This document shows, in pieces, positions 1 to 64,000 of a DNA stretch of 64,000 bases. This DNA is from Proteinivorax tanatarense (GTDB taxonomy: Bacteria > Bacillota > Proteinivoracia > Proteinivoracales > Proteinivoracaceae): contig NZ_CP158367.1 in NCBI RefSeq assembly GCF_040267685.1, positions 744,001-808,000 of the forward strand. The letters run 5' to 3'. The notes under the pieces are model-generated. The model ran no database searches. It was given only the letters and a program-made list of their open reading frames with translations, and was not told the origin of the DNA. Numbering within the stretch: position 1 is the first letter of the stretch; every line of letters begins with the position of its first letter. A program made the position numbers and the translations under genes.

Positions 1-95
1 ATGCTGACTTAACTGTATACAATGGACACCCCTTTGATTTTCTTTCTAAATGTAGATACACATTTGTCAACGGTAAAAAAGTTTATGAAGCTTAA
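1..95 (+). CDS. Amidohydrolase family protein, C-terminal end only (partial)
   Basis: The reading frame from base 3 is open to a TAA at 93-95 and gives about 30 residues, including YNGHPFDF, then FVNGKKVYEA. This is the usual ending of imidazolonepropionase-like amidohydrolases, where the last strand of the small beta-sandwich carries a 'G.PF...V..V.I.G..VY' pattern. The rest of the gene lies outside the window, so metal ligands and substrate cannot be judged. A strong terminator follows directly and ends this transcription unit. Confidence 0.6.
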   Translation, partial: ADLTVYNGHPFDFLSKCRYTFVNGKKVYEA

Positions 96-144
96 AAAAG
101 GCTACCTCAAAATATCCAAATGATATTTGAGGTAGCCTTTTTTG
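94..144 (+). terminator. Rho-independent terminator
   Basis: GGCTACCTCAAAATATC pairs with GATATTTGAGGTAGCC (one bulged A) and is followed by a T run. It lies directly behind the amidohydrolase stop codon. Confidence 0.9.
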
Positions 145-233
145 TTGAAGTGCAAAAGTATAGTAATGAGGTATATCCGTTTGCTATGCAATTAACGAAA
201 TTTTATAGGCAAGCTCTACTAGAAAGTTAAAAC

Positions 234-470
234 TTAATTAAATGTAAGATCATTAACTCTCATGTTCAGCAATAATTTATTTAGGTCTGTTTTTAGTACT
301 ACTGATAATAATTCTAAAGTTTCTTGTGTGGGCGTAACTTTGCCATGTTTTATTTTTCTAATAGCATCTTCACTTATACCTGATAATTCACTGACATTTT
401 TTTGAGTTAAGTTAAGATCATATCGTATGATGCGCACTCTATTTCCGAATTTTACAACATTGTAATACAA
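234..470 (-). CDS. Small XRE-family helix-turn-helix regulator
   Basis: The 78-residue protein is almost entirely one XRE/Cro-type DNA-binding domain: FGNRVRIIRYDLNLTQ, then VSELSGISEDAIRKIKHG, then ETLELLSVVLKTDLNKLLL. This N-terminus is typical of Firmicute regulators that carry a long TPR peptide-sensing domain after the HTH, but here the protein stops about ten residues after the HTH. It may be a stand-alone HTH or a truncated remnant. The start is a TTG behind a G-rich ribosome site (GGAGGGGG). A near-consensus promoter precedes it. It is divergent from the ABC gene at 754, so local regulation of that gene is a reasonable inference. Confidence 0.75.
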   Translation of the reverse strand: MYYNVVKFGNRVRIIRYDLNLTQKNVSELSGISEDAIRKIKHGKVTPTQETLELLSVVLKTDLNKLLLNMRVNDLTFN

Positions 471-530
471 CCCCCTTACCCCCTCCCTGCCTATTGTTTT
501 GTGAAAATTTTAAATAGTTATCCCTATTAA

Positions 531-558
531 ATTATATTAAATCATTCACAAATGTCAA
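531..558 (-). promoter_or_regulatory. Sigma-A promoter of the XRE regulator
   Basis: On the minus strand TTGACA (558-553) and TATAAT (536-531) are separated by 16 bp. Both hexamers match the vegetative consensus exactly. Transcription would start near 524. Confidence 0.75.
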
Positions 559-567
559 GGGGGTGTT

Positions 568-681
568 GTGTTTTCAGTTGGGGCCTTTTTGCAGTCTTTC
601 TTGCAAATTTTAACAACAGCATATCTTATCAACGAAATATTGGCAGCTATAACCTCGATTCGAATCATGTTTACTTTTTAA
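568..681 (+). CDS. Possible 37-residue hydrophobic peptide (uncertain)
   Basis: A GTG start four bases after AAGGGGG opens a 37-codon frame. The product is very hydrophobic, with MFSVGAFLQSFLQILTTAYL followed by INEILAAITSIRIMFTF, one acidic and one basic residue, and no Cys. It lies between the divergent XRE regulator and the ABC exporter. A peptide pheromone or bacteriocin-like substrate is one reading. Against it, the putative ABC promoter overlaps the end of the frame and AT-rich DNA often has short open frames. No homologue is recognised. Confidence 0.28.
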   Translation: MFSVGAFLQSFLQILTTAYLINEILAAITSIRIMFTF

Positions 682-698
682 TTTTGGTTCTTTATTAT
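670..698 (+). promoter_or_regulatory. Putative promoter of the ABC transporter gene
   Basis: TTTACT (670-675), 17 bp, TATTAT (693-698). The predicted start is about 50 bases upstream of the ABC start codon. Confidence 0.45.
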
Positions 699-753
699 AC
701 AAGATAAGAAATTAATTTCTTTCACTCTTAATCTTAAGCAAGGAGTACTGTAA

Positions 754-2493
754 ATGAAAAAATATATTCAAAATCATAAATTGTTATTAACGTCCAGTGT
801 GATATTAGTTATTTTTATCTCTATTACTGAAGCTTTTCAAGCTATATTGTTTCAAACAATTGTAGATACTGCAACAAGGAACTACAACTTAGGAATATCA
901 ACATTAGCAATGTATACAATCATATTTCTAATAGCGGTCTTTGTTTTTGAGTCTTTATCAAAAATCAGTAATGCTGCCTTAAATACATCAGTAATGAAGG
1001 ATTATAAGTACTCAATTATAAATAGTTTTTTAAGTGCTGATAACAAATCTAAGCTGACTAGCTCAGAATTAATATCTATTATGAACAACGACGTTAAGGT
1101 AATAGAAGATAGTTATCTAAACAACTTAATTAACATAGCGAAAGATTTATTTTTGTTTGTAATATCATTGTTTCTGTTGTTTAGAATAAATATTTATTTG
1201 ACTCTATCAATACTTGTGTTCGGCTGGGTGCCAATTATAGTACCTCAGTTATTTACTAAAAAAAACCAATTTTTAAAAGGCAAACATCTAGAGAACCTCG
1301 AAAAAAGTGTAAATAAAATTAAAGAAATTGCACAAGGATTTGAAGTAATTAAAGGGTTTAACATAGAGAAAAAAATAGCAAGCATTTTTTCAACAATAAA
1401 CAAGGAGGCCGAACAAGCAAAATTTAAATCTGATGCTTTTAAAGGAGTTTTAGGTGCTATATCTATAGTATCAGGATTTTTAATGTTTTTTGTAAATGTA
1501 TTAATCGCCACTTACTTCGTAATCCAAGGTGATATAACAATTGGCCAAATGATGGCAGCTATACAGTTAATGAATTATATAGTTAACCCTCTTATTTCGC
1601 TGTCTAGGTATTTTACGGAAATTAAATCTGTTAGTAAGGTTATATCAAATATTCAAGATAAAATTTTAAACAACAACTCCATATCAAGCCTTGGTAAAAA
1701 CGAATTTAGTTTTAATAACAATATTGAAATAAAAGGATTGACATACTCATATGATAACCGAGATGAGGTAATATCTAATATAAATTATGAATTTGAAAAG
1801 GGAAAGAAATATGCGATAGTTGGAGAAAGTGGTTGTGGTAAAACTACCTTTTTAAAAATATTAATGAATCAGATAAATGACTATCAAGGAGAAATTAATA
1901 TTGACGATATAGAGATAAAAGAAATAGACCCCAAATCATATTACAAAAAGGTAACTCTGGTACAACAAAATGTGTTTATGTTTAAGGATACTTTAAAAAA
2001 TAATATCTGCTTATATAATGAATGTACAGATGAGGAACTTAGTAAAGCAATAAGGCAATCAGGGTTAGCTAAAACTATTAGACTGCATGAAGCAGGGGTT
2101 GAAACTTTAGTAGGTGAAGGAAAAGTTGAATTATCCGGTGGAGAACTAAAAAGAGTTGCTATTGCTAGAGCACTGATAAAAGATGCAGATATTATATTGG
2201 TAGACGAGGCTACCTCGGCTTTGGATAAAATAACAGCTCATGAGATTGAAAAGACATTGATAAATTTGGATTCAACAATGATAGCTATAACTCATCAAAT
2301 GGATGAAACAACGTTAAGTAAATATGATGAAATCCTAGCTATGAAAGACGGTAAAATAGTGGAGCGTGGAAATCTTAAAGAATTATTAGATAATAAAGGC
2401 CACTTTTATAATATTTATAACAAAAAAATCAATGATTTAAAAGATGAAATCGACTTTGCCCTTGAAAACCCTAATATGGCGCAAGGAGGGTAA
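754..2493 (+). CDS. ABC transporter, fused permease and ATP-binding domains
   Basis: The 579-residue half-transporter has an N-terminal ABC type-1 exporter domain (about residues 1-310, roughly six membrane helices). The ATPase domain follows: Walker A GESGCGKTT near residue 357, Q-loop region LVQQNVFMF, signature LSGGE near 460, Walker B IILVDEATSAL near 480 and an H-loop ITHQ. This is the exporter architecture used for peptides, lipids or drugs. No peptidase C39 domain is present. It probably works as a homodimer unless a partner lies elsewhere. Start: ATG eight bases after AAGGAGT. The substrate is unknown. Neighbours are an XRE regulator and two possible tiny ORFs. Confidence 0.9.
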   Translation: MKKYIQNHKLLLTSSVILVIFISITEAFQAILFQTIVDTATRNYNLGISTLAMYTIIFLIAVFVFESLSKISNAALNTSVMKDYKYSIINSFLSADNKSKLTSSELISIMNNDVKVIEDSYLNNLINIAKDLFLFVISLFLLFRINIYLTLSILVFGWVPIIVPQLFTKKNQFLKGKHLENLEKSVNKIKEIAQGFEVIKGFNIEKKIASIFSTINKEAEQAKFKSDAFKGVLGAISIVSGFLMFFVNVLIATYFVIQGDITIGQMMAAIQLMNYIVNPLISLSRYFTEIKSVSKVISNIQDKILNNNSISSLGKNEFSFNNNIEIKGLTYSYDNRDEVISNINYEFEKGKKYAIVGESGCGKTTFLKILMNQINDYQGEINIDDIEIKEIDPKSYYKKVTLVQQNVFMFKDTLKNNICLYNECTDEELSKAIRQSGLAKTIRLHEAGVETLVGEGKVELSGGELKRVAIARALIKDADIILVDEATSALDKITAHEIEKTLINLDSTMIAITHQMDETTLSKYDEILAMKDGKIVERGNLKELLDNKGHFYNIYNKKINDLKDEIDFALENPNMAQGG

Positions 2494-2500
2494 TTTAGTT

Positions 2501-2587
2501 ATGGGAGATAACATAAATAGCTCTTTTTACGATATTTTAATCGAAAGAAAGTTGACAATAGAATTATTAAAAATAACTCCTTTTTAG
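2501..2587 (+). CDS. Possible 28-residue peptide after the ABC gene (uncertain)
   Basis: An ATG lies ten bases after AAGGAGGG, which sits at the very end of the ABC coding region, so translation could be coupled. The frame encodes MGDNINSSFYDILIERKLTI plus ELLKITPF. It could be a real small peptide or the decayed start of a lost downstream gene. No family is recognised. The strong ribosome site is the main support. Confidence 0.35.
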   Translation: MGDNINSSFYDILIERKLTIELLKITPF

Positions 2588-2953
2588 TATTATTCTAATT
2601 TTTTGTATCCCTAAATACCTAAATATAATAATAGTGCTAAATAAGGTGGTAGTTTGTACTCTCACTTGAGTTACATTTGAATCGTCATTCTGTGCGCTAG
2701 AGAAGAATCTTTTCTAAGCTTGTTTACATATAGCTTTAAGTTCATAGATTTAAAATCTTTAATTCATGATGGAATTAAGAAAATGCCATCTTAAATCTTT
2801 TTGTTTTTAAAAAAATAAAAGGGCTGTTTCATCAGGGTAAAACCTGTGCGAGACGGACCTTTTATTTTTTTGCTTATAACTAATGACAAAGACTTTAATT
2901 AGCATTATACTTAATAATTGAAATCTTATTTAACAGAGGAGTGTTTAATGTAA
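2588..2953. other. Intergenic region with one long hairpin (2811-2869)
   Basis: No gene is seen here. A composite hairpin spans 2811-2869. The outer arms AAAAATAAAAGG and CCTTTTATTTTT pair exactly, with inner helices GTTTC/GAGAC and CAGG/CCTG. The T-rich right arm suggests a terminator for the ABC unit, but the layered inner helices are more elaborate than a simple terminator. Confidence 0.5.
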
Positions 2954-3748
2954 ATGAAGGGATATTTAAAAGGGGTAGATATAAAATATAAAGATAATGA
3001 AATAAACTATGGATTAAATATAGATGATGATTTTTTCTCTATTAATAATAGTATTGGAGATGAAATGAACTTAGTCTATTGTGGTGATAAGAAATGTATA
3101 TATTGTGGAAGAGAAATAAAAGGTAAGACCTTTAATAATGGTTATTGTTATCCCTGCTTTAGGGATTTACCGCAAAATGATATTTGCATGGTAAGGCCTG
3201 AGAGATGTCACTATAGTAAGGGAAGTTGTCGTGATGAAAAATTTGCTGAGAATTATTGTCTTGAAAAGCACTTTATTTACTTAGCATATACCAGCGAAAT
3301 CAAGGTGGGTATAACACACCATGGTAATATTCCCAGCAGGTGGCTAAATCAAGGTGCTACTAAAGGATGTGTTATAGCAGAGGTGCCTCAAAGAAAAGTT
3401 GCTGGAGATGTAGAAAATTTCTTAATGGATTATTTTGCTGACAAAACTAATTGGAGAGGGATGCTTAAAAACAACGAAGTCAAATCCTTAGATCAAGCAA
3501 TTGAAAAGGCGCAAAGGTTAATTACAGATAAATTTCATGACGTAAATTTAGTTAAAGATGATAAGAGTATAAGGTATCCTTGGGTTTATCCACCGAAAGT
3601 GAAATCCATAAACCTTGATAAAATAAACTGTTTTACTTCAAGGCTATTAGGAGCTAAGGGTCAGTACTTAATTTTTGAAGATGGAGTACTTAATTTAAAA
3701 AAGTATAGAGGCTATAACATAGAAATAAACTTTAGTAGAAAAATATAA
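2954..3748 (+). CDS. DUF2797 family protein
   Basis: The 264-residue protein shows the DUF2797 layout. A cysteine cluster comes first (YCGDKKCIYCGREIKG, then CYPCF, C..RPERCHY, SC, YC), suggesting zinc ribbons. A segment follows with IYLAYTSEIKVGITHHGNIP, then RWLNQGA, which resembles the core of GIY-YIG-related domains. The family's biochemical role is not established. Start: ATG behind AGAGGAGTG. It appears to be a single-gene unit, since the ferredoxin downstream has its own promoter. Confidence 0.8.
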   Translation: MKGYLKGVDIKYKDNEINYGLNIDDDFFSINNSIGDEMNLVYCGDKKCIYCGREIKGKTFNNGYCYPCFRDLPQNDICMVRPERCHYSKGSCRDEKFAENYCLEKHFIYLAYTSEIKVGITHHGNIPSRWLNQGATKGCVIAEVPQRKVAGDVENFLMDYFADKTNWRGMLKNNEVKSLDQAIEKAQRLITDKFHDVNLVKDDKSIRYPWVYPPKVKSINLDKINCFTSRLLGAKGQYLIFEDGVLNLKKYRGYNIEINFSRKI

Positions 3749-3771
3749 ACAATATAGGTATAAAAGTTATC

Positions 3772-3800
3772 TAGTCAGTTTTTATTTCATATGTTATAAT
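3772..3800 (+). promoter_or_regulatory. Promoter of the ferredoxin gene
   Basis: TAGTCA (3772-3777), 17 bp, TATAAT (3795-3800). It lies about 80 bases upstream of the ferredoxin start. Confidence 0.6.
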
Positions 3801-3882
3801 CAAAATCGAAGAGAAAAAGTCTTACTTTTGGTGTTAATACACTAAATTATTTTCTATCAAATAGAGTTGGGGGGTGTCATTA

Positions 3883-4050
3883 ATGGCCTACAAAATTTCT
3901 GATGCTTGTATTGAGTGTGGTGCTTGTGAAGGTACCTGTCCTGTAGAAGCTATCAAAGCTGGTGAGGGTCAATACATAATTGAAGCTGATACTTGTATTG
4001 ACTGTGGGGCTTGTGTAGACTCTTGTCCTGTGGAGGCGATTTCTGAATAA
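3883..4050 (+). CDS. 2[4Fe-4S] ferredoxin
   Basis: This 55-residue protein is a classic clostridial bacterial-type ferredoxin. It has two CxxCxxCxxxCP motifs, CIECGACEGTCPVEAI near residue 9 and CIDCGACVDSCPVEAI near residue 38, in a pseudo-twofold repeat. It carries low-potential electrons in the cytoplasm, for example for pyruvate:ferredoxin oxidoreductase or hydrogenase. The start ATG follows a GGGGGGTG ribosome site. It has its own promoter and a terminator directly behind it, as expected for a short, highly expressed message. Confidence 0.95.
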   Translation: MAYKISDACIECGACEGTCPVEAIKAGEGQYIIEADTCIDCGACVDSCPVEAISE

Positions 4051-4053
4051 CAT

Positions 4054-4091
4054 AAAAAATCCTATCAACAAATAAGTTGATAGGATTTTTT
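4054..4091. terminator. Bidirectional terminator between ferredoxin and hslO
   Basis: AAAAAATCCTATCAAC pairs perfectly with GTTGATAGGATTTTTT. It has T runs on both strands and lies between two convergent genes. Confidence 0.92.
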
Positions 4092-4094
4092 ATG

Positions 4095-4967
4095 TTATAT
4101 TTCTTTTAGCAAATTTACGATGTCTGTTTGAGTAAATATATAAGTGGAATTGCAGAAGTGACAACTTAGCTCGAATTGTTTTTTTTCTTGAAGCATATTT
4201 TCTAATTCATTTTTACCTAAGCTGATCAGACCTTTTGTAAATCTCTGGCGATCACAGCTGCATCTATAATCCAACGGCTGTTTGTCTAACGGTTTAGGAG
4301 ATAAGTTTACAAGCAGTTTCTCTGCCATTTTTTCAGGGGTGTTATTTTTTTTGATAAAATCCACCACACCATTAATTTCTGCTATATTTTGTTCGACAGC
4401 ATTTACCTGTTCATCAGTGGCATCTGGCATTATTTGAACTAAAAACCCTCCACTAGATATGATTTTCCCGTTTGTGTCCACTAAAACTCCCAGTCCGAAA
4501 GATGATGGCTTTTGTTCAGAAGTAGCATAGTAATAGGTTAAATCTTCTGCTATTTCTCCAGAAATTAGCTGCATTGTTGATACATAGGGCTCTTTTAGCC
4601 TTAAATCTTTAATAATAGTAAGTTCGCCGTTTCCTACTCCTTTTTTTACATCTAGCTTACCATGGCTATTTAAAGGTAACTCAATCTGAGGATTGGCGAC
4701 ATAACCACGGGCTTCTCCAATGCCAGCATCTACAAACATCTGGCCTAGCGGTCCATCTCCATTTATTCTTAAGTTCAATCTTTCTTTCCCCTTAAACTCA
4801 GAAGAAGCCATAAGTAAGCCGCCTGTCAATAACCTACCTAAGGCTGCTGATGCCACCGGGAAAAGGTGGTGTTTCGCTTGTGCCGATTGGGTTAGGTCCG
4901 TAGTTATTGCTGTAAGGCATCGGACATTCCCTTGGGCTGCTGTGCTATATAATAGATAATCCTTCAT
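4095..4967 (-). CDS. hslO: Hsp33 redox-regulated chaperone
   Basis: The 290-residue protein has full family length. The N-terminal chaperone domain includes GRLLTGGLLMAS and RINGDGPLGQ. The C-terminal zinc switch has CSCDR near residue 237 and CHFC near 271, i.e. the CxC plus CxxC ligands that release zinc on oxidation and activate holdase function. It acts in the cytoplasm under oxidative stress. The ATG start has a GGAGG site. It lies 28 bases downstream of the HD-GYP gene on the same strand, so the two are probably co-transcribed. Confidence 0.95.
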   Translation of the reverse strand: MKDYLLYSTAAQGNVRCLTAITTDLTQSAQAKHHLFPVASAALGRLLTGGLLMASSEFKGKERLNLRINGDGPLGQMFVDAGIGEARGYVANPQIELPLNSHGKLDVKKGVGNGELTIIKDLRLKEPYVSTMQLISGEIAEDLTYYYATSEQKPSSFGLGVLVDTNGKIISSGGFLVQIMPDATDEQVNAVEQNIAEINGVVDFIKKNNTPEKMAEKLLVNLSPKPLDKQPLDYRCSCDRQRFTKGLISLGKNELENMLQEKKQFELSCHFCNSTYIFTQTDIVNLLKEI

Positions 4968-4995
4968 TTTTGATATGCCTCCAATAAAAATTATA

Positions 4996-6042
4996 TTATG
5001 CTAGGATGTCTTCTATTTTAACATTTTCAGTAGTGAGGTCAATATATTGCTCTCCTATTTTAACCACAGGTTTAGTAGGTTCAGAGGGCTTAATATAGAT
5101 TATTTCACCTACTCGACCATCATTTAATGCAACTTTATTACCAACATAAAAATTTGCAATGTTATCTAGAAAAACTCGACTGATTTTTGGATTTAACATT
5201 CCATAACTGTTTTGCGCTATTTGTTCCGCTACAAAAAACGGTGAGAATTTTCTTCTATAAACCTTGTTCGAAGTCATAGCATCATAAACATCAGCAACAG
5301 CTAGAATTTTTGCAAAGGTGTGGATTTGAGAACCCACTAACCCTTTAGGGTAACCGCTTCCGTCTTCACGTTCATGGTGCTGTGCTATTGCTGTAAACAC
5401 ATCTCCACTGATATTATGCTTTGTTTTTAATATTTGATAGCCAAATAAACAATGTTTTTGAATTTCAAAAAACTCATCTGGTGTTAGTTTATCAGGTTTG
5501 CTTAAAATGGAATCTGGAACTTGAAGTTTACCGATGTCATGCAAAAGCCCAGCATATACCAATCTGCGCACCTCATTTTTTGTAAATCCTAGCCACTTTC
5601 CGATTATACCACTTAAAATAGCTACATTAAGCGAGTGTTTATATAGGTACATATGATCCTTGTCTTGTGAAAATAATCTACCTAGAATATTATTGGTTTG
5701 ATATATTTGTTCTAGCACAATATTTGATATTTCTCTGACTAAGTCCATATTTAGTATTTTACCCTTTTTTTGTGTATCTAATAAATTTACAGTTAAATCA
5801 AAGGCTAAATTATATTGGTCTGTGAATTTTTTTATATCTTCTCGCTGTATTTTTTCTTGTGGTTTGCTGGGTTTTTCATCAGATTTTACATATATGTAGT
5901 CAATATATAAAGACTTAACCTTTTTAATCATATACTCGTTTAAAGTAGTGCCCTCGGGAATTAGTAGCACCCCAGCATCATTTTCCACATCTTTGGCAAC
6001 TTTCATTCCTGATAACAGCTCTTCTGATGAGACCAACTTCAT
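4996..6042 (-). CDS. HD-GYP domain protein, probable c-di-GMP phosphodiesterase
   Basis: In the 348-residue protein an N-terminal region (1-110) of unclear fold precedes an HD-GYP domain (about 120-290). The domain has GLLHDIGKLQVPD (the HD metal pair), QKH, and HHEREDGSGYPKGL (the GYP loop). The family hydrolyses cyclic di-GMP. A C-terminal 55 residues (VGNKVALNDGRVGEIIYI) look like a small beta domain. No membrane segment or receiver domain is seen, so the input signal is unknown. The ATG has an AGGAGGAG site. Confidence 0.88.
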   Translation of the reverse strand: MKLVSSEELLSGMKVAKDVENDAGVLLIPEGTTLNEYMIKKVKSLYIDYIYVKSDEKPSKPQEKIQREDIKKFTDQYNLAFDLTVNLLDTQKKGKILNMDLVREISNIVLEQIYQTNNILGRLFSQDKDHMYLYKHSLNVAILSGIIGKWLGFTKNEVRRLVYAGLLHDIGKLQVPDSILSKPDKLTPDEFFEIQKHCLFGYQILKTKHNISGDVFTAIAQHHEREDGSGYPKGLVGSQIHTFAKILAVADVYDAMTSNKVYRRKFSPFFVAEQIAQNSYGMLNPKISRVFLDNIANFYVGNKVALNDGRVGEIIYIKPSEPTKPVVKIGEQYIDLTTENVKIEDILA

Positions 6043-6087
6043 AAAATATCTCCTCCTGAAAATTTTACATTTTTGTTTCTATTCGAC

Positions 6088-6117
6088 ATTCTACCACATA
6101 TAACCTTTTTCTAACAA
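6088..6117 (-). promoter_or_regulatory. Putative promoter of the HD-GYP-hslO unit
   Basis: On the minus strand TTGTTA (6117-6112), 18 bp, TAGAAT (6093-6088). It lies about 45 bases upstream of the HD-GYP start. Confidence 0.4.
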
Positions 6118-6222
6118 CAGACATTAGTCCTTAAAACCTTTTTAAAAATTTATGTACAAAAAAGTAAAAAGGAGGTAAACTATTAAGTGCTAACCAATTT
6201 TGATAAGAAGGTGAGATAATTA

Positions 6223-7494
6223 ATGAACAACAGCGTTAGGTATACAACATATAAGTGGACTATATGGGGACTTTTAGCTTTGTCATTTGTTGTCGTTTTT
6301 TTTCATAGATATTCAACGGGGGTTGTTGCTGAAGACTTTGCCCGTGACCTAGGACTTAGCCCAGAACGACAGGGAGCCCAGCTGGGTAATTTAGCTGCCA
6401 TGTATTTTTGGGCTTATGCTTTAATGCAGATACCTGCTGGTGTCATGGCAGATTATATAGGACCTAGAAAAACCACAGCCTACGGCATGCTACTAGCTGG
6501 GATAGGATCTACTATTTTGGGCTATGCAGTTAATATTCAAATGGCATACATAGGACGGCTCTTAGTAGGGATCGGTGTGTCAGGTGTTTTTATTTCTATT
6601 CTAAAAATACAAGCAGTTTGGTTTAAAAAGGAAGAATTTCCTAGCATTTCAGGTTGGACTTCATTGATTGGAAATATTGGCGGGGTATTGGCTACATATC
6701 CTTTTGCATTATTGGTGGGGTTTATTGGATGGCAAATGTCATTTAAAGCCATGGGTGTTGTCTCAGTTTTACTTTTTGTTTTAACACTGTTATTAGTTAA
6801 AGACAGCCCACAAGATGTGGGTTTAAAAGGACCAAATGATCAGGAGATTATGGCACGACCACAGGGAAGTGTTGTACATGGAGTTTTAAAGGTATTACTC
6901 AATAAGCACACATGGCCGAACTTTATTATTTTGTTTTGCTTAATGGGGACGATAGTATCGTTTTCTGGTTTGTGGGGGATCCCTTATTTAACACAGGTTT
7001 ATAATATAGGCAGGGAAACGGCCTCCCTTTATGTACTTGTTTTAACCGTCGGCGTAATGGTTGGTTCTTTAATTGTAGGATACCTTGCGAAATATGTAGG
7101 TTCGGTAAAAAAGATTATATTAAGCGGGTCTATAATTTTTACAACAATTTGGGGTTACAAAATATTTTTGGCAGGTGGTAAGCCCAGCCTTACAATATTG
7201 CCGGTACTTTATTTTCTCATGGGGGTTTCTGCAGTTTCCTTCATTTTATCATTTACAAATGTTAAAAATGTAAATAACCCAGGCTTATCTGGAACTGCTA
7301 CTTCAATCGCTAACGTAGGAGGTTTTTTAGGTGCAGCGTTGCTAAATAATCTAATTGGGGTGGTGCTGGATATACAGGGGCAGTCTTTAAATGTAGCTGG
7401 AACAGACGCTGTCGCTTCTTTTCAATTTGCATTTGCAATATACTTTGTTATGGGGTTAATAGCGATAGTTGCTACAATTTTACAGTCAGAATAA
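6223..7494 (+). CDS. Major facilitator superfamily transporter
   Basis: The 423-residue protein has about 12 membrane helices in two six-helix halves. The cytoplasmic loop 2-3 motif is readable as GVMADYIGPRKTT (MFS signature G..aD..G.r). The start FFHRYSTGVVAEDFARDLGL resembles the GlpT/NarK-like and sugar-acid transporter branch, but the substrate cannot be named. Start: ATG behind AGAAGGTGAG. A second G-rich site and a ten-codon frame (6187-6219) lie just upstream. The gene ends in its own terminator. Confidence 0.85.
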   Translation: MNNSVRYTTYKWTIWGLLALSFVVVFFHRYSTGVVAEDFARDLGLSPERQGAQLGNLAAMYFWAYALMQIPAGVMADYIGPRKTTAYGMLLAGIGSTILGYAVNIQMAYIGRLLVGIGVSGVFISILKIQAVWFKKEEFPSISGWTSLIGNIGGVLATYPFALLVGFIGWQMSFKAMGVVSVLLFVLTLLLVKDSPQDVGLKGPNDQEIMARPQGSVVHGVLKVLLNKHTWPNFIILFCLMGTIVSFSGLWGIPYLTQVYNIGRETASLYVLVLTVGVMVGSLIVGYLAKYVGSVKKIILSGSIIFTTIWGYKIFLAGGKPSLTILPVLYFLMGVSAVSFILSFTNVKNVNNPGLSGTATSIANVGGFLGAALLNNLIGVVLDIQGQSLNVAGTDAVASFQFAFAIYFVMGLIAIVATILQSE

Positions 7495-7501
7495 AGAAGA
7501 T

Positions 7502-7557
7502 AAATAAGTGTTGCTCCCCTTATGATTGATTGCAAAAAGGGAGCAACACTTATTTTT
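7502..7557 (+). terminator. Terminator of the MFS gene
   Basis: AAATAAGTGTTGCTCCC pairs with GGGAGCAACACTTATTT around a loop of about 20 bases and is followed by T residues. Confidence 0.88.
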
Positions 7558-7684
7558 AAAATAAATAATTCCAGTTTAAAAAACTACTATTCAAGAGGGT
7601 GCAAAATTTGATACAATGAGGTAGAGAGAATTAGTCGTGAAAAATTTAACTAGCAGTTGCAGTAGGAGAGGAGATAGGGGAAAT

Positions 7685-8938
7685 ATGAAAAAATTATGGA
7701 GTTTAGATTATATTAGGGTTAAAGAAAACATAAAAGAATTAGTAACACTATTTTATCTGGTTGCTCTTTTAATAATCGGCATAATTATCCAGCCACCGGC
7801 ACAATTTTTTGATGGCTTGGCATCAATACTTACCACTGAAGGACTTCTGATAACTGATTATATGGAGGTAGGAGGTGTAGGACCAACCTTAGCAAACGGT
7901 GCGATAGTCGGGCTGATCGGCTTTGCCTTGGTTAAGATAAATAGAGTACCTTTTAACGGACCAGTTTTAGCTGCAATTTTTACAATGGTAGGCTTTGGTT
8001 TTTTCGGTAAAAACATTTACTCTGTACTTCCAATTATTTTAGGTGTGTTCATTTATAGCAGAATAAGAAAAGAATCATTTAAAACTTTTTTATTACCAGC
8101 ATTATTTGGAACTGCCTTAGCTCCTTTAGTAACACAAATAATTTTTGGATTTGGCTGGGGGGTGTTGCCAGGATTAATGTTTGGAGTATTGGCTGGGATT
8201 ATCGTGCCTCCCATGGCATCCCATCTATTAAAAACCCATAATGGATATAATATTTATAATGTAGGTTTCACTGCAGGGTTTGTAGGACTTTTATTTACTT
8301 CTATATTTAGGAGTTTTGGTTATGATAGTCAGTCGGTTCTTTACTGGGGAGAAGATTTTAATAGTATATCGATTATTATTTTTGGTACAATGTTTATTTC
8401 CATGATAGTTTTGGGTATTATTTTGAATAAAGGGAAGCTTAGGGATTATCTTGAAATAACTAAGCATCCTGGTACACTGGCAACTGATTTTGTAGCTTTA
8501 GGTGGTTTTGGTAACTCTCTTATGAATATGGGAATTGTCGGTCTAATTGGGTTGTTATATGTTTTATTGGTTGGTGGTGATTTAAATGGTCCTACATTGG
8601 GAGGGCTATTGACTATGGTAGGATTTGCAGCCTTTGGTAAACACCCTAAAAACATAACTCCCATAATGTTAGGTGTATTTTTAGGATGTTTAATGACTAC
8701 TTTTGAAGCTAATGAACCCGGCCCTCTTTTAGCTGCTTTATTTGGCACTACATTAGCTCCTCTAGCTGGACAATATGGAGCTGCTATAGGTGTTTTAGCT
8801 GGCTTTGTGCACCTTTCAATAGTCACCAATGTTGGTGTTTTACATGGTGGATTAAACTTATATAATAATGGTTTTTCTGGAGGATTTGTAGCTATTATTT
8901 TTGTTGCTTTACTTGGGGCGTTTAAAAATAACAAATAA
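7685..8938 (+). CDS. DUF1576 family membrane protein with internal duplication
   Basis: The ATG at 7685 is preferred over the upstream in-frame GTG at 7637 because GGAGAGGAG lies just before it. The 417-residue protein is highly hydrophobic and matches the DUF1576 family of putative transporters. Two homologous halves are visible. The first has NGAIVGLIGFALV, FNGPVLAAIFTMVGFGFFGK, LPALFGTALAPL and NIYNVGFTAGFVG. The second has NMGIVGLIGLLYV, NGPTLGGLLTMVGFAAFGKH, LAALFGTTLAPL and NLYNNGFSGGFVA. The duplication implies a two-domain pore or carrier. The gene is 18 bases from the small GHKL ATPase downstream and likely shares its transcript. Confidence 0.85.
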   Translation: MKKLWSLDYIRVKENIKELVTLFYLVALLIIGIIIQPPAQFFDGLASILTTEGLLITDYMEVGGVGPTLANGAIVGLIGFALVKINRVPFNGPVLAAIFTMVGFGFFGKNIYSVLPIILGVFIYSRIRKESFKTFLLPALFGTALAPLVTQIIFGFGWGVLPGLMFGVLAGIIVPPMASHLLKTHNGYNIYNVGFTAGFVGLLFTSIFRSFGYDSQSVLYWGEDFNSISIIIFGTMFISMIVLGIILNKGKLRDYLEITKHPGTLATDFVALGGFGNSLMNMGIVGLIGLLYVLLVGGDLNGPTLGGLLTMVGFAAFGKHPKNITPIMLGVFLGCLMTTFEANEPGPLLAALFGTTLAPLAGQYGAAIGVLAGFVHLSIVTNVGVLHGGLNLYNNGFSGGFVAIIFVALLGAFKNNK

Positions 8939-8956
8939 TTAGAAGGGGGAACAATT

Positions 8957-9301
8957 TTGAAATCTGAAAAAAGTAAAATTCAAGGAATTGTCAAGGAATT
9001 AGTGAGCAATTCTTTAAATGCAGATGCAGAAGAAGTAAATGTTAAAATAAACAATAAAAAAGAATTTACAAAGGTTACTGTAGCCGATGATGGGCAAGGA
9101 ATGAACGAAGATATTTTAGACAAAGTAAATGGCATTTTAAATCAATCACGAAGAGATGAATTAGAAGAATATTATGGAGACCTTGCAGGCAATACTGGTT
9201 CTGCCTCTGGGCTTAATATTGTTAGTATGCTTGTCGATAAGGCTCAAGTAACATCAAAAAGAGGTGTGGGAACTAAGATTATGGTGCTTAGGAAAAAATA
9301 A
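8957..9301 (+). CDS. Stand-alone GHKL (HATPase_c) ATP-binding protein
   Basis: The 114 residues hold little more than a GHKL fold. The N box is ELVSNSLNADA, G1 is DDGQGM and a G2-like stretch is GSASGLNIVSML, and the end is RGVGTKIMV. There is no DHp, sensor or transmitter region, so it is not a complete histidine kinase. Anti-sigma or MutL-like mini-ATPases are structural comparisons only. TTG start behind AGAAGGGGG. It follows the DUF1576 gene closely and precedes yerC. Confidence 0.75.
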   Translation: MKSEKSKIQGIVKELVSNSLNADAEEVNVKINNKKEFTKVTVADDGQGMNEDILDKVNGILNQSRRDELEEYYGDLAGNTGSASGLNIVSMLVDKAQVTSKRGVGTKIMVLRKK

Positions 9302-9392
9302 TTTTAAGTATTTCTCTAATGCTTGAAGGAAATTTATGTATTAATGTTGAATTAACTTTTAGTATAAGGGAGCCATTAGGAGGTGAAGTCCC

Positions 9393-9689
9393 TTGCATTT
9401 GGATAAATTAGGAAAAAAGCATATAACACAGTTATTTACAGCGATGTTGAAGTTGGAAGATGTTGATGAGTGTTATAGTTTTTTTGAGGATTTGTGTACT
9501 GTCAATGAAGTAAAGTCTTTAGCACAACGTTTTGAAGTGGCTAAAATGTTAAAAAAAGGTTATACTTATAATAAGATTGAAGAAGCAACTGGAGCTAGCA
9601 CCGCCACCATAAGTAGAGTAAAAAGATGCTTAGACTATGGCGAAGGTGGTTATAATTTAATAATAGACAGATTGGAAAAAGAGGAATAA
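9393..9689 (+). CDS. yerC: YerC/YecD family TrpR-like DNA-binding protein
   Basis: The 98-residue protein belongs to the YerC/TrpR-related family. Its helical N-terminus ends in ECYSFFEDLCTVNEVKSLAQ. The helix-turn-helix is readable as YTYNKIEEATGASTATISRV, then KRCLDYGEGGY. The family binds DNA, but its target is not established. TTG start seven bases after TTAGGAGGTGA, the only well-placed ribosome site. Confidence 0.9.
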   Translation: MHLDKLGKKHITQLFTAMLKLEDVDECYSFFEDLCTVNEVKSLAQRFEVAKMLKKGYTYNKIEEATGASTATISRVKRCLDYGEGGYNLIIDRLEKEE

Positions 9690-9731
9690 ACAGTTCCTCT
9701 TTTTTCTTCTAAGCCAAAGGGGGAAATAAAA

Positions 9732-10358
9732 GTGGATATGAACTTGATAATAGCTATATTTAACTGTATCGCTTTTTTTATTGCAACTGCGACATTTTTA
9801 TATTTAGCAGTTAATACTACCAATTCCAAGATAAAAATAGTAGATAATCGGTGGACTTTTGTTTTTTTAACTATTTTAATACTTCCTTCAGTTTTAGATG
9901 GAGTGCGGCAGTTTGTTGTAGGAGGCTGGGGGAACTTAACTTCTTGGTTAATAGTAATTAGTTTCATTTTTATGCTTTTGATAACAGCAGTTTCTTTTCA
10001 TCAAAAAGGATTACTAGTGCTAAATGCCGATGATAAAGCTTTGCTTAATTGGGTGAGCAAAAATTTGTCCCATCACAAGCCAAAGCTAACTTCCAAAAAA
10101 GAGAAGAGTTTTCTGTTAAAAGAGATTTCTGTTATTTTAAGGTTTAATGTTATATTTAATATCGCTTTTATGGTCATAAAACCAAGTACAGATGAAAGAA
10201 ATAATAGCGTTATAAATGGAGTTGTTGAAGAGTTAAAGGATAAACTTGAAGGTGATAAGCACTTAGAAAAATCTCCACTTTTTGTAGTTTTTTTAATTTT
10301 ATTTTTCTTAACCCTTTTAATAACCATATCTTGGGCGATGCAAATTTTTATAGCTTAA
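9732..10358 (+). CDS. Predicted membrane protein of unknown function
   Basis: The 208-residue protein has helices near residues 4-24, 39-52, 64-84 (SWLIVISFIFMLLITAV), 130-150 and 182-205. Between them is a charged stretch (SHHKPKLTSKKEKS, then STDERNNSVINGVVEELKDKL). No motif is recognised. GTG start behind AAGGGGGAA. It is followed after 13 bases by another membrane-protein gene, so the two probably form an operon. Confidence 0.7.
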   Translation: MDMNLIIAIFNCIAFFIATATFLYLAVNTTNSKIKIVDNRWTFVFLTILILPSVLDGVRQFVVGGWGNLTSWLIVISFIFMLLITAVSFHQKGLLVLNADDKALLNWVSKNLSHHKPKLTSKKEKSFLLKEISVILRFNVIFNIAFMVIKPSTDERNNSVINGVVEELKDKLEGDKHLEKSPLFVVFLILFFLTLLITISWAMQIFIA

Positions 10359-10371
10359 AGGAAGGTATATT

Positions 10372-11049
10372 ATGAAAAAATTATTGATTTTTAAAAATAT
10401 CAAAAGGGGTTTTTCAATTGCAGTAGAAAATATAGGACTACTGATCAGTTGTTTTGTGATAGCCCTTTTAGCATCACTTATTACAGGTGTTGTATATGAG
10501 ATGTTTGCTTTAGGTTTTGTTTTTAGCATTGTTTTAACCACAGTTTTTGAAGTAGGCCTAATAAATGTCAGCTTAAAAGCAGTTAGATCAAAAGAAAAGC
10601 CTGAGTTTAAAGACTTATTTTCTAAAATAGAGCTTATAGGTGCTGTGATAGTTGCAAATATATTTATTTTAGGAATAACACTAGGATTGTTAACTGGCAT
10701 GCTTGGGTTAGCGGAATTAACAATGACTATAAGCCCAATAATAACACTTGCTTTAGGAGTGTTGATTTTAGGGTTAGTGGTTTATATAGTTATAGGTTTT
10801 GTTTTTGCAACTTATGTAATTGTCGACAAGGAAAAAGGACCGATAGATGCAATTAAAAAAAGTTGGAAAATTATATCTAAAGTTAGAATAAGACTATTTG
10901 CGTTATTTGCTTTGTTAGTGTTAATTAATTTGCTAGGGTTACTCGCTTTTATCGTTGGAATTTTTATCACAGTACCGGCAACATTTGTAATTTTGGCTTT
11001 AACTTACTTAGATTTATATGAGCAAACATACAATTCCGAAGCAATATAA
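10372..11049 (+). CDS. Predicted multi-pass membrane protein
   Basis: The 225-residue protein has about six hydrophobic helices. The pattern FATYVIVDKEKGPIDAIKKS ahead of a terminal pair of helices with an IVGIFITVPATFVILALTYL stretch resembles DUF975-type and related membrane-protein families. Function is unknown. ATG behind AAAGGAAGG. A terminator follows within ten bases, closing the 9732-11049 unit. Confidence 0.7.
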   Translation: MKKLLIFKNIKRGFSIAVENIGLLISCFVIALLASLITGVVYEMFALGFVFSIVLTTVFEVGLINVSLKAVRSKEKPEFKDLFSKIELIGAVIVANIFILGITLGLLTGMLGLAELTMTISPIITLALGVLILGLVVYIVIGFVFATYVIVDKEKGPIDAIKKSWKIISKVRIRLFALFALLVLINLLGLLAFIVGIFITVPATFVILALTYLDLYEQTYNSEAI

Positions 11050-11056
11050 ATAAATT

Positions 11057-11093
11057 AGTGGGGCTGTCTTAATAAGATAAGACAGCCCCACTT
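11057..11093. terminator. Terminator between convergent genes
   Basis: AGTGGGGCTGTCTTA pairs perfectly with TAAGACAGCCCCACT and is followed by TTTAATTT. It lies between the membrane-protein gene and spoIIM, which point towards each other. Confidence 0.9.
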
Positions 11094-11119
11094 TAATTTA
11101 TACTTATACAAAGCTATAA

Positions 11120-11755
11120 TTAAAATCCAGGATAGAAACTTTCAATTAAAACAGGGGTAATAAACCCTTCTATTAATGCAGCTAAAATTATTAAAGGCGC
11201 TACAAGTAACAAATAGCTAAGCAAGGATTGTTTAATTATAGAGCCAATTTTAATTTCTGCCCTTTTAGGAGAAAAAATCTTTTTAAATAAGTTTAAACTC
11301 ATATATACACCTATTCCCCCAGCTAAATATATGGCAAATAGTTCTATAATACCGTGAGGAAAAATTCCGAAAGCTAACATATGAAGAGGATACATATCGT
11401 TAATGCTGAAAAAAGCAGTTACCATGCTTACTGACATAGTAGTTGCCACCCCACTCAATGATGGAAGTACTATTACAGGAATAAATCCTAAAATAATCAT
11501 AAAAGCGGATACCCTTAAATTATTAAACAATACAATGGTGAATAGCTCACTATGGGTAGTCTGTTCCCCTACACCCATGCTTTCAAAATGTAGCATAAGA
11601 TCATTAAAAAATTCAAGCATAACAGCTTCATTTTTTATAAAGTAAAAGTATCCAACTAACGCAATTACTAGCGAGGCTAATGTTATTAAGGCAGTTGGTT
11701 TTGCATAGTGATGCTTAAAAAGGTCCCAATGTTTTTTGTATAGGTCTAATAGCAC
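11120..11755 (-). CDS. spoIIM: Stage II sporulation protein M family protein
   Basis: The 211-residue protein has about five membrane helices and matches the SpoIIM/DUF95 family in order: NNLRVSAFMIILGFIPVIVL, later FGIFPHGIIELFAIYLAGGI, then LLLVAPLIILAALIEGFITP. SpoIIM acts with SpoIID and SpoIIP in peptidoglycan remodelling during engulfment. Related family members exist outside sporulation, so the exact role is inferred from the family and from the evidently sporulating host. GTG start behind AAGGAGGG. Confidence 0.85.
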   Translation of the reverse strand: MLLDLYKKHWDLFKHHYAKPTALITLASLVIALVGYFYFIKNEAVMLEFFNDLMLHFESMGVGEQTTHSELFTIVLFNNLRVSAFMIILGFIPVIVLPSLSGVATTMSVSMVTAFFSINDMYPLHMLAFGIFPHGIIELFAIYLAGGIGVYMSLNLFKKIFSPKRAEIKIGSIIKQSLLSYLLLVAPLIILAALIEGFITPVLIESFYPGF

Positions 11756-11783
11756 ACCTTACCCTCCTTAGAAATTATTATTT

Positions 11784-11926
11784 TAGGCGATTACAAAATC
11801 TATAAAACATGATATAAGGGCGTTTTTGTAGATGATTTACAAAGAGTCCTCCCGAACTATATAGTGTGGAATTTGAAGTGCTATATTTGTATAGTGGTTT
11901 AAACCTGATCATTTTGTAATTACCTA
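11784..11926. mobile_element. MITE-like element, copy 1 (143 bp)
   Basis: Terminal inverted repeats TAGGCGATTACAAAAT (left) and TAGGTAATTACAAAAT (right, as reverse complement) enclose 143 bp without coding capacity. Read on the minus strand, the first 75 or so bases resemble copy 2 at 44225: TGAYCAG, TTTAAACC, ATTCC, TAGTTCGG. It lies in the upstream region of spoIIM. No transposase is seen, so it would be mobilised in trans. Confidence 0.7.
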
Positions 11927-12048
11927 AATATATTATTTACTTATTAAATCTTACCACATAATACTAAAAAAACAATAAGAAGCTTAGTTTAGTACCTAGG
12001 GCAACAATATTTCTGTAAACTTGGTGCCGTAGAAAATTTTTGCTGTTA

Positions 12049-12088
12049 TTAAAAGGTTGTGGCACTAATGAAGTTACCACAACCTTTT
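12049..12088. terminator. Terminator of the ykuK unit
   Basis: AAAAGGTTGTGG pairs with CCACAACCTTTT and is followed by further T. It lies just past the ykuK stop codon on the minus strand. Confidence 0.85.
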
Positions 12089-12095
12089 TAGGGTT

Positions 12096-12566
12096 TTATT
12101 TAGAGAACTTATTTGCTATTGATGAAGCTGTAGTAGCTTCAGGTTTGATTTCACAATCAAATCCGCAGCCTTTGACCCATCCTACAATTTCGGGAATCAT
12201 TCTTGAGGTTGGACCATTTTTCCCAATATCTATATGAATGCTTAAATTACAGGGAAGTTCTTCTATCTTTAAATGGGTCATGAGTTTTTGGGCAATCTCC
12301 AATGATAAACTAGTTTCAAAATATATCTTTTCTTTGATGTTATTTATTTTTTTTACCCGTCTTATATCATAAAAGAAGATACCGCCTTTTCCAAGCCGAC
12401 GTATAGCTATGACGATTACAGCTTTTGTAGAACTAGTATTTTGAGAATCTGTACCTATGGTTATTTCATAGTTTTGATCTATATCATCTTGAATATAATT
12501 CTTTATAAGTTTACACACTTGACTTAAAGAGACGTCACCGTGGGTTATACTTTTAATTGCTATCAC
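12096..12566 (-). CDS. ykuK: YkuK family ribonuclease H-like protein
   Basis: The 156-residue protein matches the YkuK/DUF458 family, a predicted RNase H-like fold. Readable segments are ITIGTDSQNT (first acidic strand), IFFYDIRRV, FETSLSLEIAQKL, IHIDIGKNGPT and MIPEIVGWVKGCGFDCEIKP. Aspartates in GTDSQ and IHIDIG could be metal ligands. The function is not established. The GTG start has only a GGGG-type ribosome site, so the exact start is less certain. Confidence 0.85.
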   Translation of the reverse strand: MIAIKSITHGDVSLSQVCKLIKNYIQDDIDQNYEITIGTDSQNTSSTKAVIVIAIRRLGKGGIFFYDIRRVKKINNIKEKIYFETSLSLEIAQKLMTHLKIEELPCNLSIHIDIGKNGPTSRMIPEIVGWVKGCGFDCEIKPEATTASSIANKFSK

Positions 12567-12627
12567 CCCATTTGAATTGAGTTTAATATATGGTATGAAT
12601 AGCTACTGAATAAAAATTCTATGAATT

Positions 12628-13617
12628 TTAGACAAGACCTATATTATTTTTTACCTTTTTCATGGTGTCTTCTGCTAGTTCTTTGGCTTTATCAGCCCCT
12701 TTTGTATATACTTCTTGTAAATAATCAGGAGCATTCATATATTTATTATAAGTAGTTTGGATAGGATTAAGGCTTTCAACTACTATTTCTGCTAAGTCAG
12801 TTTTTAAATGACCATACCCTTTACCTTCATATTTATTTTCAATTTCCTCTATCTGCAATCCTGTAAGTTTAGAATAAATAGTGATCAAGTTTTTAATGCC
12901 TGGTTGTTCATCGCTGTATCTTATAACGCCTTCATTGTCAGTTACAGCTCTTTTCATTTTCTTTATAAGGTTTTTTTCATCATCCAGTATTGAGATATAT
13001 GCATTAGGATTTTCGTCTGACTTTGACATTTTTACATTTGGGTTTTGCAAGCTCATGATTTTTGCGCCTAATTTAGGTGTATAAATTTCTGGAACTACAA
13101 AGGTTTCGCCATAATTGTTGTTGAAACGTGTTGCTATATCTCTAGCTAGTTCTAAATGTTGCTTTTGATCTTGGCCAACAGGAACTAAGTTGGTTTTATA
13201 AAGTAAAATATCAGCAGCTTGAAGTGCAGGATAAGCAAATAGTCCAGCATTAATGTTATCTTTATGATTAGCAGACTTGTCTTTAAATTGAGTCATTCGG
13301 TTTAATTCACCCATATACGTGTTACAATTGAGTATCCATGCTAGCTCACTGTGCTGTGGTACATGTGACTGAAAAAAAACTATGTTTTTGTCTGGGTTAA
13401 TTCCACAAGCAAGATATTGAGCTAACATAGATAGGCAAGACTCTTTAAACTCTTCTGGATTGGTACGTATAGTAAGCGAATGTAAATCAACTATAGAATA
13501 TATGCACTGAAAGTCATCTTCAAAGCTTTTCCAATTTTGTATAGCTCCTAAATAATTTCCCAGGGTTAATGTACCAGTTGGCTGAGCGCCGCTAAATATA
13601 ACTTTTTTATTAGTCAT
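12628..13617 (-). CDS. trpS: Tryptophan--tRNA ligase
   Basis: The 329-residue class I synthetase charges tRNA-Trp. Motifs are SGAQPTGTLTLGNYLGAI (HIGH-equivalent, N-terminal), LLYKTNLVPVGQDQKQH (substrate and tRNA binding) and KMSKSDEN (KMSKS). Length matches the bacterial enzyme. The ATG at 13617 is preferred to the TTG 15 bases upstream, because the GGAGGT ribosome site overlaps that TTG and is spaced correctly for the ATG. Expression is controlled by the T-box leader upstream. Confidence 0.96.
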   Translation of the reverse strand: MTNKKVIFSGAQPTGTLTLGNYLGAIQNWKSFEDDFQCIYSIVDLHSLTIRTNPEEFKESCLSMLAQYLACGINPDKNIVFFQSHVPQHSELAWILNCNTYMGELNRMTQFKDKSANHKDNINAGLFAYPALQAADILLYKTNLVPVGQDQKQHLELARDIATRFNNNYGETFVVPEIYTPKLGAKIMSLQNPNVKMSKSDENPNAYISILDDEKNLIKKMKRAVTDNEGVIRYSDEQPGIKNLITIYSKLTGLQIEEIENKYEGKGYGHLKTDLAEIVVESLNPIQTTYNKYMNAPDYLQEVYTKGADKAKELAEDTMKKVKNNIGLV

Positions 13618-13647
13618 TCCTTCTACCTCCAAATGAATTTTTTATAC

Positions 13648-13889
13648 AAAAAAACCTTCAATCTCATTTTAAGAGACGAAGGTTACAACTCCGCGGTACC
13701 ACTCTTTTTGACCTAAATCAAAGTCCACTTACCTTATAACGGAGGAGTCCGTCTAAGCGTACTATAATTCAGCTTAGCTTATCATAAGTCCATTCAAATG
13801 GCGTTCTCTATCGGCATTCCACCAGCACCGACTCTCTTTAAGAGAAAGAACCACTCTACTAATCTTAATCTAAAATTTTTCTTGTTAAT
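13648..13889 (-). promoter_or_regulatory. T-box leader of trpS
   Basis: The minus-strand leader carries the conserved T-box sequence GTGGTACCGCGGA (antiterminator, near 13690-13702). A terminator hairpin follows (AACCTTC/GAAGGTT arms, 13652-13684, then a T run). Upstream lies a long stem I with AGAGAGTCGGTGCTGG and GAATGGAC. The likely specifier codon is TGG (13792-13790), matching tryptophan. Uncharged tRNA-Trp would stabilise the antiterminator and raise trpS expression. Confidence 0.93.
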
Positions 13890-13895
13890 TATTAT

Positions 13896-13924
13896 ATTAT
13901 AAATTAATGCTTTAAAATAGTCAA
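13896..13924 (-). promoter_or_regulatory. Promoter of the trpS T-box transcript
   Basis: On the minus strand TTGACT (13924-13919), 17 bp, TATAAT (13901-13896). The start would fall just ahead of stem I. Confidence 0.75.
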
Positions 13925-14006
13925 ATTAGGATAATATGTATGGTGTTGACATTAATTAAATGTTTGATTATTATAAATATTATAAAGACAAAAAGGGGAG
14001 AGGGAA

Positions 14007-14882
14007 ATGTCAGTTAAAATTATTACAGATAGTGCCAGTGATATTCCTGAGCATATAGCTATTAAACACGACATTGAGGTGATCCCACTAATAGTTAATC
14101 TGGATAATAAAGAATATTTAGATGGTGAAACAATCCAGCCAAAAGAAGTATATCAAGCAATTAGGAGTGGAAAAATGCCTTCTTCTACACAAATTCCTCC
14201 TAAAGCATTTGAAAAGGTATTTGAAAACTATGCTAAAAAAGACAGGGAATGTATTTATATCGCATTTTCATCTAAGTTATCAGGGACTTGTCAGACGGGG
14301 AAAATGGTAGCGGAAAAAATAAATGAAAAATACAAGAAAAAATTAATCTATGTACATGATACCTTTTGTGGTGCAATTGGTCAGGGATTGATAGTAAAAG
14401 AGGCGGCTAAGCTTGCCCAAAACGATATAGCTATAAACAAGATACTAGATGTTATTAGCTTTAAATCGAAGCATATGGAACATATCTTTACAATAGATGA
14501 TTTAAACCACCTACACAAAGGTGGGCGCCTTAGTCAGGGAGAAGCTTTTTTAGGAAGTATTTTAAAAATAAAACCTATTTTACACGTGCAAAAAGGTGAA
14601 ATGATTCCTTTTGAAAAAGTACGGGGAAAGACAAAAGCTTTAAAAAGAATAGTAGAAATTATGGAAGAAAGAGGGAGCCAAATCAAAGATCAAACCATAG
14701 GAATAAGTCATGCCGATGATCTAAAAACGGCTTTAAGACTTAAAGAGATGATTAAAGAGAAATTTGGTTGTGAGAAATTTTTAGTGAATATAGTAGGAGG
14801 GGTTTTAAGCTGTCATATAGGTCTGGGAGGGGTGGCTGTTTTCTTTTTAAATGAGAAGCCATCTGGTAATATAGGTGTTTAA
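14007..14882 (+). CDS. degV: DegV family fatty-acid-binding protein
   Basis: The 291-residue protein has the DegV hallmark KIITDSASDIP at the N-terminus, then MPSSTQIPPKAF, IAFSSKLSGTCQ and FTIDDLNHLHKGGRLS. DegV/FakB proteins bind a fatty acid and present it to a FakA-type kinase. No fakA lies beside it here, so a role in fatty acid incorporation rests on the family. Start ATG behind GGGGAGAGGG. It is a single-gene unit with a strong terminator overlapping its stop codon. Confidence 0.9.
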   Translation: MSVKIITDSASDIPEHIAIKHDIEVIPLIVNLDNKEYLDGETIQPKEVYQAIRSGKMPSSTQIPPKAFEKVFENYAKKDRECIYIAFSSKLSGTCQTGKMVAEKINEKYKKKLIYVHDTFCGAIGQGLIVKEAAKLAQNDIAINKILDVISFKSKHMEHIFTIDDLNHLHKGGRLSQGEAFLGSILKIKPILHVQKGEMIPFEKVRGKTKALKRIVEIMEERGSQIKDQTIGISHADDLKTALRLKEMIKEKFGCEKFLVNIVGGVLSCHIGLGGVAVFFLNEKPSGNIGV

Positions 14883-14940
14883 CAAACAAAACAACTCAAA
14901 ATCTTATAAAAGATTTTGAGTTGTTTTGTTTGTTTATCCT
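14881..14940. terminator. Terminator with a perfect 25-bp stem
   Basis: Bases 14881-14905 and 14910-14934 are exact reverse complements around a four-base loop (ATAA). The arm starts within the degV stop codon. It also lies at the end of the convergent DUF362 gene and so may serve both. Confidence 0.9.
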
Positions 14941-14955
14941 GTCTTCCTTCACTGA

Positions 14956-16065
14956 TTAAACTTTTATTATTTCATATTTTCTACTTCCCATACCCAGTTG
15001 TTCTCCGTATTCTAAAATTACTCTTCCATCTACATCTTTATGTAAAGCTCCGAACTTATCCTCTCCTTTTTCAAGATTTTTAACAAGTTGGCTGTGCTTG
15101 TTTCCTACCTGTTGATCAATCAAATCCAACGATGCTTGGTCTATAGCCACAGGATCAAAAGATGCTAGAATTCCAACATCATTGACGATAGGAACATCAC
15201 TCCAAGGAACACAATCACATAAAGGGGTTACATTCATAACAAAATTAAAATAAACCACCTTATCTTTTTTATTTTCAATAGCTCCATAGGCATACTCCGC
15301 CATTTTTTCAACGAAAATACGGGAATCTGTTTCCCATTGCACTTCTATAGCTCGTTTTGGACAAACTGTTGTGCATTCTCCACAGCCGATACATTTTTCA
15401 TCATCGATTTTGGCTTTTTTGGCTTCTATGCTGATAGTATCAACAGGGCAATTATTGAGGCAAAGTTGGCACCCAACGCAATCTTCATCCATTACCTTTG
15501 GTTTAGAATCAGAGTGCTGCATTTGTTTACCGGCAGCTGTTGCACAGCCCATAGCTAAGTTTTTAAGGGTGCCTCCAAACCCTGCTAGTCCATGACCTTT
15601 GACATGACTGAGGACAACCATAGAGTTGGCATTATAAATATCACCAGCAATTTTAACATTATCAAAGTGTTTACCCTTTATATTTATATCAACAGAGTTT
15701 TTGCTATAGAGTCCGTCGGCAATGATTATCGGTGCGTTTACTACAGAATAAGCAAAACCATTTTCAATGGCACTTTGGATATGGTCATGACTATTAGTTC
15801 TACTGCCCGTGTATAATGTGTTGGTATCTGTTAAAAAAGGCTTGGCATTACACTCTCTAATTTTATCCACCACTTGCCTCACAAAAACTGGGTGTATAAA
15901 GGTATTAGTTCCTTTTTCTCCAAAATGTAACTTTACTGCAGTTGCATCATTATCCGATAAAATATCTGGAGCTTTGACTTTATCAAAAAGAGCTCTAATT
16001 TTATTGGGAATGTTATTTTTCTTGCTGCCAGTTACAAAGTCTGAAAAGTACACCTTACTGCTCAT
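14956..16065 (-). CDS. DUF362 family iron-sulfur protein
   Basis: The 369-residue protein has an N-terminal DUF362 domain (ATAVKLHFGEKGT, PFLTDTNTLYTGSR, VLSHVKGHGLAGFGGTLKNL). Two 4Fe-4S motifs follow, CVGCQLCLNNCPVDTI and CIGCGECTTVCPKRAI, near residues 195-235, and the DUF362 domain then continues (VPIVNDVGILASFDPVAIDQ). This is a common anaerobe protein. Electron transfer is inferred from the clusters, but the reaction is unknown. ATG behind AGGAGGATTAA. Confidence 0.9.
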   Translation of the reverse strand: MSSKVYFSDFVTGSKKNNIPNKIRALFDKVKAPDILSDNDATAVKLHFGEKGTNTFIHPVFVRQVVDKIRECNAKPFLTDTNTLYTGSRTNSHDHIQSAIENGFAYSVVNAPIIIADGLYSKNSVDINIKGKHFDNVKIAGDIYNANSMVVLSHVKGHGLAGFGGTLKNLAMGCATAAGKQMQHSDSKPKVMDEDCVGCQLCLNNCPVDTISIEAKKAKIDDEKCIGCGECTTVCPKRAIEVQWETDSRIFVEKMAEYAYGAIENKKDKVVYFNFVMNVTPLCDCVPWSDVPIVNDVGILASFDPVAIDQASLDLIDQQVGNKHSQLVKNLEKGEDKFGALHKDVDGRVILEYGEQLGMGSRKYEIIKV

Positions 16066-16090
16066 TAGTTAATCCTCCTAATAGATTTTA

Positions 16091-16189
16091 TAGGCGATTG
16101 CAAAGTAATATACCATATAATAGATAATTATCAAAGTGGGCCATTTTATAAATTGGGAGCTAAGTTATTTTATATTTTGCATTCACCTA
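16091..16189. mobile_element. MITE-like element, copy 3 (99 bp, shorter)
   Basis: The left end TAGGCGATTGCAAAGT and the right end (reverse complement) TAGGTGAATGCAAAAT match the termini of the elements at 11784 and 44225. The interior is shorter and little like them, so this is a deleted or divergent relative. It lies upstream of DUF362 and between divergent genes. Confidence 0.55.
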
Positions 16190-16358
16190 ATTTTTGAATT
16201 TTTACCATTATATCATTAGCTTTTCTTTAACACAAAATACTGCATTAAACTGTGGTCTTTGTTATAATAAAATGACGTAATAAAAAATCTTAAGGTGTTG
16301 CATCGAACAGAAGTTTGCATTACTATAAAGATAGAACTTATAAAAGTGAGGTTTTAAA

Positions 16359-20512
<4,154 letters not shown>

Positions 20513-20523
20513 AAGAAATTTAT

Positions 20524-20573
20524 AACCCCTTTTAAAATGGATATACTATCTATATTCTTTTTTGAAAGGGGTT
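20524..20573 (+). promoter_or_regulatory. Hairpin covering the next gene's ribosome site
   Basis: AACCCCTTT (20524-20532) pairs with AAAGGGGTT (20565-20573), with an inner GGATATA/TATATTC helix. The right arm contains the AAAGGGG ribosome site, six bases before the ATG at 20578. No T run follows. It may be a weak terminator behind ligA or a structure that limits translation of the next gene. Confidence 0.45.
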
Positions 20574-20577
20574 TGTT

Positions 20578-21330
20578 ATGTTTAAATACTCAAAAGTACA
20601 GGCTTTTTTTACAGCTACTGTTACTGTAGCATTGGTTGCTGCTTTTTTTATGCAAATCTTGAATAATCATCGGTATATAACGACGAGCTACTCAGAAGTT
20701 TTTAATGAACAGCAGTATTTTAATAAGCTGAGCGATGGCGAACACGATATCTTTTTTTTAGATGAAACCACAGTTAAATCAACTGTCTTTGATAAAAATT
20801 TATTAGCGATAGAGCGGGGGAAAGAAGAAGGTGATGTTCCGATATTTACTTCTTTAGAAAATTATATAGAAAATAATTTAGAAATGGGAGATATAATAAA
20901 CCTAGATGGAGTAGAGGGAGTTCTTTGTGGACTTTACTTTCCCCACCACCCTGCAGGGAAAAATTTTTATACTGTTTTTGCTGAATCAAGCGAAAAAGCT
21001 TCGTCGAAAGCTTTTGAAGACTATAGTCCATCAAAACTTCCGCCTAGCTTAGCAGGGATAAATCTACTAACTTTTATGCTAACTTGTGGATTAATTAATT
21101 TTTTGTTTGGCTTGATATCGTTGTTTTTTGGTGTTAAGGAAGAATTTTTAGTGGAAAATCTTACAATTTTAAAGTATGTTGTTATTTTTTCCTCTTCATT
21201 ACTTGTGCTTTTTGGAATAGCTTATCAAATTTCAGTGGGAGTAATTATGTGGTCTATACAAGTGGCTATTGCTTCTAATGCACTTGCTTTTTTGGCACTT
21301 ATATTACTATGGAATATAAAAAGAATATAA
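20578..21330 (+). CDS. Membrane protein of unknown function
   Basis: The 250-residue protein has one N-terminal membrane helix (residues 9-26), an external region of about 130 residues without recognised motifs (HDIFFLDETTVKSTVFDKN, GDIINLDGVEGVLCGLYFP), and three C-terminal helices (about 160-185, 197-218, 222-246). It sits between ligA and a flavin reductase in an otherwise housekeeping block. No family is recognised. Confidence 0.7.
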   Translation: MFKYSKVQAFFTATVTVALVAAFFMQILNNHRYITTSYSEVFNEQQYFNKLSDGEHDIFFLDETTVKSTVFDKNLLAIERGKEEGDVPIFTSLENYIENNLEMGDIINLDGVEGVLCGLYFPHHPAGKNFYTVFAESSEKASSKAFEDYSPSKLPPSLAGINLLTFMLTCGLINFLFGLISLFFGVKEEFLVENLTILKYVVIFSSSLLVLFGIAYQISVGVIMWSIQVAIASNALAFLALILLWNIKRI

Positions 21331-21376
21331 GAGAAATAATAAAATAAATAATTAAAGGTTAACGAGGAGGAATAAC

Positions 21377-21871
21377 ATGAGTCAAATTCAAAAAGCTTTA
21401 GATAAGATTCCTGTGCCAGTTACATTAGTAGGTGCATATAATGAAGAAGGTCATAATGTAATTACTGTCTCTTGGTTTACCCAAGTTTCACAGGAGCCTA
21501 GTTTAATAATGGTCAGTATCTCACCAAGTAGCTCTATAATCCCTGTTATTTCAGAAACTAAAGAGTTTGTAGTATCTCTTTTGCCCCAAGATAACGAACA
21601 AGTAGCTAGGATTTGCGGCCATACTCGGGAAAATGTAACTGATAAAATAAAAGAGGCAAAATTAACAGTTAAAGATGGGAATAAACTTAATGTTCCCTTG
21701 ATTGAACAAGCAATTGTAAACTTTGAGTGTAAAGTAACAAATCAATATACAGCAGGAGATCATAACGTTATAATCGCTAACGTTGTTTCTGCAGATAAAA
21801 TAAAAGAAGAAAAACCAATGGTGTTTTACGACAGAGACCTTGTAGCAATAGATAACAGTCAATCAACTTAA
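21377..21871 (+). CDS. Flavin reductase / FMN-binding split-barrel protein
   Basis: The 164-residue protein fits the flavin-reductase-like family. It has PVPVTLVGAYNEEGHNVITV, then SWFTQVSQEPSLIMVSISPS, ETKEFVVSLLP, then AGDHNVIIANVVS. Members bind FMN and use NAD(P)H or act as flavoredoxins. Anaerobes often have several. ATG behind GAGGAGGAA. A terminator overlaps its stop codon, separating it from gatC. Confidence 0.88.
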   Translation: MSQIQKALDKIPVPVTLVGAYNEEGHNVITVSWFTQVSQEPSLIMVSISPSSSIIPVISETKEFVVSLLPQDNEQVARICGHTRENVTDKIKEAKLTVKDGNKLNVPLIEQAIVNFECKVTNQYTAGDHNVIIANVVSADKIKEEKPMVFYDRDLVAIDNSQST

Positions 21872-21905
21872 GACAGGCCTTAGGCCTGTCTTAAGTTTTA
21901 TTTTT
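21865..21905 (+). terminator. Terminator after the flavin reductase gene
   Basis: AACTTAAGACAGGCCT pairs with AGGCCTGTCTTAAGTT, followed by TTATTTTTT. The left arm includes the stop codon. Confidence 0.92.
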
Positions 21906-21959
21906 TAAAAGATGATGTTATAATTTGGATAAGATAATACCATCAAGGAGGAGTAAAAA

Positions 21960-22268
21960 TTGAAGGTGTCAAAAGAAGAGTTAAAGGAACTGGCAAGAAT
22001 AAGCATGCTAGAAATTAGGCCAGAAGAAATGAACGAATATATTAAAGAGTTAGATCAGGTTTTGTCCTATGCTGACAATTTAAAGAAATTGGACCTTGAA
22101 GATGTACAGCCAACAGAGCGGGGCTGTGGTCATTGTACAATGAGACATGATAAAGTAGAGCCAAATAAGGGGGAAAATTTATTTAAAAACAATATCACTA
22201 GTATAGAGCATGGGTTCGTAAAAGTTGAACAAGTAAATGATAGGGGGAAAAAAGGTGGAGCTGACTAA
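21960..22268 (+). CDS. gatC: Asp/Glu-tRNA(Asn/Gln) amidotransferase subunit C
   Basis: The 102-residue GatC has the family pattern KEELKELARISMLEIRPEEM, then YIKELDQVLSYADNLKKLDL and VQPTERG. It wraps around GatA and GatB in the complex that makes Gln-tRNA and Asn-tRNA by transamidation. TTG start behind AAGGAGGAG. The end overlaps the start of gatA by 14 bases, pointing to translational coupling. Confidence 0.92.
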   Translation: MKVSKEELKELARISMLEIRPEEMNEYIKELDQVLSYADNLKKLDLEDVQPTERGCGHCTMRHDKVEPNKGENLFKNNITSIEHGFVKVEQVNDRGKKGGAD

Positions 22269-23673
22269 GTTATCAATTCAACAGCTTATTTCTGGATATA
22301 AAAACAAAAATTTTTCAGCTTTAGAGGTTACAGAGCAATATTTAAAAAATATAAAAGAAAAAAACAAAGACTTAGGGGCGTATATAAAGACAACAGATGA
22401 CATTGCTTTGGCCAAAGCAGAAGAAAGGTTTAATGATAAAGCGATACCAATGGCTGTTAAGGATAACATAAATGTATGTGATGTGGCCACTACTTGTGCC
22501 TCAAAAATCTTTAAAAGCTACATCCCCTCCCATAATGCTACAGTAATTGAAAGATTAAATGATCATTGCTTATTACTAGGAAAAACTAATATGGATGAAT
22601 TTGCTATGGGCTCATCTAATGAGACATCAGCTTTTTTTCCTGTAAAAAATCCTTGGGATCAAAGGAGAGTAAGCGGTGGCTCGAGCGGGGGATCGGCGGC
22701 GGCTGTCGCTGCTGACCTTACATGTTTTGCTTTAGGTTCTGATACCGGTGGGTCTATAAGACAACCGTCATCTTTCTGTGGTGTGGTTGGACTTAGGCCA
22801 ACGTATGGTTTAGTATCCCGACATGGCTTAGTTGCTGTAGCATCTTCGATGGATCAGATAGGAACTATAACTAAGACAGTGGAAGATAGTGCTTACGTAC
22901 TTTCTAAAATAGCTGGACGAGATAAAAAAGACCCAGTAACAACAAGCAATAAAATCGAAGACTATTCAGCAGCCCTCAAAGGTGAAATGCAAGAAGTTAG
23001 AATTGGACTACCAAAGCAATTTTTTACAGACTATACCCATAGTGAAATTAACAAAAAATTAAATAAAGCTATAACAACATTAGAGCAATTAGGAGCAAAA
23101 CTAGTGGAAGTAAACTTGCCCCATATCCCTTATAGTGTTTCAGCTTATACATTGATTTGTGCGGCAGAAGCGTGGTCTAACTTGGCTAGGATTGATGGTT
23201 TAAGACATGGAGAGAAAACTTTTGAAGAAGATTATCTTAAAAACTCAATTCAATCTAGAACTGAAGGTTTTGGTGTGGAAGTAAAAAGACGGATTTTGCT
23301 AGGGGCATATATATTAAATTCATCTAATAATAATGATTACTATCTAAAGGCTCAAAAGGTTCGCACTTTAGTCAAAAAAGATTTTCAAAAAGCTTTTCAA
23401 CAATGTGACGTTATTTTAGGTCCAACTACACCTAGTACAGCATTTAAGCTAGAGGAGAAACATGATCCATTGACTATGTATTTACATGATAGCTATACAA
23501 CACCCGTTAGCTTGGCAGGGCTACCAGCGATATCTTTACCCTGTGGTCAGGATAGTAAAGGCATGCCTATAGGTCTACAACTTATAGCACCTGCTTTTAG
23601 CGAGGGTATTTTATTTAACGTAGGAAATAATTTTCAACAAGCAACTGATTATCATAAAAGGAAGATAGAATAA
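22255..23673 (+). CDS. gatA: Asp/Glu-tRNA(Asn/Gln) amidotransferase subunit A
   Basis: The amidase-signature subunit releases ammonia from glutamine. Ser-cisSer-Lys motifs are readable: AVKDNINV (Lys), GGSSGGSAAAVAADL (cis-Ser) and GSDTGGSIRQPSSFCGVVG (nucleophile Ser). GTG at 22255 is chosen rather than the ATG at 22237. AGGGGG lies seven bases before it, and MELTKLSIQQL aligns with usual GatA starts. About 472 residues. Confidence 0.95.
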   Translation: MELTKLSIQQLISGYKNKNFSALEVTEQYLKNIKEKNKDLGAYIKTTDDIALAKAEERFNDKAIPMAVKDNINVCDVATTCASKIFKSYIPSHNATVIERLNDHCLLLGKTNMDEFAMGSSNETSAFFPVKNPWDQRRVSGGSSGGSAAAVAADLTCFALGSDTGGSIRQPSSFCGVVGLRPTYGLVSRHGLVAVASSMDQIGTITKTVEDSAYVLSKIAGRDKKDPVTTSNKIEDYSAALKGEMQEVRIGLPKQFFTDYTHSEINKKLNKAITTLEQLGAKLVEVNLPHIPYSVSAYTLICAAEAWSNLARIDGLRHGEKTFEEDYLKNSIQSRTEGFGVEVKRRILLGAYILNSSNNNDYYLKAQKVRTLVKKDFQKAFQQCDVILGPTTPSTAFKLEEKHDPLTMYLHDSYTTPVSLAGLPAISLPCGQDSKGMPIGLQLIAPAFSEGILFNVGNNFQQATDYHKRKIE

Positions 23674-23727
23674 TGATGAAAAATAGCTTTCAGTTATAGG
23701 GGTTTATTTATATAAAGAGGTGGTTTT

Positions 23728-24795
23728 ATGTCAAAAAAAATATCAGCAAGTTTTATAAAAGAAGCTTTAGTTGTAGGAGTTGTTTTTGTTGTTTTATCTT
23801 CTATCATGCTCTTTTGGGGCGGGGAAGAAGAGCAAGAGCAAAAAATAGCAGATAAAGACATTATTATTTATGAACACAATAATTCTTCTAATGATTCTAG
23901 TAGTCTAAATGATAGTTCTTCTAGTGATTCCAGTAGTTCAGGTAGTAGTTCATCAAGTGGTTCTGATGATTCCAGTAGTTCAGGTAGTAGTTCATCAAGT
24001 AGTTCTGATGATTCCAGTAGTTCAGGTAGTAGTTCATCAAGCAGTTCTGATGATTCCAGTAGTTCAGGTAGTAGTTCATCAAGCAGTTCTGATGATTCCA
24101 GTAGTTCAGGTAGTAGTTCATCAAGCAGTTCTGATGATTCCAGTAGTTCAGGTAGTAGTTCATCAAGTAGTTCTAATGATTCCAGTAGTTCTAATGATTC
24201 CAGTAGTTCAGGTAGTAGTTCATCAAGCAGTTCTGATGATTCCAGTAGTTCAGGTAGTAGTTCATCAAGCAGTTCTGATGATTCCAGTAGTTCAGGTAGT
24301 AGTTCATCAAGTAGTTCTGATGATTCCAGTAGTTCTAATGATTCCAGTAGTTCAGGTAGTAGTTCATCAAGTGGTTCTAATGATGATTCTAATGATGCTA
24401 ATTTTGAATATAATGCTGAATTGACTAATGCAGTTAGACAAGAGCAAAAAAATAGAAGAATTAATTTTGATATTTATACAGATAATGATGGCGAACAATT
24501 ACCATATTTTGATAACATTTTTGAAAAATTCACACAAGATATATATAGCACAACTGATGTAACAAATAAACTATCAATGTATGAATGGGAAGAAGAGACC
24601 TATCAAAACAGTAAAAGAGAGTATATCATTCCTCCATCATATCTTCAAGTACGCATAGGCGAAACTACAAGTAATAATCCTGACGAACTTCTTAGATCAG
24701 TATATTATTCTAGTAATACAGATTTTAATAGAGTTAAGGTTTATTCAAAAAATGGAGTTAATAAAATTTACTTGTTAGCATTTAATATTCACTAA
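23728..24795 (+). CDS. Membrane-anchored Ser/Asp-repeat protein of unknown function
   Basis: The 355-residue protein has a short Lys-rich start, one membrane helix near residues 11-30 (VVGVVFVVLSSIMLFW) and an acidic linker. About 165 residues of SSDDSSSSG-type repeats follow, and then a non-repetitive C-terminal domain of about 130 residues (QEQKNRRINFDIYTDN, EEETYQNSKREYIIPP). The repeat section would be extended, strongly acidic and possibly phosphorylated or glycosylated. The predicted topology puts the repeats and C-terminal domain outside the cell. ATG behind AGAGGTGG. It interrupts gatA-gatB. No family is recognised for the C-terminal domain. Confidence 0.8.
   Translation: MSKKISASFIKEALVVGVVFVVLSSIMLFWGGEEEQEQKIADKDIIIYEHNNSSNDSSSLNDSSSSDSSSSGSSSSSGSDDSSSSGSSSSSSSDDSSSSGSSSSSSSDDSSSSGSSSSSSSDDSSSSGSSSSSSSDDSSSSGSSSSSSSNDSSSSNDSSSSGSSSSSSSDDSSSSGSSSSSSSDDSSSSGSSSSSSSDDSSSSNDSSSSGSSSSSGSNDDSNDANFEYNAELTNAVRQEQKNRRINFDIYTDNDGEQLPYFDNIFEKFTQDIYSTTDVTNKLSMYEWEEETYQNSKREYIIPPSYLQVRIGETTSNNPDELLRSVYYSSNTDFNRVKVYSKNGVNKIYLLAFNIH
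23926..24378 (+). repeat. Tandem 42-bp coding repeat (ten copies of the core)
   Basis: The core GGTAGTAGTTCATCAAG occurs ten times, starting at 23941, 23983, 24025, 24067, 24109, 24151, 24211, 24253, 24295 and 24355. Spacing is 42 bp except for two 60-bp steps, which contain an extra 18-bp AATGATTCCAGTAGTTCT. Copies are almost identical, so copy number is likely to vary by slippage or recombination in steps that keep the frame. Confidence 0.95.
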
Positions 24796-24811
24796 TAAAG
24801 GAGGTTTGTTT

Positions 24812-25135
24812 GTGAAAAAAAATATACAGAAAATATTATCCTATATAATTTTAGTATTTATGTTATTTTCTTTTTTAACTTTTGTACCTCAAAAGGCTTC
24901 TGCTATCCCTAATAACCCACGAAATTTTTATTATTGGCTAGATAATCAATCACATTTAGATACTGATTCTATTGTTTTTGATGGTGATAATGCTCTTATG
25001 TGGGGGACTAGAACTAGTGCTGCGCCATCTTCTCATATTAGATTTAGAAACCTTGGTTGGCAAATAACAATAGAAATTCCAGAAGTGGGGGACTTATGGA
25101 GAATAAAGGAAATAGCATCTACAAAGGGGAAGTAA
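24812..25135 (+). CDS. Small secreted protein of unknown function
   Basis: The GTG at 24812 lies seven bases after AAAGGAGG, which makes it a better start than the TTG at 24806. The product of 107 residues has a clear signal peptide (MKKNIQKILSYIILVFMLFS, then FLTFVPQKASA, probable cleavage after ASA). The mature part of about 76 residues includes WLDNQSH, FDGDNALMWGTRTSA and FRNLGWQITIEIP. It looks like the first part of a larger exported protein family and could be truncated. It lies between the Ser/Asp-repeat gene and gatB. Confidence 0.7.
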   Translation: MKKNIQKILSYIILVFMLFSFLTFVPQKASAIPNNPRNFYYWLDNQSHLDTDSIVFDGDNALMWGTRTSAAPSSHIRFRNLGWQITIEIPEVGDLWRIKEIASTKGK

Positions 25136-25136
25136 T

Positions 25137-26564
25137 ATGGAGTATTTTGAAACCGTTATTGGAGTAGAGATTCATGCAGAATTAAAAACTGAATCTAAAG
25201 TATTTTGCAGTTGCCCAACTCAGTTTGGAGCGCCACCTAACACACAGGTTTGCCCAATTTGCTTAGGTTTTGTTGGCTCACTTCCAATGCTAAATAAAAA
25301 AGCTTTAGATCTTGCCCTAAAAGCTGCACTAGCTTTAAATTGTAGTATAGAGCAACAAAGTAACTTTGACAGAAAAAGTTATTTTTCTCCTGATTTACCT
25401 AAGGGTTACCAAATAACACAATATTATGAGCCATTAGCATCTAATGGTTATGTAGAATTAGAAATTGGCGGTAAAAAAAAAGTTATTGGTATTCGACAGA
25501 TACATATCGAAGAAGATGCAGCAAAACAAGTAGTAAAACAGGGGTACAGGCTTTTAGATTTTAATAGAGCTGGGATAGGGCTTATTGAAATTGTCTCTTA
25601 TCCAGATATTTCTGATGAACAAGAAGCCATGGAATTTGTTAAAAAAGTAAAAACAACTTTGCAACATCTAGAAATTTCTGACTGCAAATTGGAAGAGGGT
25701 AGCTTAAGATTTGATGTTAATATTTCTATAAAACCACATAAATCAGGTAGTTTAGGCACAAAAACTGAGATAAAAAACTTAAACTCGATAAAAGCACTAG
25801 GCAAAGCTATAGATTATGAAAAGACTAGGCAGCGAGAATTAATGGAAAAAAGAGAGACGGTCAAACAACAAACACTTAGATGGGATGAAGCAAATAATAA
25901 ATGTCAAATTTTAAGAAATAAGGAATCGGCGAGGGGATATAACTATTTTCCTGAACCAGATGTTTTACCGGTTCAATTGAGCAAAAGCTTTATCCAGCAT
26001 GCTAAAAGCAAAATAGGTCGACTTCCTGAAGAGAACAAAGAAAAACTTATGAAAATGGGGCTTCCAAAAGGGGATGCTTCGCTAATAACTTCTAATAAAG
26101 AAGTGTACGATTTTTGGAACGAAACTATTGTGTACTGTGATGATTTAAACTTAGTTACCAATTGGATAAAAAGCGAGGTGTTTAGGTACGCAAAGGATAA
26201 AAGTAAAATACGGGAGCATGTAACACCTAAAAGATTAGCATTGCTGCTAGATCTATTAAAATTGGGAAAGATATCTCACCAAGGAGCTAAAAAGGTTTTC
26301 AGACTGATGTGGTATCACGACAAACAGCCGGAGCAAATAGTAAATGAACTTAATTTAAATTTAGAAAACGACCAAACTAAAATGGAGCTAACAATAGACC
26401 AAGTGTTAGCACAATATCCAAAATCTATAGAGGATTTTAAACAGGGCAAAGATAGAGCTTTAGATTTTTTAGTAGGACAGGCTATTAAAAAGTCAAAAGG
26501 TAAATTAGAGCCTCAAAAGGTAAAACAGTTAATTATAAAAAAGTTAGACTATGTTACAAAGTAA
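25137..26564 (+). CDS. gatB: Asp/Glu-tRNA(Asn/Gln) amidotransferase subunit B
   Basis: The 475-residue GatB has the family signature in ETVIGVEIHAELKTESKVFC, then NTQVCPICLGFVGSLPMLN, FDRKSYFSPDLPKGYQITQY, IEEDAAK and GIGLIEIVSYPDI. A C-terminal YqeY-like helical domain binds tRNA. It activates the tRNA-bound Glu/Asp by phosphorylation, and GatA supplies ammonia. The start lies one base after the preceding stop, so the interrupting genes appear to be in the same transcript. Confidence 0.95.
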   Translation: MEYFETVIGVEIHAELKTESKVFCSCPTQFGAPPNTQVCPICLGFVGSLPMLNKKALDLALKAALALNCSIEQQSNFDRKSYFSPDLPKGYQITQYYEPLASNGYVELEIGGKKKVIGIRQIHIEEDAAKQVVKQGYRLLDFNRAGIGLIEIVSYPDISDEQEAMEFVKKVKTTLQHLEISDCKLEEGSLRFDVNISIKPHKSGSLGTKTEIKNLNSIKALGKAIDYEKTRQRELMEKRETVKQQTLRWDEANNKCQILRNKESARGYNYFPEPDVLPVQLSKSFIQHAKSKIGRLPEENKEKLMKMGLPKGDASLITSNKEVYDFWNETIVYCDDLNLVTNWIKSEVFRYAKDKSKIREHVTPKRLALLLDLLKLGKISHQGAKKVFRLMWYHDKQPEQIVNELNLNLENDQTKMELTIDQVLAQYPKSIEDFKQGKDRALDFLVGQAIKKSKGKLEPQKVKQLIIKKLDYVTK

Positions 26565-26606
26565 AATGTTATACATCCACTAGATTTTTCAGTGGAGAAT
26601 TAATTA

Positions 26607-26864
26607 AAAAGTGCTTGGGAAATAGAACAGGGAACAAAATATTATGAAGTTGGAAATTTATTTTACAAATGAAGTGGCTCAGTATATTAAAGAAACAAAA
26701 TTGCATTCAAGTCATAATATAATAGATAATGGTAATGATGATGGTAGCACCTGGGCAGTTGGAAATTATAAGCTGGATTATAAAATGCAAAAGTGTTGAA
26801 ACCTAGATATAATCAGGACGTTATTTCCCAGAAAGCAGCTAAGATGGCTAAAGTAAGTCATTAA
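26607..26864 (+). pseudogene. Remnant of a WYL-domain transcriptional regulator
   Basis: Three frames together spell the C-terminal part of a WYL-type regulator. SAWEIEQGTKYYEV is in one frame. From 26644 a second frame has LEIYFTNEVAQYIKETKLHS, then DGSTWAVGNYK. From about 26788 a third has AKVLKPRYNQDVISQKAAKM, then AKVSH and a stop. These match the 'F...VA.Y.KE..WH.SQ' and 'KVLEP..L...V...A..M' ends of the family. Frameshifts and loss of the HTH and most of the WYL core make it non-functional. It fills the gap between gatB and the symporter gene. Confidence 0.55.
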
Positions 26865-26936
26865 GCTCCTACGTGAATAAAAATTCCTCTTGTTGGTGAA
26901 GATAAATTAAGAATAATATAACAAGAGGTGAATATA

Positions 26937-28277
26937 TTGGCTAACAAAGATCGTGAACAATGGGGTAGTCGTATAGGATTTATTTTGGCTGCTGCTGGTA
27001 GCGCAATAGGACTTGGGAATATATGGAGATTCCCCACTGTGGTAGGACAAAGTGGTGGCGGAGCTTTTTTACTGGTGTACCTAATTATTACATTTTTGGT
27101 TGGAATACCTTTAATGATTGCCGAGTTAACAATAGGTAGAAGAGGTCAGACCAACATAGTAGGGTCCTTTAAGAAAGTTGCAGGCGATAACTGGGGAATT
27201 ATAGGAGCTTTAGGAGTAGCTGCAGGGTTTATTATACTGTCTTTCTATTCTGTAATAGCAGGATGGGGTGTGGCTTATATATTTAAGTTTTTAACAGGTG
27301 AACTTGCAAACTTAGGGGCAGAAGAAGTTGGAAATGTGTTTAACGAGTTAACATCAAACCCAATTGTTCCTATATTTTGGCATGGTATTTTTATGTCTAT
27401 GACAATTGGTATTGTGATATTGGGTATAGATAAAGGAATAGAAAAAGCAAGCAAACTGTTGATGCCTATTTTATTAGTTCTTCTTGTGCTATTAGCAATA
27501 AGGAGCGTCACTTTAGATGGAGCAATGGAAGGTGTATCTTGGTATTTGCGCCCAAACTTTGCGGCGATAGATAGACATATAATACTGAGCGCTTTAGGCC
27601 AAGCCTTTTTCAGCTTTAGTTTGGGTATGGGAGCTATATTAACTTATGGTAGCTATTTACCTAAAAAAGAAAACATTCCAGGAAGTGCTGTATATATAGC
27701 AATATTTGATATATTTATAGCTGTGTTGGCAGGTTTTATAATAATACCAGCTGTGTTTGCTTTTGGATTAGAGCCAGGCTCAGGTCCACCGTTAATTTTT
27801 ATTACATTGCCCGCTGTATTTGGTGCAATGCCAGCAGGAACTTTTTTTGGTCTTCTGTTTTTTGTATTGCTAACTATCGCCGCAGTGACTTCCGCTATAT
27901 CACTTTTAGAGGTAGTAGTAGCATACTTTATCGATGAACTAAAGTGGGATAGAAAAAAAGCTTCTCTTTTGGCAGGGTTAGCAATATTTATACTAGGAAT
28001 TCCATCATCTTTGTCTATGGGTGTAATGAGTGACAATTTAATTTTTGGCATGCCGTTTTTAGACTTTATGGATTATTTTGCATCTAACGTTCTGTTGACC
28101 TTAGGGGGACTATTCACCGCTATCGTTATAGGATGGGTGTGGAAGACAAGTAACGCTATTTCAGAGATTGAGAAATCTGGTGACAAATTTTTACTGGCAA
28201 CTCCTTGGGCATTTTTGATAAAATGGATAATGCCAGTAGTTTTATTGGTAATCATTGTTAATGGTTTGTTTTTCTAA
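26937..28277 (+). CDS. Sodium-dependent transporter of the NSS/SNF family
   Basis: The 446-residue neurotransmitter:sodium symporter-type carrier has about 11-12 helices. The N-terminal signature is WGSRIGFILAAAGSAIGLGN, then IWRFPTVVGQSGGGAFLLVY (helix 1 with the unwound Na+/substrate site). Bacterial members import amino acids with Na+, as LeuT and TnaT do. TTG at 26937 is chosen because AAGAGGTG lies before it and the protein then begins MANKDREQWGS, the usual family start. The substrate is not readable. Confidence 0.92.
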   Translation: MANKDREQWGSRIGFILAAAGSAIGLGNIWRFPTVVGQSGGGAFLLVYLIITFLVGIPLMIAELTIGRRGQTNIVGSFKKVAGDNWGIIGALGVAAGFIILSFYSVIAGWGVAYIFKFLTGELANLGAEEVGNVFNELTSNPIVPIFWHGIFMSMTIGIVILGIDKGIEKASKLLMPILLVLLVLLAIRSVTLDGAMEGVSWYLRPNFAAIDRHIILSALGQAFFSFSLGMGAILTYGSYLPKKENIPGSAVYIAIFDIFIAVLAGFIIIPAVFAFGLEPGSGPPLIFITLPAVFGAMPAGTFFGLLFFVLLTIAAVTSAISLLEVVVAYFIDELKWDRKKASLLAGLAIFILGIPSSLSMGVMSDNLIFGMPFLDFMDYFASNVLLTLGGLFTAIVIGWVWKTSNAISEIEKSGDKFLLATPWAFLIKWIMPVVLLVIIVNGLFF

Positions 28278-28302
28278 ATTTTAAAAGGGAGATGAGAGAA
28301 AT

Positions 28303-28668
28303 ATGAATGTATATGATTATGCTCATAAACTAGTTAAGGCTTTTAAAGAAAGTGACGATTATCAGCAGTACAAAGAAGTTTCTGAAAAGATTAAATCTGA
28401 TTCTAGCAGTGTAAAAATGCTTAAAGATTTTAGAAAAAAGAATTTTGAATTGCAAAAGTTACAGATGCAGGGAAAAGAACCTTCACAAGAACAGATGGAA
28501 CAAATTCAAAAGTTATTTGAAACCATCAGCTTAAACAAAGACATAGAAACATTTTTGATGTTAGAGCAACGTATTGGTCAAACGATGTCAGATATACAAA
28601 AAATCATAGGTGATGGAATAAAACTTGAGTTTAATCCTTTGGAAGAGGAAGATGCAAGTAGTCAATAG
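28303..28668 (+). CDS. YlbF/YmcA family regulator
   Basis: The 121-residue, mostly helical protein of the YlbF/YmcA (DUF964) family has NVYDYAHKLVKAFKESDDYQ, YKEVSEKIKSDSSSVKMLKD, then FRKKNFELQKLQMQGKEPSQ. In Bacillus the family's Y-complex steers RNase Y and affects competence, biofilm and sporulation. Which paralogue this is cannot be told. ATG behind AGGGAGATGAGAG. It follows the symporter gene closely. Confidence 0.85.
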   Translation: MNVYDYAHKLVKAFKESDDYQQYKEVSEKIKSDSSSVKMLKDFRKKNFELQKLQMQGKEPSQEQMEQIQKLFETISLNKDIETFLMLEQRIGQTMSDIQKIIGDGIKLEFNPLEEEDASSQ

Positions 28669-28816
28669 GAGTTATGCTAAACCTGTAAAATTGTCTTTAC
28701 CTTACCTTTAAAAGAGTTGTCATATCAATGATGGTGGAAAAGGACGATAATCGACAAAAAATGACAAAAAAAGAATTAAACACGCTTTAAACAGCTTAAA
28801 TAGGCTTATATTCCTT

Positions 28817-28845
28817 TTGACTACAACAATATGATAAATTATACT
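28817..28845 (+). promoter_or_regulatory. Promoter of an intergenic transcript
   Basis: TTGACT (28817-28822), 17 bp, TATACT (28840-28845). No gene starts within the next 200 bases. A terminator follows about 125 bases downstream. Confidence 0.65.
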
Positions 28846-28851
28846 AAAGAA

Positions 28852-28976
28852 AGAAAAAATAACTAATCTACTATTTATCATAGAAAAAAACAAAACAAAC
28901 TAATATGCTAAAAATCTTTTTATTATTAAAAAACCTTCCGCCATCTCCCCCCCCCTCTGATGCGGAAGGTTTTTTG
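28852..28976 (+). ncRNA. Candidate small RNA with a C-rich terminator loop
   Basis: A good promoter (28817-28845) and a strong terminator hairpin (CCTTCCGC/GCGGAAGG arms, 28934-28969, then TTTTTTG) define a transcript of about 125 nt without an ORF. The body is A/U-rich and probably unstructured. The terminal loop is TCCCCCCCCCTCT with nine consecutive C. C-rich loops in Firmicute sRNAs (the RsaE/RoxS type) pair with G-rich ribosome sites. That role is inferred from the loop only. Confidence 0.55.
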
Positions 28977-29070
28977 TTTTCAATTTCTTGACGAATTAAA
29001 TACAATAATATAAACTTATCATATAAGCATATATTAAGTTTTACTAAACAATAGTAAAGGAGTTTGTGTT

Positions 29071-30183
29071 ATGCCAAGGCTAACAGCTAGAGAAGAGGAA
29101 ATTCTTAAAATCTTACATAACGAACCAATGATTAGTCAGGAAGAACTAGCTAACCGATTAGAGTTAACAAGATCAGCAGCTGCAGTTCATATTTCCAATT
29201 TAATTAAAAAGGGGTTTATTTTAGGGCGTGGCTATGTATTTAACCAGCAAAAAAAAGTAGTAGTAATTGGTGGGGCGAACTATGATATAAAAGGTATTGT
29301 GGTATCAGATAAAGTTGAAATGCTTACGTCAAACGTGGGCAAAATAGTTACTTCAGTTGGTGGAGTGGGTAGAAATATAGCAGAAAACTTAGCAAGATTG
29401 AATGTACCCACAAGCTTACTTTCAGCGGTAGGTAGAGACAAGCATGGTAGGGCTATTATAGAATACAGTAAAGAAGCTGGAGTTGATATGTCACAAATAT
29501 TACAGACCGGCAAGCATAATTCAGGGACATATATGGCGTTTTTAAATGATAAAAATGATCTACAAGTAGGGTTAGCGGATATGAATATCATTGATGTTAT
29601 AGACACTCAATATATTGAGTCAAACCTATCACTTCTTAAAAATGCTGGCATAATAGTATGTGACACAAATTTAAGAAAGGATACAATTGAGTATATAGCA
29701 CATCAGGCAAATGAGCTTAACTGTACTTTGGTAGTTGAGCCTGTCTCTGTAGAAAAAGCTAGAAAAGTTAAAGATATTTTAAGCTACATAGATATAATTA
29801 CTCCTAATAAAGAAGAGTTAGAAGAAATATGTCAGATGCAATTAAACAGTTTTGAAGATTATAAACGTGCTGGAGATATGCTTTTGAGTCAGGGTGTGAG
29901 AATTGTGCTGTTAAAGTTAGGAGAGAAAGGCCTATTTTTATATAGCGATGATTCTGCAGAAATGATTCCATCAATGGCTGATGAGATAGTTGACGTAACT
30001 GGAGGAGGAGATAGTTTAGTAGGTGGATTTTTGGCGGCTTATTATAAAGGCATCCCTTTACAGCAGTGTGCAAAAATTGCTTCCATTTGCGCTGCTTTAA
30101 CATTGCAATGCAAAGATACAGTATCACCAAAATTAAGTTGGGAAAAACTAAAAAAAGAACTCAAGGAGGATTTAACAAAATGA
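29071..30183 (+). CDS. psuK: Pseudouridine kinase with N-terminal HTH (PfkB family)
   Basis: The 370-residue protein has an N-terminal winged HTH of about 60 residues (MISQEELANRLELTRSAAAV) followed by a PfkB/ribokinase fold. The fold has VIGGANYDIKG, GGVGRNIAENLARL, VVEPVSVEKA and DVTGGGDSLVGGFLAAYYKG (anion hole and catalytic Asp). With psuG overlapping by four bases, the substrate is most likely pseudouridine, phosphorylated before cleavage to uracil and ribose 5-phosphate. The HTH suggests self-regulation. Confidence 0.88.
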   Translation: MPRLTAREEEILKILHNEPMISQEELANRLELTRSAAAVHISNLIKKGFILGRGYVFNQQKKVVVIGGANYDIKGIVVSDKVEMLTSNVGKIVTSVGGVGRNIAENLARLNVPTSLLSAVGRDKHGRAIIEYSKEAGVDMSQILQTGKHNSGTYMAFLNDKNDLQVGLADMNIIDVIDTQYIESNLSLLKNAGIIVCDTNLRKDTIEYIAHQANELNCTLVVEPVSVEKARKVKDILSYIDIITPNKEELEEICQMQLNSFEDYKRAGDMLLSQGVRIVLLKLGEKGLFLYSDDSAEMIPSMADEIVDVTGGGDSLVGGFLAAYYKGIPLQQCAKIASICAALTLQCKDTVSPKLSWEKLKKELKEDLTK

Positions 30184-31094
30184 ATTATATAGAAATATCT
30201 ACTGAAGTTAAAGAAGCTTTAGCATCTAAAAAAGGGGTAGTAGCATTAGAATCTACAATAATATCTCACGGAATGCCATACCCTCAAAACTTAGAAACAG
30301 CTCTGGAGGTTGAACAAGTTATAAGGGAAAATGGTTCAATACCTGCAACTATAGCAATAATGGATGGAAAGGTTAAAGTGGGATTAAGTAAAGATGAAAT
30401 ACAAAGAATGGCTGAAAGTAAAAATGTACGAAAAGTGAGTAGGCGGGATATCGCTTACACTATTTCTCAAAAAGAACTAGGAGCTACAACAGTTTCTGGA
30501 ACAATGATTGGTGCCCAAATGGCTGGTGTTAAGATATTTGCTACTGGCGGGATAGGCGGTGTTCATAGAGATGGCGAAAACACACTGGATATATCAGCAG
30601 ACTTGACGGAATTAAGTAAATCTAATGTAGGTGTAGTGTGTGCTGGAGTAAAGTCCATACTAGATATTGGAAGAACTTTAGAGTATCTTGAAACCTTAGG
30701 AGTACCTATAATTACATATAAATCATCAGAATTTCCGGCTTTTTTTTGCTCAAAAAGTGGCTTTACATCTCATTTAAAAGCAGACTCAGCAGAAGAAATA
30801 GCAAATATGCTACAAACAAAATGGCAAATGGATTTAAAAGGAGGAGCTGTGATTGCAAACCCAATTCCTACAGAATATGATATTAAAGAAGAGATAATTG
30901 GAAAAGCTATAGATGATGCCTTAAAAGAATGTAACGATAATGGCATAAAAGGAAAAGATGTAACTCCTTTTTTACTGTCGAAAATAAAAGAGATAACTGG
31001 CGGAGATAGTTTAAAATCCAATATAGCTTTGGTAAAAAACAATGCAAGGCTTGCTGCCAATATTGCAAAGCAAATTGCCCAAAAGGAGGACTAA
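30180..31094 (+). CDS. psuG: Pseudouridine-5'-phosphate glycosidase
   Basis: The 304-residue enzyme has family motifs KGVVALESTIISHGMPYPQN, GATTVSGTMI, ATGGIGGVHR and VVCAGVKSILDIGRTLEYLE, then GGAVIANPIP. It cleaves the C-C bond of pseudouridine 5'-phosphate. The ATG at 30180 is chosen because AAGGAGGA lies before it and ATGA overlaps the psuK stop. A longer open frame upstream reads inside psuK and is not used. Confidence 0.95.
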   Translation: MNYIEISTEVKEALASKKGVVALESTIISHGMPYPQNLETALEVEQVIRENGSIPATIAIMDGKVKVGLSKDEIQRMAESKNVRKVSRRDIAYTISQKELGATTVSGTMIGAQMAGVKIFATGGIGGVHRDGENTLDISADLTELSKSNVGVVCAGVKSILDIGRTLEYLETLGVPIITYKSSEFPAFFCSKSGFTSHLKADSAEEIANMLQTKWQMDLKGGAVIANPIPTEYDIKEEIIGKAIDDALKECNDNGIKGKDVTPFLLSKIKEITGGDSLKSNIALVKNNARLAANIAKQIAQKED

Positions 31095-31100
31095 CTTTTT

Positions 31101-32369
31101 GTGAATAACAAATTTAAAAAGACTGAACTAGCACCTGGAATAAATCTGTATCTTTACCCAACGGATAAGTATAAGACTGTATCTATTAGAATGTTTTTGT
31201 ATACAAACTTAGATGATGAAACTTCAAAAACTGCACTTTTGCCAGAAATAATGAAAAAGGGGACTGATATGTACCCAACCCCCAGAGAACTCTCCCAAGA
31301 ATTAGCAAAGCTATATGGCACTCGTATGGGTGCTGGTGTAACCAAAAGAGGAGAGACACTTCTTATGGACTTTAGGATGGAAATGGTCAGCCCTAGGTTC
31401 TTAGAAGATGACTCATACGTTCAAAAATCCTTAAATATATTTAAAGATATTATTTTTAATCCCGCTATCAAAGATAATAAATTTAACAAAACTTATGTAG
31501 AGATTGAAAAACAAAACTTAAAAAATAGAATATCTTCTACAGTTAACGATAAACAAAAATATGCTTTTATCAAAGCTATAGAACATTCCTGCCCAGAAGA
31601 ACCTTATAGAACATCAAAATATGGTAGCTATGATGACTTAGAGAAAATAAATGAAAACAATCTTTATGAACACTATAACAGAATTATCAATAACAACCCT
31701 ATTGACTTTTATGTAGTAGGAAATTTTGACGAAAAGTCTTTAAAGGATAAGTTCCTGGATACATTCAAGATAGAAAGAGAAAAAACAGATACAGTTAAAA
31801 AGCCGATAAACAGCAAAGCTAACTCATTTAATGAAATTATAGAGGAAATGGACATAAAGCAGGGGCGTTTGGTCATGGTGATGAAAACACCGATAACCAT
31901 GAATCACGATCGGTATCCTGCGTTGTTGATGTACAACGGTATACTAGGTGGATTTACTCATTCAAAGCTTTTCCAAAACGTTAGGGAAAAAGCTTCTCTG
32001 GCATATTATGCGGGATCAAATATCGAAACTTTAAAAGGGATGATATTCGTTTTTGCTGGCATCGATAAACAGACATACAATGAGACCGTTGAAATAATAA
32101 AAAAACAAGTCGAAGAAATAAAAATGGGCAATATCTCAGATAAGGAGATTGAATATACTCTGGCAGGATTAGAGAATAGCCTATCAGAGACCATAGATGA
32201 AGTAGGTGGCCAAATAGGACTTCAAGTAGATGGTGGGTTAGTAGGGAGAAAGTGGACAGTAGAAGAACTTTTAAGAGAGTTAAAATCAGTAAGCAAAGAG
32301 GACATAGTAAATGCAGCAAACACTATCGAGATGGACACAATATTCTTTTTGCGACCTAAGGAGGATTAA
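31101..32369 (+). CDS. yfmF: M16 family peptidase-like protein YfmF (EF-P modification associated)
   Basis: The 422-residue insulinase-like protein begins LAPGINLYLYPTDKYKTVSI. In the usual zinc-site region it reads ALLPEIMKKGTDMYPTPREL, without the HxxEH of active M16 enzymes. This matches YfmF, thought to be the non-catalytic partner of YfmH. Genetic work in Bacillus linked the pair to maturation of elongation factor P. GTG start behind AAAAGGAGG. It is three bases from yfmH. Confidence 0.88.
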   Translation: MNNKFKKTELAPGINLYLYPTDKYKTVSIRMFLYTNLDDETSKTALLPEIMKKGTDMYPTPRELSQELAKLYGTRMGAGVTKRGETLLMDFRMEMVSPRFLEDDSYVQKSLNIFKDIIFNPAIKDNKFNKTYVEIEKQNLKNRISSTVNDKQKYAFIKAIEHSCPEEPYRTSKYGSYDDLEKINENNLYEHYNRIINNNPIDFYVVGNFDEKSLKDKFLDTFKIEREKTDTVKKPINSKANSFNEIIEEMDIKQGRLVMVMKTPITMNHDRYPALLMYNGILGGFTHSKLFQNVREKASLAYYAGSNIETLKGMIFVFAGIDKQTYNETVEIIKKQVEEIKMGNISDKEIEYTLAGLENSLSETIDEVGGQIGLQVDGGLVGRKWTVEELLRELKSVSKEDIVNAANTIEMDTIFFLRPKED

Positions 32370-32372
32370 CTA

Positions 32373-33641
32373 ATGCTCAACTCATATGAATATAGAAAAA
32401 TTGACGAAAGCTACTTTTCTTTTACAATGCCTAACGGACTCCAAGTGTTTTATATTCCACGACCAAACTACAAAAAATCCTTTGCTGTACTTGCCTCTAA
32501 CTTTGGTGGAATAGACTTTAAAACAGATTTCATGGAACTAAAGCCCGGCATTGCACATTTCTTAGAGCATAAGTTGTTTGAAAATCCAAATGGTAATGTT
32601 GAGGATGAATTTTCAAAATTAGGTATATCTGTAAACGCTTTTACAACTCATAATAATACAAGCTACTACTTTTCTTGTACTTCTAATTTTTACAAAGGTC
32701 TTAAACTGTTATTAGATTTTGTACAAACCCCATATTTCACCGAAGAAAATGTTAAAAAAGAACAGGGGATTATTGCCCAAGAAATAGAAATGTATCGAGA
32801 TGATGCCAATTGGGTAGGGTATTTAAACTTATTAAACGGGTTATACCCTAAACACCCTATTAACCAAGATATCGCTGGCACCAAAGAAGATATATACCAA
32901 GTTGACGTAGACATGCTTAATAAATGTTATGAGCAATATTATAATCCTCTTAACATGGCGTTATTTGTTATAGGAGACTTAAAAATAGAAGAATTGTATG
33001 ACTTTGTAGGGCAAAATCAAAAGCCTAAAAAGTTCAAGGATGTTCCAGAATATAATAGGAACTTTTTACAAGATACTTTTATACCAAAGGAAAAAGAGAT
33101 AAGTATTGATATGGAAATTTCCCGGAACTCACTAAACTTTGGGTTCAAGGATAAAAAGGTTGAGGAATCAGGAAAAGAGTTGTTTGAAAAAGAAATTACT
33201 ACCTTGCTAGGGTTAGAAACTTTAGTAGGAAAAAGTTCTAAGCTATACAATGATTTGTATGAAAAAAGAATAATTGATGATTCTTTTAACATAGAATATA
33301 CAACGGAAACTGGATATGGACATACAATTTTCTCATGTGAAACTGAAGATCCTAACAAAACTTACGAACATTTAAAAAATGAATTTACAAAAGCATTAGA
33401 ACAAGGTCTTAACGAAGAAGACTTTATAATAAACAAAAAGAAGATACAAGGGATAACATTAATGGAGCTTAACTCTTTAGAAAATGTAGTTCTCGGGTTC
33501 ATGAGTGAGCATTTTAGGGGAGGGAGTTTTTTCGATAAAAATGAAATTATTGAAGGAATAACCTTTGAGCAAGTAGAAAATAGAATGAAAGAACATATTG
33601 ATTACAACATGTCTGCTATTTCTGTGGTAAACAAAAAATAG
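32373..33641 (+). CDS. yfmH: M16 family peptidase YfmH
   Basis: The 422-residue M16 metallopeptidase keeps the inverted zinc motif in GIAHFLEHKLFE (HFLEH) with the downstream glutamate in QGIIAQEIEMYRDD. It is the catalytic half of the YfmF/YfmH pair. Start ATG behind AAGGAGGA, three bases after the yfmF stop, so the two are surely co-translated. Confidence 0.92.
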   Translation: MLNSYEYRKIDESYFSFTMPNGLQVFYIPRPNYKKSFAVLASNFGGIDFKTDFMELKPGIAHFLEHKLFENPNGNVEDEFSKLGISVNAFTTHNNTSYYFSCTSNFYKGLKLLLDFVQTPYFTEENVKKEQGIIAQEIEMYRDDANWVGYLNLLNGLYPKHPINQDIAGTKEDIYQVDVDMLNKCYEQYYNPLNMALFVIGDLKIEELYDFVGQNQKPKKFKDVPEYNRNFLQDTFIPKEKEISIDMEISRNSLNFGFKDKKVEESGKELFEKEITTLLGLETLVGKSSKLYNDLYEKRIIDDSFNIEYTTETGYGHTIFSCETEDPNKTYEHLKNEFTKALEQGLNEEDFIINKKKIQGITLMELNSLENVVLGFMSEHFRGGSFFDKNEIIEGITFEQVENRMKEHIDYNMSAISVVNKK

Positions 33642-33693
33642 TAGGTTTTGTGCAGGCCAAGAAAACTGTTACCAAAGAAGGAGAGGACATTTT

Positions 33694-34857
33694 ATGAATA
33701 GGTGGTTTAAAACAAAAAATCCTACAACTGTGATAGCTGGAGAATCAGTTTTGAAGTTTTTGCCTGAGCAATTAAATCAGTTAAAAGCAGAGAAAGTCCT
33801 CATAATAACAGACAAAAAAGAAAATTACCTGCAAAAACTAAATGATTTTTTACCCCATGATAAAAAATATTTGCACTATAGCGAAATCGATAAAGAAACA
33901 AGTGTTAATAAAGTAAATGAAGCAGCAAAACTAGCCGTAGAAAATAATATCGATACCATTGTAGCTTTTGGAAGTGGAGATGTTATTGACACTGCTAAAG
34001 TAGTAGCTTATAAGGCTAAAAATATGGATAAGTTTGATTGGGGTTCATATACTTTTGCTGAGGGACCAAGGCTAAACTTAGTGACTGCTACCACAACTTT
34101 AGCTACTACTTTCAGCAACACTCCTTTTGCTTTTATAAAAGATACTGACAAACAAAAGACTAGAACATTATCAGGGGATGCGTTCTTTCCTCATGTTTCT
34201 ATTGTTGATAGTAAAATTCCAGTGTTGCTAACACCGAGAGAGATGGCTTCTGGTATCAACCTAACACTTTCTACTATAGTAGAAGGGTATGTTTCAACTT
34301 TATCAAGTTTATATAGTGATGCTATTACCATGTCAGCTTTAGAACTTCTTATTTCAGGGATTTATAACTTACATTCCGACTCATCAAATGAGGAAGCTTT
34401 TGAAAAAATTCAGGTAGCAGGAATACTAGCATCTTATAGCGTAAACAATAGCATGCTAGGAATGGTTTCAGCCACAGCCAATGCCTTTTATGGTAAATAT
34501 CAGGTAGACTACGGTGAAATATGTGGGTGTGTGATGTATCCCTATCTACATCTTACCGTTCCTTCAAGACTGGAAAAGTTTTCTAAAATAGCAAATAAGA
34601 TATTTATGCAACAGCAACAACAGAACTATTTCCCGGAAAAAGAGACTTTAGCAAAAGAAGGGATAGATAAACTAAAACAAATGGTTGATAGTATATCTCC
34701 TACCCTAACCTTATCCCAACTCGGAGTGAAAAGGGAAGAACTGTCACATATTGCAGGCATAATTGCAAAAGATGACGGGCTATTAAGTTGTCCTGTAATT
34801 CCCGATAAACATGAAATAGAAAATGTATTGGAGCAGGCATATAGCTCAAAAGAGTGA
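33694..34857 (+). CDS. Iron-type alcohol dehydrogenase homologue, metal site degenerate
   Basis: The 387-residue protein aligns with iron-containing alcohol dehydrogenases. The NAD-binding part reads NIDTIVAFGSGDVIDTAKVV (family GGGS.iD.aK) and LVTATTTLATTFSNTPFAF (family PTT.GTGSE). The metal ligands of the family (D, H, H, H) are not visible. The 'DAL.HA.E' helix reads MASGINLTLSTIVEGY, and the later His positions read FYGKYQVDYGE. So it may be inactive as a classical Fe/Zn ADH or use different chemistry. ATG behind AAGGAGAGG. It lies downstream of yfmH with no clear terminator. Confidence 0.8.
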   Translation: MNRWFKTKNPTTVIAGESVLKFLPEQLNQLKAEKVLIITDKKENYLQKLNDFLPHDKKYLHYSEIDKETSVNKVNEAAKLAVENNIDTIVAFGSGDVIDTAKVVAYKAKNMDKFDWGSYTFAEGPRLNLVTATTTLATTFSNTPFAFIKDTDKQKTRTLSGDAFFPHVSIVDSKIPVLLTPREMASGINLTLSTIVEGYVSTLSSLYSDAITMSALELLISGIYNLHSDSSNEEAFEKIQVAGILASYSVNNSMLGMVSATANAFYGKYQVDYGEICGCVMYPYLHLTVPSRLEKFSKIANKIFMQQQQQNYFPEKETLAKEGIDKLKQMVDSISPTLTLSQLGVKREELSHIAGIIAKDDGLLSCPVIPDKHEIENVLEQAYSSKE

Positions 34858-34870
34858 TGATGGTAGGGTA

Positions 34871-34900
34871 TTGACAATACTCATAAATGTATGGTAAGAT
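34871..34900 (+). promoter_or_regulatory. Promoter of tRNA-Leu
   Basis: TTGACA (34871-34876), 18 bp, TAAGAT (34895-34900). It lies 16 bases before the tRNA. Confidence 0.75.
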
Positions 34901-34916
34901 TAAACTTATGAAACAA

Positions 34917-35003
34917 GCCGAAGTGGCGGAACTGGCAGACGCGCTTGACTCAAAATCAAGTGGGCTTATGCTCGTGTGGGTTCGAGTCCCACCTTCGGCA
35001 CCA
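34917..35003 (+). tRNA. tRNA-Leu (anticodon CAA)
   Basis: The acceptor arms GCCGAAG and CTTCGGC are followed by A and an encoded CCA. The anticodon arm is CTTGA/TCAAG with loop CTCAAAA, giving CAA. A long variable arm (about TGGGCTTATGCTCG) marks a type II tRNA, and the T arm contains GGTTCGAGTCC. It reads UUG codons. Confidence 0.97.
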
Positions 35004-35015
35004 TATATGAATATT

Positions 35016-35056
35016 AAAGGCATTTAGCACATAGCTTGCAGAATGCCTTTTTTTTT
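35016..35056 (+). terminator. Terminator of tRNA-Leu
   Basis: AAAGGCATT pairs with AATGCCTTT and a run of nine T follows. The sequence is closely similar to the terminator at 36579-36619 behind the next gene. Confidence 0.85.
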
Positions 35057-35243
35057 GTGTTTAATTTAAAAGCCTAACTTTATATTTAACTTTTACACTT
35101 TCGGAAGTTATAACAAAGTTAGTCATAGAATTCTAAGGGGCTAGGAAGGACTTTTACGACTTTCAGCGAATATATTTAGTAAGTCTAAATAATAATAGAC
35201 GGCACTATTTTTGGTGCTTCTTTTCATTGTCAGGGGGATTACA

Positions 35244-36494
35244 GTGAAATCTAAAGCAGCAGGAAAATTAAATTACACTAAATTATTAATTATCTCCATG
35301 GCTTATATAGCTGTTAGCTTGAGCACTCAGGGGTTTAAAGCTATACTGACTTTGGTGCGGGCAGATTTAGGAATTACCAGCGCTCAAGCCGGGCTTTATT
35401 CTACCTTTTTCTTTTTAAGTGCCACTGTTATAGCTGTATTTAGCGGACGGGTTGTGGATTCCCTAGGCTCTAAAAAGAGCCTAGTAATAGGAACATTTAT
35501 TGTCGGCTCATTGATGGTGTTGCATTCTTTTGCCCCAAGTTTGCTGATTCTTTTGATTTTGGCCTTTTTCACCGGTATTGGCTTTAGCATCATAACACCT
35601 GCGGTAAATAAAGGGGTAATGGAAATTGCCCCTCCTCAAAGACGGGCCAGCGCCCTAGGCATTTCCCAGGCTGGTAGCGGTATTGGCGGTGTCTTAGGAG
35701 CAAGCCTACTACCTATTCTGGGGCAGCTCTATGGTTGGCAGACAGCTATTTTAATTGCTGGTATTGTTGCCGTCGGTTTTAGTTTGATGTTGATAGTCCT
35801 TTATAATCCACCCAAGGTAGATGTTAAATCTAAGGCTGAAGTGAATTTTAAAGAGGATATGAAGTTACTTCTTAAGAATAAGGGGTTACTGTGTGTGGCA
35901 ATGATGGGTTTTCTTTTTGGATTTACTTTGGCCACTACCACCACCCACCTGGTCATTTTTTTGGATCAAGATATAGGTTTTACTCCTGGCCTTGCCGGTA
36001 TTGCTCTGGCCATTTTTCAGATGGGAGGGATTTTTGGCAAACCCAGCTGGGGTTATATCAATGATACTATTCTCAATGGCAACAGAAGGAAGGGGTTTTT
36101 GATAATAGGATTGTTATCGGCTCTTTGTACATTGATGATGGGTTCTTTGGTCCCCGCAGGGTATATTACTGGATTGGGAGTCTATACTTTAGTATTTTTC
36201 TTTGGGGCCACCAGCATGGGAATCCCAGGTCTTTTCTTTACAGCAGTAGGGGATATTGTCTCAGATAAACTGATGGGTACTGCTACGGGAATTTCTCTGG
36301 TTTTTATAAGGGTAGGAGTTATTATTGGGCCACCGCTTTTTGGGCTTATTGCAGATATAAATGGGAATTACTCCGTTAGCTGGTTATTCCTTTCGGTGAT
36401 ACTAGTGGCGGTAACCTTATGTTTTTATTACCTTAGTGGAAAATACCTACCTAAATCAACAGTTAACAACATTAATGTATCTTCGTCAGGGTAA
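35244..36494 (+). CDS. Major facilitator superfamily transporter
   Basis: The 416-residue protein has 12 predicted helices. The loop 2-3 motif is GRVVDSLGSKKS, and the later motif GINKGVMEIAPPQRRASALG-like region reads AVNKGVMEIAPPQRRASALG. It resembles NarK/CynX-like and dicarboxylate-type MFS exporters, but the substrate is not readable. GTG at 35244 is chosen because AGGGGG lies seven bases before it. Codons look more G/C-rich than in neighbouring genes (for example GACGGGCCAGCGCC). Together with the tRNA upstream and the repeated terminator, this suggests acquisition. Confidence 0.85.
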   Translation: MKSKAAGKLNYTKLLIISMAYIAVSLSTQGFKAILTLVRADLGITSAQAGLYSTFFFLSATVIAVFSGRVVDSLGSKKSLVIGTFIVGSLMVLHSFAPSLLILLILAFFTGIGFSIITPAVNKGVMEIAPPQRRASALGISQAGSGIGGVLGASLLPILGQLYGWQTAILIAGIVAVGFSLMLIVLYNPPKVDVKSKAEVNFKEDMKLLLKNKGLLCVAMMGFLFGFTLATTTTHLVIFLDQDIGFTPGLAGIALAIFQMGGIFGKPSWGYINDTILNGNRRKGFLIIGLLSALCTLMMGSLVPAGYITGLGVYTLVFFFGATSMGIPGLFFTAVGDIVSDKLMGTATGISLVFIRVGVIIGPPLFGLIADINGNYSVSWLFLSVILVAVTLCFYYLSGKYLPKSTVNNINVSSSG

Positions 36495-36578
36495 AAAGCT
36501 TGGAATAGAGCCATTATACTTATTCAGAATATGACAGTTATTACTTTTGTTAAATTTTATCTTTAACAATATAAATAT

Positions 36579-36619
36579 AAAAGGCATTTAGCAAAGAGCG
36601 TGCTAAATGCCTTGTTTTT
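36579..36619 (+). terminator. Terminator of the MFS gene
   Basis: AAGGCATTTAGCA pairs with TGCTAAATGCCTT and is followed by GTTTTTG. It shares about 38 of 46 bases with the tRNA-Leu terminator region. Confidence 0.88.
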
Positions 36620-36724
36620 GTTTCAAGACTACTGTATTCAAATTATCTTTTACATAATACTATCTTAATAATCTTTTTTCTGATACGATGAAATAAATTG
36701 TATTAAAAAAAGAGGTGAACTGGG

Positions 36725-36835
36725 TTGGATACTTTGAGGGAAATCCTAAAAAGTAAGAATCTGGATGATTTTTGTGAAGAAATTGGAAAAGATATAAGAA
36801 GCTTTTTATTGAGATTTGGGAAAAATTGCAATTAG
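36725..36835 (+). CDS. Possible 36-residue peptide
   Basis: A TTG start seven bases after AGAGGTGA opens a frame for MDTLREILKSKNLDDFCEEI, then GKDIRSFLLRFGKNCN. Codon use looks coding-like and the product is helical and amphipathic. It may be a small protein or the beginning of a gene lost by truncation just upstream of feoA. No family is recognised. Confidence 0.35.
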   Translation: MDTLREILKSKNLDDFCEEIGKDIRSFLLRFGKNCN

Positions 36836-36896
36836 CGGTAGCGCACTGACTATTTCCAGTGGGTATTTAAAACTTCTTCTATTTTATATGAAACCA

Positions 36897-36925
36897 TTGA
36901 CAAATTTTTTTAACTGCAATATAAT
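36897..36925 (+). promoter_or_regulatory. Promoter of the feo operon
   Basis: TTGACA (36897-36902), 17 bp, TATAAT (36920-36925) match the sigma-A consensus exactly. The start is expected near 36932, immediately before a Fur-like box. Confidence 0.82.
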
Positions 36926-36936
36926 TGTAAGTGAAG

Positions 36937-36951
36937 TGAAAGTCATTCTCA
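36937..36951. promoter_or_regulatory. Fur-like operator of feoA
   Basis: TGAAAGTCATTCTCA (reverse TGAGAATGACTTTCA) matches 11 of 14 positions of the 7-1-7 Fur consensus. It lies just downstream of the predicted transcription start, where a bound repressor would block initiation. Confidence 0.6.
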
Positions 36952-36983
36952 AATACATAAATTTTGAAAGGGAGTGTTTGGAT

Positions 36984-37262
36984 ATGGCTGTTGATGCTAA
37001 CAGATTGTATAAAGACAAGATGGTTGAAACCGTTTTGCAAAATAAATCTTTAGAACAATTAAATCCCGGCGAACAGGGTGTAATAGTAGATGTTCCAGCT
37101 AACTCTTTTTTAGCCTCCTTAGGGTTTAGAGCAAAAAAAACAGTTGAAGTTGTGGCTAGGGAGTTATTCAATGGACCTTTACTTTGTTCTGTTGATGGTA
37201 GGAACATAGCAATAGGCGCTGATGTTGCAGAAAAAATTATCGTAGATTCAATTGATAATTAA
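36984..37262 (+). CDS. feoA: FeoA domain protein, ferrous iron transport
   Basis: The 92-residue SH3-like protein of the FeoA family has SLEQLNPGEQGVIVDVPANS, FLASLGFRAKKTVEVVAREL, FNGPLLCSVDGRNIAIGADV, then AEKIIV. FeoA is a small cytoplasmic partner of FeoB. ATG at 36984 is chosen because AAAGGGAG is correctly spaced. The open frame continues upstream to 36816, but that part overlaps the promoter and Fur box. Confidence 0.9.
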   Translation: MAVDANRLYKDKMVETVLQNKSLEQLNPGEQGVIVDVPANSFLASLGFRAKKTVEVVARELFNGPLLCSVDGRNIAIGADVAEKIIVDSIDN

Positions 37263-37290
37263 ATGTTTGATTTTTTTATTTAGATTTAAT

Positions 37291-37305
37291 TGATAATTGT
37301 TACCA
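37291..37305. promoter_or_regulatory. Second Fur-like box in the feo operon
   Basis: TGATAATTGTTACCA matches 12 of 14 positions of the Fur 7-1-7 consensus. It lies between feoA and the methyltransferase gene. A hairpin (CAAAGCAAGCAT/ATGCTTGCTTTG, 37334-37369) without a T run follows, so a second regulated start or a partial terminator is possible. Confidence 0.45.
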
Positions 37306-37410
37306 TTTAAATGAATATGGCGTCGATTTTATTCAAAGCAAGCATAGTTTAAATTTGATGCTTGCTTTGATGTATTTATTCCTTAAAAAGCACATATCGG
37401 AGGCTAGACA

Positions 37411-37953
37411 ATGAAGAGAATTTTTACTTCAGTTGAAAAAATGTGTTGTGAATTTTATCCCGCTTTTTATTTATATCATAGTATCTATAAAAATGTTATG
37501 CGTAATGAGATTAAGTTAGCTAATATAACCTCGAATGATGTAGTGCTAAACATTGGTTGTGGGGCTATTCCGTTTACTGCATTGCATATAGTCCAAATGA
37601 CAGGTGCCAAAGTTATTGCTTTGGATAAGGACAAAGAGGCTGTTGAAAAAGCTAAAAAGTGTTTATCAAAATATAAGTTGCAAAAAAACATAGAGATAGC
37701 TTTAGGTGATGGGATTGTAGAAAATCTTCCGGATTTCACTGTAGCTATTATTGCGTTACATGTAAAAGAAAAAGCGACAATGCTGGAGAACCTTAAGTTG
37801 ACAAAAAGTCCAGGAGCAAGGGTTGTTTTCCGTCAACCTGCTGTTGGTTATGAAAATGAATACGGAAGTTTGCCTGACAAATATGTACCTGACGGTAAAA
37901 TAAGTCAAAAGATGAAGACTTTTAAGGAATCATATCTTTATCATATCAGCTAA
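37411..37953 (+). CDS. Nicotianamine-synthase-like SAM-dependent methyltransferase
   Basis: The 180-residue Rossmann-fold protein has SAM motif VLNIGCGAIPFTALHI at residues 45-60, acidic strand end VIALDKDKEAVEKAKKCL at 68-85, ALGDGI at 97-102, IIALHVKEKATMLENL at 113-128 and SPGARVVFRQPAVGYENEYG at 133-152. The GxGxxPfTA loop, the 'aLhv..Ke..L..L' helix and the 'PGa.vvfR...G' strand match nicotianamine synthase (NAS/CntL) more than generic methyltransferases. That family joins aminocarboxypropyl groups from SAM into metal chelators. The protein is shorter than known NAS/CntL (about 270-320 residues). It lies between feoA and feoB. The NAS-type function is inferred. Confidence 0.6.
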   Translation: MKRIFTSVEKMCCEFYPAFYLYHSIYKNVMRNEIKLANITSNDVVLNIGCGAIPFTALHIVQMTGAKVIALDKDKEAVEKAKKCLSKYKLQKNIEIALGDGIVENLPDFTVAIIALHVKEKATMLENLKLTKSPGARVVFRQPAVGYENEYGSLPDKYVPDGKISQKMKTFKESYLYHIS

Positions 37954-37987
37954 TCGCTTGCTTTTAAAAGTGTGGAGGTAAAAGAGT

Positions 37988-38980
37988 TTGAAAAAATCAT
38001 TTCTATTATTAGTGGCGATACTTTTTTTTCTTGTGTTAACTGTAGTCTTAGGTTACGATGAGGTTTTAGATGTAATTGGCAGAATGAGTTTTAATCAACT
38101 TCTTCTAATGACAGCGTTACAGTTATGTACTTTGTTTTTAACAAGTTTTATTTGGTATTATCTGTTACGACAGAAATCTAGTAAGGTTTCCTTAAGTAAT
38201 GTTTTTGGAATAAATTTAGCAGGCTCTTTTGTGGAAAGTGTTACTCCGTCAGTAAAAGTTGGTGGAGAGGCTTTGAAAGTATATCTAATGCAAAAAGAAA
38301 CAGCTCTTAAATATACAGAAATTACTGCAATAACATTGGTAAGTAAATTTATTTCTCTGTTTCCTTTTTTAATTATTAGCTTTTTAACACTTTTTATTGC
38401 ATTTTTAAGTTTTGATCTACCATTGTTTATATTATTAGCTTTTTTGGGTTTGGTATTATTTTTTTGTTTGTTTTTTGTTATTTTTAATTTTAAAGGTTCA
38501 TTTTTAGAGCGGCTTTTTTACAAATTTGAGCAAAATAAAAGCCCTGTTTTTAAAAAGATTAAAAATAAAGTTATAAAAGTGCAATTTTTTTTAGAGGAAA
38601 CTTCGTTAAAATCAAAAACAGTTGTTACTGACTTCCGAAAACGGGTTTTATTGTTTGCAATCGCGTTTGTGGTCTGGAGTTTTTATCCGGTTAAGGTTTA
38701 TTTAGTAGCTAGGATACTAGGTTTTCAACTTAATCCTGTTATTGTTATAATAGCTACCTTTAGTGCATACTTAGTTAGCATGATTCCACTGCTACCAGGA
38801 GGATTAGCTACTTTTGAAGGAACCTTAGCTCTAGTTTTGGCGTATGAGGGTTTAGCTCCCCATGAAGCATTTTCTATAGCTATAATGACTCGTGTAATTA
38901 CTTTTTGGATTCCTTTATTGATATCTGCAATTCCAGCTATTTACTATATAAATAAAACGAAAGATAAAAACGGAAAGTGA
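37988..38980 (+). CDS. Flippase-like membrane protein (lysylphosphatidylglycerol synthase TM / UPF0104 family)
   Basis: The 330-residue protein has about eight helices and the family marks FGINLAGSFVESVTPSVKVG, then GEALKVYLM, and SMIPLLPGGLATFEGTLALV. The family includes the membrane part of MprF (a lipid flippase) and glycolipid-related proteins. No catalytic domain is attached here. TTG start behind GTGGAGGT. It sits between the NAS-like gene and feoB, 15 bases before the feoB start. Confidence 0.82.
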   Translation: MKKSFLLLVAILFFLVLTVVLGYDEVLDVIGRMSFNQLLLMTALQLCTLFLTSFIWYYLLRQKSSKVSLSNVFGINLAGSFVESVTPSVKVGGEALKVYLMQKETALKYTEITAITLVSKFISLFPFLIISFLTLFIAFLSFDLPLFILLAFLGLVLFFCLFFVIFNFKGSFLERLFYKFEQNKSPVFKKIKNKVIKVQFFLEETSLKSKTVVTDFRKRVLLFAIAFVVWSFYPVKVYLVARILGFQLNPVIVIIATFSAYLVSMIPLLPGGLATFEGTLALVLAYEGLAPHEAFSIAIMTRVITFWIPLLISAIPAIYYINKTKDKNGK

Positions 38981-38995
38981 GAGAAGGTGGTTGAA

Positions 38996-40810
38996 ATGGT
39001 GAAAAATCAAGAAAAACCAAATATTCTTATGATAGGGCAGCCTAACATAGGAAAAAGTGTAATGTTTAACAATCTTACGGGATTAAACATAAGTGCTGCA
39101 AACTATGTTGGGACTACTGTTGAGTTTACTGCTGGAGAAGTTACCCTAGGTGATTTGAAAGCAAATTTGATTGATGTTCCAGGCACATATACACTGGAAG
39201 CGACAAATGAAGCTGAACAGGTGGCAGTAGAAATGTTGCAAGGTAGAACAAATCGTTCCAAAACAAAAAACTGCCATGAAGATGGCGGCCTTCAATCTGT
39301 AAATTTGGCTAAAAGCCCTGATGCCGTTATTTGTGTACTAGATGCCCATAACCTTGAAAGCAGTCTATATCTTTTATTTCAAGTAATGGAGTATAACATA
39401 CCTACCATTGCTGTCCTTAACAGGATGGATATTATTGAGGAACGTGGGGAAAAGATTGATGTCCAGTATCTTTCTAAACTTTTAGGAGTTTCTGTGATTC
39501 CAACAGTCGCTGTTGAGAAAAAAGGTGTAGATGTATTAAAAGAGTTGTTAAAAGGTGTTTTATCAACCGGGGCTACAAGAGAGAATGAAACAGCTAAAAA
39601 ACTTGATGACGGTAAGGTCAAAAATGAATTGTGGGAAAAGGCTGAAAAAATTACTAAACAAGTTAAAACTAAGCCTGAAGTTATAAAAAAGACAAGAAGT
39701 CAAATATGGGGTGCAGCTTTGGTAAAACCATGGCCAGGAATTCCCCTTGCTATATTAATTTTGGCGGCGGTCTTTGGTGTTGTTGTTGGAGTTGGTATGG
39801 GTCTTCGAAAATACTTATTGTTACCTCTTTTTAGAGGATATATAATCCCTGCGATATCATCGGTGGTGGAGCTAATAGTTCCTGAAGGACTTATTCTTAA
39901 CGTTTTAATAGGAGAATATGGAGTTCTGGTAAAGGGCCTGGAGTGGCCTCTTACTCTTGTGTTGCCTTATGTTCTTTCTTTTTATTTTGCTTTAAGTATA
40001 ATGGAGGACAGCGGATATCTTCCTAGGTTAGGTGTGCTGTTAGATGGTCTATTAAGTAAGCTAGGTTTACCTGGTTCTAGTATTGTTCCATTGCTTTTAG
40101 GATATGGATGTGGAATACCAGCAATTATGGCAACTAGATCTTTGAACTCTAGAAAAGAAAGAATTACAGTTTCTACAATGGTTGCTTTAGGAATACCTTG
40201 CGTAGCTCAATCGGGAGCTTTTATAGCGCTTATGGCGGAAAGATCTATTTTAGCATTGCTATTAGTATTTTTATTCTCTTTTGCAGTGGTTTTTTTAGCT
40301 GGGTTTACTATAGATAAGATATTACCAGGAAGCCGACCCTACACTATAATGGAAGTACCAGAGTTGCTTTTTCCAAAGGGAGAAGTTATATTAAAAAAGG
40401 TTTGGTCGAAGGTTAAGAATTATTTAAAAGAAGGCGTTCTTCCTATGATGGCTATCATAGGCGTTGCAGCTTTTTTATATGAAAGTGGAATAATGGAATG
40501 GATTGGTGAAGCTTTAAGTCCTTTAGTGGTAAGCTGGTTAAGATTGCCTGCTGAAGCTTCTGTTCCTTTGATTTTAGGAATATTTAGGCGTGAACTTACC
40601 GTTATTCCTCTTATTGAGATGGACTTAACTACCTTGCAGCTTTTTACTGGTGCTATTGTTGGGTTGCTTTATGTTCCTTGTGTAGCAATACTTGCTACTT
40701 TGGCTAGAGAGTTTAACATTAAAATGGCATTATTTATTTTAGTACTAACTAGTTCCTTAGCCTTTTTAGTAGGAGGGATTGTAGCTAGAGTTGGTGGTTT
40801 GCTATTTTAA
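38996..40810 (+). CDS. feoB: Ferrous iron transport protein B
   Basis: The 604-residue protein has an N-terminal G domain: G1 GQPNIGKS, G2 in NYVGTTVE, G3 DVPGTY and G4 NRMD. About eight membrane helices follow with the paired gate motifs LLGYGCGIPAIMATRSLNSR and GIFRRELTVIPLIEMDLTTL. It is shorter than E. coli FeoB, mainly by a compact linker. It imports Fe2+ in anaerobes. The ATG at 38996 is preferred over GTG at 38987 because AGAAGGTGG precedes it. Confidence 0.93.
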   Translation: MVKNQEKPNILMIGQPNIGKSVMFNNLTGLNISAANYVGTTVEFTAGEVTLGDLKANLIDVPGTYTLEATNEAEQVAVEMLQGRTNRSKTKNCHEDGGLQSVNLAKSPDAVICVLDAHNLESSLYLLFQVMEYNIPTIAVLNRMDIIEERGEKIDVQYLSKLLGVSVIPTVAVEKKGVDVLKELLKGVLSTGATRENETAKKLDDGKVKNELWEKAEKITKQVKTKPEVIKKTRSQIWGAALVKPWPGIPLAILILAAVFGVVVGVGMGLRKYLLLPLFRGYIIPAISSVVELIVPEGLILNVLIGEYGVLVKGLEWPLTLVLPYVLSFYFALSIMEDSGYLPRLGVLLDGLLSKLGLPGSSIVPLLLGYGCGIPAIMATRSLNSRKERITVSTMVALGIPCVAQSGAFIALMAERSILALLLVFLFSFAVVFLAGFTIDKILPGSRPYTIMEVPELLFPKGEVILKKVWSKVKNYLKEGVLPMMAIIGVAAFLYESGIMEWIGEALSPLVVSWLRLPAEASVPLILGIFRRELTVIPLIEMDLTTLQLFTGAIVGLLYVPCVAILATLAREFNIKMALFILVLTSSLAFLVGGIVARVGGLLF

Positions 40811-40818
40811 TTACAACT

Positions 40819-40860
40819 AAAACTGGCAGGTAATCATTAGATTGCCTGCCAGTTTTGTTT
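40819..40860 (+). terminator. Terminator of the feo operon
   Basis: AAAACTGGCAGG pairs with CCTGCCAGTTTT around a 14-base loop and is followed by GTTTTG. Confidence 0.88.
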
Positions 40861-40905
40861 TGTGTCGCTATTTTTTGTGGGGGGTTAAGTACAGCAAAGA
40901 TAAAT

Positions 40906-41091
40906 CTAACAATAAAAAATATTGTAGCCGCCCAAAAGGGGTTTAATGGCAAAATTTTTTAAACTAGAAAAGTTATGTTGAGCCCAACTAATAGTAATCA
41001 TAACGTTTTTTATATTAAAAATAACAATCAAAGTTATAACAACAGGAAACAAACCCTGCACTTTAACCCTAAAATTAAAATGTCTTTGCAT
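40906..41091 (-). CDS. Small membrane protein next to feo, probably iron-regulated
   Basis: A 61-codon frame on the minus strand starts with ATG nine bases after AAAGGGAGG. The TATAAT (41131-41126) and a Fur-like box (41159-41145) lie upstream. The product is basic with one hydrophobic helix (GLFPVVITLIVIFNI) and a C-terminal tail ending LLGGYNIFYC. No family is recognised. The regulatory signals argue that it is a real gene. Confidence 0.5.
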   Translation of the reverse strand: MQRHFNFRVKVQGLFPVVITLIVIFNIKNVMITISWAQHNFSSLKNFAIKPLLGGYNIFYC

Positions 41092-41125
41092 TTTAATATA
41101 CCTCCCTTTTATTTATGCTATTAAT

Positions 41126-41159
41126 ATTATAACAACATTGTAAATGAAAACTATTATCA
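41126..41159 (-). promoter_or_regulatory. Promoter region with Fur-like box for the minus-strand small gene
   Basis: On the minus strand TGATAATAGTTTTCA (41159-41145) matches 12 of 14 Fur positions. It overlaps the -35 region of a promoter whose -10 is TATAAT (41131-41126). Confidence 0.55.
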
Positions 41160-41200
41160 ATGCATTTTTTTAGAAAAGATTTATAGGGATTAAAAAACAC

Positions 41201-41229
41201 TTGACTATTTGAGAGGAAAAGTGTATTGT
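41201..41229 (+). promoter_or_regulatory. Promoter facing right, under Fur-like control
   Basis: TTGACT (41201-41206), 17 bp, TATTGT (41224-41229). Two perfect Fur-like palindromes follow within 65 bases. Confidence 0.6.
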
Positions 41230-41241
41230 TAAAACTAACGG

Positions 41242-41256
41242 TGAGAACAATTCTCA
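41242..41256. promoter_or_regulatory. Fur-like palindrome inside a hairpin
   Basis: TGAGAACAATTCTCA is a near-perfect 7-1-7 inverted repeat. It is extended outward by AAAACTAACG/CGTTAGTTTT into a long stem followed by TTTT, so the transcript would fold into a terminator-like hairpin at its very start. Confidence 0.65.
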
Positions 41257-41278
41257 ACGTTAGTTTTTTGAAGTGTCC

Positions 41279-41293
41279 TGAGAATAATTCTCA
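41279..41293. promoter_or_regulatory. Second perfect Fur-like palindrome
   Basis: TGAGAATAATTCTCA is a perfect 7-1-7 palindrome with the same half-site as the box at 41242. The two centres are 37 bp apart. Confidence 0.7.
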
Positions 41294-41524
41294 TTCACTA
41301 CCGCCGATGCACTCAAGTAAATTTAACAGGCATTAAAGGAATTTATTTACAGCTGTTATTTTAGCCATGTTTCAAAACGTAGTTAAAAGTTATGTTATTT
41401 TCATAAGCCAATACTTGTTGCATCAAAAAGTTATTATATGTATAACAGATTAGAGGAGGGAGGGCAGTAAAGCAATAGTTTATAGTTTTGAAAAATTATA
41501 ATAAGAATATTAGGAGGTTTTCAA

Positions 41525-41842
41525 ATGGAAACAATAAAACAAAATTTTTTAAGCAAAAAAAATATTAGTGTTCTAGGTATAGTGTTGGTTTTAACAATAG
41601 TGTTTTTAGTTTTTCCTACTGAAATTGCGGAAGCGTCAAGTGCTGATGTGCTTGAAAGACAGATTGAGTTGCAAGAGGAATTTAGGTTTTGGGAAGTTCG
41701 CACCGAGTTACATAGAATACATCATCACTTAGAATATGTTCCATATATGTCTTTTGCAGTTGTAGGGATTTTTCTTGTCCATTTAGCCTTTTTGGTTATT
41801 AAAATTATTGAGATGAGACAAAAAAGGGTTAATAAAGCTTAA
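41525..41842 (+). CDS. Small His-containing membrane protein, probably iron-regulated
   Basis: The 105-residue protein has an N-terminal signal-like helix (VLGIVLVLTIVFLVFP, possible cleavage near AEA), an external helical segment rich in Glu/Arg/His (ERQIELQEEFRFWEVRTELH, RIHHHLEYV) and a second membrane helix (FAVVGIFLVHLAFLVI). The HRIHHH cluster could bind a metal. ATG behind TTAGGAGGTT. It lies downstream of two Fur-like palindromes. No family is recognised. Confidence 0.7.
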   Translation: METIKQNFLSKKNISVLGIVLVLTIVFLVFPTEIAEASSADVLERQIELQEEFRFWEVRTELHRIHHHLEYVPYMSFAVVGIFLVHLAFLVIKIIEMRQKRVNKA

Positions 41843-41867
41843 AGTAAAGGGAATTAGCGCATCATAT

Positions 41868-41900
41868 AAAGACTCACCGTTGAATATGGTGAGTCTTTAA
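41868..41900 (+). terminator. Terminator of the 41525 gene
   Basis: AAAGACTCACC pairs with GGTGAGTCTTT around a nine-base loop. The T run is short. Confidence 0.75.
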
Positions 41901-41931
41901 TTATTGCATGTTGCACCGTTAAAGTCATATT

Positions 41932-42346
41932 ATGAAGTTTAATTTTATGGTTAGGAGGTTGGAGAATAAACATACTATTTTAGTTGGTAATTATGATATA
42001 GTGATAGGTCTAGCAGATTTGGCACAAGAGTTAGGACTGGAAGTCAAATCAATAATTGTAAAGCATAGTATGTGCAAAAAAGCAAAAGAATGTATTCCTC
42101 AAAAGTGGAAGTAACTTGAGCGAGCAAGAGATTGAAAAATGTCTAAATGAAGAAGAATTTTATCTACTTTTAGCTGATGGTTCGACTTTACTTCTTCCTA
42201 GCAAAAGCAGGCTGAAGTTTCAGATTTCTAATCCTAATTTAGATAAACATAATATTTATCCATATGCCCCATTTGTGGGCTTAAATGGAACTTTATATTT
42301 GATACAGAACTTATACGAATTACACAAGAAAGCTTATTTAGACTAG
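41932..42346 (+). pseudogene. Frameshifted C-terminal remnant of a nitrogenase-component-1-like protein
   Basis: Two adjacent frames appear to form one broken gene. The first (41932-42114) has RRLENKHTILVGNYDIVIGL, then ADLAQELGLEVKSIIVK. This is the 'GKrv.i.GD.d...GLa.fl.ElGm' strand-helix of NifD/NifK-like proteins. The second (from about 42116, shifted by one) has EEEFYLLLADGSTLLLP and then YPYAPFVGLNGTLYLIQNLY, like the 'P..Gy.G...l...i' ending. The N-terminal two thirds and ligand cysteines are missing. Alternatively they are two unrelated small proteins, each with a weak ribosome site. Confidence 0.4.
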
Positions 42347-42352
42347 CAAAAG

Positions 42353-42396
42353 AAGTGGCTTTTTAAAAACAGTATACTGTTTTTAAAAAGCCACTT
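42353..42396. terminator. Perfect 44-bp palindrome, terminator-like
   Basis: AAGTGGCTTTTTAAAAACAG plus TA is followed at once by its exact reverse complement, with no spacer. It lies directly behind the broken gene and could act as a bidirectional terminator, though the T run is inside the stem. Confidence 0.6.
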
Positions 42397-42516
42397 TATA
42401 GTTATTCTAGGTCTAAATTCTCATGCATCTTTTGATATTGGAATAGAATTTATCATTTGTGTTTACACTTTTATCTGCAAGTTTAATAAGAAATTTGTTA
42501 AGATTCTAAATTTGCA

Positions 42517-42545
42517 TTGACAGTAGAGTTAGATAACTGTAACAT
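42517..42545 (+). promoter_or_regulatory. Promoter upstream of the HEXXH protein gene
   Basis: TTGACA (42517-42522), 17 bp, TAACAT (42540-42545), giving a leader of about 180 bases. The leader contains a possible 17-codon frame (42661-42714, MEFYNVAVEVKLRGFTM, after AGAGGAA) that ends 17 bases before the gene. Confidence 0.55.
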
Positions 42546-42730
42546 TATTATAACATTCAAAAAATTAACAATGGTGTACAAAGCAAACCAAGTATTGTCT
42601 AGGTGTTTTTTTAGAGTATTTAAAAAAAGGTGTTATTAACTGACCCAGAGGAATACTATTATGGAATTTTATAATGTGGCAGTAGAGGTTAAGTTGCGGG
42701 GCTTTACAATGTAATGTAAGGAGGAATAAA

Positions 42731-43780
42731 ATGCAAATAAGAGTAGAGCTTTCTATGGTTCAGAAGTTTCAAAAGTTTATTCAGATGGGAGAGTACAAAA
42801 ATAAAGCAAAGTGTGAACTATTTATTGAAGGTTTAACAGATAACATTGGTTTCCAAAAGATGATGGAGTTTTATAATGGTGCTATTACAAAAAATGAATA
42901 TATTGAAATAGTTTACTCGGGTTTTAATCAATTAGACTACTATTGTGAAAGTCAGGCTCAAAAACTAATGCATAGTAATTTTATGCTATTGATTCAAAAT
43001 AAAAAGTTGCTAAACAAGAAAATTGATTTAATTAAGTCATATAACTTCAATAAGTTCCAACAAGCTTTAAAGCCCACTCTACCATCAAATACACCAATAA
43101 ATGCTGATATTCATTTTGTCGTTGATGGTATAAATGCTGGAAGCATAGTGGATGCTGAAACCATGCTGATGTATATAATGATATGGCCTTCTAAAGAAAA
43201 ATATCTTGACCTTATTGAAGGAATTATTCTTCATGAATATCATCATCTTGGCTTAAAATATTGGCTAGATAAAGATCCTATTCGTGAATTATTGCTTTCT
43301 AGAAAAAATAACCAAAGTGCTTTATTGAAATTAAGTGATGCTTTGATGAGTGAGGGAGCAGCCACATATTTTTTTAATCAGGGACACAATATGTATCCAC
43401 TGTTAATTGAATCATATGGAAACGATTTTGCAAAAAAATATCAAAATGCAATAAATCAGAGAAACTTATCAAAGGATGCAATGTTAATACAACTAGAGCA
43501 GGATTTAAAGACAATTATAGATAATAAAGTAAGCTATAGTGAAATGATAGATATTTTAAATCAGTATACCTTCAACGCAGATGGAGGCGAACCAAAGGAC
43601 AAAAATCTGGGTTGTCATATGTGTAAGATGATAGATAGAGAATTGGGGAGGGCAAAGTTAATAGAAATATTTTTAAAGCCAACAGAATTTTTGTTAACGT
43701 ATAATCAAGCTTCAGCGAAAACAGACGCCTTTCAATTCCAACAGTCTACTATTAAAAGTCTGGAAAGGATGCTTGTTTAG
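42731..43780 (+). CDS. Putative zinc-dependent protease (HEXXH, DUF5700-like)
   Basis: The 349-residue soluble protein carries GIILHEYHHLGLKYW near residues 167-180, a HEXXH zincin motif, followed about 40 residues later by LMSEGAATYFF, whose Glu could be the third ligand. ADIHFVVDGINAGSIVDAET before the motif is typical of the DUF2268/DUF5700 group of putative proteases. No signal peptide is seen. The natural substrate is unknown. ATG behind GTAAGGAGGAA. Confidence 0.72.
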   Translation: MQIRVELSMVQKFQKFIQMGEYKNKAKCELFIEGLTDNIGFQKMMEFYNGAITKNEYIEIVYSGFNQLDYYCESQAQKLMHSNFMLLIQNKKLLNKKIDLIKSYNFNKFQQALKPTLPSNTPINADIHFVVDGINAGSIVDAETMLMYIMIWPSKEKYLDLIEGIILHEYHHLGLKYWLDKDPIRELLLSRKNNQSALLKLSDALMSEGAATYFFNQGHNMYPLLIESYGNDFAKKYQNAINQRNLSKDAMLIQLEQDLKTIIDNKVSYSEMIDILNQYTFNADGGEPKDKNLGCHMCKMIDRELGRAKLIEIFLKPTEFLLTYNQASAKTDAFQFQQSTIKSLERMLV

Positions 43781-44224
43781 TAATTGTATAATCTCTCCTA
43801 CTTTGACCAGTAATTAGATGATTAGTGTTGAAAACTGAACGTCATAAGACTGAAAGTTTTATGAAATAAGATAAAGGTTTGTAATCGTATAAAATATGTG
43901 ATATAATTCTATTTTGGGTTAAAGATATTAGCCATAAGTATTAAAATTATATTTGCAATAATTTTATAGAAAGCTTAATTATCTAAAGATGCTTTCATTT
44001 TGTATGTTAATCTATTATATCTTAATTTTAGATTTTGAGGATAAATTATAATATCAGTTGGATTTGATTTGTTTTTGAATTTCCCATATAAAAATTATTA
44101 AAAAATATATAGTCTTCATTCAAGTTTTTATTTATTTTTGCTTGATGATTTCGATACTGTCTTGGCTAACATAATTTTTTTATGTTAGTTTTTTTATGGG
44201 AAAAAACTAAAGTTTAACTTTCTA
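43781..44224. other. Intergenic region with promoter-like and terminator-like signals
   Basis: No coding frame is supported. TTGTAA (43879-43884), 17 bp, TATAAT (43902-43907) looks like a promoter. GCTAACATAA/TATGTTAG followed by seven T (44166-44195) looks like a terminator. Together they could bound an A/T-rich transcript of about 285 nt, but no structure or similarity supports a specific RNA. Confidence 0.35.
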
Positions 44225-44376
44225 TAGGTAATTGCAAAATGACCAGATTTTAAACCTTTATAAAGAACATATTATTTGGCATTCCCACTAGGTAGTTCGG
44301 AGGTGACATGTCAATAAAATGGTTCTATATCAAAAAAACCTGTTATAGCAGGGGTGTAAAGTTTTGCAAATACCTA
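44225..44376. mobile_element. MITE-like element, copy 2 (152 bp)
   Basis: The left terminus TAGGTAATTGCAAAAT and the right terminus (reverse complement) TAGGTATTTGCAAAAC match the elements at 11784 and 16091. The left half resembles copy 1 read on the opposite strand (TGAYCAG, TTTAAACC, ATTCC, TAGTTCGG). It ends only 17 bases before the ribosome site of the next gene and supplies a false in-frame upstream extension to that gene. Confidence 0.7.
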
Positions 44377-44403
44377 ACAACAATATATATGAAGGAGGTG
44401 TTT

Positions 44404-44949
44404 ATGATGGAAATAAATATAATGCTAGCGCTTGTTTCTTTGTTTTTAATTACAGCGACTACCAATATTTTAGCGACTTTAAAGAGCATTTTGTTAGCTA
44501 AAAAGATTATGAACCCGGTATATTTTTTAGTTTTTGCCGATGCGATGATTTTTGCCACCGTTGTTGGGCAGGTAGCCAATTCGGACGGAATTCATTTTGC
44601 CGTTGCTTATGCATTAGGGAAAACACTTGGTGTATTTATAGGAGGTAAGATTGAAGAAAAGCTTGCCCTTGGAATACTAGAAATAGATGTATTTCTAAAT
44701 AATAAAAACAAAATGGTAGAAGTAGCTGAAAAACTTAGAAAAGAAGGCTATACCGTGAACAATTACTTAGCTAGAGGTAATAACGGTGGAAGGAGATACA
44801 AGGTAGAGGTTGTAATAATGAGAAAAGAATTTAAAGTTTTTGAAGATATTATCAAGAAGTGTGGCCTAAATGATCCTACGTTAAAGATAAAGAATCTTAA
44901 TAAGGTAGAGGGTAAGATCACCACAACAAGAATAGTAAAACCAGTTTAA
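44404..44949 (+). CDS. UPF0316 family membrane protein (DUF5698/DUF2179)
   Basis: The 181-residue protein has three N-terminal membrane helices (MLALVSLFLITATTNILATL, VYFLVFADAMIFATVVGQVA, then HFAVAYALGKTLGVFIGGKI) followed by a cytoplasmic DUF2179-type domain (NKMVEVAEKLRKEGYTVNNY, YKVEVVIMRKEF). The role is unknown. The start is the ATG at 44404 behind GAAGGAGGTG. The longer open frame from 44308 reads through the MITE and is not used. Confidence 0.82.
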   Translation: MMEINIMLALVSLFLITATTNILATLKSILLAKKIMNPVYFLVFADAMIFATVVGQVANSDGIHFAVAYALGKTLGVFIGGKIEEKLALGILEIDVFLNNKNKMVEVAEKLRKEGYTVNNYLARGNNGGRRYKVEVVIMRKEFKVFEDIIKKCGLNDPTLKIKNLNKVEGKITTTRIVKPV

Positions 44950-45033
44950 GTTGTAGTGAAAATGTAGCCGCTTAGCTAAAATGTAAATTTCTAAGAAGTA
45001 TATTGATTTTAAAACTAGAAAAGAGGTTAAGAT

Positions 45034-45231
45034 ATGAGCTTAATTACTAGAGGAAACTTAGAAAAAGGCAGTAGAGTGAAGGTTGTACAAAAACAAGATC
45101 AAAAATCTGGAAAATTGACGGAGGGAATTGTCCAAAAGATACTGACAAAGTCCCATACTCACCCACATGGAATTAAAGTAATGCTTGAAGATGGTGTAGT
45201 AGGAAGAGTTAAAGAATTACTGCAGCAATAA
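45034..45231 (+). CDS. ywbE: YwbE family protein
   Basis: The 65-residue conserved basic protein has RGNLEKGSRVKVVQKQDQKS, GKLTEGIVQKILTKSHTHPH and GIKVMLEDGVVGRV, the complete YwbE pattern, an SH3-like small beta fold. The function is not established. ATG behind AAGAGGTTAAG. Confidence 0.92.
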   Translation: MSLITRGNLEKGSRVKVVQKQDQKSGKLTEGIVQKILTKSHTHPHGIKVMLEDGVVGRVKELLQQ

Positions 45232-45232
45232 C

Positions 45233-45272
45233 AGCACTTAGCTTAAATAGCTAGGTGCTCTTATTTTTATGG
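45233..45272 (+). terminator. Terminator of ywbE
   Basis: AGCACTTAGCT pairs with AGCTAGGTGCT (one G-T pair) and is followed by CTTATTTTT. The remaining bases to 45487 show no further feature. Confidence 0.85.
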
Positions 45273-45487
45273 TGATAAGTACAGAAAATAACTTTATTCG
45301 TTTTGCCCTTGTAAAAATTTATAAAATAATATAATATCGCTTATAGATAGAAATACATGTCAAAACAACTGACCTTAAACAAATTTTTGGTCAATAAAAC
45401 GAGGTTCTTTTAAAAATCTGTAGCTATGTATCATTTTCATAAATATCTTATGGATGAATAAAAAGGTTATAAACAGGAGGTGATAGG

Positions 45488-45928
45488 GTGACACATAAAA
45501 AAATTGGGTGGATATTCGTTAGTTTACTCTTAATTCTTAACAGTTGTTTTTTTGGGCTGGAACTATATAAAGATGGTATAAGAAACCAGCTGATGGAAAA
45601 GGAGCAGTTAAGTCAAGAAACATTTACGGAGCTTAGTCGGTTAGGTAGTTGGACTTATTTTATAGAAGTTTTGTTGCTAATAATAATTGTAACAGTAGCA
45701 GTTTGGATTATCATGAAAAAGCATAGAAAACTCTTAAGTTTTTTTATCTATGTTAATATAGCAGCCTGTGTTATATTTTTTGGAATAGGTATATTATTAG
45801 CTAATATTTTTGAAGCGGCCCCTGGAAACCTAGTTCAACACTTAATAGGTCCAGCTTTTATCACTGTTATTCTAATTATTTATCAATTGGTTCTTTTATT
45901 TATGAAAAGAAGAGAAATCAAAAATTAA
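45488..45928 (+). CDS. Predicted membrane protein of unknown function
   Basis: The 146-residue protein has four helices: residues 7-24 (first helix), WTYFIEVLLLIIIVTVAVWI, LSFFIYVNIAACVIFFGIGI, and the last helix FITVILIIYQLVLLFM. An external loop between helices 1 and 2 is charged and helical. GTG start behind AACAGGAGGTGAT. No family is recognised. Confidence 0.68.
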   Translation: MTHKKIGWIFVSLLLILNSCFFGLELYKDGIRNQLMEKEQLSQETFTELSRLGSWTYFIEVLLLIIIVTVAVWIIMKKHRKLLSFFIYVNIAACVIFFGIGILLANIFEAAPGNLVQHLIGPAFITVILIIYQLVLLFMKRREIKN

Positions 45929-45944
45929 GTGAGTTAAATACATG

Positions 45945-45981
45945 TAAAAATCCCAAAGTTTAGAAAGACTTTGGGATTTTT
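45945..45981. terminator. Bidirectional terminator between convergent genes
   Basis: AAAAATCCCAAAGT pairs with ACTTTGGGATTTTT around an eight-base loop, with T or A runs on both sides. Confidence 0.9.
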
Positions 45982-46418
45982 AACTCCATATCCACATGAG
46001 GAATATTATCTTCTAGATATTGCTCCGATACAACTTTAAAGCCCAACTTTTTATATAAGTCAACTATATAAAATTGGGCAGATAAATGTATCTTTGTGTA
46101 TTTTGTCTTTGTTTTTATAGTTTCGATAGCTTTAGCTAGTATTGTTTGAGAAAGACCTAAACCACGATAAGATTTGTGGGTTACTACTCTGCCTATAGCT
46201 GCGCTGCTTTCTTTAAAAAGGATGCGGGCATAGCTAACTATTTTGTCATCTTTTTTTAAGTACAAATGCCATGCTTTTTGGTCATTATTGTCAAGTTCAG
46301 GGTATGGGCAATTTTGTTCTACCACAAATATATCTACCCTAAGTTTCATAATTTCGTAAAGATCCTCATTGCTTAGGTCTGAAAAAGTTGCTAAAACAAT
46401 TTCTTCATTTGTGTTCAT
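45960..46418 (-). CDS. GNAT family N-acetyltransferase (ElaA-type)
   Basis: The 152-residue acetyltransferase has LYEIMKLRVDIFVVEQNCPY, then PELDNNDQKAWHLYLKKD, AAIGRVVTHKSYRGLGLSQT (acetyl-CoA loop) and IHLSAQFYIVDLYKKLGF. The N-terminal 'R..vFvvEQ.cpY.e.D..D' pattern is that of ElaA. The acceptor substrate is unknown. ATG behind AGAGAGGAGTGA. Confidence 0.88.
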   Translation of the reverse strand: MNTNEEIVLATFSDLSNEDLYEIMKLRVDIFVVEQNCPYPELDNNDQKAWHLYLKKDDKIVSYARILFKESSAAIGRVVTHKSYRGLGLSQTILAKAIETIKTKTKYTKIHLSAQFYIVDLYKKLGFKVVSEQYLEDNIPHVDMELKIPKSF

Positions 46419-46634
46419 AGAATCACTCCTCTCTATATATATTACCTTATTTTACTTGCTTAAACTACATAGTTTGGTAATTTGCTAAAAGAATTTCCCT
46501 TTGATAAACTTTAGAATAATAAACAACTATTTTTATTTAATTGTAGACAGCTGCTAAATTGCTTAAAAGATGTTTTAGTAGTGGTATAATAACCTTAACT
46601 ATACTGTCACTCTAAAAGGTGTTAGATTAATCTG

Positions 46635-47906
46635 ATGCCCAGTAGCCCATGGGAGGTGATTAAAATAGAATGCCCAATTATACATATGGATATGGATTCT
46701 TTTTTTGCCGCTGTGGAAAAAAGAGATAGACCACAACTTAAATATAAGCCGGTGATTATAGCTAATGACCCCAAAGCAAATCCGAGGGCGGTTGTTTCCA
46801 CCGCATGTTACGTAGCTAGAAAGTTTGGAGTAAGATCAGCTATGTCTGCTGTTCATGCGCAGCGCTTATGTCCTGAAGGCGTTTTTATAGCACCTAACAA
46901 AAATAAATATGCTGATGAAAGCAAGGTTATTATGGAGATACTTCATAGCTTTACCCCAGCTGTAGAGCCACTGTCTATCGATGAGGCTTTTTTAGATGTT
47001 GAAGGCTGTGAAAAACTGTGGGGAAGTTCTCTTGATATAGCGAAAAAAATTCAACATAAAATATTTAAAAAAACAGAGTTAACATGTTCATTGGGGATAG
47101 CTCCCAATAAATATTTAGCAAAGCTATGTTCTGAATATAGGAAGCCTAATGGTATTACCTACCTTCATCCAGAAAAGGTTAATGAGTTTCTATTGCCTAT
47201 GGATGTGGGCAAAATATGGGGAGTTGGTGCAAAGCTAAAATCTGAGTTGAATAAATTGGGGATTTATACGGTGGCAGACTTACAAAAATGCTCTCAAAGT
47301 TTTTTAACTAAACGCTTTAATAAAATGGGAACGCAGTTATGGAGTTTAGCAAGAGGAATTGACAATAGAGCTGTAGAAACAGTTCAAAAGGCACAATCCA
47401 TAAGTAGAGAGTATACCTTTAAAGAGGATATTATAGATGGAGATTATTTAAGAGGTGTGGTTTACTCCACATCTGATGAAATTAGCAGAAAGCTGCGGTC
47501 TAAAAATATAAAGGCTAAAACGGTGTATATAAAGGTGAAGTTTAGTTCCCACAAAACGATAACAAGACAGTATGCCATTAGTTCGGGAACTATGCTTTCG
47601 TCAGATATATCACAAAATGCCGTTAGACTTCTAAAAGATATAACAAGGTTTGAAAAACAATCAATTAGGCTATTAGGGGTTGGGGTTGCAAATTTAACTT
47701 CCCAGCAATCCGCTCAACTAAGCTTTTTCGATTATACAGACAAGAAAGATGAAAAAGAAAAAAAGCTTTTGGAATCTTTAGATGAGGTCTTAACAAAATA
47801 CGGGGAGAGCTCTGTTTTTAGGGCATCCGCTCCAAACGTAATTATGGAGGAAAAGTTACGTGGAAAAGCTAATAGAGAAGAAAATAATAAAAGGGTTAAA
47901 AAATAA
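46635..47906 (+). CDS. dinB: DNA polymerase IV (Y-family)
   Basis: The 423-residue translesion polymerase has IIHMDMDSFFAAVEKRDRPQ, VVSTACYVARKFGVRSAM, VEPLSIDEAFLDVEG (catalytic acids), SLGIAPNKYLAKLCSEYRKP and the little-finger domain ending around QSAQLSFFDY. The ATG at 46635 has only a distant AAAGGTG. A strong GGGAGGTG lies inside the first codons, so the true start may be a GTG or non-standard codon a few residues later. The end overlaps the sigma-factor gene by 47 bases. Confidence 0.93.
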   Translation: MPSSPWEVIKIECPIIHMDMDSFFAAVEKRDRPQLKYKPVIIANDPKANPRAVVSTACYVARKFGVRSAMSAVHAQRLCPEGVFIAPNKNKYADESKVIMEILHSFTPAVEPLSIDEAFLDVEGCEKLWGSSLDIAKKIQHKIFKKTELTCSLGIAPNKYLAKLCSEYRKPNGITYLHPEKVNEFLLPMDVGKIWGVGAKLKSELNKLGIYTVADLQKCSQSFLTKRFNKMGTQLWSLARGIDNRAVETVQKAQSISREYTFKEDIIDGDYLRGVVYSTSDEISRKLRSKNIKAKTVYIKVKFSSHKTITRQYAISSGTMLSSDISQNAVRLLKDITRFEKQSIRLLGVGVANLTSQQSAQLSFFDYTDKKDEKEKKLLESLDEVLTKYGESSVFRASAPNVIMEEKLRGKANREENNKRVKK

Positions 47907-48408
47907 AGAAGAATGGGCTGCAGATAAACTATTGGAGTATTACGGGCATAACATTTATGCCCTTGCCTATAAATTTACAAAGAACGAACATGATGCCAAG
48001 GATGTTACCCAAGAAATTCTGATAAAAGTGTTAGAAAAGATTCATAGTTTTAAAGGTGAAAGTAAGCTTGGGACTTGGATATATCGTTTGGCATACAATT
48101 ATTGTTTAGATTTTTTAAAAACTAGCCAAAAGCATAGCGATGCTTTAAAAAATGTTCCTATAAGTACAGAAAAAGTAGTTAATGATCCTCATAGAATAAT
48201 GGAAAACAAGGATAAGTATTTAAATTTATTTAAAGCTTTAGGGAAACTAGAGGATAAGTATAGAAACATTATTATATTAAAGGAATTTAGAGGGTTGACA
48301 TATGAGCAAATAGGGCATCATCTAGATATCCCCAAAGGTTCAGTAAAATCTTCTCTTTATAGAGCAAGAAAAAAGCTAGCGGAATTGCACTCAACATTGG
48401 AACAATGA
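47860..48408 (+). CDS. ECF-type RNA polymerase sigma factor
   Basis: The 182-residue sigma-70 family protein has region 2 (YKFTKNEHDAKDVTQEILIK, TWIYRLAYNYCLDFLK) and region 4 (YRNIIILKEFRGLTYEQIGH, IPKGSVKSSLYRARKKL), close to SigW-type factors. The GTG start lies inside the end of dinB behind GGAGG. The next gene encodes a ZAS-type anti-sigma, as is usual. The pair probably responds to envelope stress. Overlap with dinB suggests coupled expression. Confidence 0.92.
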   Translation: MEKLIEKKIIKGLKNKEEWAADKLLEYYGHNIYALAYKFTKNEHDAKDVTQEILIKVLEKIHSFKGESKLGTWIYRLAYNYCLDFLKTSQKHSDALKNVPISTEKVVNDPHRIMENKDKYLNLFKALGKLEDKYRNIIILKEFRGLTYEQIGHHLDIPKGSVKSSLYRARKKLAELHSTLEQ

Positions 48409-48447
48409 TAAAAAATATTCGTCTAAGTAGTAAGGACGGTGAAAATT

Positions 48448-48987
48448 ATGAAATGCAATGACATCCAGTTAATTATAGAAAAAAGTTATGACTCTCCATT
48501 GAGTAAAAAAGAAAGTAAGCTAGTTTTGCAACATATTAAAAGATGTGCAAGTTGTAAAGGGAAATATGATTTTGCATTAACATATAGGGAGTCGCTTACA
48601 GATAATAATCAGATTAAAATGCCGGAAGGTTTGAGGGATGATTTTTTGAAACAAGCTAAAAGCCAACAGTTAATTAGCGATAAGAATAAACATAAACAAA
48701 AACAAAAACGTCCCTTAGCTATAGCATACAAAGCTAGTGCAATTGCTGCTGTATTATTGTTATTGTTTATAAGCGTCGATATTTTAGGCCAACTAGGTGC
48801 AGAATTACCAGAGCGACCGCAGGGTGAAGAGTTTCAAAAAATGGACATTATTCAAGAGGAAAAAACTGAATTGGATGATGCTGATAACTTGATACAGTTA
48901 GTGGTGGATCGAATAATGTATATTGTTATAGCGGTGATACTGTTAGTTCCCTTTGGATGGAATTATCTAAAAACCAAAAAAAGTTGA
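48448..48987 (+). CDS. Anti-sigma factor with zinc-binding ZAS domain (RsiW-like)
   Basis: The 179-residue protein has an N-terminal ZAS motif HxxxCxxC in LQHIKRCASCKGKY near residue 32. Helix YKASAIAAVLLLLFISVDIL lies around residue 90. A charged segment (RPQGEEFQKMDIIQEEKTEL) and a second hydrophobic stretch (IMYIVIAVILLVPFGW) near the C-terminus follow. It would hold the preceding sigma factor at the membrane. The ATG at 48448 is preferred over the GTG at 48439 because MKCNDIQ is the usual start for the family and GGTG is well spaced. Confidence 0.85.
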   Translation: MKCNDIQLIIEKSYDSPLSKKESKLVLQHIKRCASCKGKYDFALTYRESLTDNNQIKMPEGLRDDFLKQAKSQQLISDKNKHKQKQKRPLAIAYKASAIAAVLLLLFISVDILGQLGAELPERPQGEEFQKMDIIQEEKTELDDADNLIQLVVDRIMYIVIAVILLVPFGWNYLKTKKS

Positions 48988-49167
48988 TATAAAATTATCG
49001 GATAAGTCCCGGGAATTGCTGCGTAAAAAGCGCCAAGTACTGGTATTTTACAGCTCAAATAACGACAGTGGTAAATACTAGCAAAGGGAGTTTTGAAAAA
49101 TGCCAAAGGAAATCTCAACTAAAATGGAGTATAATTAAGATATAGTAAATAAGGAGTTGTTTAATTT

Positions 49168-51669
49168 ATGAAAAAATTGATTGTAATTGATGGCAATAGT
49201 TTGATTTATCGTGCTTTTTTTGCGTTACCTCTTTTGCAAACTGAAGGTGGTCGTTACACTAATGGGGTATATGGGTTTACCACCATGCTACTAAAAATGT
49301 TAGAAGATGAAAAACCAGATTATATGTTAGTGGCATTTGACAAAGGGAAAAAAAACTTTCGACACGATACATACAAGGAATATAAGGGACATCGCCCTAG
49401 CACTCCAGATGAGCTTAGAGAGCAATTTAAAACAGTTAAAGAGATGCTAGAGCTTATGAATATAAAGTTTTATGAAGCGGAGAACTATGAAGCAGATGAT
49501 ATAATAGGAACTGTTTGTGAACAAGCTAAAGGGCAAAAGCTTAAAACTACGGTAGTTACTGGAGATAAAGATATTTTACAATTAGTGGATGAGTCTGTTG
49601 AAGTAATGTTGACAAGAAAAGGGATTACCAACACAGAAAGATACGATGTGGAAAAGTTTAAGGAAGTTTATGGTATCAACCCCGCACAGTTTATTGATAT
49701 AAAAGGCTTGATGGGCGACTCTTCTGATAATATTCCCGGTGTGCCAGGAGTCGGTGAAAAAACAGCGCTAAAGTTTATCAAAAAGTATAAAGATATCGAA
49801 GGTGTTTACGAAAATGTAGAAGAGTGCGGTGGGCCTAAAATGCGTGAAAAACTAAAGGCCAATAAAGATATAGCATTTATTAGCAAAGACCTAGCTACAA
49901 TTTTTAAAGAGGTGCCAATTGATTTCAAGTTTGAAGATCTAAACATAGGAATTTTCGATGTAAAGTTAAAAGATATGTTTATGGATTTAGAATTTAACTC
50001 ATTACTGCCTAAGCTTAATATTGAGACACCTCAGCAACAATTAAAGGAGTTAGAAATAAAAGGTAATACTAACGCTAAAGATTTACAAAATAAAAAGGTT
50101 GCTTTTTGGTGGACTGATAGTACTATCTATGTCTGCGACGGTAAACTGGTTTATAAGCTGGAAGATGAAAAACAGATGAATCAGTTTTTGTGTGATGAAA
50201 GCATAGATAAAATATGCTATGATAAAAAGAGTGTTTTACACAAAGCAAGTGATATAGGCTGTCAGCCAAAGGAGTTGAAATTTTGTTCGGTTATAGCGGC
50301 ATACCTTTTAAAACCAGAACAAAAAGAATATACAATGGAGTTTTTGTCCACAAACTATATTGGAAACACTGCTGTGTGTGATGAATTTCCACAAAATTAT
50401 AGCTATGCCCTTTATAACATAGCTCAAAACCTTAAAAAGGAACTAGAGGAGAAAAAGCTTTGGAAGCTATATTTAGAATTAGAACTTCCTCTTACGGAAG
50501 TTTTATATACTATGGAAAGAAATGGAGTAAACATAGACAGAGAACATTTAACTGAACTAAAAGATGAGTTTTCAAAAAGGCTTGCCGATTTGGAGGAGAA
50601 AATTTACTCCTATACTGATGAAAAGTTTAATATAAACTCACCAAAACAATTGGGGAAAATTCTTTTTGAAGAATTAAACTTACCGGTGATAAAGAAAACT
50701 AAGACAGGATACTCTACAGATGTATCGGTACTGGAAAAGCTTCGCACCGAGCATCCTATTATAGAGCATTTGTTGCAATATCGCATGGTGGCTAAGATAA
50801 AATCAACTTATCTAGAAGGGATGGAAGGGTTGATAGGCAAAAATGACGGAAAAATTCACACCCACTTTAACCAGACCATAACAGCTACTGGTCGATTAAG
50901 CAGTACTGAGCCTAATCTGCAGAACATACCTATTCGAGTGGAGGAAGGTAGAAAGGTAAGGAAAATATTTGTGCCCCACCAAAAAGATAATATTTTAGTT
51001 TCTTTGGACTATTCTCAGATAGAGCTAAGAATAATGGCCCATATGTCCCAAGATTCAGTTATGATAGATGGCTTTAAAAAAGAGCAAGATATTCATACTA
51101 GAACAGCGGCGGAAGTTTATGGGGTTGATTTAGAAGAGGTTACTTATGAGCAAAGAAGAAATGCAAAAGCTGTAAACTTTGGCATAGTATATGGAATAAG
51201 TGATTACGGATTATCACAAAACTTAGGTATCAGCCGGAAGCAAGCTAAGGAATATATCGATAGATATTTTGAAAGATATGTAGGCGTAAAAAGTTTTATT
51301 GAAGAAACAGTTGAGAAAGCAAAGGAGAAAGGGTATGTAACTACACTGTTTAATAGAAGAAGGTATATCCCTGAGATAAACAGTCGTTCATTTCATCGTA
51401 GAAGTTTTGCAGAAAGAACAGCAGTAAATACACCTATACAAGGGACAGCAGCTGATATAATCAAAAAAGCCATGGTGGATATCCATAAAGCTAATCTTGC
51501 CTGTGATATGTTACTTCAGGTTCATGATGATTTGGTATTTGAAATAGATAAAAGCAAAGCTGACCAAGTTATACCCCAAATTAGAACATTGATGGAAGGA
51601 ACAATAAAGTTAGATGTAGCGTTAACTGTCGATGTTAACAAAGGTAATAATTGGTATAACATGGAGTAA
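49168..51669 (+). CDS. polA: DNA polymerase I
   Basis: The 833-residue enzyme has a 5'-3' exonuclease domain (1-290: LIVIDGNSLIYRAFFALPLL, YEADDIIGT, GDSSDNIPGVPGVGEKTALK). A middle 3'-5' exonuclease-like domain lacks readable catalytic acids and is probably inactive, as in Bacillus. The polymerase domain has ATGRLSSTEPNLQNIPIR, VSLDYSQIELRIMAHMS, RRNAKAVNFGIVYGIS and LQVHDDLVFEI. It fills gaps in repair and removes Okazaki primers. It is first in the polA-mutM block. Confidence 0.97.
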   Translation: MKKLIVIDGNSLIYRAFFALPLLQTEGGRYTNGVYGFTTMLLKMLEDEKPDYMLVAFDKGKKNFRHDTYKEYKGHRPSTPDELREQFKTVKEMLELMNIKFYEAENYEADDIIGTVCEQAKGQKLKTTVVTGDKDILQLVDESVEVMLTRKGITNTERYDVEKFKEVYGINPAQFIDIKGLMGDSSDNIPGVPGVGEKTALKFIKKYKDIEGVYENVEECGGPKMREKLKANKDIAFISKDLATIFKEVPIDFKFEDLNIGIFDVKLKDMFMDLEFNSLLPKLNIETPQQQLKELEIKGNTNAKDLQNKKVAFWWTDSTIYVCDGKLVYKLEDEKQMNQFLCDESIDKICYDKKSVLHKASDIGCQPKELKFCSVIAAYLLKPEQKEYTMEFLSTNYIGNTAVCDEFPQNYSYALYNIAQNLKKELEEKKLWKLYLELELPLTEVLYTMERNGVNIDREHLTELKDEFSKRLADLEEKIYSYTDEKFNINSPKQLGKILFEELNLPVIKKTKTGYSTDVSVLEKLRTEHPIIEHLLQYRMVAKIKSTYLEGMEGLIGKNDGKIHTHFNQTITATGRLSSTEPNLQNIPIRVEEGRKVRKIFVPHQKDNILVSLDYSQIELRIMAHMSQDSVMIDGFKKEQDIHTRTAAEVYGVDLEEVTYEQRRNAKAVNFGIVYGISDYGLSQNLGISRKQAKEYIDRYFERYVGVKSFIEETVEKAKEKGYVTTLFNRRRYIPEINSRSFHRRSFAERTAVNTPIQGTAADIIKKAMVDIHKANLACDMLLQVHDDLVFEIDKSKADQVIPQIRTLMEGTIKLDVALTVDVNKGNNWYNME

Positions 51670-51686
51670 GAAAAGGAGAATGGTAG

Positions 51687-52502
51687 ATGCCAGAGTTACC
51701 GGAAGTGCAAAATGTAGTAGATGGACTTAAAATTTTGCAAGATAGGTATGTGGAGGATGTAAAAGTTTATAACGTTAACACCGTAAAAAATCCTAACACA
51801 TCAGACGATTTTGAAGATATATTAGAAGGTAAAAAGGTTTTGGATGTGTTTAGAAGAGGGAAATATATAGTTTTTCAGCTGGATGCAGATTATAAACTTA
51901 TAACCCACCTTCGTATGACAGGTGCACTTGTGGTTGGTGAAAAAGAGGTCACAAAGTACACAAGGGTTGGTTTTTTGTTTAGTAAGAATCTAGCAGTGAA
52001 CTTTAATGATATTAGAAGGTTTGGCACTATGTCACTTTTGCATCAGGAAGAATTATATAAAGAGAAAGGTTATTTTAACTTAGGGGTAGAACCTTTAAGT
52101 AAAGAGTTTAACCACAGATATATGTTAGGCAAATTATCATCTAACAGAGCGATAAAGACTGTTATTTTAGATCAAACTATTATAGCTGGCTTAGGCAATA
52201 TTTACGCCGATGAATGTTTGTTTTTAGCGGGGATACACCCCAACCGAAAAGGGAGGGAGTTAACCAAACAGGAAGCGTGCATATTAGTTGATAAAATTAA
52301 GCTAGTGTTAGAAAAAGCAATTAACTGTGGAGGAACAACTTTTAGAGACTATAAAAATTCAAAAGGGGAAAGTGGGAACTTTCAACAGCATCTACATGTA
52401 TATGGTAGAAAGGGTCAAAAATGTTTGCTTTGCAATAAAGGGTTAAAAAACAGTAAAATATCTGGTAGGACAACGGTTTTTTGCCCAAATTGCCAGAGGT
52501 AG
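51687..52502 (+). CDS. mutM: Formamidopyrimidine-DNA glycosylase
   Basis: The 271-residue Fpg has the invariant start MPELPEVQNVVDGL (catalytic P2 and E3), LITHLRMTGALVV, IAGLGNIYADECLFLAGIHP and a C-terminal zinc finger (CLLC at about 250, CPNC at the end). It excises 8-oxoguanine. ATG behind AAAAGGAGAA, 17 bases after polA, so they share a transcript. Confidence 0.96.
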   Translation: MPELPEVQNVVDGLKILQDRYVEDVKVYNVNTVKNPNTSDDFEDILEGKKVLDVFRRGKYIVFQLDADYKLITHLRMTGALVVGEKEVTKYTRVGFLFSKNLAVNFNDIRRFGTMSLLHQEELYKEKGYFNLGVEPLSKEFNHRYMLGKLSSNRAIKTVILDQTIIAGLGNIYADECLFLAGIHPNRKGRELTKQEACILVDKIKLVLEKAINCGGTTFRDYKNSKGESGNFQQHLHVYGRKGQKCLLCNKGLKNSKISGRTTVFCPNCQR

Positions 52503-52563
52503 ACTCACAGCGTTTGCTCAAACACCATATATTATTACACCTTTAAAATCAAGAGGTGATTAT

Positions 52564-53184
52564 ATGGAAGTTTGGGCAATGCTGTTGTTAGGTATGGCTG
52601 TTAGTATTGATGGGCTAGGTGCGGGTGTGGCATATGGTATAAACAAGGTTAGGATGAGCACAATTACAATAATTTTAGTTTCAATAGCATCCGGGTTTGC
52701 AATCTATCTTAGCTTATTAGGTGGTAGGATTTTTTCTAACTTTGTTACGCCAAATACCTCAGAGTACATCGGAGCGGCTATTTTAATGATTATGGGTCTA
52801 TTTTTGTTTGGAAATGGATTAAAAACGTTACTTTCTAAGGCAAAGCAAGTTGGTTTTAACCATAGAAAGTGGTATCTTAATATATTAGCAATATTAAAAC
52901 AGCCTATGGCTGCTGATATCGATAAATCAGGAACCATAAGCTATTATGAGGGTGTATTGCTAGGAGTAGCTTTAGCTATGGATGCTTTTGGCGCTGGTTT
53001 TGGAGCAGCCCTCTCTGGAGCAAATCCTGAACTGTTGGCATTAACAGTTGTTCTTTTTAAGGGTATAATGTTGAGTACAGGACTTTATGTTGGAAATTTA
53101 TTTTCTAACCTTTCATGGCAGGGTATTTTAGTTTTATTGCCGGGGATAATATTTTTTACCCTTGGCGCAATTAATCTGTTATAA
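52564..53184 (+). CDS. ytaF: Sporulation membrane protein YtaF (MntP-like)
   Basis: The 206-residue protein has six helices in two repeats, each with a family motif: LLLGMAVSIDGLGAGVAYGI near the start and GVALAMDAFGAGFGAALSGA in the second half. YtaF sits in the polA-mutM-coaE block of many spore formers. It resembles MntP manganese exporters, but its transport role is not shown. ATG behind AGAGGTGAT. Confidence 0.92.
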   Translation: MEVWAMLLLGMAVSIDGLGAGVAYGINKVRMSTITIILVSIASGFAIYLSLLGGRIFSNFVTPNTSEYIGAAILMIMGLFLFGNGLKTLLSKAKQVGFNHRKWYLNILAILKQPMAADIDKSGTISYYEGVLLGVALAMDAFGAGFGAALSGANPELLALTVVLFKGIMLSTGLYVGNLFSNLSWQGILVLLPGIIFFTLGAINLL

Positions 53185-53226
53185 TATAAAACAGTTAAGC
53201 TTTTCGCTTGACTGTTTTATATTATA
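53180..53226 (+). terminator. Hairpin behind ytaF
   Basis: TATAATATAAAACAGT and AAGC pair with GCTT and ACTGTTTTATATTATA around TTTTC. It starts at the stop codon. The T run is weak, so some read-through to coaE is likely. Confidence 0.6.
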
Positions 53227-53334
53227 AAAAAGCTTTATAAGAAAACGATGGCAAGCCATTTAAACCTTTATATATAATTTGGAAACTAGGTTTGTTATAA
53301 AAAATGATGCATAAATATATTAGGAGGGAATAAT

Positions 53335-53931
53335 GTGTTAATCATAGGATTGACTGGAGGTATAGCTAGCGGAAAAAGCACTATTTCAAAGCTATTAAAA
53401 AGAATGGGCGCTAAAATTATTGATGCAGATATAGAGGCAAAAGCAGTTACAAAACCAGGGACACCTGCATGGGAAAAGCTTGTAGAACGATTTGGGAATG
53501 AAATTTTAAGACATGATAATACAATAGATAGAAGAAAGCTTGGTAATATAGTTTTTGGAAATGAAAAAAAATTGTCAGACCTAAATAACATAGTTCATCC
53601 TCAGGCTATTAAAAGAATAGAAAACAAAATATCAAAGATGAAAAGTTGGAATAAATATAAAGCGATAGTTTTGGATGCGCCGCTGTTAATTGAAACCAAT
53701 ATGGTAGATTTAGTGGATGAAGTGTGGTTAGTAGCGGTAGATAAACAGACCCAGATTAATAGGTTGATTAATAGGGATAACTTTACTGAAGAACAAGCAA
53801 AGGCAAGACTTCAGGCTCAAATGTCTTTAGAAGAAAAGAAAAAGGTGGCAGATGTAATTATTGACAACACAGGAACTAGAAGGCAGACAAGAGAGCAAAT
53901 TTTATCTCTTTGGGAAAAAAGGGTGAAATAG
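53335..53931 (+). CDS. coaE: Dephospho-CoA kinase
   Basis: The 198-residue kinase has P-loop IIGLTGGIASGKSTISKLL at the start, then IIDADIEAKAVT, IVLDAPLLIETNM and VDKQTQINRLINRD. It performs the last step of CoA synthesis. GTG start behind AGGAGGGAATAAT. Confidence 0.96.
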   Translation: MLIIGLTGGIASGKSTISKLLKRMGAKIIDADIEAKAVTKPGTPAWEKLVERFGNEILRHDNTIDRRKLGNIVFGNEKKLSDLNNIVHPQAIKRIENKISKMKSWNKYKAIVLDAPLLIETNMVDLVDEVWLVAVDKQTQINRLINRDNFTEEQAKARLQAQMSLEEKKKVADVIIDNTGTRRQTREQILSLWEKRVK

Positions 53932-53957
53932 TGTCAAAGAGTTAGGGGGACAATATA

Positions 53958-54515
53958 TTGAAGACAAGGTTTAAGGTATACGGACTTATAATAATTTTAG
54001 TGTTAGCCATATTATTTGTTTTGCAACAAACTGATGTATTATGGAGACATCTGTACCCAACAGAGTATAATGAACTTGTTTATGAGTATAGTGAAAAATA
54101 TGACTTAGACCCCTATTTGATTTTTTCTATAATTAGGATAGAAAGTAGGTATAATGAAGACGCTGTATCTAGAAGAGGAGCATTAGGTTTAATGCAGTTA
54201 ATGCCTGATACAGCAAAATGGATTGGAGAAAAGCAAGATATTGAGATTAACAACAACGAAGATATCTTAAACCCTGAAACAAATATTGCTTTAGGATCAT
54301 GGTACTTAAAACATCTTATAGATTACTATGATGACAAAACTATTGCAATTGCAGCTTACAATGCCGGTCGTGGTAATGTGAGTAGATGGTTAGAAGAAGG
54401 TTTATGGGATGGCACCTTAAATTCTGCAGCTGACATTCCTTTTGCAGAAACTAGAGAATATGTATACAAAGTTAATATAGCCCATAAGAAATATAGAGAA
54501 ATCTATTACGACTAA
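53958..54515 (+). CDS. Membrane-anchored lytic transglycosylase (Slt family)
   Basis: The 185-residue protein has an N-terminal membrane helix (LIIILVLAILFVLQQ) and an SLT domain: LDPYLIFSIIRIESRYNEDA (catalytic Glu in RIESRY), SRRGALGLMQLMPDTAKWIG, NIALGSWYLKHL and IAAYNAGRGNVSRWL. It cleaves peptidoglycan outside the membrane. TTG start behind TTAGGGGGA. It ends the polA block. Confidence 0.93.
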   Translation: MKTRFKVYGLIIILVLAILFVLQQTDVLWRHLYPTEYNELVYEYSEKYDLDPYLIFSIIRIESRYNEDAVSRRGALGLMQLMPDTAKWIGEKQDIEINNNEDILNPETNIALGSWYLKHLIDYYDDKTIAIAAYNAGRGNVSRWLEEGLWDGTLNSAADIPFAETREYVYKVNIAHKKYREIYYD

Positions 54516-54529
54516 ATATATTTTCACAA

Positions 54530-54588
54530 AAAATGAGAACTGTGTTCAAACATTATATTATCAATGTTTGAACACGGTTCTCATTTTA
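54530..54588 (+). terminator. Terminator of the polA-coaE-slt block
   Basis: Arms of about 25 bases (AATGAGAACTGTGTTCAAAC and its near-exact complement) close around ATATTATC with one G-T pair. The bases from here to 54896 hold no gene or clear structure. Confidence 0.85.
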
Positions 54589-54896
54589 AATTAATTAGAG
54601 GCTTTATTTTGAAATAAAACTTTATATCCCCCCCACTTTTCTTACTATACTATTACAATTAGATTAAGGGTTTTAGAAATAAAATCGGGTGGGACACCGT
54701 TAATCGATAAGGTGTTGCTAAATTATAAAATAAAATATAAAGTTGCATATATATTTACAAAAAGGTACTAGAGAAGTTTTAAGCCGTCACAGAAAGGCAA
54801 ACAACAACTTTTATCATATAAAAATATAGAAGTAAACCCTATTACTGAACATTTAAAAGGTTTGCCAAAAAATATTACAAAAAATATTTAAACTTT

Positions 54897-54923
54897 GCAG
54901 GAGTATTACAAATAATGTAGAAT
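54897..54923 (+). promoter_or_regulatory. Sigma-H-type promoter of binding protein 1
   Basis: GCAGGAGTA and GTAGAAT fit the sigma-H consensus (RnAGGAwww, RnnGAAT). From AGGA to GAAT is 21 bases, the same as in front of both paralogues. Confidence 0.65.
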
Positions 54924-54971
54924 ATAGTAACTGTAAAGTAATGTGATAAAAATATAGGGAGGTAGAAAAAA

Positions 54972-56636
54972 TTGTTAAAGAAAAGTTTGATTTTGGTGTT
55001 GAGTTTGATGCTGTTAGTTGGTTTTGCTGTTGGGTGTGGACCAGCAGTTCCTGACGTAGGTGGACAAATAATATATGGCATGGCAGGTGACCCAGATAGT
55101 TTTAATCCAATATTGTATCAGGATTCGGCTTCTGGTGATGTTCTTGATTTTATGTTTGATGGTATGATGAGAAGAGATCATGAGTTTGAATTAGTTCCTC
55201 ATCTTGCTACCGACTGGGATATTAGTGATGACGATTTAGAGATTACCTTTAACCTAAGAGATGATGTTTTATGGCATGATGGTGAACAGTTTACAGCCCA
55301 TGATGTGGAGTTTACTTTTTCCACCATGATGGACCCAGATTACCCAGGTGTTAGAGGTGGAAACTTTACCGCCATTGAAGAAATTGAAATTATTGATGAC
55401 TATGAAATCAAATTTTACCTTAGTGAACCCTTTGGTCCTATACTGAATAACCTGGCTTTTAGCATTATTCCTAAACACATATTTATAGACCAAGTTGAAG
55501 AGGATGTGTCAGAGCTTGACGCTCATCCAGCAAACAGAGGTCGAACTCAACCAGTAATAGGAACAGGTCCCTTTGTATGGGGAGAATGGGTAGACGGTGA
55601 ATATGTTAGACTTGGAAGAAATGAAAACTATTGGATGGATGACGAATATCCGTTTGTTTCAGAAGTTTTGTTTATTGATGTACAGGATTCAGAAGCTCAG
55701 ATGAGGGCGCTAGAGCAAGGTGATATTAATATGGCGGCTCTTACGCCTGAAGAAAGAGAGCATATAATGGATGAAAAAGGTCCTGAAGGAGATAACACTT
55801 TAAAATTTGAAATAATTGACGATTTGGGATACACTGCTATTCAATACAACCACAGAGAAGATGCTTTTGGTGAGGGTAAAGTAAATCCGTTTACAGATGT
55901 TAAGGTGCGTCAAGCAATTACCCATGCATTTAATCGCCAGCAAATAATTGATCAAATATTAGACGGTCAAGGTTATCTAATGCATAGCCACTTCCCTAGA
56001 TCTTCTTGGGCGTATTCAGAAGACCATGTAACCAAGTTTGACTATAATCCAGAACGTGCTGAAGAATTATTAGACGAAGCTGGTTGGAAAGAAGTAGATG
56101 GATCAGACTATAGACATCTAGATGGTGATATTGACAATCAGAAGCTTGAGTTTACACTGTTGACTCATCCAGAAAATAACATCAGGGTTGATATGCAGGT
56201 AATAGCTCAAGAACAGCTAAGAGAAGTAGGAGTAAAGGCAGATCCTGAATTAGTAGAATGGCAAACTTTCCTAAATAATCATATTGATGTAGGTGAGTTT
56301 CATGCAGCTATACTAGGATGGAACTTAGGGTCAGATCCTGATCCATATAATATCTTCCATAGCGATAACATCGACACAGGGTTTAATCATATAGGGTATG
56401 AAAATGAAGATGTGGATCGTTTAATAGAACAAGGGCGTTATGCTGTAGATCCTGAAGAGCGTGCCGAATACTATGCCGAACTTCAACAGATAATGTCTGA
56501 AGATTTGCCCTACACGTTCTTATTTGCTCAAACAAGAACAAGAGCCTTACCAGTTAATTTAGAGGGATATAAAGTTGGAGAAATTGCTTTATACTATCCT
56601 GAACAATGGTACTTCGAAGAAATTTCTGATGAATAA
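54972..56636 (+). CDS. Peptide-binding lipoprotein (solute-binding family 5), copy 1
   Basis: The 554-residue extracellular receptor of a peptide ABC transporter has a signal with lipobox (LLVGFAVGC, lipid attachment at Cys 22). The family 5 pattern follows: DPDSFNPILYQDSASGD, VPHLATDWDISDDDLEITFN, TAHDVEFTFSTMMDP, PFTDVKVRQAITHAFNRQQI. It is very acidic. TTG start behind AGGGAGGTAG. It is about 96% identical in protein to copy 2. Oligopeptide versus dipeptide preference cannot be read. Probably it works with the permeases from 61396. Confidence 0.92.
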   Translation: MLKKSLILVLSLMLLVGFAVGCGPAVPDVGGQIIYGMAGDPDSFNPILYQDSASGDVLDFMFDGMMRRDHEFELVPHLATDWDISDDDLEITFNLRDDVLWHDGEQFTAHDVEFTFSTMMDPDYPGVRGGNFTAIEEIEIIDDYEIKFYLSEPFGPILNNLAFSIIPKHIFIDQVEEDVSELDAHPANRGRTQPVIGTGPFVWGEWVDGEYVRLGRNENYWMDDEYPFVSEVLFIDVQDSEAQMRALEQGDINMAALTPEEREHIMDEKGPEGDNTLKFEIIDDLGYTAIQYNHREDAFGEGKVNPFTDVKVRQAITHAFNRQQIIDQILDGQGYLMHSHFPRSSWAYSEDHVTKFDYNPERAEELLDEAGWKEVDGSDYRHLDGDIDNQKLEFTLLTHPENNIRVDMQVIAQEQLREVGVKADPELVEWQTFLNNHIDVGEFHAAILGWNLGSDPDPYNIFHSDNIDTGFNHIGYENEDVDRLIEQGRYAVDPEERAEYYAELQQIMSEDLPYTFLFAQTRTRALPVNLEGYKVGEIALYYPEQWYFEEISDE

Positions 56637-56650
56637 AACTTACTAAACTA

Positions 56651-56685
56651 AGTAGCCTTGACTATCAAGTCAGGGCTACTTTTTT
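56651..56685 (+). terminator. Terminator of binding protein 1
   Basis: AGTAGCCTTGACT pairs with AGTCAGGGCTACT (with a G-T pair) around ATCA and is followed by a T run. Confidence 0.88.
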
Positions 56686-56841
56686 GCTCTTATAGTAAAG
56701 CGGTACTTAGTTCGGGGTGTAAAAGGAAAGACAGAGGGATAATTTGGTCTAACAAACAATTTGAAAAGTTACAGATTTATTTCAAGTGAAGTCGCGAAAC
56801 ACCCTCTAAAAACCAAAAAAAATAAAAAAATTAAAATTGTT

Positions 56842-56868
56842 GCAGGAATATTACAAAATACACCGAAT
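56842..56868 (+). promoter_or_regulatory. Sigma-H-type promoter of binding protein 2
   Basis: GCAGGAATA and CACCGAAT. From AGGA to GAAT is 21 bases. Confidence 0.62.
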
Positions 56869-56923
56869 AATATGTAATATGAAAGTAATATTTAAGATTG
56901 TTATTAAAAGGAGGTAGAAAAAA

Positions 56924-58588
56924 TTGTTAAAGAAAAGTTTGATTTTGGTGTTGAGTTTGATGCTTTTAGTTGGTTTTGCTGTTGGGTGTGGACCAGCAGT
57001 TCCTGACGTAGGTGGACAAATAATATATGGCATGGCAGGTGACCCAGATAGCTTTAATCCAATATTGTATACGGATTCGGCTTCTGCTGATGTTCTTGGT
57101 TTTATGTTTGATGGTATGATGAGAAGAGATCATGAGTTTGAATTAGTTCCTCATCTTGCTACCGACTGGGATATTAGTGATGACGATTTAGAGATTACCT
57201 TTAACCTAAGAGATGATGTTTTATGGCATGATGGTGAACAGTTTACAGCCCATGATGTGGAGTTTACTTTTTCCACCATGATGCACCCAGATTACCCAGG
57301 TGTTAGAGGTGGAAACTTTACCGCCATTGAAGAAATTGAAATTATTGATGACTATGAAATCAAATTTTACCTTAGTGAACCCTTTGGTCCTATACTGAAT
57401 AACCTGGCTTTTAGCATTATTCCTAAACACATATTTATAGACCAAGTTGAAGAGGATGTGTCAGAGCTTGACGCTCATCCAGCAAACAGAGGTCGAACTC
57501 AACCAGTAATAGGAACAGGTCCCTTTGTATGGGGAGAATGGGTAGACGGTGAATATGTTAGACTTGGAAGAAATGAAAACTATTGGATGGATGATAATTA
57601 TCCATTTATTTCAGAAATTTTGTTTATAGATGTACAGGATTCAGAAGCTCAGATGAGAGCGCTAGAGCAGGGGGACATTAATATGGCGGCTCTTACGCCT
57701 GAAGAAAGAGAGCATATAATGGATGAAAAAGGTCCTGAAGGAGATAACACTTTAAAATTTGAAGTAATTGACGATTTGGGATACACTGCGCTTCAGTACA
57801 ACCACAGAGAAGATGCTTTTGGTGAAGACAAAGTAAATCCGTTTACAGATGTTAAGGTGCGTCAAGCAATTACCCATGCATTTAATCGCCAGCAAATAAT
57901 TGATCAAATATTAGACGGTCAAGGTTATCTAATGCACAGCCACTTCCCTAGATCTTCTTGGGCGTATTCAGAAGACCATGTAACCAAGTTTGACTATAAT
58001 CCAGAACGTGCTGAAGAATTATTAGACGAAGCTGGTTGGAAAGAAGTAGATGGATCAGACTATAGACATCTAGATGGTGATATTGACAATCAGAAGCTTG
58101 AGTTTACACTGTTGACTCATCCAGAAAATAACATTAGGGTTGATATGCAGGTAATAGCTCAAGAACAGCTAAGAGAAGTAGGAGTAAAGGCAAACCCTGA
58201 ACTAGTAGAATGGCAAACTTTCCTAAGTAATCATATAGATGTAGGTGAGTTTCATGTAGCGATACTGGGATGGAACTTAGGGTCAGATCCTGATCCATAT
58301 AATATCTTCCATAGCGATAACATCGACACAGGTTTTAATCATATAGGGTATGAAAATGAAGATGTGGATCGGTTAATAGAGAAGGGGCGCTTTTCTGTAG
58401 ATCCTGAAGAGCGTGCCGAATACTATGCCGAACTTCAACAGATAATGTCTGAAGATTTGCCCTACACGTTCTTATTTGCTCAAACAAGAACAAGAGCCTT
58501 ACCAGTTAATTTAGAAGGATATAAAGTTGGGGAAACTGCTTTATACTATTCTGAACAATGGTATTTTGAAGATATTTCTGCGGAATAG
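56924..58588 (+). CDS. Peptide-binding lipoprotein (solute-binding family 5), copy 2
   Basis: The 554 residues differ from copy 1 at about 20 positions, for example YTDSASADVLGF, MMHPDY and IEKGRFSVDPE. The changes cluster near residue 40 and in the last 100 residues. The lipobox and all family motifs are kept. The first 60 coding bases and the ribosome site are almost identical to copy 1, showing a recent tandem duplication including the 5' region. TTG start behind AGGAGGTAG. Confidence 0.92.
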   Translation: MLKKSLILVLSLMLLVGFAVGCGPAVPDVGGQIIYGMAGDPDSFNPILYTDSASADVLGFMFDGMMRRDHEFELVPHLATDWDISDDDLEITFNLRDDVLWHDGEQFTAHDVEFTFSTMMHPDYPGVRGGNFTAIEEIEIIDDYEIKFYLSEPFGPILNNLAFSIIPKHIFIDQVEEDVSELDAHPANRGRTQPVIGTGPFVWGEWVDGEYVRLGRNENYWMDDNYPFISEILFIDVQDSEAQMRALEQGDINMAALTPEEREHIMDEKGPEGDNTLKFEVIDDLGYTALQYNHREDAFGEDKVNPFTDVKVRQAITHAFNRQQIIDQILDGQGYLMHSHFPRSSWAYSEDHVTKFDYNPERAEELLDEAGWKEVDGSDYRHLDGDIDNQKLEFTLLTHPENNIRVDMQVIAQEQLREVGVKANPELVEWQTFLSNHIDVGEFHVAILGWNLGSDPDPYNIFHSDNIDTGFNHIGYENEDVDRLIEKGRFSVDPEERAEYYAELQQIMSEDLPYTFLFAQTRTRALPVNLEGYKVGETALYYSEQWYFEDISAE

Positions 58589-58618
58589 AAGTGACATAAA
58601 AAATGCTTCTAGATTTAT

Positions 58619-58662
58619 AAAAAAAGCCACATTTATGGTTAGCATAAATGTGGCTTTTTTTA
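58619..58662 (+). terminator. Terminator of binding protein 2
   Basis: AAAAAGCCACATTTATG pairs with CATAAATGTGGCTTTTT around GTTAG. The next 340 bases contain no supported gene. Confidence 0.92.
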
Positions 58663-58998
58663 TGTTTTTTATGTTAATAAATAGCATTAAAATTAATCAA
58701 CGCTCCGCCCAAATTTGCAAATTGGAAGATGTTAAGCTTGGAGTATGAAATATTTTACCTTAAGAAACCTACATAACTAGCGTTATATAAGTTACTATTT
58801 GTAGGATTCCCCACTTTAAGATATATCAAGATCTAATAGTTGGAAACGGAGAGTATCTGGTGCTGAATAGTAGTTAAACAAAAAAGTTGGCTTTGGTAAA
58901 ATTACGCAGCAAAAGTTACAAAAGGAATAGACAACAAATGTATTACAATGGTCTATTCTGAATTATTACTGAATTGTTTCTATAAAAAGGAGAGGGTG

Positions 58999-59027
58999 TT
59001 GACAAAAAAGAGGAGAAGAGGTAATAT
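58999..59027 (+). promoter_or_regulatory. Putative sigma-A promoter upstream of binding protein 3
   Basis: TTGACA (58999-59004), 17 bp, TAATAT (59022-59027). It lies about 65 bases before the sigma-H-like promoter of the same gene. Confidence 0.5.
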
Positions 59028-59092
59028 ATTTTCATGCAGAAAACGATTAAACACGGGAAGTTAATGCAAAAAAATAAAAAAAAGTAACTTTT

Positions 59093-59119
59093 GCAGGAGT
59101 TTGCTATTTTTTATAGAAT
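59093..59119 (+). promoter_or_regulatory. Sigma-H-type promoter of binding protein 3
   Basis: GCAGGAGTT and TATAGAAT. From AGGA to GAAT is again 21 bases, although the surrounding sequence has diverged from copies 1 and 2. Confidence 0.65.
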
Positions 59120-59215
59120 ACATGTATTAACAAAGTAATATTACAGTTACTTTGTTTCGTTGGAGTGATATTATGTTAATATAATGTTGCTCAAAAAATA
59201 TAGGGAGGTATGAAA

Positions 59216-60883
59216 ATGTTGAAAAGAAGTTTGGTGTTGATGTTGAGTTTGGTTTTAATTGTAGGATTTGCTGCAGGATGTGCTCCAGCTGCTGTGCCAG
59301 ACACAGGTGGGCAAATAACAAGGGCTATGGTGGGTAGCCCAGATAACTTCAATCCTATTTTGTATACGGAATCAGCATCTGGGGATATTATACCCTATTT
59401 ATTCGATGGTATGATGAGAAGAGATCATGAATTCGAGTTGGCTCCTCATATAGCAAAAGATTGGGATATCAGTGAAGATGACACTGAAATCACCTTTTGG
59501 TTACATGAAGGAGTAAAATTTCATGATGGTGTAGAACTTACAGCCCATGATGTAGAGTTTACGTTTAGCACCATGATGGATCCCGATTACCCAGGGACTC
59601 GAGGAGGTAACTTTCAGCATATTGAAAATATTGAAGTTATAGATGACTATCAAATTAAATTTACTTTAAGTGAGCCTTTTGGTCCTATTATGCAACATTT
59701 ATCATGGAATATTATTCCCAAACATATATTTGAAGAACAAGCTAAAGAAGATATAAGCGAGCTTGATGCTCACCCTGCAAACAGAGGGCGTAATGTAGAT
59801 GTTATTGGAGCAGGACCTTATAAGTGGGGTGAGTGGGTTGATGGTGAGTATGTAAGGCTTGAAAGAAATGATAATTATTGGATGGATGAAGAATATCCTT
59901 TTATTTCAGAAATTCTATTTATCGATGTACAGGACGTTGATGCTCAAATGAGGGCACTAGAGCAAGGTGATATTAATTATGCCAACGTTCAGGCAAGTGA
60001 TAGAGAACATATTATTGCAGAAAAAGGCCCTGAAGGAGATAATACCCTTAAGTTTGAAGAGGTTGACCAGCTGGGATATACAGCTATTTGGTATAACCAT
60101 AGAGAAGAGGCTTTTGGTGATGATAAAATAAATCCTTTTACAGATGTTAAAGTGCGTCAAGCAATAACACATGCTTTTAATCGTGAACAAATTATTGAGC
60201 AAATTTTAGAGGGACAAGGTTACCTTATGCACAGTCATTTCCCTAGATCTTCTTGGGCATATTCAGAAGATCATGTAACAAAACTTGACTATAATCCTGA
60301 CAAAGCTTCTGAACTACTAGATGAAGCTGGATGGAAAGAAGTAGATGGCTCAGATTATAGACACTTAGATGGGGATATTAGCAATCAAAAGTTTGAGTTT
60401 ACTTTACTGACCCACCCAGAAAATAATACTAGAGTGGATATGCAAGTTATAGCTCAAGAACAGCTAAGAGAAGTTGGGGTTAAAGCTGATCCTGAGCTTG
60501 TAGAATGGCAAACTTTTATAAACAATCACGTTGATGTAGGAGACTTTCATGCTGTTATTTTAGGATGGGATTTGGGAGGAGATCCTGACCCCCATAATAT
60601 TTTCCACAGCGATAGTGCAGATTCAGGATTAAATTATGTTGCGTACGAAAATGAAGATGTTGATCGGTTAATAGAAAAGGGTCGCAATGTAGTAGACCCT
60701 GAAGAACGTGCGAAATATTATGCCGAGCTTCAGCAAATAATGTCTGAGGATCTACCATATACCTTTTTATTTGCAACAAAGCAAACTATTGCGGTGCCTA
60801 TTGGTATGGAGGGGTATAAAGTGGGAGATACTGGTTTATTCTATCCTGAACAATGGCATATAGAGGAAATTAGTGCTGAGTAA
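59216..60883 (+). CDS. Peptide-binding lipoprotein (solute-binding family 5), copy 3
   Basis: This 555-residue paralogue has clearly diverged from copies 1 and 2 but is colinear with them. It has a signal and lipobox (IVGFAAGC), GSPDNFNPILYTESASGDII, RDHEFELAPHIAKDWDIS and PFTDVKVRQAITHAFNREQI. The ATG at 59216 is preferred over the ATG at 59210, which lies only one base after AGGGAGG. It is the nearest of the three to the permease genes and is the likely ancestral receptor of this transporter. Confidence 0.92.
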   Translation: MLKRSLVLMLSLVLIVGFAAGCAPAAVPDTGGQITRAMVGSPDNFNPILYTESASGDIIPYLFDGMMRRDHEFELAPHIAKDWDISEDDTEITFWLHEGVKFHDGVELTAHDVEFTFSTMMDPDYPGTRGGNFQHIENIEVIDDYQIKFTLSEPFGPIMQHLSWNIIPKHIFEEQAKEDISELDAHPANRGRNVDVIGAGPYKWGEWVDGEYVRLERNDNYWMDEEYPFISEILFIDVQDVDAQMRALEQGDINYANVQASDREHIIAEKGPEGDNTLKFEEVDQLGYTAIWYNHREEAFGDDKINPFTDVKVRQAITHAFNREQIIEQILEGQGYLMHSHFPRSSWAYSEDHVTKLDYNPDKASELLDEAGWKEVDGSDYRHLDGDISNQKFEFTLLTHPENNTRVDMQVIAQEQLREVGVKADPELVEWQTFINNHVDVGDFHAVILGWDLGGDPDPHNIFHSDSADSGLNYVAYENEDVDRLIEKGRNVVDPEERAKYYAELQQIMSEDLPYTFLFATKQTIAVPIGMEGYKVGDTGLFYPEQWHIEEISAE

Positions 60884-60919
60884 TAATTAAATATAGGCAT
60901 TTTACATTGGTTAACAACG

Positions 60920-60951
60920 AAGATGCCGACGCAATGACGTCGGCATCTTTT
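60920..60951 (+). terminator. Terminator of binding protein 3
   Basis: AAGATGCCGACG pairs perfectly with CGTCGGCATCTT around CAATGA and is followed by TT. Confidence 0.85.
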
Positions 60952-61395
60952 AAAACCTAAAAACACAAAAATTTTAAATTTTAATTAACAGTTTTCAAAA
61001 CAATTGCTTTAATTCTGTGTATATAGTATAAAAGAAGTAAGATTCAAAATGAAAGAATAATTATCAAAAGAGAGAAAAATCTCAACAGTATCAGCACTTA
61101 ATGAGTTGTAAGACAGATTATAACAGAATTAAGTGCACGGGAAATTGAAAACAGAACCTTTACAAATCTTGGCTATATATAGTAGCAACAAAGAGAAATA
61201 GCTATTAATTTTTTAATATAAAGAAGGAATTTTGTTTGTTATTATCGAATATTAAATTTTGTAGCACAAACTATTATACAACAGACTATTTTTCAGGAGC
61301 CAAAAATCCTGACTTTTATAAATTTTTGTTAGAAGGGGGGAACAAAGCTTTATAAAGGCCTGGCATCAACGCAAATTATTAAAGGAGGTTTAAAT
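60952..61395. other. Intergenic region before the permease operon
   Basis: No gene is seen. A small hairpin TCAGGA/TCCTGA (61293-61312) with a T-rich tail may be a weak terminator. The permease ribosome site AAAGGAGG lies at the end. No riboswitch class is recognised. Confidence 0.5.
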
Positions 61396-62367
61396 ATGTC
61401 GACGTATATTTTAAGAAGGCTTTTACAGATGATTCCAGTTTTTATTGGAATAACAATTGTATCATTTTCAATTGTTCATTTAGCACCTGGTTCGCCTATT
61501 GATATTATGGCGAGTCCGGAGACTCATCCAGATGATTTAGCGAGACTAGAAGAATTATGGGGGTTGAATGACCCGGTTTATGTGCAATATGGTAGATGGT
61601 TTAAATCATTTGTTACCGGTGATTTTGGGAGGAGTTTTAGAACAGGTGAGCCAGTACTAGAAATTCTTCTTGCTAGGTTGCCTAATACTATTCAGCTAAA
61701 TCTCTTTTCTTTGATTTTTGCTTTGGTTATAGCGATACCTGTAGGGATATTTTCAGCGTTGAGGCAGTACTCAGTTGGTGATTATATAGCTACTTTTTTA
61801 ACTTTTTTTGGTATAGCGATGCCCAACTTCTGGTTTGCGCTGTTACTATTATATTTATTCTATATAAGGCTAGAGTGGCTGCCAGGAATGCAGATGCGAA
61901 CGATTGGTGTATCTACAGAAACCCATGGGCTTTTTGTAGTCTTAGTGGATCGAATTCGACACTTGATTCTTCCAACCATAGTTATGGGTACTCATTCTAT
62001 GGCAAGTTTTACCCGTTATATGAGAGCTAGCATGCTGCAGGTAATTAGAGAAGATTATATTAGAACGGCCCGTGCAAAAGGATTATCAGAAAGAGTGGTA
62101 ATATATAAGCATGCTTTGAGAAATGGTATGATCCCACTAGTGACCATACTAACCTTTACTATCCCTAGTCTTTTAGCTGGGTCTGTAGTTATTGAACAAA
62201 TTTTTTCGTGGCCTGGAGTAGGTAGAACAGTATTTCAAGCTATAGGCCAGCGGGATTACAATATTGTTATGGCATTCAACACTGTTATGGCGACACTTAC
62301 TATGGTGTTTATGTTATTGGCAGATATAGCATATGTTGTTGTAGATCCGAGAATAAGATTCGACTAA
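61396..62367 (+). CDS. Peptide ABC transporter permease, DppB/OppB type
   Basis: The 323-residue permease has YILRRLLQMIPVFIGITIVS at the start (the DppB signature), HLAPGSPIDIM, about six helices and the ATPase-coupling EAA loop YIRTARAKGLSERVVIYKHA, then LRNGMIPLVTI. It forms a heterodimeric channel with the next gene product. ATG behind AAAGGAGG. Confidence 0.94.
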   Translation: MSTYILRRLLQMIPVFIGITIVSFSIVHLAPGSPIDIMASPETHPDDLARLEELWGLNDPVYVQYGRWFKSFVTGDFGRSFRTGEPVLEILLARLPNTIQLNLFSLIFALVIAIPVGIFSALRQYSVGDYIATFLTFFGIAMPNFWFALLLLYLFYIRLEWLPGMQMRTIGVSTETHGLFVVLVDRIRHLILPTIVMGTHSMASFTRYMRASMLQVIREDYIRTARAKGLSERVVIYKHALRNGMIPLVTILTFTIPSLLAGSVVIEQIFSWPGVGRTVFQAIGQRDYNIVMAFNTVMATLTMVFMLLADIAYVVVDPRIRFD

Positions 62368-62387
62368 AACCGGAAGGGGGTATTTAA

Positions 62388-63371
62388 ATGTCAGATAAAA
62401 AAAATAAAAACGTTGATGTTAAAGAACTTAATGCTGAGCAGCTATTGAAAGAGGCCGATAAAAAAGCTGAAGATAGTAGTATGTGGAGAACGTTCATTAG
62501 ACGATTTAAAAGGAGTAAAACAGCTATTATAGGTTTTATTCTTCTCATTATTATGTTTTCTACTGCTATTTTTGGTCCTATAATATACGCTGGATTTGAA
62601 TTTTCAATTGGTGATATGGAAATATCATGGGGCGGTACCCATGGACACCATTATAGAAGTCAAAATCTTGATAATAACCTTGCCCCACAAAGCTGGGAGC
62701 ATCCACTAGGTACCGATCACCTTGGTCGTGATGTTTTGGCTCGTGTGCTATGGGGAGGTAGGGTCTCTTTAGCTGTTGGGTTTGTAGCTATGGGGATTGC
62801 TGGAACCATAGGTATTATTTTGGGAGCTAGCGCAGGATATTTTGGCGGCGCTGTAGATATGATTATTATGCGCTTTACGGAGATAATTATGAGCTTCCCA
62901 CTTTTGTTTTTATTGTTAACTATCTTAGCGTTATTTGATGGCGGGGGCATAATGCTTATAATGGTTGTTATTGGATTAACTGGTTGGACTGGCATATGTC
63001 GTTTGGTAAGAGCTGAATTTTTATCTTTGAGGGAGAGGGATTTTACACAAGCAGCACAAGCTCTAGGAGCTAGTGACATAAGAATTATTTTCAAGCATAT
63101 CCTTCCAAATGCAATGGCCCCTTTAATTGTTTCTATAACTCTAGGTGTTGGTGGTGCGATTTTGACTGAGACGACTTTAAGCTTCTTAGGTATCGGAATA
63201 ACTCCCCCCGATCCTAGTTGGGGAAATGTTTTGAATGATGGACAATCTTATTTGAGAGATCATCATCACTTAACAACTTACCCAGGATTATTTATTTTCT
63301 TGACTATTTTGGGTTATAACTTCTTAGGTGATGGTTTGAGAGATTCTTTGGATCCAAGACTTAAACAATAA
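62388..63371 (+). CDS. Peptide ABC transporter permease, DppC/OppC type
   Basis: The 327-residue permease has a charged N-terminal tail, then FIRRFKRSKTAIIGFILLII. It carries PLGTDHLGRDVLARVLWGGR (the DppC hallmark) and the EAA loop FTQAAQALGASDIRIIFKHI, then LPNAMAPLIV. A loop of about 40 residues with GGTHGHHYRSQ contains His residues and lies outside the membrane. ATG 20 bases after dppB, behind GGAAGGGGG. Confidence 0.94.
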   Translation: MSDKKNKNVDVKELNAEQLLKEADKKAEDSSMWRTFIRRFKRSKTAIIGFILLIIMFSTAIFGPIIYAGFEFSIGDMEISWGGTHGHHYRSQNLDNNLAPQSWEHPLGTDHLGRDVLARVLWGGRVSLAVGFVAMGIAGTIGIILGASAGYFGGAVDMIIMRFTEIIMSFPLLFLLLTILALFDGGGIMLIMVVIGLTGWTGICRLVRAEFLSLRERDFTQAAQALGASDIRIIFKHILPNAMAPLIVSITLGVGGAILTETTLSFLGIGITPPDPSWGNVLNDGQSYLRDHHHLTTYPGLFIFLTILGYNFLGDGLRDSLDPRLKQ

Positions 63372-63397
63372 TAATATAAAGGAAAGTAGGTGAGCTG

Positions 63398-64000
63398 ATG
63401 TCGGAAAAACTTCTTAGCGTAAAAAATCTTAAGACATATTTTTATACTGAAGACGGAGTCGTGCCTGCAATAGATGGTGTGAACTTTGACGTTGAGCCTG
63501 GTGAAACCTTAGGGATTGTTGGAGAGTCAGGGTGTGGAAAAAGTGTAACTTCACTTTCGGTTATGAGACTTATCCCAAATCCTCCAGGAAAAATAGAAGA
63601 TGGTGAAATAACTTTTGATGGCAAAGACTTGCTGAGTTTATCAGAAGCAGAGATGAGAAAACTTAGGGGAAATGAGATGTCAATGATTTTCCAAGAACCT
63701 ATGACATCACTTAACCCTGTTTATACAGTGGGAGATCAGATTACTGAAGCAATAAAACTACACCAGGGGAAAGCTCATAAAGAGGCAGTTAAACATGCAA
63801 TTGAGATGCTTACCCTTGTGGGGATACCTCTACCGGAAAAAAGGGTAAATGAATACCCCCATCAATTAAGTGGTGGTATGAGGCAAAGGGTTATGATAGC
63901 TATGGCCCTTTCTTGCAATCCTAAGTTGCTATTTGCAGATGAGCCAACCACAGCTTTGGATGTTACTATACAAGCACAGATTTTAGAGTTAATGAAAAAA
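63398..64000 (+). CDS. Peptide ABC transporter ATP-binding protein, DppD/OppD type (partial)
   Basis: The first 201 codons are in the window and the frame runs off the right edge. It has Walker [16 protein letters not shown] (near residue 43), Q-loop [20 protein letters not shown], signature [16 protein letters not shown] and Walker [16 protein letters not shown]. The order dppB-dppC-dppD predicts a dppF-type partner outside the window. ATG behind GGTGAGCTG. Confidence 0.93.

Follow-up and report, generated by a model that had tools for sequence, protein, structure and literature searches.

A ferrous iron transport operon with a shortened nicotianamine synthase-like enzyme and a flippase-like protein: candidate genes for a lipid-anchored iron ligand

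Organization and regulation of the operon

In the window analyzed here, a stretch of 64,000 nucleotides from the complete 3.09 Mb genome of Proteinivorax tanatarense, four open reading frames on the + strand form one operon: feoA and feoB are its outer genes, and between them lie the genes for a SAM enzyme of 180 aa and for a flippase-like protein of the UPF0104 type. Its features are as follows:

36897..36925, + strand: sigma-70-type promoter, TTGACA-17-TATAAT (12/12 consensus positions)
36937..36951, no strand assigned: Fur-type box TGAAAGTCATTCTCA (12/14 to TGAGAATNATTCTCA, shuffle p 0.013)
36984..37262, + strand: feoA (PF04023, 55.4 bits against a cut-off of 23)
37411..37953, + strand: short NAS-core enzyme (MT-alpha), putative 3-amino-3-carboxypropyl transferase (profile and model match to MtNAS/CntL)
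37988..38980, + strand: stand-alone UPF0104/LPG_synthase_TM flippase-like protein (PF03706, 151.8 bits against 33.4; TIGR00374, 129.7 bits)
38987..40810, + strand: feoB, variant subfamily (GQPNIGKSV...NYVGTTV; FeoB_N, two Gate stretches, FeoB_C)
40818..40857, + strand: intrinsic terminator hairpin (18-pair stem, then a T-rich tail)

The consensus promoter, the Fur-like box, the four same-strand genes and the terminator had all been pointed out in an earlier note on this DNA, and each was found where that note placed it; its description of the third gene as a stand-alone UPF0104-type protein is borne out by the two profile matches listed above. The intergenic gaps, which it called short, are mostly so, but feoA is separated from the enzyme gene by 148 bp. 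The Fur-type box lies directly downstream of the -10 element, and we regard ATG 36984 as the best start of feoA because it lies downstream of both the promoter and the box. A relative from the same genus (L037) has a box with 13/14 matches, and boxes with a shuffle p<0.05 occur upstream of 50 of the 79 modules (a set that includes a few duplicate loci), where about 4 would be expected. In the same relative an extra UPF0104 gene (L037:6551-7594) is located directly 5' of feoA in the same operon. A DtxR-type iron-dependent repressor adjoins the operon in several Clostridia (L102:11543-11920, L106:7114-7515, L097, L108 and L109), and some of these operons (L106 and L097) have no clear Fur box. 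With respect to riboswitch control, an Rfam scan of the window returned only a T-box and a tRNA, both away from the operon; the T-box leader is at 13669-13881 on the - strand (135 bits).

The 180-aa protein is related to nicotianamine synthase and CntL

The motifs GCGAIPFTA, ALHVKEKATML and PGARVVFR, from which the second gene product had been likened to nicotianamine synthase (NAS) and CntL, are all present in the protein. In a single-sequence scan it matched Methyltransf_31 with 30.4 bits, above the cut-off of that family, and Pfam NAS (PF03059) with 25.7 bits, just under the curated cut-off of 27.1; its best NCBIfam model was CntL, with 47.5 bits, far under the cut-off of 350. A profile built from 55 homologues and run against all solved structures gave the archaeal MtNAS (4.5e-21) and CntL (1.4e-19) as top matches, with the next protein at 2.4e-6. 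The AlphaFold2 model (pLDDT 92.7) likewise has its best fold match in MtNAS (Z 19.9, 178/180 residues, model residues 1-180 on MtNAS 73-264), followed by CntL (Z 18.8, CntL residues 76-263, model residue 1 on residue 76), while the best fold outside NAS/CntL reaches Z 17.7 over 141 residues.

The resemblance extends to the catalytic residues. Glu81 and Tyr107 of MtNAS deprotonate the acceptor amine (PMC10491745), and the matching residues E77 and Y106 of AtNAS1 are essential (PMC10248798). E9 of the 180-aa protein falls on MtNAS E81 and CntL E84 according to the aligned ranges, in agreement with the profile alignment to CntL, and Y26 falls on MtNAS Y107 in the profile alignment. Among 129 non-redundant homologues, no alpha or beta sequence that covers the position departs from either residue, or from E33, G49, G51, P54 or R141; G49, G51 and P54 belong to the G-x-G-x-x-P-T/S loop of a Rossmann SAM domain. 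Thus, the best profile and structural match is NAS rather than an ordinary methyltransferase family, with the Glu/Tyr pair retained, and the likeness proposed in the earlier note stands.

Archaeal MtNAS (PDB 3FPE-3FPJ, 3O31) and plant NAS (PF03059) therefore share with the window enzyme the SAM domain, the loop, the Glu81/Tyr107 pair and the Glu that follows it. They differ in length, the window enzyme having 180 aa instead of about 270; model residue 1 corresponds to MtNAS residue 73, and the N-terminal helical domain (MtNAS residues 1-72) is missing. They also differ in context: the window-type enzyme is associated with feoAB and a flippase, and frequently with a phosphatidylserine (PS) synthase as well. 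CntL, the D-histidine 2-aminobutanoyltransferase of staphylopine synthesis (PDB 7C7M, 7C9K, 7C9M), has the same core fold with Glu84 on Glu9. Judged by sequence and model, the 180-aa protein is a predicted catalytic NAS core minus the N-terminal 72 residues; as it has no N-terminal domain and scores under the curated cut-offs of both families, we have assigned it to neither NAS nor CntL. The loss of MtNAS residues 1-72 fits an acceptor larger than a free amino acid. An amphipathic N-terminal helix, computed as a sign of membrane binding, gave a weak signal (median p 0.11 to 0.38) and is therefore not used as evidence. Longer NAS/CntL-like homologues (264-316 aa) are encoded in other genomes of the phylum (L196, L197, L198 and L199), with no feo or flippase matches in the same stretch.

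An ordinary lipid methyltransferase that N-methylates PS or phosphatidylethanolamine (PE), with the flippase spreading the lipid, would make the operon an iron-linked membrane adjustment without a chelator. The Methyltransf_31 match above cut-off and the many class I methyltransferases that match the model at Z 15-17.7 agree with such a role. By sequence profile and by fold, however, the protein is closer to NAS and CntL by a clear margin, and the Glu/Tyr pair of ACP (3-amino-3-carboxypropyl) transfer is invariant; we consider methyl transfer rather improbable and have not adopted it as the main reading.

Conservation of the module

Homologous loci were gathered by the enzyme sequence alone, so the gene neighborhood is not built into the counts that follow. 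Among 102 non-redundant loci, the same-strand cluster with the enzyme holds feoB in 85 and the flippase in 86, and both the flippase and Feo genes lie beside the enzyme in 76. The gene set is thus conserved across many families and several phyla, as a survey suggested in the earlier note revealed, but the order feoA-enzyme-flippase-feoB of the window is a minority form; most often the order is feoA-feoB-enzyme-flippase-PssA (26 loci) or feoA-feoB-enzyme-flippase (20 loci). Exceptions include the enzyme alone (6/102) and the enzyme with the flippase but without feo (8/102). Carriers include Alkaliphilus, Evansella, Heliorestis, Tepidanaerobacter, Halonatronum, Fuchsiella and Clostridium mobile. 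Methanosalsum natronophilum, an archaeon, also has the enzyme, as do MAGs from soda lakes that bear the labels Spirochaetaceae, Actinomycetota, Cloacimonadota and Thermoflexales. Many carriers (L051-L111) are alkaliphilic or come from soda lakes, which may be explained in part by the sampling of soda-lake MAGs.

The host genome encodes a second enzyme-flippase pair away from feo (L036:8459-9933, G000:C1 about 1284458-1285932), with overlapping genes and adjoined by a DUF2085 membrane protein and a prismane-type hybrid cluster protein. Desulfonatronospira MAGs (L054, L062, L064 and L088) also have the pair, with no adjoining feo in the flanking DNA examined.

No racemase, opine dehydrogenase, Cnt importer or other metallophore ABC importer is found among the recurring neighbors listed, which sets the window-type enzyme apart from CntL. 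Our searches of open-access papers found no description of the module, although earlier notice is possible.

A FeoB variant accompanies the enzyme

The FeoA and FeoB domains of ferrous iron transport are complete in the window operon, and FeoB_N, Gate and FeoB_C of its FeoB all score over the Pfam cut-offs; compared with canonical FeoAB, however, this FeoB belongs to a distinct subfamily. It scores 304.9 bits against NCBIfam TIGR00437, under the equivalog cut-off of 315.65, a shortfall consistent with a variant subfamily on sequence grounds. The subfamily was set apart by score, its members having at least 627 bits and the next FeoBs at most 569. A survey of 398 genomes of the phylum located the enzyme in 42 and the FeoB variant likewise in 42, and 39 genomes have both (Fisher 7e-47). 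The host genome additionally encodes a canonical FeoB at 2012662. Three genomes (G378, G109 and G250; loci L201, L202 and L203) have the variant without the enzyme and with no enzyme or flippase gene nearby, which may reflect secondary loss; in two of them a DtxR-type regulator is located downstream.

The enzyme also has a paralogue, MTbeta, a well-supported second NAS-core clade (23 sequences, SH-aLRT 100) with the catalytic residues retained, whose members match PF03059 with 29.6-51.6 bits and adjoin the first enzyme in Halanaerobiales-type operons; Halonatronum is one of the carriers. Gene fusions couple the parts of the module physically: MTbeta~FeoA in 4 loci, flippase~MTbeta in 1 locus and flippase~PS synthase in L102, with both domains over the Pfam cut-offs in the scanned fusions.

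The MTbeta~FeoA fusions and the near one-to-one pairing of the enzyme with one FeoB variant could also mean that the enzyme serves the regulation or assembly of FeoB, by modifying FeoA, FeoB or a lipid required by the variant, in which case no ligand would capture iron. Modification of a protein, however, needs neither a flippase nor a PS synthase, and enzyme-flippase pairs exist away from feo in the host genome and in Desulfonatronospira, so we regard this role as very unlikely.

The lipid context of the module

The most frequent extra neighbor of the module is a CDP-alcohol phosphatidyltransferase, a PS synthase whose gene comes after that of the flippase, mostly with an overlap of the two, and that is adjoining or fused in 32/102 loci. 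All seven operon PS synthases scanned match PF01066 (CDP-OH_P_transf) over cut-off, and the best model of the separate genes is always TIGR00473 (pssA) or TIGR04217 (archaetidylserine synthase), with the TIGR00473 cut-off passed by 2/7. Tepidanaerobacter is a carrier that has the PS synthase in its operon, and Alkaliphilus peptidifermentans is one that does not. The PS decarboxylase gene psd is found in none of the 18 sampled genomes with an operon PS synthase, versus 128/132 of the other genomes with pssA. Both this pattern and that of MTbeta and pssA comprise no more than 1 to 3 evolutionary contrasts that are independent of one another, and the large p-values therefore overstate them. The enzyme is present in 19/21 genomes that have pssA and lack psd. 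The absence of psd where the PS synthase is in the operon indicates that the PS there is a product of the iron operon rather than an intermediate on the way to PE. On the MT tree the independent contrasts were too few for a significant test result, although nearly all of those with support agree with the prediction. The window operon has no PS synthase; the host encodes pssA and psd elsewhere in its genome and makes PS and PE, so PE is also a possible acceptor in the host.

Among the 42 genomes with the enzyme, pssA is present in 34/34 without MTbeta and missing in 7/8 with MTbeta. This suggests, as a lead rather than a proof given its two or three contrasts, that MTbeta supplies an amino-acid head group where PS is absent.

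In MprF and in the GlcN-PG operon gpgSDF, a UPF0104 protein forms the flippase domain (PMC5898192, PMC12713373). These systems combine a cytoplasmic head-group enzyme with a PF03706 flippase, by which the modified lipid is brought to the outside, and the gene content of the window operon corresponds to this layout; its putative head-group enzyme, in contrast, is NAS-type and the operon is part of ferrous iron uptake. Transfer of the ACP group of SAM onto a lipid, which we propose for the window enzyme, has a counterpart in the betaine-lipid ACP transferase BtaA, reported to be non-homologous to NAS or CntL (PMC10491745).

The earlier note had envisaged a small soluble NAS-type ligand, naming a lipid as an alternative, and our results favor the latter. 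In the soluble version ACP is added to a free amino acid, UPF0104 exports the product and FeoB imports its iron. The use of free glutamate or D-histidine by MtNAS and CntL, the closest known enzymes, the retained Glu/Tyr pair and the Fur control all accord with this scheme. It requires, however, that the enzyme works without the N-terminal part of the substrate chamber and with no opine dehydrogenase or metallophore ABC importer among the recurring neighbors listed, and that UPF0104 proteins, lipid flippases where studied, act on something else, and it leaves the operon PS synthase and the missing psd unexplained. We consider a soluble metallophore unlikely. A modified membrane lipid is the likelier product because of the flippase family, the PS synthase in about one third of the operons and the co-distribution of the module with pssA and psd.

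Proposed function

That the operon makes a lipid-anchored nicotianamine-like iron ligand and displays it beside a dedicated FeoB is, on the sequence evidence, a proposition that we hold to be evenly balanced. Its fuller form we advance tentatively, as somewhat short of an even chance: a NAS-family enzyme, shortened for work at the membrane, would turn PS, or a head group made by the paralogue, into a membrane-anchored nicotianamine-like chelator that the UPF0104 flippase displays outside for the FeoB variant; iron acquisition of this kind would be new. The comparisons given above support the class to which the enzyme belongs, the co-regulation of the genes, the physical coupling between the parts and the lipid context.

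In the course of events that we infer, iron scarcity would cause Fur to release the operon, and the enzyme would transfer the ACP group of SAM, rather than a methyl group, onto the amine of a lipid whose head group is an amino acid. The acceptor would most likely be PS from PssA, which is encoded in the operon in many relatives and elsewhere in the host genome; in lineages without pssA, MTbeta may build the head group. The flippase would then place the modified lipid in the outer leaflet, where the phosphate, amine and carboxylate of its head group could act as ligands and collect Fe(II), and the collected Fe(II) would be handed over to the FeoB variant and imported by it together with FeoA.

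Conclusions

The module, which spans a wide range of anaerobes and alkaliphiles, bears on the way in which extracellular Fe(II) reaches FeoB and on possible partners of FeoB beyond FeoA and FeoC, for which it names concrete candidates. The predicted lipid, PS + 101.05 Da per transfer, is a defined target for mass spectrometry. If the proposal is true, nicotianamine chemistry would reach from free amino acids to lipids, and many UPF0104 proteins would gain a substrate. It would also account for bacteria that make phosphatidylserine without phosphatidylethanolamine: about 5% of the sampled genomes of the phylum would make PS only for an iron ligand.

Follow-up and report, generated by a model that had tools for sequence, protein, structure and literature searches.

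What might raise peptide import in Proteinivorax tanatarense, and what purpose would this serve? The question is posed by a locus near the end of the window (the whole 64-kb stretch of DNA that was analysed), where three tandem genes for peptide-type binding lipoproteins lie upstream of a permease/ATPase operon. An earlier note had placed AGGA and GAAT exactly 21 bases apart before each binding-protein gene (54899/54920, 56844/56865 and 59095/59116), read the pairs as sigma-H promoters and proposed, by analogy with spo0K in Bacillus, that peptide uptake is turned on as the cell passes into sporulation. All three pairs were found again by direct reading and by script.

Probable promoters and transcription units of the transporter locus

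All features of the locus lie on the forward (+) strand. The binding-protein genes occupy positions 54972–56636, 56924–58588 and 59210–60883, and their products (protein identity 96% for the second and 77% for the third) belong to the SBP_bac_5 family (PF00496; 301.8, 301.2 and 300.9 bits against a gathering cut-off of 32.4). Downstream lie two permease genes (61396–62367 and 62388–63371) and an ABC ATPase gene truncated at the edge of the window (63398–64000), an open reading frame that is OppD-like by motifs read by eye. The nearest NCBIfam equivalogs are Opp4A for the first binding protein, Opp4B for the first permease and Opp4C for the second, with scores that stay below the respective cut-offs (273 of 650, 312.5 of 450 and 325.8 of 350 bits). 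Judged from sequence, the transporter can be called only 'Opp-like', with the Opp4 families still scoring best.

A terminator-like hairpin follows every binding-protein gene (56650–56681, 58618–58662 and 60919–60950, the last with a fold of -21.8 kcal/mol), so that the three genes are probably separate transcription units, each with its own promoter and terminator. Such an arrangement would allow the binding protein to be made in excess over the permease. An Rfam search of 54500–61450 returned nothing above the gathering score, and its weak matches fell mostly on these hairpins.

The sigma-H consensus that served as seed, RNAGGA followed by RNNGAAT, is the same as in the earlier note. It is present at 54897–54925, 56842–56870 and 59093–59121, where the -35 element is GCAGGA in all three cases and the -10 elements read GTAGAAT, ACCGAAT and ATAGAAT. 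Measured from start to start, AGGA and GAAT are 21 bases apart at each site, and the called gene starts lie 74, 81 and 116 nt from the base before AGGA. A matrix scan revealed a fourth site, absent from the earlier note, 171 nt before the permease start at 61396 (site 61223–61252; AGGA at 61225, GAAT at 61247). Here the elements are GAAGGA, beginning at 61223, and ATCGAAT, with a distance of 22 bases, placing all four sites at 21–22 bases. The weight matrix derives solely from SigH promoters of C. difficile (38 of the 40 rows tabulated in PMC7438776) and is independent of this genome. Applied to both strands of the window (128,000 positions), it ranked the permease site second (21.5) and the binding-protein sites sixth (17.3), tenth (16.3) and twelfth (14.9); this last value, which serves below as score threshold, was chosen after copy 3 had been seen and is therefore post hoc. 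Dinucleotide shuffles of the upstream regions reached the observed score in 2, 16 and 32 of 1000 cases for genes 1 to 3 and in 1 of 1000 for the permease, making copy 3 the weakest site taken alone. The suggestion that copy 3 has kept its motif while the flanking DNA diverged was borne out: from -150 to -300 its identity with copies 1 and 2 is 62–63%, within the range (57–70%) of the least similar pairs in the same comparison. Further strong matches to the matrix in the window lie at 35147 (16.8, before an MFS-type transporter), 33554 (21.5) and 9327 (20.7).

The 5' leader of the permease transcript has features of its own. A hairpin, a G-run and the sequence GCCTGGC are kept in three genomes (61253–61395 of the window; 7486–7627, minus strand, of locus L077; 13190–13335 of locus L080). 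The three single folds gave z values from -0.06 to -1.24 and the three-sequence consensus was weak; the leader is a possible candidate for a cis-acting RNA.

Sigma-H-type geometry across the genome

Across the genome (3.09 Mb), the pattern GNAGGA-N14-RNNGAAT is matched at 51 places, compared with 31 for the reversed pattern. Forty-two of these lie outside open reading frames of at least 110 amino acids (binomial P about 1e-20), against a background in which 79% of 3255 sampled 27-mers of the genome fall inside such frames. When the distance from GCAGGA to GAAT was left free, it peaked at 21 (13 places) and 22 bases (10 places) versus a mean of 2.7 elsewhere, among the 100 places listed of 168. 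The enrichment outside reading frames and the spacing peak together indicate that this geometry recurs throughout the genome in positions ahead of genes.

The genome encodes sigma-H itself (TIGR02859, 368.1 bits against a cut-off of 294.8). The earlier note had proposed looking for the motif before spo0A and other early sporulation genes, and such sites were indeed found. The motif precedes spoVG (Pfam and NCBIfam scores above cut-off), a gene for a Spo0F-like single-domain response regulator and a minC-like gene (85.0 bits, below the cut-off of 95.25), and by the matrix spo0A and a spoIIAA-like gene also have upstream sites, which score 19.5 and 15.9 and in both cases end in GAAA. The neighbour of the Spo0F-like gene reads like fructose-bisphosphate aldolase, the gene that adjoins spo0F in B. 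subtilis. A match at spoIVA (L073) was rejected as a promoter, being more akin to a ribosome-binding site and start codon.

Many of the 51 matches are kept in a relative of the same genus (G001), where the pattern occurs 39 times: 21 have a partner there by downstream gene, and 18 are left after removal of one in a coding frame, of L104 (identical DNA, probably coding) and of a binding protein at 2.88 Mb that pairs only with non-orthologous paralogs. The partnered set includes the spoVG and Spo0F-like loci, RadA, rubrerythrin, an M20 carboxypeptidase-like protein, a SpoIID/LytB-domain protein, GcvT, alanine racemase and binding proteins. Among the unpartnered matches are an M24 peptidase, TldD, DppA, a subtilase, an AbgT-type transporter and indolepyruvate oxidoreductase. 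The grouping of such genes under peptide salvage is a post hoc impression, as was the choice of locus. The binding protein at about 2.88 Mb belongs to a second peptide-type transporter of P. tanatarense, and its site scores 20.3; the neighbouring operon reaches 9.9 and is without a site.

The binding-protein promoters have a second element in common. A GTAAC ... AAAGTAAT box lies just 3' of promoter 1 (54927–54942), where it may be an operator or leader element, and a TGTAAT ... AAAGTAAT box just 3' of promoter 2 (56873–56889). At promoter 3 the AAAGTAAT box sits in a 10-base inverted repeat (AACAAAGTAA ... TTACTTTGTT; 59129–59156) that is also found in copy e of G001. AAAGTAA stands just 3' of GAAT at four of four binding-protein sites of this genome, which are related and thus not four independent events, versus 1 of 38 other sites outside reading frames, the exception being the AbgT-type transporter. 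In copy b of G001 the box is retained where AGGA and GAAT have been lost. The direct repeat TGTAAYN6GTAAY is not enriched by itself (seven matches, as for the reversed control), and two of the seven are at binding-protein promoters. Lying where the binding-protein transcripts begin, the AAAGTAA/GTAAY box is probably the means by which a second regulator, or else a leader element, exerts its effect. A phosphate-type box was also considered for this element, and pstS was located in the genome.

Conservation among relatives and rival readings of the sites

In G001, five binding-protein genes stand in tandem and three have a site (21, 21 and 22 bases), copies b and d being without; the permease there has a site 172 nt ahead of its start, with a score of 19.6. 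A permease site recurs in G002, of another genus in the same family (18.5), where neither of the two binding-protein genes has one. In G008, from another family, sites precede both binding protein and permease (19.6 and 16.5). Upstream of the G002 binding-protein genes (L080, 8886–9062 and 10713–11080), sigma-A-like promoters with GTAAC repeats can be made out by eye, as if sigma specificity had been switched at the same place.

A wider search for the binding protein gave 30 loci. Upstream DNA sufficed for scoring at 29, of which seven attain 14.9, and these fall in five (G000, G001, G008, G018 and G023) of the 22 genomes with a match. For named distant relatives, a scan with one protein yielded no relative and a scan with an alignment yielded 23 loci, of which 18 were used (L129–L143, L147, L148 and L151), five with non-Bacillota titles being left out. 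Eight of 16 binding-protein upstream regions reach 14.9, one of them (L129) resting on an uncertain start codon and scoring 9.2 when scanned from the protein match. For other genes of those contigs the figure is 4 of 101 (Fisher P = 7e-6). Some of these named records may belong to species already represented among the genomes of the wider search. L147, which lacks a complete reading frame and is outside the 16, scores 16.2 when scanned from the match. Several of the distant sites end in GAAA instead of GAAT, and the other eight of the 16 stay below 14.9.

The coding and upstream parts of the tandem genes appear to have had different histories. Coding DNA is alike within species (97% between our copies 1 and 2, 88–95% among G001 copies a to d) and about 75% identical between species, and the upstream regions pair across species: copy 1 with G001 copy c, copy 2 with copy a and copy 3 with copy e. 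The pattern fits concerted evolution, in which gene conversion would have acted on the coding parts (54972–60883 of the window; L077) and left the promoters alone.

Could the sites be sigma-A promoters of the usual kind (TTTGCA or TTGCAG, about 17–18 bases, TAGAAT) that merely resemble those of sigma-H? Copies 1 and 3 do fit the sigma-A pattern at 9 of 12 positions, reading TTTGCA-N18-TAGAAT, and, by eye, sigma-A-like sequences appear to serve in the corresponding position before the G002 binding-protein genes. Where the sites vary, however, it is the TA of a sigma-A -10 element that is lost while AGGA and GAAT are kept (CCGAAT in copy 2, GAGAAT and GCGAAT in G001 copies a and c), the permease site reads ATCGAAT, and sigma-A-like sites show no excess in the region (30 against 27.9 expected); we judge this reading improbable. 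Common descent, with the tandem copies inheriting a sequence devoid of function, draws on the 97% coding identity of copies 1 and 2. It is contradicted by upstream DNA that beyond -150 has diverged to background while the sites are retained, by the permease site and the 2.88-Mb transporter site, neither a copy of these genes, and by the presence of the motif at unrelated genes, and seems to us highly improbable.

We consider it very likely that the sites are sigma-H-type promoters, and we predict sigma-H control of the locus. This interpretation, first put forward in the earlier note, is well supported by computation: by the matrix ranks, the sigH gene, the spacing peak, the placement outside reading frames, the classical targets and the relatives. 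The promoters have the same -35 and -10 elements as those of the C. difficile SigH regulon, where 35 of the 38 rows used (PMC7438776) have a spacing of 21 (16 rows) or 22 (19 rows). Target types common to both are spo0A, spoIIAA, spoVG, minC, an M20 peptidase and ABC-transporter binding proteins, those of C. difficile being for sulfonate. By contrast, that C. difficile table lists no oligopeptide permease or opp gene, whereas here the whole transporter locus bears sites.

Peptide salvage or signalling at the end of growth

Sigma-H owes most of its renown to its role as gatekeeper of sporulation and competence. If its link to peptide importers is truly conserved, the same switch would govern what a starving cell takes in, providing a simple and testable model that couples peptide supply to the sporulation decision outside Bacillus. 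With every probable transcription unit under a sigma-H-type promoter, the locus suggests that peptide import is raised when growth stops. We envisage that sigma-H RNA polymerase would start transcription a few bases 3' of GAAT as growth slows, and that the ensuing rise in binding protein and permease would let the cell salvage peptides as food, and possibly as signals, while it decides on sporulation. An onset of uptake timed to the entry into sporulation would follow from the role of sigma-H in other bacteria.

Import of signal peptides for sporulation, as by spo0K in Bacillus, was the purpose favoured by the earlier note, and this part of its interpretation, unlike the promoter assignment, gains no support here. 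Sigma-H, spo0A and the Spo0F-like gene are all present, and the excerpted account of B. subtilis (PMC4689505) places phr genes, which need Opp, in the SigH regulon; it is phr, and not opp, that it names as SigH targets. However, a search for the RapH_N domain of peptide sensors gave no match, and the sites before the M20 carboxypeptidase-like, M24 peptidase, TldD, DppA, subtilase and indolepyruvate oxidoreductase genes fit nutrition as well. We regard signal import rather than nutrition as the purpose of the sites as doubtful; this estimate concerns function and not the promoter, and does not add to those for the other two rivals. The feeding of signals to sporulation is no more likely than the salvage of peptides once growth has stopped.

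It is tempting to speculate that in this part of the Bacillota sigma-H has long directed peptide salvage, inducing importers, peptidases and amino-acid fermentation genes together at growth arrest. Tandem binding-protein genes, most with their own sigma-H promoter and a second operator, would then let peptide capture rise before, or instead of, sporulation. We rate this broader idea as conceivable but less likely than not. Natranaerobius thermophilus is called non-sporogenous despite its spore genes (PMC3533761).

What appears to be new is not the promoter type, which is known, but its conserved association with these transporters; a literature search of titles and abstract openings, with most subscription papers outside its scope, found no sigma-H-driven oligopeptide permease. 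New relative to the first finding are the permease promoter, the AAAGTAA box that follows the binding-protein promoters on their 3' side, and the deep conservation. A close likeness is to the opp (spo0K) and app importers of B. subtilis, peptide ABC systems expressed around the end of growth: activity of the app promoter increases upon entry into stationary phase, and that of opp earlier (PMC10569065). There, each system is described as a single operon with one binding protein, whereas here three binding-protein genes (five in G001) and a permease operon form units that each have a sigma-H-type site.
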